Source of the DNA: Rhodothermales bacterium
Lineage (GTDB): Bacteria > Bacteroidota > Rhodothermia > Rhodothermales > UBA10348
DNA length: 35,497 bases
Direction of reading: 5' to 3'
NCBI GenBank assembly: GCA_017859335.1
Contig: JAFMNH010000014.1
Span: forward strand, 1 to 35,497
The notes beneath the pieces are model-generated. The model was not told the DNA's origin and ran no database searches. It saw nothing but the letters and a program-made list of their open reading frames with translations. Shown one piece after another: positions 1 to 35,497 of this stretch. Each line of letters opens with the position of its first letter. The stretch's first letter is position 1. The position numbers and the translations under genes were made by a program.

Positions 1-2418
1 GGTGGATGAGGAGGACGAGAGGAAACGCACATTCTGGGTCCCGAAAGCCGGGAAACGAGCCCGCGTCACCGCAAGGTATCGATGGAACGCAGCCCACTCC
101 CCGTTGCGCTCAGTAGTGAAATTGACAGGCAGACGTCGCCGATCTCCACTGCCCTGACCGTACCCGACCTCCTGACCCTGATAGATCATGGGGATACCGG
201 GAATGGTCATCAGCATGCCCGTCAGTGGTCGCAGACGGTCGGTATTCGCCTTGAAAACCTCCTGTATCCGGGGCTCATCGTGGTTCTCGAGAAACCGGAA
301 GAAACGTGCGTTCGGTCCGGGTACGAAATTGTAGTTCGGGATGTAGGAGCGATAGGCCGCCGTGTTTCCATAGTTCGACGGATTGCGAAGGAAATGGGAG
401 AAGTCCCAGTCATAGGCTGCATCCAGCCCACCGGCAACACGTGTCCCGAAGGCGTCATCTGCATAGTACACCTCCGTGCCAACGCCCGTGCCCGCCAACT
501 CGCCAAGGGACCATGCATCAGGACGCACACGCCGCATGACCTCGCGTATCGGACGACCGAAACGCTCGGGGCCATACCGTTTCCAGGGTCCCCAGTAGGC
601 GTCAAATCGGTACCCATCAACATTGAACTCTGTCAACCAGTACTGGATGATATCGAGCATTTCGGCTTGCAGATCGTCGTCGTCCCAGTTCAGGTTGGCC
701 AGCTGTCCGAACCCATCGAACACGCGATACAAACCGTTGTCGCTCCACTGCTCAGTCAGATAGGGACCACTACCATCCAGACCCCGATTGTACGCACTTG
801 GCGTGGTCTGGATAAACTCTGAGTAGGTCCCTCCGGCAGCCAGGCTTTGAACCCAGGGATGATCCTCGGAACTGTGGTTCACGGTCAGGTCAAGCACGAC
901 CCGCAGACCCAATTCGTGTGCCCGATCCACGAGAGCCCGCAGGTCCTCGTTGGTACCCAGCTTTGGATCGACCGTGCGGAAATCAATGATATTATACCCG
1001 GCACCCCATCCACTCATGTCCACATTGCGCATGATGGGCATGAACCAGATTGTGTTGAAGCCCATCTCCTTGATATAATCGAGGTGATGCCGGATCTCAT
1101 TGAGGCGGTTCCCCTCGGCACCCACGGATCCAGTGGCTTCGACAGGCCCGAAAGCGAACGGGAATATTTCATAGACCACGGCCTGGTCGATCCATGAGGC
1201 CTTTTCGGCCCAATCAAAGGTGGACACTGCCCCGTCGGCGCCTACCCTGATGGCCGCACGCGCCTGATCAGTGCGGCCATCTACAGCGCGCACCTTTACC
1301 GTCACGTACAGTTCGCCCTCCCCGGAGGCGCTACCCACGGCAGTGCCTCCGCCGGCGATGAACTGCATGAAATCAGTGGTCGAGAGGCGTTCGTCAGGAA
1401 TGAATTCAATGCTGGCAAGCCCGGAAGAGGACTCCGTTTCGACGACTCCGATCGTGAAGATGGACTCTTCGCCTGAAATGACCAGATCGAATAGTCTGTC
1501 CTGAAGCGGGCCGTTCCACTTCGTAATGACCACTTCTTCACTGACAAACGCCTGCCCTGCGATTTCAGCTTCCATGCGAAGGGTGTTCTCTCCGTCAAGC
1601 AAGGCCACCGAACCATCGATCTGACCGTTGGCGACCGGCAGATCTTCGAGGAACTGACCATTGCGCAGGACGCGCACGGAGGACAGATCCGGGTCGATAC
1701 CGCCCGAGGCATCCGCGGCCAATCCCTGCAAGCGGATCGAAGGCATGACCGTGCGCCGGGAGGGGGTCTGCAGGGTCAAACCGCCAACGAGGCTGCCGTA
1801 GGCGCTGGATGCGATACCATCTTCCGTGGTAACGGACACCTCAAACCGGGTGCCGTCGACCACAGGACTGTCCAGGGCAATCCTCAGCACTCCGCTCGCG
1901 GGATTGAATCCGTAGAGCACATCCGTGGCTGTGGCTCCCGCCACCGACAGCGTCAGGGACTGAATGGACGCCGAGGCCACGATGCCTGCCGTAACATGGC
2001 TGACCAACCCGTCCCCATTGAACTGGGGGATGATCTGAACCACCATCGGATCGGCGACGGTAAGTACCGAGTTGTTATTGTCCGAAGGATTGGTTCTGGG
2101 ATTGTAGGGATCCGTAATCCAGTTGGTACCCGAGGAAGAGGTCACAAAAAACTTGTACTGGACGGTCTGCCCCACCGTGAACGTCTGGCGCTTGTACCAC
2201 TGCGCCAGGGAGTCCACTCGGGCCATGGCGGTGGAGGACCCATTGTTCCACCCATTGAACGTTCCCGGCAGGCTGGCTGACACGTGATTTCCTTCCACGG
2301 GATAGCGGAACGGCACGTTCACCGCTTGGGCAGCGACCTGCGCGGGCCAGCCGGCGGCAAGAAAGCCAACCGTCAGGCTGGCCAGGAGGAGGTATCTATG
2401 CAGGGACCGTCGGAACAT
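1..2418 (-). CDS. Secreted GH13 alpha-amylase, 3' end cut by window edge
   Basis: An open frame of 806 codons runs from ATG at 2418 to base 1 without a stop, so the C-terminus lies outside. Residues 1 to about 31 form a signal peptide (basic start RRSLHR, hydrophobic core, AQA-like cleavage region). Residues about 33-120 look like an early-set carbohydrate-binding fold with the GTFNGWN signature of CBM48-type modules; further beta-rich domains precede the catalytic barrel. The GH13 barrel (from about residue 405) has all four family regions: DLTVNH at 510-515, GYRFDAYW with nucleophile D606, GELAG with acid/base E640, and ENHDE with transition-state D714. The expected role is cleavage of alpha-1,4-glucans outside the cytoplasm or on the cell surface. 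It follows lacI by 45 bases on the same strand, so it is probably co-transcribed and controlled by that repressor. Exact substrate (starch, pullulan, maltodextrin) and any C-terminal sorting domain cannot be read here. Confidence 0.95.
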   Translation of the reverse strand, partial: MFRRSLHRYLLLASLTVGFLAAGWPAQVAAQAVNVPFRYPVEGNHVSASLPGTFNGWNNGSSTAMARVDSLAQWYKRQTFTVGQTVQYKFFVTSSSGTNWITDPYNPRTNPSDNNNSVLTVADPMVVQIIPQFNGDGLVSHVTAGIVASASIQSLTLSVAGATATDVLYGFNPASGVLRIALDSPVVDGTRFEVSVTTEDGIASSAYGSLVGGLTLQTPSRRTVMPSIRLQGLAADASGGIDPDLSSVRVLRNGQFLEDLPVANGQIDGSVALLDGENTLRMEAEIAGQAFVSEEVVITKWNGPLQDRLFDLVISGEESIFTIGVVETESSSGLASIEFIPDERLSTTDFMQFIAGGGTAVGSASGEGELYVTVKVRAVDGRTDQARAAIRVGADGAVSTFDWAEKASWIDQAVVYEIFPFAFGPVEATGSVGAEGNRLNEIRHHLDYIKEMGFNTIWFMPIMRNVDMSGWGAGYNIIDFRTVDPKLGTNEDLRALVDRAHELGLRVVLDLTVNHSSEDHPWVQSLAAGGTYSEFIQTTPSAYNRGLDGSGPYLTEQWSDNGLYRVFDGFGQLANLNWDDDDLQAEMLDIIQYWLTEFNVDGYRFDAYWGPWKRYGPERFGRPIREVMRRVRPDAWSLGELAGTGVGTEVYYADDAFGTRVAGGLDAAYDWDFSHFLRNPSNYGNTAAYRSYIPNYNFVPGPNARFFRFLENHDEPRIQEVFKANTDRLRPLTGMLMTIPGIPMIYQGQEVGYGQGSGDRRRLPVNFTTERNGEWAAFHRYLAVTRARFPAFGTQNVRFLSSSSST

Positions 2419-2463
2419 GGTGGGTGCAAGCGGGCTGGATTGAAGCGAGCCATCGTTGCTTTT

Positions 2464-3480
2464 TCAAGCAAGCGTGGCAGAGCGAGTGGTGTGACGATCC
2501 ACCAAGGACGGCGCAAAAACGGTGTGCGCCACCGTGGATTCTGGATGTGCCATGCGCTCCATGAGCAAGTCAAAGGCGCGTCCTCCCATCTCGTGCATGG
2601 GTTGCCTCAGTGTGGTCAGTCCCAAGTAACGCGCAATGGGGAGATCGTCGAAGCCGATGATCTGAACATCCTCCGGCACGCTGTGATGCGCATTACGGAG
2701 CGCATCCATGGCGCCAATGGCCTGCACGTCAGACGTGGCGAAAATGCCATCGGGACGGATACCGGCTTCCAGCAGTGTCATCATGCCGTCGTAACCAGCC
2801 TGTTCGTTGAATCCGTCATGGTATCCATCCGAGGAGACCACGAGATGATCCTCTGCCAGATGGACACCCTTACGCTCGAGAGCACCACGAAAACCCTGCA
2901 TGCGATGACTTGCCGGCACCGAATGAGGATTGGCCATCAAGACGGCGGGCTCGCGGATTCCCGCGGCCAGCAGGTACTCGGCCGCGATTTCGCCACCGAG
3001 CCGATTATCGGTAGAAATCGAGTCAAAACCGGGGTGGTAACAGTCTACAAGGACGACGGGAGTGTCCGAGTGCTGTAATTGCCGCTCCAGGTCGCCCTTG
3101 ATAGGAGCCGAGAAAAGCATGACACCGGCAGAACGCCCTCGATGCAGCGCTTTTTCAACTTGTCCTTCAATCTCGTCCAGTGTCGGCGCGGAATACACCA
3201 GCAGATCGAACGAACTGGCCGACATACGATCCTGCAGCCCCTTGAGCACTTCGGCATAGAAGTAGTTGGAAAGCATGGGCACGATGGCCGAGATGGTCTC
3301 GGTTTGCCTGCGGGCCAGACTGCGGGCGGAAACGTGTGGTTGATAGCCCAGGCGCTCGGCTACTTCCTGCACGATCGCGCGTGTCCCCTCGGACACGCGC
3401 GGGTTGTCGTTGAATACCCGGGAGACGGTGGCAATGGAAACACCTGCTTCCTCGGCAATATCGTATATGGTGATTCCCAC
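2464..3480 (-). CDS. LacI/GalR-family transcriptional regulator
   Basis: The protein has the standard LacI-family layout. From GTG at 3480 (338 aa), the N-terminal helix-turn-helix reads TIYDIAEEAGVS-IATVSRVFN, followed by the hinge region (YQPHVSARSLARRQT) and a periplasmic-binding-protein-like effector domain ending in the usual IIGFDDLPIARYL and TTLRQPMHEMG segments. The frame stays open to a GTG at 3579, but that would add 33 unusual residues before the HTH, whereas family members normally start a few residues before it; I therefore chose 3480. A perfect palindrome typical of this family's operators lies about 100 bases upstream at the predicted transcription start, suggesting autoregulation. 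Next to an alpha-amylase and with a matching site before glgP, it probably responds to a maltose- or glucan-derived ligand; the ligand is inference. Confidence 0.93.
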   Translation of the reverse strand: MGITIYDIAEEAGVSIATVSRVFNDNPRVSEGTRAIVQEVAERLGYQPHVSARSLARRQTETISAIVPMLSNYFYAEVLKGLQDRMSASSFDLLVYSAPTLDEIEGQVEKALHRGRSAGVMLFSAPIKGDLERQLQHSDTPVVLVDCYHPGFDSISTDNRLGGEIAAEYLLAAGIREPAVLMANPHSVPASHRMQGFRGALERKGVHLAEDHLVVSSDGYHDGFNEQAGYDGMMTLLEAGIRPDGIFATSDVQAIGAMDALRNAHHSVPEDVQIIGFDDLPIARYLGLTTLRQPMHEMGGRAFDLLMERMAHPESTVAHTVFAPSLVDRHTTRSATLA

Positions 3481-3579
3481 GTATACCTGTTTATAAAAGG
3501 AGGGCAGTGCACGCTCCCGTCGGTCGGATCCTTCAGGCTGCGGCACGATTATTCGGGCGAATTCACAGCTTGCGTCCAC

Positions 3580-3593
3580 TGTAAGCGCTTACA
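3580..3593. promoter_or_regulatory. LacI-family operator at the lacI-amylase promoter
   Basis: TGTAAGCGCTTACA is a perfect 14-bp palindrome with the central CG step seen in LacI/GalR-family operators. It begins one base after the predicted minus-strand -7 element, so bound protein would cover the expected transcription start. A one-base variant lies before glgP at 8719-8732. Binding by the adjacent regulator is inferred from position. Confidence 0.82.
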
Positions 3594-3594
3594 C

Positions 3595-3627
3595 CAATGA
3601 TACGGACGGAAGGCTCTCTTGCGCAAA
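3595..3627 (-). promoter_or_regulatory. Bacteroidota-type promoter for lacI-amylase
   Basis: On the minus strand TTTG (complement of 3624-3627) is followed after exactly 21 bases by TATCATTG (complement of 3595-3602). The Bacteroidota primary sigma consensus is TTTG-N19-21-TAnnTTTG; one of the six fixed -7 positions differs. The operator follows at once. The leader to the chosen GTG is roughly 105-110 bases. Confidence 0.6.
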
Positions 3628-3747
3628 ATCAGGCGGGGAGCAGTTGATTCCGAGGGCCCATCAACCCGAACGCATCGGCCGATCATGGATCCAGGGATCC
3701 CCGGCCGATGTTGTAGGCGGGTCCATGCACTGAACAATCCCCTCCGA

Positions 3748-4923
3748 ATGTCCTCCTCCACTCCTGCGCCGCCCCGAATGCCCCCGGATGCTCCGATTAC
3801 CCTGGCATTCGTGATGACGGGAGAGGTCTACCGCAACAGCCGGGCCATCAAACAGCTCAGGACACTCGCAGCCGCCGGCTATGCCATCAAGGTAGTGCAC
3901 GTACGCGGGGAGGCGCCCGAGGTCTCCCTTCCTGCCGCTGTTTCGATACGCACGCTCAGGCGCCCGACCGCAAAGGGGCCCCTCTTCTTCTGGCAGATCG
4001 ATCGTCTTTTCCAAGAGGCGCTCTCAACGCTGCACGTGGACATCGTGCATGCATCTGACCTGTATGCTCTGGGTGCGTGCCGGCGACGTGCGGATACCCT
4101 GGGATGCGCCCTGACCTACGACGCCCGCGAGTACTATCCGCACGTCGCCGGCACCGTTGGAAAGCCCTGGTCACGTTGGTGGTGGCAACGAGTGGAAGGA
4201 GCCCATATCAGACGGGCAGATGCTGTTTTCACGGTTTCAGACTCCATTGCCACGGCCTTGGCCTCCGACTACGGCATCAAGAAGCCCTACCTGGTTTACA
4301 ATGCGCCGCCGACCATCCCGACCGGTGACGCCTTCGATGACCCGGGACTGAAGGCGCGCATCGGTACGAGCGCGCCTGTTTTTGTTCACCTCGGACAAAT
4401 GAAGGCCCATCGGGGAGGTCCGGCCCTGATCGAAGCGCTGACCCATATCGACCGCGTGCATCTTGTTTTCCTGGGCTATGGATCCGAAAAAGAACGCCTG
4501 CAGACCTTATCGGCCCGTTTCGCAGTGGCCGATCGGGTCCATTTCCTTGAGCCGGTTCCACCGGACGGTATCCGAGCCGCCATCCGGGATGCGGATGCAG
4601 GAATCAGCATGCTGGAGGACACCTGCCTGAACCATCGGTATGCCCTCCCCAACAAACTGTTTGACTACATCCATGCTGGCCTGCCCGTTCTCGGCGCGGA
4701 TCTGCCGGAAATAGGAAACGTCCTGTCCGAACATGATATCGGGCTGACCTCGCGGCCGGACCGTCCGGAGCAGATTGCAAAGACGATGGAGGCGATGCTG
4801 GACGTGGACAAGCAGGCTCATTGGCGGGCCAATCTCCCCGCAGCAAGCCGGGTATTCACGTGGGAAGAGACCTCCCGGGCCTTCCTTACGGGCATGACGC
4901 AGGCCTGCAAACGCAGTGGATGA
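3748..4923 (+). CDS. GT4-like glycosyltransferase
   Basis: From ATG at 3748 the protein has 391 aa with the two-Rossmann-lobe plan of GT-B glycosyltransferases. The N-lobe begins ITLAFVMTGEVYRNSRAIKQL and includes HASDLYALGACRRRA and a DAREYYP segment resembling the acceptor-side loop of GT4 enzymes. The C-lobe starts near VFVHLGQMKAHRGG, continues with LVFLGYGSEKERLQ, and ends with a donor-site region, ISMLEDTCLNHRYALPNKLFDYIHAGLPVLG, here spanning the expected Glu-rich loop. It would transfer a sugar from a nucleotide-sugar donor to a cell-surface or exopolysaccharide acceptor; donor and acceptor cannot be told. The frame is open further upstream to 3619, but the leading residues look non-coding in composition, so the later ATG is preferred. 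The thioredoxin-like gene follows 66 bases downstream and may share its transcript. Confidence 0.85.
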   Translation: MSSSTPAPPRMPPDAPITLAFVMTGEVYRNSRAIKQLRTLAAAGYAIKVVHVRGEAPEVSLPAAVSIRTLRRPTAKGPLFFWQIDRLFQEALSTLHVDIVHASDLYALGACRRRADTLGCALTYDAREYYPHVAGTVGKPWSRWWWQRVEGAHIRRADAVFTVSDSIATALASDYGIKKPYLVYNAPPTIPTGDAFDDPGLKARIGTSAPVFVHLGQMKAHRGGPALIEALTHIDRVHLVFLGYGSEKERLQTLSARFAVADRVHFLEPVPPDGIRAAIRDADAGISMLEDTCLNHRYALPNKLFDYIHAGLPVLGADLPEIGNVLSEHDIGLTSRPDRPEQIAKTMEAMLDVDKQAHWRANLPAASRVFTWEETSRAFLTGMTQACKRSG

Positions 4924-4989
4924 GGATCCTTCCTCCCGGCACTACCGTTCGACGGACACGCTTCCAGAATTCAAACTGACCTGATCTCG

Positions 4990-5535
4990 ATGCTTCGTAT
5001 CTCCAGCCGGCTGACGCTACTGTCCCTGGTGCTGGTCTCGGTTGCCCTTCCGTACCCCGCATCCGGTCAAGAGGCCGTGACCAGCGAGAATCTGGCCCCT
5101 CAACTGCAGTGGCCTACCTTTCCCGATGCGCTCGAAGCAGCCAACGCAACGGACCGGATCGTGCTCGTCGATGTTTGGTCCAGAACCTGTGGGTGGTGCC
5201 GCAGACAGCAGACGGAAGTCTATACACAGCCGGATCTGCAGAGCTATCTGCTGGAAACCTTCGAGCTGGGGCGATTGGATATCGACGTGGAAGACGACAC
5301 CCTTTCCTACCGGGGCTACACGATGAGCTCGCAGATGCTTTCAGCCGGATTTGGCGCCACAGCAACACCGACAACGGTCTTTCTTGAGTCCGACGGCACC
5401 TACATCACCAGGCTGCAGGGCTTCCATGCCTATGAGGACTTTTTCAATGTCCTCCGTTTCATCGGCTCAGAATCCTTCCGGGAGATGGATTTTGAAACGT
5501 TCATGAGCACGGACGAAGCAGCCGGCGGCAAATGA
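4990..5535 (+). CDS. Exported thioredoxin-fold protein
   Basis: The 181-aa product has a clear signal peptide (residues 1-26, ending YPASGQ) and a thioredoxin-like domain. The redox motif is C67-G-W-C70 after a typical beta strand (RIVLVDVWSRT). A later TATPTTVFLESDG segment carries the expected cis-proline region, and the strand after it (YITRLQGF) fits the fold. CGWC with a following long helix resembles the DUF255/thioredoxin_7 group rather than classical CGPC thioredoxin. It is expected to act in the periplasm as a thiol oxidoreductase or reductant carrier; its partners are unknown. The short C-terminal tail after the fold (ESFREMDFETFMS) is of unknown role. It ends 32 bases before the convergent gene at 5568. 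Confidence 0.85.
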   Translation: MLRISSRLTLLSLVLVSVALPYPASGQEAVTSENLAPQLQWPTFPDALEAANATDRIVLVDVWSRTCGWCRRQQTEVYTQPDLQSYLLETFELGRLDIDVEDDTLSYRGYTMSSQMLSAGFGATATPTTVFLESDGTYITRLQGFHAYEDFFNVLRFIGSESFREMDFETFMSTDEAAGGK

Positions 5536-5567
5536 GAATCGAGCCGGTGCACACGACGGGAGATCCG

Positions 5568-6071
5568 TCAGTCGGGCGTGCCAGAAAAGCCATCCCCTCC
5601 TGAAGACATCTCATCGCGCTTGGGCGGCTCCTGTTCTGCCGTCATCGGGCGGATCCGGTAGGAGGAGGCGCTTTCCAGGAAGGAGCTCTCCCGCTGATGG
5701 GGGGCCTGCCGGGCCTGAATCCCTTCATCTTTGCTTTCGCTGGGCGATGTGATGCCTGGCCGTAGTGGTTCCATGATGCTCTCCTGCGAGCGCGTATCGG
5801 TGAGCCCGCACCGAGCCTGCAGCTCGTACTTCCATAGGGCCGCAGCCCGTATCCTCATGTCCAGCTCTTCGCCATCTTGCAGGACGATGACGAGCTCATC
5901 TCCGCCCCAGCGGACTTCGACGATGTCTTTCAGATAGATGCGTCTGTTGTAGCCCCACCCCTTGAGTACGATCCGGTCGGCCATCAGCTTGGCCTTGCCG
6001 AACCAGACGCGCCTCTCTTCCAGATCGAATCGGGATTCCAGAACCTGCATGCCTCCTTCTTCTGCTCTCAC
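5568..6071 (-). CDS. Hypothetical protein with N-terminal beta-rich domain
   Basis: I do not recognise this 167-aa family. Residues 1 to about 90 alternate short hydrophobic strands (VWFGKAKLMADRIVLKGW, RRIYLKDIVEVRWGGDELVIVL) in the manner of a small PH-like or GRAM-like barrel. Residues 95-167 are polar and proline-rich and probably disordered. The start is uncertain. GTG at 6071 overlaps the TGA of the upstream nitrilase gene (GTGA), which suits translational coupling, but ATG at 6050 (160 aa) is also plausible. It is the last gene of the minus-strand group that begins with prmC. There is no signal peptide or membrane segment, so it is expected in the cytoplasm. Confidence 0.65.
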   Translation of the reverse strand: MRAEEGGMQVLESRFDLEERRVWFGKAKLMADRIVLKGWGYNRRIYLKDIVEVRWGGDELVIVLQDGEELDMRIRAAALWKYELQARCGLTDTRSQESIMEPLRPGITSPSESKDEGIQARQAPHQRESSFLESASSYRIRPMTAEQEPPKRDEMSSGGDGFSGTPD

Positions 6072-6922
6072 TTTCTTTCGTTACCGTTCGATGGGTGAAT
6101 GGCTACCGAGCCCCCTTCATACGCATGGGGGCGACGATGTTGCATGAACAGGGTCCTGGCCGGGGACTCTTCGACGAGCGTAAAGTCGAGATCGGCCATC
6201 AGCGTCGTCTCCACATGTGCCGGGGCGCGTGCTGCCACGGCGCCATTCGGATCAGTGATGAATGAGGAGCCCTCGAATGTCAGCACGGACTCCTGTCCGA
6301 CCCGATTGGCCAGGGCCATATAGAAGCCGTGTTGGAAGGAGGCCGCCTGCAGCTCCGCCTCGTATACCCCTTCGGGCCATTCTCCAACGGCTCCTGCCTG
6401 CGGGACAACGACGAGTTGGGCATCTTGCAGTGCGAGGGCCCGAAGGTACTCAGGGTAATGCCGATCATAACAGATGCAGACGCCGATACGCCCGAACCGA
6501 GTGGCGTATACCGGTGCTCCGCGGTTGCCGGGATCGTAGTAGTCCTGTTCGAAGAACCCGTCATAATGCGTGATGTGCATCATCCGTGTGATGCCCAGCA
6601 AAGATCCATCCGCATCAATGACCGGCGAACTGTCATAGGCCTTGTCTCCATCGCGCTCATACACATTGAGTATGATGACGACGCCCAACTCCTTGGCCAA
6701 GGCCGCAAAAGCGTCCGTCGTCGGGCCTGGTATCGGCTCGGTGAACCGGAAACGATCACCTGACAGCCTATGCTGGGGAAAAAACTCCTGGAATGCGACC
6801 TCGGCAAAGGCAATGATCTGTGCGCCGGCAGCTGCTGCGGCACGGGCGTTCTCCAGACCTAGGCGGCGGTTGAGCGCAGGGTCAGGTCCAGCCTGCTGTT
6901 GTATGAGTGCAATGGTGGGCAC
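6068..6922 (-). CDS. Nitrilase-superfamily C-N hydrolase lacking the usual catalytic lysine
   Basis: The 284-aa protein matches the single-domain nitrilase/amidase superfamily in length and order of motifs. E41 sits in IIAFAEVAF, the second glutamate is E125 in DGFFEQDYYDPG, and the nucleophile is C151 in VCICYDRHYPE. The closest familiar groups are N-carbamoylputrescine amidase and beta-ureidopropionase, where the middle catalytic motif reads R-K-x-H-I. Here it reads R-M-M-H-I, so the lysine of the Glu-Lys-Cys triad is methionine 114 and no other lysine lies in the loop. It may belong to a divergent branch with altered chemistry, or may be a non-hydrolytic paralogue. It lies 8 bases after the lipoprotein gene and overlaps the next gene, suggesting one operon. 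The substrate is not determinable. Confidence 0.88.
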   Translation of the reverse strand: MPTIALIQQQAGPDPALNRRLGLENARAAAAAGAQIIAFAEVAFQEFFPQHRLSGDRFRFTEPIPGPTTDAFAALAKELGVVIILNVYERDGDKAYDSSPVIDADGSLLGITRMMHITHYDGFFEQDYYDPGNRGAPVYATRFGRIGVCICYDRHYPEYLRALALQDAQLVVVPQAGAVGEWPEGVYEAELQAASFQHGFYMALANRVGQESVLTFEGSSFITDPNGAVAARAPAHVETTLMADLDFTLVEESPARTLFMQHRRPHAYEGGSVAIHPSNGNERK

Positions 6923-6930
6923 GCGTGTCT

Positions 6931-7602
6931 TCAGGAGGTAGGTGGGGGTGTCTGCATGGGCCCAAAGGCGCCCGAGGCCAAGGTTACCACAAAAAGAACC
7001 ACGAAAAGCACCCCCGCTACACGGGCTGCACCGCTGATGGCTGATCGACGGGAATCCGTTGGAGATGCGGTACCGGTATCGACGATCCGGGCATATGTCG
7101 AATCCGCAATCTGATGGGTGAAGGGAGCCTCCACATCAGCTGCAATGCGTTTGGTCACCTGTTCGAGCCAGTACAGACCAACCAGCTGATCCGAGGAGCG
7201 CGCAGCGCCTGAAATACGCTGGAAGGTGCCCTTGACCTGCACGAACTTGGCCTCGTCACCGCGCTCGGCATTGACCGTGATGCGCATGAGGATATTCCGA
7301 AAATCGGCGGGAGCAGCCATGGTATCCGCCAATGCCTCCTGCACCCGCGAGAGTGGCACGAAATCCGATTGGACCAGACCGATGCGATCGTTGGCCAGGG
7401 TTATGGCGAAGTTCGACCGGATGAGGGCAGAGGTGGCGTGGTCGACGATGTCAACCCGATCGGCCATGCTGGTGAAGGCTACGGTCTCCATGCGATCGGC
7501 CAGCGTGGGCGCCACGGTTACCCGCGGCGCCGTGCATCCGGTCACGAAGAAGGACCAGATGAGCACAGCCATCAAGGGGCGCATGTGGAATCGACTCAAC
7601 AT
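6931..7602 (-). CDS. Putative lipoprotein with C-terminal membrane helix
   Basis: No family was recognised. From ATG at 7602 the product has 223 aa. A short basic start and hydrophobic stretch end in the lipobox F-V-T-G-C with the lipidated cysteine at residue 23. The middle (about 30-175) is soluble and mixed alpha/beta, with repeated ADR-type turns (LADRMETVAFTSMADRVDIV). Residues about 190-212 form a second hydrophobic segment (VAGVLFVVLFVVTLASGAF) just before a short proline-rich tail. Having both a lipobox and a C-terminal helix is odd for an outer-membrane lipoprotein and suggests inner-membrane retention. The frame extends to 7674, but that start would place 24 non-signal residues first. 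It lies 105 bases after prmC and 8 bases before the nitrilase. Confidence 0.72.
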   Translation of the reverse strand: MLSRFHMRPLMAVLIWSFFVTGCTAPRVTVAPTLADRMETVAFTSMADRVDIVDHATSALIRSNFAITLANDRIGLVQSDFVPLSRVQEALADTMAAPADFRNILMRITVNAERGDEAKFVQVKGTFQRISGAARSSDQLVGLYWLEQVTKRIAADVEAPFTHQIADSTYARIVDTGTASPTDSRRSAISGAARVAGVLFVVLFVVTLASGAFGPMQTPPPTS

Positions 7603-7707
7603 GGGCGTGGGCGTTGGCACATCGTTCGGGATGAAGGAGGACCTGTCCTTTTCGGGATCGGCTCGATAAAACACGGCTTAAACGACACCGGGCAACACGA
7701 AGGTCCG

Positions 7708-8616
7708 TCACGAAGAGGCAGCCGAGGTATGGGCCTGCGGCTGGGAAGCCGTTACCAGGGCATGAACCATGCGGTCCCTGCCTGCCATGTCCTGACGCAC
7801 CACCACGTCGCGGAAACCCGCCTCCTCAAAAAGGTGGGCGACGGCGCTCCCTGCATCCGCATGGATTTCAACAAGGAGATGCCCTCCACTGCGCAGAAGC
7901 CGTGGGGCCTGTCGGGTAAGTACCCGGTAGAAATAGAGTGGATCCGGCTCTGAAAACAGGGCCATACCGGGTTCGAAAGAGCGAACCTCCGGCTCGAGCG
8001 TCGCCTCCTCGGATCGGGGAATGTAGGGTGGATTCGACACCAGGACCGAGGCCTCGCTTCCTACGAGGTCGTTCAGACGTGGGTCTGCCATATCTGCTTC
8101 CACCCAGGAGACGCGTGCCCCCAACTGCACAGCGTTCCGGCGGGCGACGTCCAACGCAGCCGCGGACAGATCGACGCCCGTGCACGCCACCCCCTTCCGC
8201 TCGAGGGCCACGGACACAGGAATGCACCCGGAGCCGGTCCCGAGGTCTACGAGACCGCCGGTCAACTCCGATGCTGGCCATTCCAGTATCCACTCCACCA
8301 ATTCCTCGGTCTCGGGCCGGGGAATGAGCACGTCGGGCGTTACGAAAAAGCTCCGTCCGTAGAATGCCGCCGTGCCCGTGATGTACTGCAGGGGCTCCCG
8401 GGCACAGCGACGCGCAACCATGGTCGAGAGACGTTCCCGTTCAGTAGCGGAGAGCGGCTCATCCGGCTTCATGATCAGGTCCAATCGGGATCGACCCGTC
8501 ACGTGCAGGAGAAGCCATTCCGCTTCGCGCTGAGCGTTCGCGATACCGCATGCCGCCATTTCTCGGGCTGCCTGATCACGTATTGCCGCGATACCCTGAT
8601 CCACATTCCTGCACAT
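7708..8616 (-). CDS. prmC: Peptide chain release factor N5-glutamine methyltransferase
   Basis: PrmC (HemK) methylates the glutamine of the GGQ motif in release factors RF1 and RF2, using S-adenosylmethionine. The 302-aa protein has the family's two parts: an N-terminal helical domain (to about residue 80, including EAEWLLLHVTGRSRLDL) and a Rossmann methyltransferase domain. The SAM-binding loop is GLVDLGTGSGCIPVSVAL, and the hallmark active-site motif NPPY occurs in VLVSNPPYIP; the linking IPRPETEELVEW segment is also typical. The open frame extends to a TTG at 8649, but ATG at 8616 matches the usual start. It is divergent from glgP and leads a minus-strand group that continues with the lipoprotein and nitrilase genes. 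Confidence 0.95.
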   Translation of the reverse strand: MCRNVDQGIAAIRDQAAREMAACGIANAQREAEWLLLHVTGRSRLDLIMKPDEPLSATERERLSTMVARRCAREPLQYITGTAAFYGRSFFVTPDVLIPRPETEELVEWILEWPASELTGGLVDLGTGSGCIPVSVALERKGVACTGVDLSAAALDVARRNAVQLGARVSWVEADMADPRLNDLVGSEASVLVSNPPYIPRSEEATLEPEVRSFEPGMALFSEPDPLYFYRVLTRQAPRLLRSGGHLLVEIHADAGSAVAHLFEEAGFRDVVVRQDMAGRDRMVHALVTASQPQAHTSAASS

Positions 8617-8674
8617 GAACTGATCCTCGTAGTATATTGGGCACCTCAAACGAGTCGCGCCATCGACCGATCCA

Positions 8675-8708
8675 CCCGGCTTCGCCCAAGGGCAGCCGGG
8701 CCTTTTTT
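8675..8708 (+). terminator. Intrinsic-terminator-like hairpin in the glgP leader
   Basis: CCCGGCT (8675-8681) pairs with AGCCGGG (8694-8700), with further GCCC/GGGC complementarity inside the loop, followed by CC and six T residues (8703-8708). The T tract is on the plus strand only. No plus-strand gene lies just upstream, so it could stop antisense transcripts from prmC or act as a leader attenuator for glgP. Confidence 0.65.
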
Positions 8709-8717
8709 GATCGTATC

Positions 8718-8733
8718 ATGTAAGCGTTTACAT
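8718..8733. promoter_or_regulatory. LacI-family operator upstream of glgP
   Basis: ATGTAAGCGTTTACAT matches the perfect palindrome at 3580-3593 in 13 of 14 core positions and fits the general LacI-family/cre form WTGNAARCGNWWWCAW. It lies about 87 bases before the glgP start and just after the terminator-like hairpin. I could not identify a convincing promoter around it, so repression versus activation is undecided. Confidence 0.78.
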
Positions 8734-8819
8734 ACCCCGCCCTGTTGCGGGAAGACCGGAAGATCGCCATGATTTCCGGATAAACCATAGACCTCCTCAT
8801 CCTGCTTCCCAGGCCAATC

Positions 8820-10871
8820 ATGACCCCCCAGGACCAACTGAACGAACTCAGCAAGAATCTGTGGTGGAGCTGGAATCCCGACGCTCTCACCCTTTTCACA
8901 CGTCTGAACCGCCACGCCTTCCAGTCGCACCGTAATAATCCCGTTGTCGCCCTGAAGTACGCGAAAAAGGATGCATTGGAAGACCCCTACGTCATTGAAC
9001 AGGTGGATTCCGTCTATCGCAAGTTCCGTCGCTACATGGAAGAGCCCGGTGGACAGGAGGATGGACCGCGGGTCTCGTACTTCTGCATGGAATACGGCCT
9101 GCACGAGAGTATGCCCCTGTATTCGGGAGGCTTGGGTATCCTGGCCGGCGATCACGTCAAGGCAGCCTCTGATGTGGGTCTACCTTTTACGGCCGTCGGC
9201 TTGTTCATCCGCGAGGGGTACTTCAGACAGTACTTCGATGACAAAGGCCATCAGCACGATGACTACCCGGCCATTGACGTTACCGATCACCCGGTGGATC
9301 TGGTAACGGACGAAGAGGGCAACGCCATCGTTGTGACCGTGCATTCGGGAGATGAGCCGGTGCGCATCCGGGCCTTTCGCATGCAGGTCGGCAAATCCAC
9401 GCTGTATCTGTTGGATACGGACTTCTCGGACAACCCGTACTGGATCCGCTTCCTGACACGACGGCTCTACCAGGGCGACCGGATCACGCGCATCCAGCAG
9501 GAAATCATCCTGGGGATCGGTGGCCTGCGCATGCTGCGCGCGCTGGGCGTGGAGACCGATGTCTACCACATGAACGAGGGGCACTGTGCGTTCCTCACGC
9601 TCGAGCTGCTCAAGGAGGAGTTGCAGAAAGGTCGTCTCTGGGGGCAGGCCTGCGAAGAAGTGCGCAGGAATTGCGTGTTCACGACCCACACGCCAGTGCC
9701 TGCCGGCCATGATCGTTTCGCCCCCGACCAGTTCAACTGGGCCATGTCCACCATGCGCCAGGAGTTGGGCGTGGACGAAACCACGCTCCTGAGCCTGGGA
9801 CGGGTGGATGAGAACGATGCCGCCGAAGAGTTCACCATGACCATCCTGGGGCTCAAACTGGCCCGTGCTGCCAATGGGGTATCCAAACTCAATGGCGAAG
9901 TGGCGCGTCGGCAGTGGCATCACCTGTATCCGGACCGTCCCGTGGAGGAAGTGCCCATTTCCCATGTCACCAACGGAATTCATCTCCCCACATGGGCTTC
10001 TCCCGCCTCGCGTACTTTTCTGAGGGTCAACCTTGGGTCGTGGACCAACGATCGGGAAAAGCAGTCCACGTGGGACAAGATTGATCAGGTATCGGACGCC
10101 GCCATCTGGGAGTACCGTCGGAAGCTGCGCCAGAACCTCATTGATTTTGTGGCCAGGGAGGTAGCTCACCAAACCTTGCCACAGGAAAGCTTGCTCAACC
10201 CCCGCGCCCTCACCATCGGATTCGCACGGCGGTTTGCTACCTACAAGCGCGCCCCGCTGCTTTTCTCGGATGTAGAGCGGGTGGCCGATCTCTTCTGCAA
10301 GCACGAGCGCAATATCCAGGTCATCTATGCCGGGAAGGCCCACCCGAAGGACGAAGGTGGACAGGCGTTCATCCGCCAGATCTACGAGCTCTCCCAACGC
10401 CCCGAATTCAAGGGCCGACTGATTTTCCTGGAGAACTACAACATGGAAATCGGTCGTATGCTCGTCTCCGGATGTGATGTCTGGCTCAACAACCCGAGGC
10501 GGCCGTACGAAGCTTCAGGGACCAGTGGTCAGAAAATTGCGCTGCATGGTGGGCTGAACCTGTCCATCCTTGACGGGTGGTGGCCGGAAGGATACGATGG
10601 CACCAATGGGTGGGCTATTGGAAATGAGGCCTCCCACGAGATCAAGAACCCGGAAATCCAGGACGCCGAAGATGCCGAATACCTGTACTCCGTGCTCGAA
10701 CAGCAGGTACTTCCGATGTTCAACAACCGCGGACAGGACGGTCTTCCCCATGAGTGGATCAAGATGATCCGTTCATCGATCCGTTCCCTGACCTACCAGT
10801 TCAGTGCGCACCGGATGATCCTCGATTACGTCAATCAACTCTATCACGCACCGGTCGACGAACTCGCCTGA
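8820..10871 (+). CDS. glgP: Alpha-glucan (glycogen/maltodextrin) phosphorylase
   Basis: This 683-aa protein belongs to the short bacterial alpha-glucan phosphorylase group (TIGR02094 type). It removes glucose from the non-reducing ends of alpha-1,4-glucans with phosphate, giving glucose 1-phosphate, and uses pyridoxal phosphate. The N-terminus (LNELSKNLWWSWNPDALTLF) is the leading DUF3417-like segment. Family motifs follow in order: YFCMEYGLHESMPLYSGGLG, HMNEGHCAFL, FTTHTPVPAGHDRF, HVTNGIHLPTWA, GFARRFATYKRA, and EASGTSGQK, where K572 is the expected PLP-binding lysine, then LDGWWPEGYDG. It acts in the cytoplasm. A LacI-type operator and terminator-like hairpin lie in the upstream region, tying it to the lacI-amylase locus. 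There is no other gene in its transcript; the convergent neighbour ends 8 bases after it. Confidence 0.95.
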   Translation: MTPQDQLNELSKNLWWSWNPDALTLFTRLNRHAFQSHRNNPVVALKYAKKDALEDPYVIEQVDSVYRKFRRYMEEPGGQEDGPRVSYFCMEYGLHESMPLYSGGLGILAGDHVKAASDVGLPFTAVGLFIREGYFRQYFDDKGHQHDDYPAIDVTDHPVDLVTDEEGNAIVVTVHSGDEPVRIRAFRMQVGKSTLYLLDTDFSDNPYWIRFLTRRLYQGDRITRIQQEIILGIGGLRMLRALGVETDVYHMNEGHCAFLTLELLKEELQKGRLWGQACEEVRRNCVFTTHTPVPAGHDRFAPDQFNWAMSTMRQELGVDETTLLSLGRVDENDAAEEFTMTILGLKLARAANGVSKLNGEVARRQWHHLYPDRPVEEVPISHVTNGIHLPTWASPASRTFLRVNLGSWTNDREKQSTWDKIDQVSDAAIWEYRRKLRQNLIDFVAREVAHQTLPQESLLNPRALTIGFARRFATYKRAPLLFSDVERVADLFCKHERNIQVIYAGKAHPKDEGGQAFIRQIYELSQRPEFKGRLIFLENYNMEIGRMLVSGCDVWLNNPRRPYEASGTSGQKIALHGGLNLSILDGWWPEGYDGTNGWAIGNEASHEIKNPEIQDAEDAEYLYSVLEQQVLPMFNNRGQDGLPHEWIKMIRSSIRSLTYQFSAHRMILDYVNQLYHAPVDELA

Positions 10872-10879
10872 GCAGGCGC

Positions 10880-11116
10880 TTACCCATTCCGATCCCTGCC
10901 CTGACCGGGCAGCCTGCTTCGGGCATGCAGGGCCACGAAAAGAAAGCCGGAAAATGCCGCTATGCCGGCCATGAGGGCCTGTTCATCCACGATGAACAGG
11001 CCCTCCATGATCAAGGCGATCAGTCCGAAAACCAAGGCAAAGGCGGCACCGAAGGACAGTGCCATGGTCAGCATCAGCGGCCAGGAGGAGAGTATGCGCT
11101 CATCGAGCTCCCGCAT
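10880..11116 (-). CDS. Small two-helix membrane protein
   Basis: The 78-aa product begins at ATG 11116, one base after the stop of the antiporter gene, which suggests co-translation. An earlier start at 11137 would overlap that gene. Two hydrophobic segments are visible: WPLMLTMALSFGAAFALVFGLIALIM (split here as one long helix) and about LMAGIAAFSGFLFVALHA, separated by a short charged linker with FIVDEQ. The tail is arginine-rich (RSRLPGQGRDRNG), suggesting it faces the cytoplasm. The family is unrecognised. It may be a small partner of the antiporter or an unrelated membrane protein. Confidence 0.68.
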   Translation of the reverse strand: MRELDERILSSWPLMLTMALSFGAAFALVFGLIALIMEGLFIVDEQALMAGIAAFSGFLFVALHARSRLPGQGRDRNG

Positions 11117-11117
11117 G

Positions 11118-12548
11118 CTATACGAGCAGTCCGGCAACGAGGAAGGCCACGACGGAGAATCCAGCCAGCATCAGGGCATAGGGCAGCTGCGTGTTGATAT
11201 GGTCTACATGATCCGAGGCGGCGGACATCGAGGCAATAAGCGACGTATCCGAGAGCGGCGATGCATGATCTCCGAAGACGCCTCCGGCCAGCACGGCGCC
11301 GAGCATGAGGGGCATGGATATACCCAGTCCCTCAGCCAGCGGCAGGGCGATGGGAATGAGGATGGCAAAGCCGGTCCAGGATGAGCCCAGCGTGAACGAG
11401 ACGAAGGCACCCACCAGAAAAATGACGGACGGAAGCCACCAGGTTGGCCAGCCTGTACCGACCACGCTGATGATGTAGGGGCCCATCTCCAGGGCGCGTG
11501 ATACCTGTCCGAGGGCGAATGCCAACGCCACGAGGGTAACCATCCCGATAAGCCCGCCTGATCCCTTGAGCACGAGAGCCATGGATTCGGTAGGCTTCAT
11601 GAGCGCCTTGCCATTCGTTCCGGAGCCGGGCAGAGCGTACATGATCATGGCCGACCCGATGGCTGCAATGACAGCCCAGAGGACCGACGTGGAACCACTG
11701 CCCTGCATGATGGCACCATCTCCTGTCACGTACAATCCGAAGAAAATCATGGCGACCATCACCAGGATGGGAATCATCAGGTGCCGCGCCTTTTCGGCCG
11801 AATCCGCTACCGGGGCCAACTCTACGATCTCCTCGGCCACGAGCGGAACGGCGCCCTCCCGAAGCACGGCGCCCGTGGCCTCGGCGCGTTCCTCTGCCCG
11901 TTTCATGGAGCCGAAGCGCCATCCGGTAAGGGCAAACACGAGTCCGGCTACGATGGCGAACAAGGCGTAGAAATTGAAGGCCACGGCGCCAGCAAGCAGC
12001 CCTACGGCCCCTTCCGACACGCCCTGAGCGGCCAACAATCCCAGCACGAAAGCGCCCCATCCATTCAGCGGAATGGACATACAGACGGGAGCACTGGTGG
12101 TGTCGCAATAGAAGGCCAGCTTCTCCCGCGGAATCTTCAGTTTGTCGAAGAGCGGTCGGTTGATGGCGCCCGTAATCAGGCAGGTAATGCTGGACTCAAC
12201 AAAGATGACCATGCCCGTGGCCCATGCAAGGAGCTCGGCGCCCCGCCGCGTCTGGCCCCAGCCTTGCCGGGAGGCCCATTCAATGAAACCATTGACCCCG
12301 CCACTGGCCTGAACGAGGGCAATCAGCCCCCCGACCAGAAGACTGAAGAGCAGGATGCGCACATTGCTGGGGTCAGCAAAGACAGCCACCAGCTGGTCAA
12401 TCAGTTCGCGCAGCCCGAGAATGGGGTTGCCGCCGACCAGGATGGTCGTACCCAGCCACAGGCCCGCCAACAACGAGAGATAGACCTCCTTGGTCCAAAG
12501 GGCCAGCACGATGGCCAGGATGGGGGGCAGCAGAACAATCCACTCCAT
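11118..12548 (-). CDS. NhaC-family Na+/H+ antiporter
   Basis: The 476-aa polytopic protein has about 11-12 hydrophobic helices. It carries the signature region near the C-terminus GDHASPLSDTSLIASMSAAS followed by DHVDHINTQLPYAL, characteristic of NhaC-type antiporters, and an earlier FVESSITCLITGAINRPL segment also typical of the family. It would exchange cytoplasmic Na+ for external H+ across the inner membrane, aiding sodium and pH homeostasis, which would suit a marine or saline habitat. The cytoplasmic loop (about residues 225-255, EERAEATGAVLREGAVPL) is longer and more acidic than the rest. Substrate specificity within the family (amino acid or malate exchange is known for some members) cannot be read. 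The ATG at 12548 directly precedes a hydrophobic helix. Confidence 0.9.
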   Translation of the reverse strand: MEWIVLLPPILAIVLALWTKEVYLSLLAGLWLGTTILVGGNPILGLRELIDQLVAVFADPSNVRILLFSLLVGGLIALVQASGGVNGFIEWASRQGWGQTRRGAELLAWATGMVIFVESSITCLITGAINRPLFDKLKIPREKLAFYCDTTSAPVCMSIPLNGWGAFVLGLLAAQGVSEGAVGLLAGAVAFNFYALFAIVAGLVFALTGWRFGSMKRAEERAEATGAVLREGAVPLVAEEIVELAPVADSAEKARHLMIPILVMVAMIFFGLYVTGDGAIMQGSGSTSVLWAVIAAIGSAMIMYALPGSGTNGKALMKPTESMALVLKGSGGLIGMVTLVALAFALGQVSRALEMGPYIISVVGTGWPTWWLPSVIFLVGAFVSFTLGSSWTGFAILIPIALPLAEGLGISMPLMLGAVLAGGVFGDHASPLSDTSLIASMSAASDHVDHINTQLPYALMLAGFSVVAFLVAGLLV

Positions 12549-12680
12549 GGTCAGGAATCCGGGTCAGGGTGAAGGACAGCGAACCCGAATCTACGCGAAA
12601 CGACCGATACGTGGGAGTATCGGGCAGGATTGGTGTCCGCTTCAAGTTCCAGCTAAAACGGGTCTGTCGTCGGATTGAAC

Positions 12681-12714
12681 ATTGGCGTAGAAGTGGCGTT
12701 AAGCCGTACATTGT
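12681..12714 (+). promoter_or_regulatory. Possible Bacteroidota-type promoter for the M23 gene
   Basis: ATTG (12681-12684) precedes TACATTGT (12707-12714) by 22 bases, or TTGG by 21. This resembles TTTG-N19-21-TAnnTTTG with two mismatches in the -7 element. It would give a leader of about 30 bases. The evidence is weak and positional. Confidence 0.32.
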
Positions 12715-12751
12715 CTGTTTATTCCCTCCTCACCTTCTGCCTGTCTTGCCA

Positions 12752-13729
12752 ATGCCCCACGAGCGCACCTATATCTTCGACAACGAATCCTGTTCGTTCG
12801 TCGAGATAAAGACGTCCCCACGGGAGCGGATACGGAAGGCGGCATGGCTGGGTGCTGCGGCCCTTCTCTTGGCCGTGGCAGCCACGTTGGGCCTGGACCG
12901 TTTGGCCGAGACGCCCGAGGAGCTGGCCCTGCGCGATGAAAACAAAGCGCTCCAGCAACAGCTTGAATCGGTCAACCGCCGACTCGATGACGTGACGGAG
13001 GACCTGCTGGCCATCCGGGAGACGGACGATGAGCTCTACCGCGTGTTGCTCAACGCCCAGGGTATTTCGGACGACATGGCACAGGTCGGTATTGGAGGCT
13101 CCAACCCATATCCGGAGTTCAGCCGATACAGTGCGTCAGCCTCGGATGTACTGACGAGCAACGCGGAGAAGATCGACCGCCTCGAGCGCCTACTGATGCT
13201 GCAAAGCTCATCGTATCGTGAGCTTACCGAATTGGCCGAAGAGCACGAAGAGCAGCTGCAGCAAATGCCAGCCATCCAACCGGTGAACGGGCGCATCACA
13301 TCTGGTTTCGGAATCCGGTTCCATCCGGTGCTGAAGGTGCGTCGCATGCATCCCGGATTGGATTTCCACGCTCCCGTCGGAACGCCCATCTACGCCACAG
13401 GAGACGGCGTGGTGAAGGAGGCCAAGGTGGGTGGTGGACTGGGACGGTACGTGAAAATCCTTCACGAGACCGCCGGCTACGTAACCGTTTTCGCCCACAT
13501 GTCGAAGATTGAACCAGGTATCCGCGCCGGCAAACCGATCAAGCGGGGCGACGTGATCGGTTACAGTGGCAACACGGGGCTTTCCGAGGCGCCGCACCTG
13601 CACTACGAGGTCCGTGATCTCGAGGATAACCATCTCAATCCGTTGCACTTCCTGGCTCCGTCCATGACACCAGCGGAATACGAGCGCCTGTTACGGGAAG
13701 CCGAGCAAACGACACTCATCTTCGATTGA
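12752..13729 (+). CDS. M23-family (LytM-type) metallopeptidase, membrane-anchored
   Basis: From ATG at 12752 the protein has 325 aa. A short cytoplasmic start is followed by one membrane helix (about residues 29-46, AAWLGAAALLLAVAATLGL), then a coiled coil (ELALRDENKALQQQLESVN onward). The C-terminal LytM domain has the zinc ligands H200 and D204 in HPGLDFHAPVGTPIYA and the H282-x-H284 pair in APHLHYEV. It probably cleaves or regulates cleavage of peptidoglycan cross-links in the periplasm; the coiled coil is often seen in divisome-linked family members. All catalytic residues are present, so an active enzyme is expected. A longer frame from 12569 is open, but its first 61 residues do not resemble coding sequence. 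Confidence 0.92.
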   Translation: MPHERTYIFDNESCSFVEIKTSPRERIRKAAWLGAAALLLAVAATLGLDRLAETPEELALRDENKALQQQLESVNRRLDDVTEDLLAIRETDDELYRVLLNAQGISDDMAQVGIGGSNPYPEFSRYSASASDVLTSNAEKIDRLERLLMLQSSSYRELTELAEEHEEQLQQMPAIQPVNGRITSGFGIRFHPVLKVRRMHPGLDFHAPVGTPIYATGDGVVKEAKVGGGLGRYVKILHETAGYVTVFAHMSKIEPGIRAGKPIKRGDVIGYSGNTGLSEAPHLHYEVRDLEDNHLNPLHFLAPSMTPAEYERLLREAEQTTLIFD

Positions 13730-13854
13730 GCCCTGCGCGGGTGGTTTACGGTGGTCCCGGCACGAATGCCTTCGCCCCTTGTGACACCTTGCATCTTTGC
13801 AGGGCAGAACCTATTGTCCGACCAACGGGCAACGACTAATCCAATTCTTGTTCC

Positions 13855-14073
13855 ATGTACTGGACCCTCGACCTGGCATCCCACCTCGAAGATGCACCTT
13901 GGCCTGCCACGCGGCTGGAGCTGATAGACTATGCAGAACGCACCGGCGCACCCTACGAGGTGGTGGAAAACCTACAGGCCATGGAGGATGACGGGGAGCC
14001 CTACGAAAGTATCGAGGAAGTCTGGCCTGATTTTCCGACCAAGGACGACGACTTTTATTTCGAAGAGGAATAA
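13855..14073 (+). CDS. DUF2795-family small acidic protein
   Basis: The 72-aa protein matches the DUF2795 pattern: PWPATRLELIDYAERTGAP, then EVVENLQAMEDDGEPY and the closing ESIEEVWPD. Its function is not established; the family is small, soluble and often linked to regulatory or stress contexts. The tail is strikingly acidic (DDDFYFEEE). The next gene overlaps it in another frame by at least 86 bases if that gene starts at its first usable ATG, an unusual arrangement that may couple their translation. A -7-like CATCTTTG lies at 13792-13799, but no -33 partner was found. Confidence 0.85.
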   Translation: MYWTLDLASHLEDAPWPATRLELIDYAERTGAPYEVVENLQAMEDDGEPYESIEEVWPDFPTKDDDFYFEEE

Positions 14074-16513
14074 TCATTCGGGCAGGATCTGGCCGACCGT
14101 CATCCTGCTTCTGGCATGGTTGCTGAGCGCTGGAAGCGCCCGCAGTCAGCAGGTATCCGTGCCTGATGGTCTGCTCGTCTGGGAGGTTGGGTTTTCTGGC
14201 AACACCGCCTTCCCCGATGACGAGCTCGCCCTCTACATAAAGACGCGACGCAATCGTCGTATGGTCGGTGTCCCCGGGTTCACGTGGTGGCGATGGCTCT
14301 ACCAGTTTGGGGCCGGTCCCCTGGATGGGGGCGCTGTCGGTCGTGTATTCATGCGCATGGGTGAACCTCCAGCCATCCTCGATGGGACCGTGTTGGAGAA
14401 TGATGCCAATCAGGTCCGGTTGTTCTATCAGAGGGAAGGCTTCCGCACTGCGCGTGTCGAGCCTGTGGTAACACGGCTCTCCATCGGCAACCGTGTGCGA
14501 ATTGATTTTCAGATCGACGAGGGGCCACCCACGACGATCCGGGAGTTCGGCTATCATGGCATTGACGAACTGCATCCGCAGGAGAAGCAGGAGCTCGTGG
14601 AGGCCTCCCTGATCCCATCAGCGGACTCGGAGCAGACTGATACCTTGCGCTGGCAACCGTCCGCCCTTCGGTATTCGGAGCCATTGCTGGTTGAAGAGCG
14701 TCAGCGCTTGATTCGCTTCCTGAGGGACCGAGGCTTTGCCGATATCTATCGGGATGCCATACACGCGGTGGTCTACCCCGTGTATGCGGACTCATTCGAT
14801 GTCACCATGGCCATCGAGTTGGGTTCACGGTACCGGTTCGGGAACGTTCTCGTCGAGGTGACGGGGCCCCAGAGCGAAGTGGCCGAACGGAGGGACTCCA
14901 CCTGGTTGGCTTCTTCGGAGGCGGGCGAAGAGGGCGGATCGCTGAAGGCCACGTTTTCCTCCGAGGGTCGCCTGGATTTCGATCTGCTGGAGCGGACGCT
15001 TCAGTTTCGCCCCGGAGATCAATTCAATCAAAGTCGGGTGCTGGCAACGAAGAGACGGCTGGATGCGACGGGCGTTTTCGGGTTTTCCGATATCCAGGAG
15101 GCCACGCCCGATACCTTGGCAGACGGTACCATCAGGCTGGATCATCGCATCCGGTTGCGAACGCGGGTACGCCACCAGATGCGCTTCGAGACCTTCATGC
15201 ACCAACGAAGCGGTGCGTTGGCTGATTCAGACAATGAATTGGGAATGGGTCTGGGCGTTACCTACGCCAATGTGAACCTGTTTGGTGGTGGGGAGGTGTT
15301 GACCTTCAATTCCACCGGCAGCGTCTCGGCAGACATTGCCGGCTTCGGGGGGTTCACCTCGGCACAGTGGGAAAACAGCATCGGGCTCTCCTATCCGTAT
15401 CTGACCTTTCCCCTGGGCCGGTTTGACAAACTGTACTCGCTCTATGATGCCCGAAGTCAAATCACCCTTTCCCTGTTGGCGGCACGACGCGATGCCCTAC
15501 GATTGACCTTGCGTGGACGAGGCGGAGCCCGATACCGCTTCGAGCTGCGACATACGGAGAGCCTCGCCTCGATCGTGGACCTCGTGGACTTGAGCGTAAC
15601 CAATCCGGACACACTGACCGGGTTTCAGGAGATTTTCCTCGATGACATCCTCACTGCGGTAGACGATCCCGTACAGCAGGCCCAGATCATTGAGGACTAT
15701 ACCAGGCCTCAGTTCAACAGTGCGTTGCGCTACACGTTGCGCTCGAACGCCGTAGACCCCTTCCGCCGCGATCGAGGGTATTACCGCGAGGCCTCCATTG
15801 AGCTGGGCGGAAACCTGGGGCGATTCCTGGATGGCGTGCTCTTTACACCTGACACTATCGAGGGTACCATCCCGGGGTTTGGTGTGTTCAGCGGCAGCGG
15901 GCAAAAAAGGGGGATGATCTACCGCCAATACCTACGTTTTTCAGCCGAAATGCGGCGCTACATGCCACTCTCTGAGCGCGCTACCTTCGCCTGGAAAGCC
16001 CTGGTCGGCGTAGCGCATCCGACGGGAGAGGCCGACGTGGTTCCGTTCGACCGACGCTTCTACAGTGGGGGTGCCAATTCCGTTCGCGCCTGGCGCCTCC
16101 GGGAACTGGGTCCGGGTGGGGCCCGCTTCACCTCCGAATCCGATTCGCTGGTCCGTGGCGAGGGCGCCAATATCCTCGGTGGTGATATCAAACTGGAGGC
16201 CTCCGCTGAGCTGCGGACCATTGTCCTGCAACGGACCCTGAGTGCGGATTGGATCCTGGCCCTTTTTGCCGATGCAGGCAATGTCTGGCTCGGACCGCGC
16301 AATCCGGGCGCCGCAGACGGACAATTCCAGTTGGATTCCTTTGTTGGCGACCTCGGTGTCGGGGCCGGTTTCGGTCTGCGATTGGCGTGGGATTATCTGA
16401 TCGTTCGTCTCGATGCGGCGTACAAGGTTCATGACCCCCGACGGCGAGGTCAGTTCTTCCCGGATCGATTCCGGGATCCCATTCTTCAGTTTGGTATCGG
16501 ACACACGTTCTGA
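13988..16513 (+). CDS. BamA/TamA-family outer-membrane beta-barrel protein
   Basis: This Omp85-superfamily protein (841 aa from ATG 13988) carries POTRA-like segments (WEVGFSGNTAFPDDEL near residue 61; IREFGYHGIDELHPQE near 180) and a C-terminal 16-strand-type barrel. The barrel includes GGANSVRAWRLRELGPG (V699), equivalent to the family's VRGF loop, and ends with a final aromatic residue (ILQFGIGHTF), a recognition signal for barrel insertion. It probably inserts or translocates proteins or lipids at the outer membrane. The start is unclear. The signal peptide core is TVILLLAWLLSAGSA, but no ATG, GTG or TTG lies between 13988 and that core, so the n-region would be about 36 residues, all basic or neutral and encoded in the DUF2795 gene. 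It is smaller than the main BamA and may be an accessory paralogue. Confidence 0.85.
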   Translation: MTGSPTKVSRKSGLIFRPRTTTFISKRNNHSGRIWPTVILLLAWLLSAGSARSQQVSVPDGLLVWEVGFSGNTAFPDDELALYIKTRRNRRMVGVPGFTWWRWLYQFGAGPLDGGAVGRVFMRMGEPPAILDGTVLENDANQVRLFYQREGFRTARVEPVVTRLSIGNRVRIDFQIDEGPPTTIREFGYHGIDELHPQEKQELVEASLIPSADSEQTDTLRWQPSALRYSEPLLVEERQRLIRFLRDRGFADIYRDAIHAVVYPVYADSFDVTMAIELGSRYRFGNVLVEVTGPQSEVAERRDSTWLASSEAGEEGGSLKATFSSEGRLDFDLLERTLQFRPGDQFNQSRVLATKRRLDATGVFGFSDIQEATPDTLADGTIRLDHRIRLRTRVRHQMRFETFMHQRSGALADSDNELGMGLGVTYANVNLFGGGEVLTFNSTGSVSADIAGFGGFTSAQWENSIGLSYPYLTFPLGRFDKLYSLYDARSQITLSLLAARRDALRLTLRGRGGARYRFELRHTESLASIVDLVDLSVTNPDTLTGFQEIFLDDILTAVDDPVQQAQIIEDYTRPQFNSALRYTLRSNAVDPFRRDRGYYREASIELGGNLGRFLDGVLFTPDTIEGTIPGFGVFSGSGQKRGMIYRQYLRFSAEMRRYMPLSERATFAWKALVGVAHPTGEADVVPFDRRFYSGGANSVRAWRLRELGPGGARFTSESDSLVRGEGANILGGDIKLEASAELRTIVLQRTLSADWILALFADAGNVWLGPRNPGAADGQFQLDSFVGDLGVGAGFGLRLAWDYLIVRLDAAYKVHDPRRRGQFFPDRFRDPILQFGIGHTF

Positions 16514-16554
16514 ATGAGCGGTCCTGCCATCCTTCATCCTGAACTCCATTATTC

Positions 16555-17958
16555 GTGAAAAAAGGTTCCATCCTCACCCTGGACATTGAGAAGTTTGCCG
16601 ACAAGGGAAAATCCCTGACCCGCCTCGATGGCTACGTGGTATTTGTGCCCGGGGCCGTTCCTGGCGATCGGGTCAAGGCGCGCGTCTACCGCAAACGGAA
16701 GAAATTTGCGGAGGCAGCTCTCTTGGAAGTGCTGGACCCCTCCCCGCTGCGTACGGAACCTGCGTGCTCCTATTTCGGCACATGCGGCGGCTGCAAGTGG
16801 CAGCACGTGGACTACCAGGCACAGCTTGATGCAAAAACCCAGTCGGTTCGGGAGTCTTTCGAACACGCAGGCGGTCGCCCGGATATCACGGTGCATCCGG
16901 CACTGGGTGCCCCCCAGCGTTACCATTATCGCAACAAGATGGAGTTCAGCTTCAGCGCGGGCCGCTGGCTGACCCCCGAAGAGATTGCCTCGGGCAAGGA
17001 ATTCAACACCTCCTTTGCCCTCGGTCTGCACGTACCCGGCAACTTTGCCAAGGTCCTGGATCTGCATGAGTGCCATCTGCAATCGGAGTGGAGTGCGTCC
17101 TTCGTCAATGCCGTTCGGACCTTCTGCCTGGACCGGGAATGGACAGCCTGGCACCCTCGCAAACATACTGGATACTTGCGTCATCTGGTCATCCGAGAGG
17201 CTGCCAATACGGACGAGGTCATGGTCAACCTGGTAACAAGTCATCACGATCCAGAGCGAATGGAGGCGATGGCGACATGGCTCAGGGAGACAGCCCCACA
17301 GGTAACCACCTTCATCAACACCATCAATTCAGGTGTTGCACAAACGGCTTTCGGAGAGGAGACGATCATCGTTTTCGGTCCCGGCGTAATCCACGACCGA
17401 ATCGGAGACCATACGTTTGAAATTGCCTCCAATGCGTTTTTCCAGACCAACACTCAGCAGGCGGAGACCTTGTATCGCGTGGCGGCCGAATATGCCGAGT
17501 TCACGCCGCAGGACCTGGTATACGATTTGTACTGCGGCGCCGGCACGATTTCCCTGTACGTGGCTCCGAAGGTGAAGCATGTCGTTGGCGTTGAACTGGT
17601 CGATGAGGCGGTGCAGAACGCTCGGCGCAATGCCGCGGCCAATGGTATCTCGAACGTAACGTTCGAGACGGGCGACATGATGACACTCTTCGACGCGGAG
17701 TTCATCGGGCGACATGGCAAGCCCGACGTCCTGATCGTGGATCCGCCACGAGCGGGTCTGCACCCGAAAGTGGTTCGGCAGATCGGTGAACTGGCCCCTG
17801 AGCGATTCATCTACGTCTCCTGCAATCCGCAATCCCAAGCCAAGGACCTCTCCTATCTGACCGATACGTTCGAGGTGGTTCAAGTGCAGCCTGTCGACCT
17901 CTTTCCGCACACCCACCACATCGAGTCGGTGGCCCAGCTGCGCCTGCGCAAGGGATGA
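16555..17958 (+). CDS. rlmD: 23S rRNA (uracil-C5)-methyltransferase, RlmD/RumA-like
   Basis: The 467-aa protein has the RumA layout. An N-terminal TRAM domain (about 1-60; KGKSLTRLDGYVVFVPGAVPGD) is followed by iron-sulfur cysteines C71, C77 and C80 (CSYFGTCGGC) with a further candidate in DLHECHL, then the SAM-dependent domain with VYDLYCGAGTISLYVA, DVLIVDPPRAGLHP and the catalytic C423 in YVSCNPQSQAKD. The enzyme methylates a specific uridine in 23S rRNA (U1939 in E. coli numbering for RlmD; related RlmCD enzymes modify two). Exact target cannot be told here. Translation starts at GTG 16555, 41 bases after the BamA-like gene. Its stop overlaps the start of the next gene (ATGA), indicating coupling. 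Confidence 0.92.
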   Translation: MKKGSILTLDIEKFADKGKSLTRLDGYVVFVPGAVPGDRVKARVYRKRKKFAEAALLEVLDPSPLRTEPACSYFGTCGGCKWQHVDYQAQLDAKTQSVRESFEHAGGRPDITVHPALGAPQRYHYRNKMEFSFSAGRWLTPEEIASGKEFNTSFALGLHVPGNFAKVLDLHECHLQSEWSASFVNAVRTFCLDREWTAWHPRKHTGYLRHLVIREAANTDEVMVNLVTSHHDPERMEAMATWLRETAPQVTTFINTINSGVAQTAFGEETIIVFGPGVIHDRIGDHTFEIASNAFFQTNTQQAETLYRVAAEYAEFTPQDLVYDLYCGAGTISLYVAPKVKHVVGVELVDEAVQNARRNAAANGISNVTFETGDMMTLFDAEFIGRHGKPDVLIVDPPRAGLHPKVVRQIGELAPERFIYVSCNPQSQAKDLSYLTDTFEVVQVQPVDLFPHTHHIESVAQLRLRKG

Positions 17959-18959
17959 TGGCCGAGACGCATAGCGACTGGGCAGATCGCATCGTTTTCG
18001 TAACCGGTGGCACCGGCTTTGTCGGTTCCCACCTGGTCGACGCCCTCTTGGATCGGGGCGCGCGGGTGCGCTGTCTGGTTCGTACGGACCCGAAGTGGCT
18101 CACGGACCTTCCCGTGGAGATGATCGAGGGGACGCTTCATGATGAGGATGCCCTGGCCCGTGGGGTGCAGGGAGCAAGCGTGGTGGTGCATATGGCCGGC
18201 CGCACCCGCGCGCCCGTACGTGAGGCCTTCATCCGCGACAATGTGGAGGGCACCATCCATCTGATGGAGGCAGTCGCCAAGGCAGGAACGGTGGAGCACA
18301 CCGTTGTTGCAAGCAGCTTGGCTGCCGTCGGCAGTGGGGGATCAGGCATTGTGGACGAAACCACGCCCCTCAAGCCCGTGAGCGACTATGGCTACTCGAA
18401 AGCCCACATGGAGGAGGCGCTGCAGGCATGGTATGATCGCACGCCCGTTACCATCATCCGCCCCCCGGCTGTGTATGGGCCTCGGGAAACCGATATCCTG
18501 ACCTTTTTCCAGTCCGTGGCGCGCGGTGTATGCCCCATCGTCGGGAAGGGCTCCGCTGACAGCTTGAGCCTTGTACATGCCCGGGATCTGGTCGGTGGCA
18601 TCCTGCTCAGCGTCGGAAAGGACGTGGCCGTGGGCCAGACCTACTTCATGGGAGGACCCGCTCAGGTGGCATGGAACCAGGTGCGGGATGCTGCCGCTGC
18701 GGCCTTGGACAGGCGGGTCCTGACCCTTCCTGTTCCCCGCGCTGCGGTGCCTCTTGTGGGCCGGGTCAGTGAGTGGATCGGTAGACTTACGGGCACCTAC
18801 CCTCCGTTGAACCGGGAAAAAGCCCGTGAAATCCTCGAGGCTGCCCTCATGTGTAGCAGCGATAAAGCACGAGAGGATCTGGGATACACCCCCAGCGTGA
18901 AGCTTGAAGAAGGCATTCGTGAAACGCTGACATGGTACCGAGAGCAGGGCTGGATTTGA
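17955..18959 (+). CDS. NAD-dependent epimerase/dehydratase (extended SDR)
   Basis: The 334-aa protein is an extended short-chain dehydrogenase. G18-G-T-G-F-V-G24 (VTGGTGFVGSHL) binds the dinucleotide, and Y145-x-x-x-K149 (DYGYSKAH) with S120/S121 supplies the catalytic residues. IIRPPAVYGPRETD is the conserved substrate-side stretch. The best-known relatives act on nucleotide sugars or on steroid- and flavonoid-like ketones; the substrate here is unknown. It shares an ATGA overlap with rlmD. The following gap of 158 bases to the dehydrogenase contains no clear terminator. Confidence 0.9.
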   Translation: MMAETHSDWADRIVFVTGGTGFVGSHLVDALLDRGARVRCLVRTDPKWLTDLPVEMIEGTLHDEDALARGVQGASVVVHMAGRTRAPVREAFIRDNVEGTIHLMEAVAKAGTVEHTVVASSLAAVGSGGSGIVDETTPLKPVSDYGYSKAHMEEALQAWYDRTPVTIIRPPAVYGPRETDILTFFQSVARGVCPIVGKGSADSLSLVHARDLVGGILLSVGKDVAVGQTYFMGGPAQVAWNQVRDAAAAALDRRVLTLPVPRAAVPLVGRVSEWIGRLTGTYPPLNREKAREILEAALMCSSDKAREDLGYTPSVKLEEGIRETLTWYREQGWI

Positions 18960-19117
18960 CAGGGGATGCGGCGTGTCCGAAAACGGGACGTATGCTATCT
19001 TGAAGCGCCTGCGAAAAGGCGCGTATGACATTCCGCACCGAATCCTGCACACACCCCAACCGTTGATCCGGTGCTCCATCGTATATCCCTCCCCCATCAC
19101 CACTCGGAGTCCACACT

Positions 19118-22100
19118 GTGACACCGCTAGGATTCAACACCGGCTACATCGAAGAGCTTTACCGCCAGTACCTGCAGGAACCTGACAGTGTAGGCGAAAA
19201 CTGGAAAGAGTTCTTCAAGGACTTCACACCGGACGATGGCTTTGTTGCCCCTGCCCGACGCCCCGATACGTCGACCAGGCCCGTATCCGCCTCGGCGCCG
19301 ACACCGACCGCTGATGCGGACGAGAAGGCCATCCGGGGCCCCTCGGCCAAAATCGTGGAAAACATGGAGGCCAGCCTGGGTGTGCCGACAGCCACGTCGG
19401 TGCGGACCGTGCCCGTGAAGCTGATGGCCGAAAACCGGGCGTTGATCAACGATCATCAGCGGCACGTGGGAGGACACAAGGTTTCATATACCCACATGAT
19501 TGCGTGGGCCGTGGTCAAGGGAGTCAGGCAATTCCCCTCCATGAACACGACCTACCGCCGGGAAGGAGAAGACGGCCACATCCACGTGATCCCCCATGAT
19601 GTGAATCTGGGCCTGGCCATCGACATGGAGCGACGTGGCAAGCGAACGCTGCTCGTGCCCAACATCAAACAGGCAGACCAGCTCAATTTTGCGCAGCTCC
19701 TCGGCGCCTACAACGACCTCGTGCGCCGCGCGCGCGACAACAAGCTGGGCATTGAAGATTTTGATCGGACCACCGCCACGCTGACCAATCCCGGCATGAT
19801 TGGAACGAACCTGAGCGTTCCCCGCCTGATGCCCGGGCAGGGAGTCATCGTAGGGGTCGGGTCCATCGGGTATCCCGCTGAGTTCTATGCCGTACCACCG
19901 GATACCATCAACCAGACGGGCATTTCGCAGGTCATGACCATCACGTCGACCTACGACCACCGCGTCATTCAGGGTGCGGAGAGCGGTGCATTCCTGGCCT
20001 TCGTGGATCAATTGCTGCGGGGTGAGCACGGATTTTATCACGACATTTTCCGCGACCTAAACATCCCGTTCCAACCGTGGACCCTGTCGGAAGACTCCAC
20101 CTCCCGTGTAGGAGCGCGCTCTCGGGGCGCAAAGATGGAGGCGGTCCGCAAGGCAGCGTCCGTACTGCAGCTCATCAGGGCCTTCCGCGTACGGGGTCAT
20201 CTGCAGGCCGATGTCAACCCCCTTGGATACAACTGGCAACCACATGCGGAGTTGGATCCCGCCTCGTACGGCCTGACCATCTGGGATCTTGATCGGGAAT
20301 TCCCGACGGGAGGATTGGGTGGCCAGGAGGCGCTTCCCCTGCGCGATATCCTGGACATCTTGCGGCGGACCTACACTCGCAAGATCGGTATCGAGTTCAT
20401 GCATATCTCCTCCCCCGAGGAGAAGCGTTGGTTGACAGAGCGCATCGAGCCGAGTGGCTCGGAATACGCTGTGGACAAAGAGGCCATGGTGCGCATGCTG
20501 CAGAAACTGAATGCTGCAGAGGCCTTCGAAACGTTCCTGCACACCAAGTACATCGGCCACAAGCGCTTTTCGCTGGAAGGATCCGAGACCATCATTCCGA
20601 TGCTCGACCAGATTCTGTCCAATGCGGCGGAGCAGGGTGTGCGTCAGGTCGTGATGGGCATGGCGCACCGCGGTCGCCTCAACGTGCTGGCCAACATCAT
20701 GAACAAGCCCTACGAGGTCATCTTCTCGGAGTTCGAGGGCAATCTTGATCCCAATACCACCCAGGGGTCAGGCGATGTGAAGTATCACCTCGGCTCGACG
20801 GGCACCCACGTAGCCCCCAGTGGGGACGAAGTCACTATCTCCCTGGCCTCCAACCCCAGCCACCTTGAAGCCGTGAATCCGGTAGTGGAGGGTATGGTGC
20901 GCGCCAAGCAGGAAGCGCGGCGCAATGAACCGGACAATCCTGACGGCGATGTGCAGGATGCCGTCATTCCAATTCTGATTCATGGGGACGCCGCATTCGC
21001 TGGTCAGGGTGTCGTGGCGGAAACATTGCACATGAGCCAGCTGCCGGGCTACCACACCGGCGGAACGATCCATGTCGTCATCAACAATCAGATTGGATTC
21101 ACGACAGGACCTGAAGCGGCTCGCAGCTCCCACTATGCCACAGACAGCGCACGCATGATCCAGGCGCCGATTTTCCATGTGAACGGGGATGACCCGGAAG
21201 CCTGTCTGCGCGTGGCCCGCATGGCGCTCGAATACCGTCAGGCCTTCAACAAGGACGTTGTCATCGACGTACTCTCCTACCGGGTGCGCGGTCACAACGA
21301 AGGCGACGAGCCGACCTATACGCAACCAACACTCTACCGCAAGATCGAGGCCAAACGCTCACCGCGTAAACTCTACACGGAACTGCTGCTTCGCCGCGGC
21401 AATATGGAACCCGATCAGGCGGAGCAGATGCTTGAAGACTACCGGAGTCGACTCCAGGAAGCCTTCGAGCGGACGAAGGAGGTAGCAGAGCGCGAGGCTC
21501 CGACGCATGATGAGTTGCTTGCCAAGCGGCCACCGGCCCCGCTACCCGTCGTGGATACCAAGGCGCCAGCCGACGATTTGAATGCGGTTGTCAAAGCGCT
21601 CATCAGCCTGCCTGAGAACTTCAAGGTCCATCCCAAGCTGGAGCGCCAGTTCTCCCGCCGGGACAAGGTCTTCAATGAAGAGAAACGTATCGACTGGGGG
21701 TTTGCGGAGGCACTGGCCTTCGGATCCATCCTGTTGCAAGGCACGCGGGTCCGGGTATCCGGCCAGGATTCCCGACGTGGCACTTTCAGCCATCGTCACG
21801 CCGTACTCTATGACCAGGAGTCCGGAGAGCAGTACATCCCCCTGAACCACATCCGCGAAGGTCAGGAGAGCCTGTTCATCTACGATTCGCTCCTGTCCGA
21901 GTATGCCGTTTGTGGGTTTGAGTATGGGTATTCCGTAGCCAATCCGGATGCTCTCGTCGTTTGGGAAGCCCAGTTTGGAGATTTTGCCAACGGTGCCCAG
22001 ATCGTGTTCGACCAGTTCCTCTCGGCTGCCGAGGAGAAGTGGGGACAGACGAGCAGCATGGTCCTTCTCCTGCCGCATGGGTACGAGGGACAGGGGCCCG

Positions 22101-22711
22101 AGCACTCCTCGGCCCGTCTGGAACGCTTCCTGCAGCTGTGCGCTGAGAACAACATGATCGTGTGCTCCTTCTCGACGCCGGCCAACCTGTTCCACGGACT
22201 TCGTCGTCAGGCGACGAAGGAGATCCGCAAACCCCTCGTGGTCATGTCGCCGAAGAGCTTGCTGCGCCATCCAGGTGTTGTTTCGACACCTGAAGAGCTG
22301 ACCGAAGGTGGGTTCAAGGAGGTCATTCCGGCAGCTCGTGACGCGGCCGAGCGCATTGTTTTCTGCAGTGGAAAGGTCTATTACGACCTGCTGGAAAAAC
22401 AGGGCGACGCTCCCGTGGCGCTCGTGCGTATCGAGCAGCTCTATCCGTTCCCGGAGGAGGCGGTCATTGCCGAACTCAACCGCTACAAGGGTGCAAAAGA
22501 CATTCTTTGGGTCCAGGAGGAGCCGGAAAACATGGGCGCCTGGCACTTCCTGCACCGACGCATGGATGCAGCCATTGAGGCCTCCGATCTGAAGGGGCAG
22601 CGGGTCCGATACGTAGGTCGCAAAGCCTCAGCGAGCCCTGCATCGGGATCGGCTCAGATTCATGCGGCGGAGCAAGCGGTTCTGGTCAGAGAGGCGCTCA
22701 CGCTGGATTGA
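19118..22711 (+). CDS. kgd: Fused E2 succinyltransferase/E1 2-oxoglutarate dehydrogenase (Kgd-type)
   Basis: At 1197 aa this is the multifunctional form known from mycobacteria. Residues 1-35 are the E1 N-terminal helix (GYIEELYRQYL...NWKEFFKDF), and a proline/alanine-rich linker follows. Residues about 75-325 form a succinyltransferase catalytic domain with H281 in STYDHRVIQGAESG, where the classical HxxxDG is HRVIQG, as in mycobacterial Kgd. The thiamine-diphosphate E1 part follows with H622-G-D (HGDAAFAGQG), INNQIGFTT, and the transketolase C-terminal region (FGDFANGAQIVFDQFL). It converts 2-oxoglutarate to succinyl-CoA in the TCA cycle. No lipoyl domain is present, so the lipoyl arm must come from another E2. 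The GTG start at 19118 gives the expected N-terminus. Convergent overlap of 14 bases with the next gene. Confidence 0.95.
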   Translation: MTPLGFNTGYIEELYRQYLQEPDSVGENWKEFFKDFTPDDGFVAPARRPDTSTRPVSASAPTPTADADEKAIRGPSAKIVENMEASLGVPTATSVRTVPVKLMAENRALINDHQRHVGGHKVSYTHMIAWAVVKGVRQFPSMNTTYRREGEDGHIHVIPHDVNLGLAIDMERRGKRTLLVPNIKQADQLNFAQLLGAYNDLVRRARDNKLGIEDFDRTTATLTNPGMIGTNLSVPRLMPGQGVIVGVGSIGYPAEFYAVPPDTINQTGISQVMTITSTYDHRVIQGAESGAFLAFVDQLLRGEHGFYHDIFRDLNIPFQPWTLSEDSTSRVGARSRGAKMEAVRKAASVLQLIRAFRVRGHLQADVNPLGYNWQPHAELDPASYGLTIWDLDREFPTGGLGGQEALPLRDILDILRRTYTRKIGIEFMHISSPEEKRWLTERIEPSGSEYAVDKEAMVRMLQKLNAAEAFETFLHTKYIGHKRFSLEGSETIIPMLDQILSNAAEQGVRQVVMGMAHRGRLNVLANIMNKPYEVIFSEFEGNLDPNTTQGSGDVKYHLGSTGTHVAPSGDEVTISLASNPSHLEAVNPVVEGMVRAKQEARRNEPDNPDGDVQDAVIPILIHGDAAFAGQGVVAETLHMSQLPGYHTGGTIHVVINNQIGFTTGPEAARSSHYATDSARMIQAPIFHVNGDDPEACLRVARMALEYRQAFNKDVVIDVLSYRVRGHNEGDEPTYTQPTLYRKIEAKRSPRKLYTELLLRRGNMEPDQAEQMLEDYRSRLQEAFERTKEVAEREAPTHDELLAKRPPAPLPVVDTKAPADDLNAVVKALISLPENFKVHPKLERQFSRRDKVFNEEKRIDWGFAEALAFGSILLQGTRVRVSGQDSRRGTFSHRHAVLYDQESGEQYIPLNHIREGQESLFIYDSLLSEYAVCGFEYGYSVANPDALVVWEAQFGDFANGAQIVFDQFLSAAEEKWGQTSSMVLLLPHGYEGQGPEHSSARLERFLQLCAENNMIVCSFSTPANLFHGLRRQATKEIRKPLVVMSPKSLLRHPGVVSTPEELTEGGFKEVIPAARDAAERIVFCSGKVYYDLLEKQGDAPVALVRIEQLYPFPEEAVIAELNRYKGAKDILWVQEEPENMGAWHFLHRRMDAAIEASDLKGQRVRYVGRKASASPASGSAQIHAAEQAVLVREALTLD

Positions 22712-23783
22712 TCTGTCTGAGAAAGGTGTCCATGGCGCGCTCGAGACGGCTGGATGATCCTGTAATCCGGGGTGCGCCGGGCAACAGGGAAGCTTCCTTG
22801 ATGCCGGTTGCCAGATCGAGCTGGGCTTGGTCTTGTATGACCCACCAGCCGCGTCCCCTGCAGTAACGACCGAGATATTCCTGTTCGGACTGGCCCGGCG
22901 TGGGAACGAGCAGCGCCTTGGCGCCGGTGGCCGCTAGGTCCATGAGGGTCGTGTAGCCTGTTCGCGAGACCACCACGTCACATGCGGCCAGGGCGTCGGA
23001 GACTTCCTTGGCATCCATATACGCCCTGCATTCCACGTTCGGCGCAGGTGAGGGTGTCGGGACCTGTCCAGGCCTTCCTTGGGCAATGAGAAACGAGTAC
23101 GGCAGTCGGGCAGCCTGCGCCAGGACCTGCTCTTCAAAACGGGTACGCAGAGGCTCGGGACCTGAGCAAATGACCAGGATACGCTTCTGCGCGCGCTCTG
23201 GTGGTGCGGCCTCTGCCGCTTCGAAGCGCGAGAGCGGACCAATGGCTGTGGCGTGGACATCCGTTGCCTGTGAAAGACGACCAGCCAAGGCATCGCTGCC
23301 CGGGTTATCAGGAATCCAGGACCTGCCGTAGCGTTTCAGGATGCGTCGATGCAAACGCGTTGCCACCCACCGTGAGAGCGCATTGCCCGTTTCAACGGTC
23401 CATTGATGGGACAGCACGACGTCGGGGACCCCGCTGCCCCAGGATCCGAACCGATTGTCCGAGATGAGGCCGTCGATGGCCTCGCGCCGAACGAGGCGAG
23501 CCACTGCCTGACGCTCCTGCCGAACGGCCCGAAAAAGGGCAGGAAATTGCGCGGCGAGTCGCAAGGCGAAAAAACGCTCTCCGTATCGGATATCGATTCC
23601 GGGTAGTTCGAACGCCGGGAGGTCGGGAAACGCATCCTTGAGCAAAGCCAGGGCAGGGCCGTCGCTGGCCAAAACCACGTCACATCCACGTTCCTGCAGC
23701 AGCTGGATGATCGGTATGCAGCGCGTAGCGTGCCCCAGCCCCCAGTTCAGAGGGGCCACCAGAATGCGAAGCGGACGACTCAT
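22698..23783 (-). CDS. GT-B glycosyltransferase of the MJ1255-like group
   Basis: The 361-aa protein starts ILVAPLNWGLGHATRCIPIIQLL, the glycine-rich N-lobe hallmark shared with MurG- and UGT-type enzymes and with the MJ1255-like hypothetical glycosyltransferases. The C-lobe has ILVICSGPEP, a NVECRAYMDAKEVSDAL segment and the donor-site region VVSRTGYTTLMDLAATGAKALLVPTPGQSEQEYLGRY, typical of GT28-like enzymes. No membrane helix is visible, so it is probably peripheral at the inner membrane. Substrates are unknown; a lipid acceptor is a reasonable guess. It lies downstream of the rpsU terminator and so probably has its own promoter, which I could not identify. Its 3' end overlaps kgd convergently. 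Confidence 0.85.
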   Translation of the reverse strand: MSRPLRILVAPLNWGLGHATRCIPIIQLLQERGCDVVLASDGPALALLKDAFPDLPAFELPGIDIRYGERFFALRLAAQFPALFRAVRQERQAVARLVRREAIDGLISDNRFGSWGSGVPDVVLSHQWTVETGNALSRWVATRLHRRILKRYGRSWIPDNPGSDALAGRLSQATDVHATAIGPLSRFEAAEAAPPERAQKRILVICSGPEPLRTRFEEQVLAQAARLPYSFLIAQGRPGQVPTPSPAPNVECRAYMDAKEVSDALAACDVVVSRTGYTTLMDLAATGAKALLVPTPGQSEQEYLGRYCRGRGWWVIQDQAQLDLATGIKEASLLPGAPRITGSSSRLERAMDTFLRQINPA

Positions 23784-23872
23784 GATCAGGGAACGGTTGT
23801 GGCGGAGCGGTCATGCCGCTGGGTCGAGAAGAGTCCGGATACAACACTCGGGAACTACATGGACTCCCTCAG

Positions 23873-23912
23873 AAACAAAAAAAGCGGCGCCCTCCAAGGT
23901 GGAGGGCGCCGC
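23873..23912 (-). terminator. Strong intrinsic terminator of rpsU
   Basis: A perfect 12-bp GC-rich stem (23884-23895 with 23901-23912) closes a 5-base loop. On the minus strand it is followed by seven T residues (complement of 23877-23883), a G and three more T. It lies 75 bases after the rpsU stop, so rpsU is a single-gene transcript and the downstream glycosyltransferase is separated from it. Confidence 0.93.
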
Positions 23913-23986
23913 TATACGCCTCTCTACGGCTTCCGGCAGCGGTGTGGGTAGCGCCAGAAGCTACATGGTGGGCAGGCTGCGCTGAC

Positions 23987-24178
23987 CTAGTAGCGGGGCC
24001 GACGACGCGAGTTGCGTGCCGCCTTCTGGCGCGCCAAACGACGCTCTTCAGAGGGTTTGGTGAAGGCCATGTTGCCGCGATAAATACGCAGCACACGGCT
24101 GCGGTTGACGGCGCGCTTGAATCGGCGCAGAGCGCGGTCGATGGACTCGTTATCCCTTACTTTGATACCTACAGGCAC
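23987..24178 (-). CDS. rpsU: 30S ribosomal protein bS21
   Basis: The 63-aa basic protein matches bS21 in length and sequence: MPVGIKVRDNESIDRALRRF, then the arginine/lysine-rich helices KRAVNRSRVLRIYR and RRLARQKAARNSRRRPRY. bS21 binds near the 3' end of 16S rRNA and, in studied Bacteroidota, helps sequester the anti-Shine-Dalgarno sequence. It starts with GTG at 24178, as supported by the family N-terminus. Upstream are a good Bacteroidota promoter and, unlike its neighbours, a strong Shine-Dalgarno; downstream is a strong terminator. That combination points to autogenous control of a monocistronic mRNA. Confidence 0.97.
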   Translation of the reverse strand: MPVGIKVRDNESIDRALRRFKRAVNRSRVLRIYRGNMAFTKPSEERRLARQKAARNSRRRPRY

Positions 24179-24187
24179 GTCAGATCA

Positions 24188-24193
24188 CTCCTT
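24188..24193 (-). promoter_or_regulatory. Strong Shine-Dalgarno of rpsU
   Basis: On the minus strand AAGGAG is followed by TGATC, nearly matching the 16S 3'-end complement AAGGAGGTGATC except for one missing G. It lies 9 bases before the GTG start. I see no comparable purine-rich site before glgP, the M23 gene, rlmD, rdgB or moaC in this window. Confidence 0.85.
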
Positions 24194-24222
24194 GCGTGGT
24201 TGAAATTTTTTGTGACAGCCTC

Positions 24223-24255
24223 GAAAGATACGAACTCCCACCCGTTCATCGCAAA
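24223..24255 (-). promoter_or_regulatory. Bacteroidota-type promoter of rpsU
   Basis: On the minus strand TTTG (complement of 24252-24255) precedes TATCTTTC (complement of 24223-24230) by exactly 21 bases. It differs from TTTG-N19-21-TAnnTTTG only in the last -7 base. The transcript leader would be about 38 bases. The element lies in the 93-base gap between the divergent rpsU and rdgB. Confidence 0.72.
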
Positions 24256-24271
24256 AAAAGCGCTCCACGAG

Positions 24272-24889
24272 ATGCCCCCAAAACTGCTTGTTTCGACCCG
24301 TAATCCGCATAAACTCCGTGAAATTACTGCGATCATGGCGCCCTTCAAGGTCGAGCTCATCTCGTTGGACGCTTTTCCGGATGCGCCCGATGTGGACGAG
24401 GACCGCCATACCCTTGAGGGCAATGCCATCAAGAAAGCCTGCGAACTGCACATCCTGACTGGCCTTCCCACGCTGGCCGATGACACCGGTTTGGAGGTGA
24501 TGGCACTGGATGGCGCGCCGGGCGTCCGCTCTGCCCGCTTTGCCGGGGAAGAGGCTGACGACGCTGCCAATCGTACCCTCCTGCTCGAGCGCCTCCAGGG
24601 TGCGGACGACCGGCGCGCCCGCTTCCGTACGATCATCGCCCTGTGCACTGCCACGGGCACCCATACGTTCGAGGGCATCTGCCCGGGCACCATCATCCGG
24701 GAAGAACGGGGAGGGCACGGCTTCGGGTATGATCCCCTGTTCCAACCCGAGGGCCATGACCTCACCTTTGCGGAGATGGCCGAACAGGTCAAGAATGCCA
24801 TCAGCCACCGGGGCCGTGCACTGCAGACCCTGGCCCGAACCTTCGATCTTGCCATGCTGGGCTCTGCCCCTTCGGAGAGTGCGCCATGA
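24272..24889 (+). CDS. rdgB: RdgB/HAM1 non-canonical purine NTP pyrophosphatase
   Basis: This enzyme hydrolyses dITP, ITP and XTP to monophosphates and keeps deaminated purines out of DNA and RNA. The 205-aa protein begins [17 protein letters not shown], with the family's T-x-N-x-x-K phosphate-binding stretch. It continues with [25 protein letters not shown], then [14 protein letters not shown] and the C-terminal SHRGRAL motif that contacts the base. The upstream frame is open to 23813, but that part is only the antisense of rpsU and its terminator, so ATG 24272 is the start. The stop overlaps the dtd start (ATGA), so the two are translationally coupled; both are nucleotide/tRNA quality-control enzymes. 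Confidence 0.95.
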
Positions 24890-25335
24890 TAGCCCTGATC
24901 CAACGCGTAAAGCGCGCCCGCGTAACCGTAGACGGTCGCGAAACCGGCGCCATCGGAGAGGGCCTCCTCATCCTGCTCGGCGTGCACACATCCGACACAG
25001 AGGATCTCATCCCCTGGTTGGCCGGCAAGTGTGCCCGGCTGCGCATCTTTCCCGACGAGGAGGGCCGTATGAATCGCTCCCTCATCGATCATGGCGGGTC
25101 GGCGCTCGTTGTCTCCCAGTTCACCCTCTATGGAAACGCCGAGAAAGGGAATCGCCCCTCCTTTATTGAGTCCGCCCGGCCGGAAGTGGCCGAGCCCCTG
25201 TACGAAGCCTTCTGCACCGCGCTGTCCGAGGCCCTGGGTCAGCCCGTCGCCACGGGCGAATTCGGCGCCATGATGGATGTCGACCTCTTGAACTGGGGCC
25301 CTGTCACGCTGTCCATCGAGCGACGAAACACGTAG
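24886..25335 (+). CDS. dtd: D-aminoacyl-tRNA deacylase
   Basis: DTD removes D-amino acids (and glycine mischarged on tRNA-Ala) from tRNA. The 149-aa length fits. The active-site motif SQFTLYG lies at about residues 77-83, and the C-terminal GPVT motif ([11 protein letters not shown]) supplies the Gly-cis-Pro element used for chiral proofreading; the residue before it is Trp where many homologues have Asp. The N-terminus [17 protein letters not shown] is typical. It overlaps rdgB by four bases (ATGA). It is a soluble cytoplasmic dimer in the family. Confidence 0.95.
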
Positions 25336-25381
25336 GGCACCCTAAGTGTTGTTTTGCCTTCTCCCTATCCAGACAGACGCC

Positions 25382-27043
25382 ATGCGCCTCCTACGTACCC
25401 TTCTTTTCGCCTCGCTCCTGTGGACAGGCTGCACCTCCGAGGATCCCAACGGATACCTGCTCGTGGACGCCGTCATTTACACGATGGACGATGACACACC
25501 CATGGCCGATGCCATGGCGGTGGTGGATGGAAAGGTGGCAGCCATTGGTCATGCCGAGGACCTGCGCGCGGCCCACCCTGACCTCGAAGAACGCTCTGCC
25601 GCAGGCAAGACCGTTGTCCCGGGCTTCACGGATGCCCACGGGCACTTCATGGGCCTCGGGATCGAGAAACTGCAGGTGGACCTGCGTGGAACGCGCTCGG
25701 TCGATGAAGTCATCGAGCGCATCAAGGATTTCTACCCAGACCTTGAGCCTGGGCAGTGGATTCGAGGACGCGGCTGGAACCAGGAGCTGTGGCCCAACCG
25801 TACCTTTCCCACCCGACAAGACCTGGACGCCCATTTCCCGGACAATCCCATCGCTCTTTCGCGGGTCGATGGTCATGCTGACTGGTACAATACGGCTGCC
25901 ATGAACATTGCCGGCTTTGATACCATCCAGCAGGCCGATGACCCAGTCGGCGGTGCCATCATCCGGGATGCCGAAGGCGTTCCGACCGGCGTGTTCATTG
26001 ACGCTGCCGCCTGGATGGTCGAACGGCACGTACCCGAGTGGACCGAAGAGGAGCGTGACCACGCCCTGGAGCTGGCGCTCGAAGAGGCGGCCCGCGTCGG
26101 ACTGACCGGCGTCCACGATGCCGGCGTATCCCAGGCCACCGTCGAACGCTATCAGCGCTTCATTGATGAAGGCCGCTTCTCGGTCCGCATGTATGCCATG
26201 ATCGGGGGCATCGAAGGCTCCGCATTCGAGACCTACTGTAACAACCACATCATCGACTACGGCAATTACCTGACCGTACGTTCGGTCAAACTCTATCTCG
26301 ATGGCGCCCTGGGAAGCCGCGGCGCCGCGCTGCTCGAGGATTACAGTGATGCCGCAGGCAACCGGGGTTTGCTCTTTGCCGAGCCTGAGGCGTTTTCAGG
26401 GCAGGTCCGGCGTGCGGTGGATTGCGGCTATCAGGTGAACACCCATGCCATCGGCGACCGCGGAAACCGGGTCCTTCTGGAAAGTTATGAGTTGGCCGGT
26501 ATCACTCCCGAAATGCGCCCCCGGGATGAGCACACGCAGATTATCGCCCTCGAAGATATCCCCCGCTTCCAGCAGCTGGGCATCATCGCCTCCATGCAGC
26601 CCACACACGCCACGAGCGACTTGAACATGGCCGAGGACCGCCTGGGGCCGCATCGCATCAAGGGCGGCTATGCCTGGCGAACCCTTACCGATGCTGGTAT
26701 TCCCATTGCTTTCGGATCGGACTTTCCGGTCGAGAAGTCCGATCCCCTAGAAGGCTTCTTTGCGGGCGTTACGCGACAGACCAAGGACCTTCTGCCCGAG
26801 GGCGGCTGGTATCCCGAAGAGCGCCTGACGCGTGAGGAAACCCTGGAGGCCTTCACCAAGGGTGCTGCCTACGCGGCCTTCCAGGAAGACCAACTCGGCT
26901 CCCTGTCTCCGGGCACATGGGCCGACTTCGTGGTGCTTTCAGATGACATCATGCAGAGCCCATCACCCCAGATTCTTGAGACCAGTGTGCTGGCGACCGT
27001 CGTGGGTGGAAAAACGGTGTATGGATCCATCGGGAGCGAATGA
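25382..27043 (+). CDS. Lipoprotein amidohydrolase of the YtcJ-like family
   Basis: From ATG 25382 the product has 553 aa. A signal sequence ends in a lipobox (L-L-W-T-G-C17), so it is predicted to be membrane-attached outside the cytoplasm; many YtcJ-like relatives are lipoproteins. The metal-dependent amidohydrolase fold is clear: PGFTDAHGHFMGLG, VDGHADWYNTAAM, SVKLYLDGALGSRGAAL, NTHAIGDRGNR, RDEHTQII and FGSDFPVEKSDPLEGFF, together supplying the expected metal ligands. The C-terminal beta part (SLSPGTWADFVVLSDDI) completes the composite domain. Substrates of the family (amide, N-formyl or lactone compounds) are mostly unknown. The stop overlaps the moaA start (ATGA), so the two may be translated together, though no functional link is evident. 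A GTG at 25346 in the same frame would displace the signal peptide. Confidence 0.9.
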   Translation: MRLLRTLLFASLLWTGCTSEDPNGYLLVDAVIYTMDDDTPMADAMAVVDGKVAAIGHAEDLRAAHPDLEERSAAGKTVVPGFTDAHGHFMGLGIEKLQVDLRGTRSVDEVIERIKDFYPDLEPGQWIRGRGWNQELWPNRTFPTRQDLDAHFPDNPIALSRVDGHADWYNTAAMNIAGFDTIQQADDPVGGAIIRDAEGVPTGVFIDAAAWMVERHVPEWTEEERDHALELALEEAARVGLTGVHDAGVSQATVERYQRFIDEGRFSVRMYAMIGGIEGSAFETYCNNHIIDYGNYLTVRSVKLYLDGALGSRGAALLEDYSDAAGNRGLLFAEPEAFSGQVRRAVDCGYQVNTHAIGDRGNRVLLESYELAGITPEMRPRDEHTQIIALEDIPRFQQLGIIASMQPTHATSDLNMAEDRLGPHRIKGGYAWRTLTDAGIPIAFGSDFPVEKSDPLEGFFAGVTRQTKDLLPEGGWYPEERLTREETLEAFTKGAAYAAFQEDQLGSLSPGTWADFVVLSDDIMQSPSPQILETSVLATVVGGKTVYGSIGSE

Positions 27044-28044
27044 GCAACGAGAACGACCATCATCTCCTGACGGATTCCTTCGGGCGCAAGCACACCTACC
27101 TGCGCATCTCGCTCACGGAACGGTGCAATCTGCGGTGTACGTACTGCATGCCGGCCGAGGGCGTGGATCTCAAGCCCAGGGACCATATCCTTTCGTTCGA
27201 GGAGATCATGCGGCTGGCCGAGCTGCTCGTCTCGCGGGGCGTGACGAAGATCCGGCTCACAGGCGGCGAGCCGCTCATCCGCAAAGAGTTGGTACAGCTG
27301 GTCGAGCGCCTGCGTCAGCTTGACGGCCTGCAGGGATTGACCATCACCACCAACGGACTGCTGCTGCCCAGAAAGCTGGACGATCTTAAAAAGGCGGGTG
27401 TCACCGGGTTCAATATTTCGCTGGATACGCTCCGGGAGGATCGTTTTGAGCACATCACCCGCCGGAAAGGCCTGGAAACAGTGCTGGAAGCCATCCACAT
27501 GACGGTCGAGGCTGGATATGATCCGGTCAAGGTCAACTGTGTCGTCCTGCGCGGAGTCAACGAGGATGAACTGGTGGATTTCGTGGCGATGACGCGCGAG
27601 ATGCCTATCGAAATGCGGTTCATCGAATACATGCCTTTCGATGGCAACGCCTGGAATACGGGCGAATTCATGCCCTACCGGGACATGGTTGATCTGATCA
27701 CTGAGCGTTGGCCGGATTTTGAAGCTGAGGGAAGCGATGAGCTGGAGATTGCCAAGCTGTGGCAGGTTCCAGGGCATCGGGGCAAGGTCGGGTTCATCTC
27801 CTCCATGAGCGATCACTTCTGCGCTGGCTGCAACCGTATCCGCATCACGGCCGACGGGAAATTGAAAGTGTGTCTCTTCGGGGCCAACGAGGTCAATCTT
27901 CGGGACATGATGCGCGCCGGTATCAATGATGAGCGATTGCTGGAGACCATCCAGTCGGCGTTGGCCCGCAAAGCGGCCTCTCACGCCGGTATGGAGGTCA
28001 TCGCCAAGAGCGACAATCGACCCATGATCCTGATCGGTGGGTGA
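27040..28044 (+). CDS. moaA: GTP 3',8-cyclase, molybdenum cofactor biosynthesis
   Basis: MoaA is the radical-SAM enzyme that starts molybdenum cofactor synthesis, converting GTP to 3',8-cyclo-GTP, which MoaC turns into cyclic pyranopterin monophosphate. The 334-aa protein has the N-terminal cluster C29-x3-C33-x2-C36 (TERCNLRCTYCMP), the KIRLTGGEPLIR SAM region, and the second cluster C261, C264 and C278 (FCAGCNRIRITADGKLKVC). The chain ends in the essential GG (IGG). All expected motifs are intact. It overlaps the upstream amidohydrolase by four bases and precedes moaC by 79 bases. The other moa/moe genes are not in the window. Confidence 0.97.
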   Translation: MSNENDHHLLTDSFGRKHTYLRISLTERCNLRCTYCMPAEGVDLKPRDHILSFEEIMRLAELLVSRGVTKIRLTGGEPLIRKELVQLVERLRQLDGLQGLTITTNGLLLPRKLDDLKKAGVTGFNISLDTLREDRFEHITRRKGLETVLEAIHMTVEAGYDPVKVNCVVLRGVNEDELVDFVAMTREMPIEMRFIEYMPFDGNAWNTGEFMPYRDMVDLITERWPDFEAEGSDELEIAKLWQVPGHRGKVGFISSMSDHFCAGCNRIRITADGKLKVCLFGANEVNLRDMMRAGINDERLLETIQSALARKAASHAGMEVIAKSDNRPMILIGG

Positions 28045-28123
28045 GTCCCCCAAACGCCGAACTGCGTTGCCACTGGTTCGTAGCACTGCACACAACCCTC
28101 CATCCTAGACATCTGATTCGAGC

Positions 28124-28624
28124 ATGTCTGACTTCACACACGTCCGCGCAGAGGGAGGCGTCCACATGGTGGATGTCTCTGCCAAATCAGAAACCTTGCG
28201 CACAGCGGTCGCCATGGGTAGCGTGATCCTGGGCGCCGAAGCCTTTGAACGCGTCCGCGAGAACACGATACAGAAAGGAGATGTGCTGTCCATTGCCCAG
28301 ATTGCGGGTATCATGGGGGCCAAGGAAACAGCCCGACTCATACCGCTGTGCCACCAGGTCCAGATCCAGGGCGTGGACGTAAGCCTGACGCTCGACAGCA
28401 ACGCCCATGCGGTCCATATTCGAGCGTTTGCCAAGAGCCAAGGTCCGACAGGCGTTGAGATGGAGGCGCTGACAGCCGTCAGTATTGCCGCGCTGACAGT
28501 GTATGACATGTGTAAATCCATCACCAAGGACCTGCGTATCGACGGTATCCATCTCTTGGCAAAGACCGGTGGTGCCAGCGGCGACTACCTGCGCACCGAA
28601 GTAGTTGTCGAAGAGACCGCCTGA
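28124..28624 (+). CDS. moaC: Cyclic pyranopterin monophosphate synthase
   Basis: MoaC completes the MoaA reaction. The 166-aa protein aligns closely with the E. coli enzyme: MVDVSAKSET, PLCHQV, TGVEMEALTAVSIAALTVYDMCK and LLAKTGGASGD. K51 (QKGDVL) and D128 (YDMCK) match the catalytic positions of the E. coli enzyme. It is a soluble hexamer in the family. The order moaA-moaC supports a shared transcript. The 79-base gap before it shows no riboswitch-like structure or clear promoter. Confidence 0.97.
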   Translation: MSDFTHVRAEGGVHMVDVSAKSETLRTAVAMGSVILGAEAFERVRENTIQKGDVLSIAQIAGIMGAKETARLIPLCHQVQIQGVDVSLTLDSNAHAVHIRAFAKSQGPTGVEMEALTAVSIAALTVYDMCKSITKDLRIDGIHLLAKTGGASGDYLRTEVVVEETA

Positions 28625-28693
28625 ACGGGCACCCACGGGCGTATCTGGCGTAGCATGTGACGTTCTTCTCACCCACGTTTCCTCCTGTCTACC

Positions 28694-29680
28694 ATGGAAT
28701 CCCTGCTTACTTCCTCCGGTCTGGCACTGATCGCCCTGCTTTTCCTGGGCCTTGTCGTGTTTCTCTATTTCATTCCGGTCGGACTCTGGATTACAGCGTT
28801 TTTCTCCGGCGTGCGAGTCAAATTGGTCAGGGATCTGATGGGAATGCGCCTTCGCAAGGTACCGCCGGCGACCATCGTCAAGCCCTTGATTACGGCACAC
28901 AAGGCCGGCATTGAAGTCAGTCCTCCCCAACTGGAGGCGCACTATCTGGCCGGAGGTCAGGTACAGAAGGTGGTCAATGCCCTCATCTCGGCCGACAAGG
29001 CAAATATCGATCTTCCTTTCGAACGCGCTACGGCCATTGACCTGGCCGGCCGCGACGTGTTTGAAGCCGTGCAGGTGTCCGTCAATCCAAAAGTCATTGA
29101 GACACCGCCCGTTTCGGCTGTAGCCAAGGACGGCATCCAGGTCCGGGCCATTGCCCGCGTTACCGTGCGGGCCAATATCGAGCGTCTGGTCGGGGGCGCC
29201 GGGGAAGAAACCATCATCGCCCGCGTCGGGGAAGGGATCGTGTCCACGATCGGCTCTTCCGAGACTCACAAGGCGGTGCTCGAGAACCCGGACTCCATCT
29301 CCAAGGTGGTCCTTTCGAAAGGACTCGATTCCGGTACCGCCTTTGAAATCCTGTCCATCGATATTGCTGATGTGGACGTCGGCGAGAACATCGGCGCAAA
29401 GCTGCAGACGGACCAGGCGGAAGCCGATCTCAAGATTGCCCAAGCCAAGGCCGAGGAACGGCGTGCTGCCGCCGTGGCCCATGAGCAGGAAATGCGGGCA
29501 GCGGTGCAGGAGCAACGCGCCAAGGTCATCGCAGCCGAGGCCGAAGTGCCATTGGCCATGGCCGAGGCTTTCCGCAGCGGCAACTTGGGCGTAATGGACT
29601 ACTATAACCTCCGCAATGTAGAGGCCGATACGAAAATGCGTCGCTCTATCGGTGGCGGCGAGTCCTCCTCCAAAGAATAG
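28694..29680 (+). CDS. floA: Flotillin-like protein FloA
   Basis: FloA forms membrane-domain scaffolds. The 328-aa protein has the family layout: a hydrophobic N-terminal hairpin (about residues 8-39), then [22 protein letters not shown], an SPFH domain ([33 protein letters not shown] onward), and an alanine/glutamate-rich coiled coil ([21 protein letters not shown]). The C-terminal [20 protein letters not shown] is highly typical. It is expected on the inner membrane. The next gene starts 6 bases later. In other bacteria an NfeD protein often accompanies FloA, but here the partner is an unrecognised protein. Confidence 0.96.
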
Positions 29681-29686
29681 TCCGGC

Positions 29687-30208
29687 ATGCAGTCAGCCGT
29701 TTTCACCACGCTGGGGCTCTTCTCCGTCAGTCAGGAACTGAGCGGCATGGTCATGGCGCACCTGCATGAGGCCGACCCGGAAGTGGTTGCCGAGGAAAGC
29801 CTGTGCTTGGCTGCAACGGCAACGGCCCGCGCCATCGAGGCAACCTCATCCTCCGGGCAAAACAAGCTGAGCGAATCCGTACTGTTGGCACCGTTTCTGT
29901 ATCGGGACTATCTCGTAGGATCCGCCATGTTGGAGACGGAGGATGCGGCCAAGGCCGATCTCGGCGCAGAGATCGGAGAGCGGCTTGAGCGCAAAATTGC
30001 CTTTTACGGTACGCAGCTGCCCAAGGCTACCCTCCCGACGGGAACGCTGCTCAAGAATGCCATGCTCCTGTGGATGGGGCGGATCAGTCCACCCGGCATG
30101 CCAAATGGACCCGAAGAGCGACTAGAGGCTTCTGGTGCCATAGACCGCATGAGAGGGCACGTGCGGCTCATTGCGGCACACATCAGGCATGTGGAGACGG
30201 CGGACTAA
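29687..30208 (+). CDS. Hypothetical protein in a floA operon
   Basis: No family was recognised for this 173-aa protein. It begins MQSAVFTTLGLFSVSQEL and is mostly helical with no signal peptide or clear membrane helix. A hydrophobic patch (LLAPFLYRDYLVGSAML) and a C-terminal helix rich in arginine and histidine (DRMRGHVRLIAAHIRHVE) are visible. It starts 6 bases after floA and is therefore probably co-expressed with it. Its stop overlaps the convergent CNNM/CBS gene by four bases. Its codon usage and GC resemble the neighbours, so it is likely a real gene. Confidence 0.78.
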   Translation: MQSAVFTTLGLFSVSQELSGMVMAHLHEADPEVVAEESLCLAATATARAIEATSSSGQNKLSESVLLAPFLYRDYLVGSAMLETEDAAKADLGAEIGERLERKIAFYGTQLPKATLPTGTLLKNAMLLWMGRISPPGMPNGPEERLEASGAIDRMRGHVRLIAAHIRHVETAD

Positions 30209-31497
30209 AGCGCAGGGCTGTCTGCCTGCTCGATACGCGGCACCTTGGAAATACGCACCAAGTCAATGCGGTTGGCCGTTGCGCGCAGCACCACAAAGCG
30301 GTATCCGTCCATTTCGAATTCGTCCCGCACCTTTGGAATTGTCCCCAGACGCTCCAGCAAATACCCCGCCACGGTTTCAAAATCCCCGTCCGGCAGGTCA
30401 ATGGTGCTGCCCTCCGCCAATTCGTCAATCTCCAGTCGACCACTGGCAATGACCGCGTGATCATCGAGGACGCGGAGCATGTTTTCGTCCACATCGAACT
30501 CATCCTGGATATCGCCGAAGATTTCCTCGAGCAGGTCCTCTGACGTGACCAGACCTGCCGTCCCCCCGTACTCATCGATAACAATGGCAATGGACGTGTT
30601 GGTAGCCAGGAATTCCTGCAGCAACTCCTTGGAGAGCTTGGTCTCAGGAGCAAACGTAGCCGGACGGATAATCTCCTCGATGGAGGAGGGAGCATTGAAC
30701 AGGTCCTTGGCAAAAGCCACTCCGACGATGTTGTCGATATTTTCCGCGTAGATCGGAATCTTCGAATGCCCGGTGTCTACGAACATCGCACGCAGCTCTT
30801 CGATGGGGGCTGTCTGATCCACGGCAATGATCTCCGTGCGAGGCACCATCGACTCCTTGAGTCGGATGGTACCCATGGCAAAGACGTTGGAGACAAGCGT
30901 TGACTCCTCTTCATCCAGATCAAGCTCGCCTGAGCGTTTGCTCTCTTCGATGAGGAGCTCGAAGTCCCGGCGAATGAAATCCGAAAACGAGTCTGAATCA
31001 ATACGCACTGCCCTCATGAGGAAGGATGCTGTCCATCGCGAGATGAGGATGAGGGGGAGCAGCACGAAATAGGTGATCTTCAGGGGTACGGCCAACCAGA
31101 AGACGGCCTTGTTGGCAATTTCCCGCAGGATGGACTTCGGGATGATTTCGCCAATGATCAGTACAACCACCGAAGCAATGATGGTCTGTACGGACAGTGC
31201 CAGCACATCGGCAGCACCCGGCATACCCAGAAGGTCTCCGAAAAAGAGCTGGAGCGGCGCTTCGAGGTAGAGGGCAACGAGGGTCGAATAAAGAACCAGG
31301 GCCAGGTTGTTTCCGACGAGCGTAGTGGTCAGCAGGGTGGCGGGCTCTTCAAGGAAGCCTGAAACGATGCGGCCAACCGTGCCTCCCCGGCGAGCAAACA
31401 CCTCGACCCGAAGCCGGTTGGCAGCTACGAAGGCAATCTCCGAGCCGGAGAAGAATGCGCTGAAGGTCAGGGTCAGAAGTATGACGGCGATTTCCAT
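30205..31497 (-). CDS. CNNM/CBS-domain (hemolysin C/CorC-like) membrane protein
   Basis: The 430-aa protein has a membrane DUF21/CNNM domain (about residues 1-190; MEIAVILLTLTFSAFFSGSE and SFLMRAVRID), a CBS pair (about 205-330; VPRTEIIAVDQTAPIEELR, GHSKIPIYAENIDNIVGV), and a C-terminal CorC_HlyC domain (IDLPDGDFETVAGYLLERLG). This family is linked to magnesium and cobalt export or transport and to membrane integrity; the historical hemolysin name is not evidence of toxicity. The inner membrane is the expected location. It starts 12 bases after the enoyl-CoA hydratase gene and ends the minus-strand group. Confidence 0.92.
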   Translation of the reverse strand: MEIAVILLTLTFSAFFSGSEIAFVAANRLRVEVFARRGGTVGRIVSGFLEEPATLLTTTLVGNNLALVLYSTLVALYLEAPLQLFFGDLLGMPGAADVLALSVQTIIASVVVLIIGEIIPKSILREIANKAVFWLAVPLKITYFVLLPLILISRWTASFLMRAVRIDSDSFSDFIRRDFELLIEESKRSGELDLDEEESTLVSNVFAMGTIRLKESMVPRTEIIAVDQTAPIEELRAMFVDTGHSKIPIYAENIDNIVGVAFAKDLFNAPSSIEEIIRPATFAPETKLSKELLQEFLATNTSIAIVIDEYGGTAGLVTSEDLLEEIFGDIQDEFDVDENMLRVLDDHAVIASGRLEIDELAEGSTIDLPDGDFETVAGYLLERLGTIPKVRDEFEMDGYRFVVLRATANRIDLVRISKVPRIEQADSPAL

Positions 31498-31509
31498 GGA
31501 GTCTCTGTC

Positions 31510-32292
31510 CTACCGTCCGCTGAAGGATGCCTTTCGTTTCTCGAGAAACGCCGCAACCCCTTCCTTGAAATCAGCTGTATCGCAGGCCTCTCCGAAAAGC
31601 GTGGCCTCGGCCTGTAATCCTGCCGAAAGGGGCTGATCGGCTGCGCGCAATGCTCGAAGCGAGCCGGCTACGGCCAGCGGCGCCTTCGAAAGAATGGTGC
31701 CCATCATATCGCGGGCTGAATCCATCAAATCATCGGCCGGAACGAGACGGTTGATCAGACCGATTTCATAGGCCCGATCTGCCTTGATCATACTGCCCGT
31801 GAGGATGAGCTCCGTAGCAATACCGAGCCCGACAAGACGGGGCAGGCGCTGGGTTGCGCCATACCCCGGAAGGATACCAAGATTGACTTCAGGCTGGCCG
31901 AATACGGCTGTATCGGAGGCAATACGAAGGTGACATGCCAAGGCCAACTCGCTGCCGCCCCCGAGAGCAAATCCATTGACGGCTGCGATAACAGGCTTGG
32001 GCAGGTTCTCGATCCGATTGAAAACGGCCTGACCCCGCTCGGCGAAGGCTTTGCCCGACACACCATCCAGTTCCTGGAAGCGGGCGATATCGGCCCCGGC
32101 GACGAAGCTTTTGCTCCCGGCCCCGGTCAGGATGACGCCTCGAATGGCTTCGTCCTCCTGTGCCAACGCAAAGAAGGCATCAAGATCTTCGATGACCTGT
32201 GCGTTGAGGGCATTCAGCTTGTCCGGTCGGTTGATGGTGACCGTTGCAATGCCGTGATCATCCACCTCGACCAAAAGCGTGTCGTATACCAT
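31510..32292 (-). CDS. Enoyl-CoA hydratase/isomerase (crotonase family)
   Basis: The 260-aa protein is a full-length crotonase. The oxyanion-hole regions (SFVAGADIARF and NGFALGGGSELALACH) are present, and both catalytic glutamates are in place: E115 (GGGSELAL) and E135 (FGQPEVNLGILPGYGATQRL). This suggests hydration of trans-2-enoyl-CoA in fatty acid beta-oxidation or short-chain acyl-CoA metabolism. No other beta-oxidation gene lies nearby, so its pathway is open. It lies 65 bases after the membrane/coiled-coil gene and 12 bases before the CNNM/CBS gene. A -7-like TATCTTGG lies at about 32323-32330 on the minus strand without a matching -33. Confidence 0.93.
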   Translation of the reverse strand: MVYDTLLVEVDDHGIATVTINRPDKLNALNAQVIEDLDAFFALAQEDEAIRGVILTGAGSKSFVAGADIARFQELDGVSGKAFAERGQAVFNRIENLPKPVIAAVNGFALGGGSELALACHLRIASDTAVFGQPEVNLGILPGYGATQRLPRLVGLGIATELILTGSMIKADRAYEIGLINRLVPADDLMDSARDMMGTILSKAPLAVAGSLRALRAADQPLSAGLQAEATLFGEACDTADFKEGVAAFLEKRKASFSGR

Positions 32293-32357
32293 GATGTGTA
32301 GACAGGTTGACGTAGGAGGTGGACCAAGATACAGCGAAGGAGGGACAGCCTCAGCGG

Positions 32358-33227
32358 CTAATCCCGTGCCTTTTCGCGAGGCATGCCGGAGGCCTCCTGC
32401 GCAGGATCCTCGAACGCCTCCATACCGCTCAGAAGGTCATCGTTCACGTTGAAGACCTCCTCAAGCTCCGCGACGGAGGCTCTGGTTTCCTCCACTTCTG
32501 AGAGCAGGGTGTCCAATTGGAAGGAGATTTCCTCTGGATTACGCAGGGTCAGGGACTCCTCGTGGATGTACTTGACGACATCCTCGATAGTGGCTACCTG
32601 CGCCTCGATGATCTCAAGGTTCTCGTGGCCCTTCTGCGAACGCTCGAGGCGCTGCTCCAGGATATGCAGACGACGCGCCTTGATGGCTTTTACGCGGGGG
32701 GTGTCATCCTCCATATCCTCGCGCAGGGCAGCCATGGCACGCATGATCTCGGACTCCATGCCCGGCCGGATTGAGAAACTGTAGCGCTCTTTCTGGTAAA
32801 GCAGCTTCATGTAGGACTCGAGCAGGCCATCAATCTTGCGAAGATGGGAGTCCAGCATTCCCTGGGAAGCATAGCTCAGTTTGGCGTAGTTCGATCGGAT
32901 ATCTGTCTCAAGCTTTCGCAACCCGGCGTAGCGACGTCGATCGGGCGCTGTCAGCGTCTGGAAGAGCTCCTTCTGGGAAAGCGGCTTGGCATGCTCAGCG
33001 GCACGCTGCGACCGGATGACCTTGCGAAACCGCTCCTGTCTGGGCATGGTGCCCAGGTAGGCTAATTCAAGGCCCGAGGCCACCAGCAAGGCCGCATCCA
33101 GTGGCCAGCCGGAGACTGAAAACGAGATACCCAGCACAACCATCATGGAAACCATGAGGAACGCCAGATTCCACGGATGCAGGAAAGCCTCCCGGGTATA
33201 ATTTATGGGACTGTTTTTTCGACTCAC
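32358..33227 (-). CDS. Membrane-anchored coiled-coil protein of unknown family
   Basis: No family was recognised. From GTG 33227 the protein has 289 aa; two hydrophobic segments lie near the N-terminus (about residues 19-40, WNLAFLMVSMMVVLGISFSV, and 45-62, DAALLVASGLELAYLG) with a short turn between them. The remaining 200 residues are almost wholly charged helix and coiled coil (HILEQRLERSQKGHENLEII, IEDVVKYIHEESLTLRNPEE), ending in an acidic, probably loose tail. The start is uncertain: a TTG at 33290 would overlap the upstream TGA but adds 21 residues without clear coding character. It lies third after pspA on the same strand, and its large cytoplasmic coiled coil resembles a docking surface. 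Confidence 0.72.
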   Translation of the reverse strand: MSRKNSPINYTREAFLHPWNLAFLMVSMMVVLGISFSVSGWPLDAALLVASGLELAYLGTMPRQERFRKVIRSQRAAEHAKPLSQKELFQTLTAPDRRRYAGLRKLETDIRSNYAKLSYASQGMLDSHLRKIDGLLESYMKLLYQKERYSFSIRPGMESEIMRAMAALREDMEDDTPRVKAIKARRLHILEQRLERSQKGHENLEIIEAQVATIEDVVKYIHEESLTLRNPEEISFQLDTLLSEVEETRASVAELEEVFNVNDDLLSGMEAFEDPAQEASGMPREKARD

Positions 33228-33286
33228 GTCTCGGTGGTTACCAGTGGGAAGGCTGCTTCGTGATGATGATCCAGTAGCAATAAGGA

Positions 33287-33637
33287 TCAACGTTTCATGC
33301 GGCCAATGGTTTTTTCGGGTAGCTCCGGGGAGGAATCAGGCGAGGGTTTCGCATCTGCAGCTTCGGATTGCGATGGAGTGGATGGCCGATCGTCCGGCTC
33401 GAACGTCTCGAGCGCCAGATCCATCCGCGCTTGCGAGATGGTGCTGCTCCGCTCAAGGCGTTCAACCATTTCCTCGTGATCCTGGAAGAGCTTGCTGATG
33501 CCCTCGGTCATGTCGGTGACCGCACCCGTAATGCGGGCCTTGCGACTCATCTGCCGATGGGTCTTCTTCAACGCACGCATCTTCCGGAGGTGGTCCTTTT
33601 CGGCCTCCTTGAAGCGTTCGTATTCCTCGGGGGTCAT
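33287..33637 (-). CDS. Mini-PspA-like protein
   Basis: The 116-aa protein (ATG 33637) resembles only the C-terminal half of the PspA encoded just upstream. Its residues 54-80 (HEEMVERL...ISQARMDLALETFE) align without gaps to PspA 168-194 (HDEMITRL...SEARMEMALDSVD), with 11 of 27 identities and many conservative changes by my count. Both proteins end with LPEK and KTIGR/TIGR: here LPEKTIGRMKR, in PspA LPEK at 236-239 and KTIGR at 246-250. The first 50 residues form a charged helix; residues 81-105 are proline/serine-rich. The amphipathic N-terminal helix needed for membrane binding by PspA is absent. It could cap or tune PspA polymers; that is inference. GTG 33643 is an alternative start. Confidence 0.75.
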   Translation of the reverse strand: MTPEEYERFKEAEKDHLRKMRALKKTHRQMSRKARITGAVTDMTEGISKLFQDHEEMVERLERSSTISQARMDLALETFEPDDRPSTPSQSEAADAKPSPDSSPELPEKTIGRMKR

Positions 33638-33668
33638 AGCCACGATACACTACCAGGATTCAAGTTGA

Positions 33669-34436
33669 TCAACTCTGTGTCCGATCGCGGCCGATGGTCT
33701 TGGCACCGGTTTCCGACTCTTTTTCGGGGAGGTCAATCGAAGACTCCTCCGCTGCGCTGCTTATCTGGCCAACGCCCATTTCCAGCTTGAACTGCTTGAC
33801 GAGTTCAGAGGCCCGGATTTTTTGGGCATCCTCCTCGATCCGAAGCGACTCGGAGTCCACCGAGTCAAGGGCCATTTCCATGCGGGCTTCACTGCGCGCG
33901 GTCTGCTCCTGCAGACGCGTAATCATTTCATCGTGTGTCTGATCAATGCCGGTAACCTCAAACGACTCCAGGGTATCGGCCACCTTGGCCTGCCATTTGG
34001 CGCGCTCGTGGGCGCGCAGGGCATCCTTGGCCTCGGCAATCTTGCGCTCTTTCTCACGCATGAAGGCTTTTTTGACCTGCAGCGCCTTGTCGTAGGCAGC
34101 AGAAGCATAGGTCAATTGTTCCTTCGTGCTGGCCAGGTTCTCCCGCACGTCCTCGAGGCGCATGGCGTAGCGCTCGGCGATATCATCCCGACCGGCCTGG
34201 ATGCCCGCCTTGATCTTGGCCGTTACATCAGCAAGCTCTTTCTCGTATTTCTTGACCTCTTTCTGGAGCATCATCACATTGGCCTTGACCGTAGCGATGT
34301 TCTCATTCATTTTCGGGACTTGATCATTCAACTCTCGAATGTTCTGCTCGAGTATGAGCTTGGGGTCCTCGAGCGCAGAAATAGCGCCACCGAAGACAGA
34401 TTTTACGAAGCGTGTGAAGCGGGCCCAGATCGACAT
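33669..34436 (-). CDS. pspA: PspA/IM30 family membrane-repair protein
   Basis: PspA polymerises on stressed inner membranes and belongs to the ESCRT-III superfamily. From ATG 34436 the protein has 255 aa. The N-terminal amphipathic helix is SIWARFTRFVKSVFGGAISALEDP, followed by the PKLILEQNIRELNDQV segment and the long helical hairpin (about residues 30-195) rich in Lys and Glu. After it comes a C-terminal extension with IRASELVKQFKLEM and a tail with LPEK and KTIGR. It leads three genes, the next two probably partners. The frame is open to 34520, but those residues do not resemble PspA N-termini. A TATATTGC lies about 90 bases upstream as a weak promoter candidate. Confidence 0.95.
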   Translation of the reverse strand: MSIWARFTRFVKSVFGGAISALEDPKLILEQNIRELNDQVPKMNENIATVKANVMMLQKEVKKYEKELADVTAKIKAGIQAGRDDIAERYAMRLEDVRENLASTKEQLTYASAAYDKALQVKKAFMREKERKIAEAKDALRAHERAKWQAKVADTLESFEVTGIDQTHDEMITRLQEQTARSEARMEMALDSVDSESLRIEEDAQKIRASELVKQFKLEMGVGQISSAAEESSIDLPEKESETGAKTIGRDRTQS

Positions 34437-34617
34437 GTCGTACCTGATGTTGTGGAGAGGGGAGGATCGTCCTCCGGGGGCGGTGTGTGATCCGTTGTGG
34501 ATCGCAAAATCGACCACCATCGCAATATAGTACAGGGCGCGGCTGCACCCATCAACGAGGGACGGGTGGACCGACGCTCCGTTCTACGAGAAGGGATGAT
34601 TCTGGATTCATCGGGTG

Positions 34618-34632
34618 AAGGTGGACCACCTT
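34618..34632. repeat. 15-bp palindrome between the phosphorylase and pspA
   Basis: AAGGTGG (34618-34624), A, and CCACCTT (34626-34632) form a perfect inverted repeat with a one-base centre. The loop is too small for a stable RNA hairpin, so a protein-binding site is more likely than a terminator. It lies about 180 bases before pspA and 43 bases past the phosphorylase stop, with no T tract on either strand. Confidence 0.5.
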
Positions 34633-34675
34633 GGACTAGATCCCTCCTGCCTCAGTGACTGGGTCGATTCCGCTT

Positions 34676-35497
34676 CTACGACCGGGTCCAAATGCCGTCA
34701 GCAAAACGGTCCACAATGCGCGCATCCGGCCTGGACGGATGCGCGCCATAGGTCCAAGCCGCAGCAAGAGAGGCCATGGCCTCCTCCATCCTTTCCTCGG
34801 TCGATGCCGTCACGCGGGCAAGCACGTCACCCGGGGCGACGACATCTCCTTGGCGCTTGATCAGCAGGCATCCGGCCAGGGGGTCCACCGCATCTTCTTT
34901 GGTCCGGCGACCGGCGCCGAGCGAAATCATGGCGCGGCCGACGCCCAGCGCATCGATCCTGGAAACGTATCCTGTAGCATCAGCGGGCGCATGGACGTCG
35001 GCCGTTATCGCTTCTGATGTACGCCCGTTCGGGTCATCGACTACAGCCACATCTCCGCCCTGCGCCCGAACCATGGCCCTGAAACGCTCCCATGCGGCGC
35101 CCGAATGAATGGCTTCTTGCGCCTTGGCTGTGCCTTCCAACAGGGAGGCTGCCTTCCCGCCAGCCACGATCATTTCGGCGGCGAGCGCCACCGTCACCTC
35201 CATAAGATCCTCAGGCGCCTCTCCGCGCAACAGCGCAATGGACTCAGCCACCTCCGGCCAATTGCCCACAGCCCTTCCCAATGGCTGGTCCATATCGGTC
35301 AGCAGCGCGACGGCCGGCTTGCCGAAGCGTTCACTCACCCCGACCAGCGTCTGCGCCAGAAAGCGGGCGTCCTTCTCGGCCTGCATGAACGCGCCCGAAC
35401 CGAACTTGACATCAAGCACCAGGGCATCGATGCCCTCAGCCAACTTCTTGGAAAGGATGGAAGCGGCAATGAACGGCACGAACTCAACGGTCGATGT
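34676..35497 (-). CDS. Thymidine/pyrimidine-nucleoside phosphorylase, 5' end cut
   Basis: The frame stays open from the right window edge (274 codons) and has no start inside, so the N-terminal part lies outside. The visible region begins TSTVEFVPFIAASILSKKLAEG and matches the phosphorylase family: DALVLDVKFGSGAFM, then LLTDMDQPLGRAVGNWPEV and a C-terminal domain with DALGVGRAMISLGAGR and a DVVAPGDVLARV barrel. The enzyme splits thymidine or uridine with phosphate to base and (deoxy)ribose 1-phosphate. I leave the symbol blank because deoA and pdp types cannot be separated without the N-terminus. It is on the same strand as pspA, but 239 bases and a palindrome separate them. Confidence 0.93.
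   Translation of the reverse strand, partial: TSTVEFVPFIAASILSKKLAEGIDALVLDVKFGSGAFMQAEKDARFLAQTLVGVSERFGKPAVALLTDMDQPLGRAVGNWPEVAESIALLRGEAPEDLMEVTVALAAEMIVAGGKAASLLEGTAKAQEAIHSGAAWERFRAMVRAQGGDVAVVDDPNGRTSEAITADVHAPADATGYVSRIDALGVGRAMISLGAGRRTKEDAVDPLAGCLLIKRQGDVVAPGDVLARVTASTEERMEEAMASLAAAWTYGAHPSRPDARIVDRFADGIWTRS

Follow-up and report, generated by a model that had tools for sequence, protein, structure and literature searches.

Results

Genes at the locus

The window, which is the whole stretch of 35,497 nucleotides that was analysed, carries on its minus strand a gene for the membrane-repair protein PspA (255 residues, 33672–34436, extending to 33669 with the stop codon), followed on the same strand by a gene for a protein of 116 residues, hereafter mini (33290–33637, extending to 33287 with the stop codon). 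The third gene, P3 (32358–33227, minus strand, 289 residues with a proposed GTG start), is adjacent in every triad of pspA, mini and P3. The fourth gene encodes an enoyl-CoA hydratase-like protein (ECH, 31510–32292, minus strand) and the fifth a CNNM/hemolysin-C-type membrane protein (30205–31497, minus strand). The order pspA-mini-P3-ECH-CNNM is the same in other families, and outside Rhodothermales a gene for an ATPase with two AAA+ domains stands at the end of the operon, directly after CNNM where this region was read. Neither pspB, pspC nor pspF adjoins pspA, whose neighbours are mini, P3, ECH and CNNM, so that the locus is not a classical PspFABC operon; P3 also gave no match to the PspB and PspC families of Pfam. 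A FloA/YqfA-like flotillin (SPFH) gene, assigned by eye, lies convergent to the operon on the plus strand (28694–29680). SPFH proteins and PspA are linked in B. subtilis (PMC8581546).

The pspA gene is present in a single copy in the source genome. Its product matches Pfam PF04012 (PspA_IM30) with E = 1.6e-17 and 64.3 bits, above the gathering cut-off of 33.9, and is laid out as α0, the α1–α3 hairpin, α4–α5 and a disordered tail. The PspA profile aligns with the solved Vipp1/PspA chains without gaps over residues 1–203 (E = 3.5e-5). The PspA proteins of Rhodothermia form a divergent subfamily, with Pfam E-values of about 1e-12 to 1e-22, where most other Bacteroidota that have PspA reach 1e-32 to 1e-55.

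P3 consists of two N-terminal transmembrane helices and about 200 residues of further helices, and its AF2 model is helical with a mean pLDDT of 76. No named family was assigned to P3, as nothing in Pfam exceeded the cut-off, and its fold found no match in the PDB at E ≤ 0.001. The idea of P3 as a hidden relative of PspA/ESCRT-III was rejected, because the profile-profile comparison with PspA gave 2% and solved structures gave no match by sequence or fold; the corresponding comparison of mini with P3 gave 0.5%. In one genome (G053, L156), P3 is split into two overlapping frames by a frameshift or a sequencing error.

Relationship of mini to PspA

The hhalign comparison of the family profiles, where the mini profile was built from 37 orthologues, gave 99.2% with E = 3.2e-19 over 124 columns, covering PspA 131–257. 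This profile search had been set beforehand as a test of the original prediction that pspA is followed by its own paralogue, and the prediction withstood it. When the tail and α5 were removed, the mini core still aligned with the C-terminal half of PspA (97.9%, E = 4.7e-13), whereas its comparison with the N-terminal half gave 0.1%. In the core-only alignment, mini residues 18–82 (33392–33586, minus strand) correspond to PspA 131–196, that is, the end of α3, α4 and the start of α5. Mini is thus homologous, as a whole and in its core, to part of the PspA fold, and the elements by which PspA/ESCRT-III proteins form polymers, the hairpin and α0, fall outside an alignment that is limited to PspA 131–257. 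The absence of the membrane-binding N-terminus, claimed at the outset, is borne out in the same way. By its sequence, mini is a truncated PspA paralogue without α0 and the α1–α3 hairpin.

The match within the window from which the prediction had started was also recovered: mini 54–80 and PspA 168–194 align over 27 residues without a gap and with 11 identities. The local score of the two proteins is 85, which none of 5000 shuffles of mini equalled (maximum 71), and BLASTP of mini against the PspA of the window gave E = 2e-6; the similarity therefore exceeds that expected by chance between coiled coils. In the reverse direction, scanning the Rhodothermia genomes with the mini profile recovered the C-terminus of PspA throughout, with E-values of about 1e-12 to 1e-18 in the cases listed. 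As a single sequence, mini gave no PspA match in Pfam or NCBIfam even at E = 10, and the PF04012 gathering score was not reached. SWI-SNF_Ssr4_C (0.0025) and TatB (0.037), which appeared in single-sequence searches, were judged to be chance matches and rejected as families of mini.

The orthologues of mini are mostly 150–180 residues long, and the window copy is unusually short. Most of them keep the α5C segment (RARAQELIRQMK), which indicates that the usual paralogue is the entire C-terminal half of PspA; the predicted derivation from the C-terminal half thus stands, and its extent is not confined to the 27 residues. The AF2 model of a long orthologue shows a single continuous helix over residues 3–119, mostly with pLDDT above 90, and a disordered tail; with a pTM of 0.40, this model is uninformative on docking.

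Distribution of the operon

Among the genomes of the first set with a detected mini, pspA, mini and P3 are adjacent and in the same order in 37 of 37, so that the pair of pspA and mini, whose presence in relatives had been proposed as a check, is consistently collinear. Mini is carried by nearly all of the class Rhodothermia and has been lost from several lineages within it. The triad is confined to the class in our sampling, where its named members include Roseithermus, Rhodothermus and Salinibacter. The published three-gene locus of CBH24266.1 is probably the same operon in Salinibacter. Outside Rhodothermia, no mini orthologue was found in about 220 genomes of the phylum, in which there was one weak match (E = 9e-5) within a frame of 1114 residues. 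Every Rhodothermia genome in the phylum draw has P3, as does one of the approximately 220 other genomes (G410). PspA had no match among the viral contigs searched, and hence there is no sign of a phage module.

In G410 (L163 4252–7912), the P3 homologue (E = 2e-11) is followed by a dual-AAA+ ATPase and a coiled-coil protein. PspA is encoded on a separate contig, and its end, KKEIGPQ, is similar to the tail motif described below, with E instead of T. It was the position of this P3 homologue just upstream of the ATPase that led to the orthologues of the ATPase in Rhodothermia.

Tail motif and dual-AAA+ ATPase

The disordered C-terminal tails of PspA and mini share the motif [KR][TS][ILMV]G, mostly as KTIGR or KTIGK. 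In the window, KTIGR occupies PspA residues 246–250 (33687–33701, minus strand) and mini residues 109–113 (33299–33313, minus strand), and the common LPEK...TIGR end that had been noted beforehand was confirmed, the PspA C-terminus being LPEKESETGAKTIGR and its counterpart in mini LPEKTIGR. The motif is kept in most PspA tails of Rhodothermia and occurs in 57 of the 57 minis read, where the columns of K109, T110 and R113 are near-invariant and that of G112 is invariant. Position 2 is T or S in all copies read. Several mini tails (L045, L053, L057–L059, L061 and L063) contain two copies of the motif. The motif is absent from 12 classical Bacteroidota PspA proteins, and the ATPase is also absent from their genomes.

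The ATPase has a degenerate N-terminal AAA domain and an active-looking C-terminal AAA domain with a single Walker A, the latter of which resembles Cdc48/p97 (the best relatives in the PDB). Its score against the CdvC family is 38 bits, compared with a cut-off of 650, which does not place it in the Vps4/CdvC family, and no MIT domain was recognised in it by Pfam. In the source genome the gene lies outside the window (G000:C2:8713–10494, minus strand). In 55 of 56 genomes outside Rhodothermales, it is encoded on the strand of mini, 3.0–5.0 kb further downstream. Among the PspA-bearing genomes of the draw that do not belong to Rhodothermia, only G410 contains it.

Joint loss of the motif, mini and the ATPase

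PspA tails were read in 73 genomes, 70 of which were scanned for the ATPase. Of the 60 genomes in which PspA or mini bears the motif, 56 contain the ATPase; of the 10 PspA-bearing genomes that lack the motif, none does. When both proteins bear the motif, the ATPase is present in 47 genomes and missing from three; the corresponding numbers are five and one when only PspA bears it and the mini gene is absent, four and zero when only mini bears it, and zero and 10 when there is neither motif nor mini. The four exceptions (G024, G123, G140 and G191) are metagenome-assembled genomes with a completeness of 87–92% in 220–670 contigs. When these four incomplete genomes are set aside, the motif and the ATPase each change three times on the tree of the PspA core, always together (3/3 concordant); the sign test on the joint losses gives p = 0.25, as it cannot pass 0.05 with only three independent events. 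A short C-terminal motif that accompanies an AAA+ protein, as in an ESCRT-III/Vps4-like system, is therefore found here both in the counts (56/60 vs 0/10) and in the three joint losses.

The losses can be followed in the gene order. In the f21 genomes, mini and the ATPase have been lost, and the genes between them, P3, ECH and CNNM, are kept. In G108 (L247), PspA has a shortened tail, mini and P3 are deleted, the ATPase is lost, and ECH and CNNM are kept. The retention of intervening genes in both cases indicates that mini and the ATPase were lost in separate deletions. In G180, from a lineage where the ATPase is not linked to the operon, the motif, mini and the ATPase are all missing, in a genome that is only 83% complete. 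G180 belongs to the Salinibacter group (L180, G180:C1:87934–88620; L251), and it also has a divergent P3 and an extra classical PspA (E = 2e-48) that was not seen in the relatives checked. Genomes that lack the whole system (G120, G151, G152, G155, G164, G176, G177 and G183) were left out as independent support, because the genes normally form one operon and a single missing contig or deletion removes all of them.

Discussion

Proposed role of mini

From the observed homology, gene order, distribution, tail conservation and joint loss of the motif, mini and the ATPase, we infer the following mechanism. Mini would dock on PspA polymers, or co-assemble with them, through the helices of the end of α3 and α4, and usually also of α5; this docking is proposed on the analogy of Vipp1, and α5C, the Interface 1 element and main contact between subunits, is absent from the window copy. 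Having α4/α5 and no hairpin, mini should not form a Vipp1-like filament and could at most dock on one; without the α0 membrane helix or the α1–α3 hairpin, it would build no filament of its own. The tail motif, in the form [KR][TS][ILMV]G[RK] on mini and PspA, may act like the MIM of ESCRT-III by recruiting the dual-AAA+ ATPase, which would then extract PspA subunits from the polymer and so disassemble it. P3 is probably the inner-membrane anchor of the assembly.

That mini is a headless ESCRT-III-like accessory subunit whose tails, together with those of PspA, recruit a Vps4-like AAA+ protein to PspA polymers is a reading to which we give an even chance on the sequence evidence. The fuller statement, that this is a bacterial ESCRT-III with its own Vps4-like motor and a MIM-like [KR][TS][ILMV]G code, where the headless paralogue mainly delivers the ATPase, is put forward more tentatively, as somewhat short of even. 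The link between the motif and the ATPase suggests that bacteria may have an equivalent of the ESCRT-III/Vps4 recycling system of eukaryotes. Of the two functions that were originally suggested for mini, capping of polymers and competition for a partner of the tail, neither is favoured by the present results, although a dedicated truncated paralogue and a likely tail-binding partner, the ATPase that the motif tracks and that is operon-linked outside Rhodothermales, do emerge from them.

Alternative explanations

In the capping explanation, the α4–α5 of mini would sit on the hairpin tip of a neighbouring subunit and end or thin the PspA polymers, the tail being incidental. The retention of α5C in most minis, together with the missing hairpin, agrees with it. 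However, capping by domain swap needs α5C, and this segment has been lost from the window copy, G003, G016, G023 and the f15 family, all of which retain the tail; the explanation is weak for such copies. The tail is, moreover, among the most conserved regions of mini, and the losses track the ATPase. We regard capping as unlikely, the foremost of the alternatives.

Another explanation is that the tail motif binds P3 or some other partner, such as a reader of phospho-threonine, and that the link with the ATPase is indirect. P3 adjoins PspA nearly everywhere and is more divergent in genomes without the motif, and the constant T or S at position 2 would suit such a reader. P3 as the partner of the motif was in fact the first idea; it was dropped, because P3 is kept in nine genomes (eight of f21, and G180) that have neither the motif nor the ATPase, which indicates that the motif follows the ATPase rather than P3. 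An indirect link of this kind is ranked below capping, and is likewise doubtful.

A soluble mini could also be a decoy or regulator that titrates the ATPase away from the PspA tails, for which the identical motif on both proteins and the lack of the membrane and filament parts in mini would be appropriate. In four families (f4, f9, f10 and f12), however, PspA has lost the motif and so has nothing to protect, yet the ATPase and a mini with two motifs are retained. Mini can therefore supply the signal alone, and competition for the partner, as originally suggested, is disfavoured. A decoy would also have to be dispensable in f14 and f16, where mini is lost and the PspA motif and the ATPase remain. 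We place this explanation after the preceding two, as improbable.

That mini is a degenerate duplicate of little function, retained by its position in the operon, is very improbable: mini does diverge more quickly than PspA (38% vs 77% identity per column on average) and has been lost in several lineages, but its frame is kept open across a bacterial class, with a near-invariant N-helix, α4 and tail.

Comparison with known systems

The reading of mini as an accessory subunit that brings the ATPase to PspA has partial precedents. The original prediction held that no partner was described in Psp systems, which is not fully right. In the available portions of PMC11237479 (Ravi et al. 2024), a single sentence states that in Bacteroidetes (CBH24266.1) the genes for PspA and a Snf7-like protein adjoin a third coiled-coil gene, and PspA is reported to co-occur occasionally, in some clades, with a protein of two AAA+ domains, the N-terminal copy of which is inactive (section 18); the authors suggest ATP-dependent remodelling as with Vps4. 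As far as these portions go, that operon and the dual-AAA+ partner are probably the same system as the present one. The architecture of the ATPase is of the same kind, but no recruiting motif or headless paralogue is described there, whereas the link seen here in Rhodothermia is accompanied by joint loss. On this operon, the accessible main text is silent about a shortened PspA copy, a tail motif common to both proteins, a distribution across the class and a link to an AAA+ protein, and our literature searches turned up no link between a motif and an AAA+ protein for PspA. For the disassembly of PspA/Vipp1 polymers, the literature has suggested chaperones, PspF or an ATPase activity of PspA itself, and it describes the regulation of PspA/Vipp1, without an AAA+ partner, as unknown.

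Adjacent paralogues of PspA also occur in the tandem PspA/Vipp1 of cyanobacteria, where the copies are PspA-like and Vipp1-like (PMC11237479), whereas mini corresponds to the C-terminal half. The subunits of Vipp1 pack via their hairpins, and α5C binds the hairpin tip three places on; polymers are abolished when α5 is truncated and are tuned by the C-terminal extension (PMC8281802, PMC11919738). Vipp1/IM30 thus shares with the present system a flexible C-terminal extension after α5 that affects assembly, but there the extension is part of Vipp1 itself, and neither a separate truncated paralogue nor a K[TS][IVLM]G motif is noted (PMC11919738).

A further comparison is with ESCRT-III, to which bacterial PspA and Vipp1 are related. 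The tails of eukaryotic ESCRT-III subunits bear MIMs that bind the MIT domain of Vps4, with affinities that differ strongly among the subunits (PMC7618577). The eukaryotic and archaeal ESCRT-III/Vps4 systems, in which Did2, Vps2 and Ist1 recruit Vps4, resemble the Rhodothermia operon in having a flexible linker with a short C-terminal motif, accessory subunits equipped with this motif, and an AAA+ motor. The Rhodothermia motif, however, is unrelated to MIM1 and MIM2, the AAA+ protein has no recognised MIT domain, and mini has no hairpin. For PspA polymers, it is now possible to name a candidate motor, a putative motif for its recruitment and a naturally occurring accessory subunit, and their orthologues in cultured Rhodothermus, Salinibacter and Roseithermus make the question of a bacterial Vps4 directly testable. 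If the proposed reading is true, the coupling of an AAA+ unfoldase to ESCRT-III-type polymers through a C-terminal peptide would also have arisen in bacteria, with a different motif.
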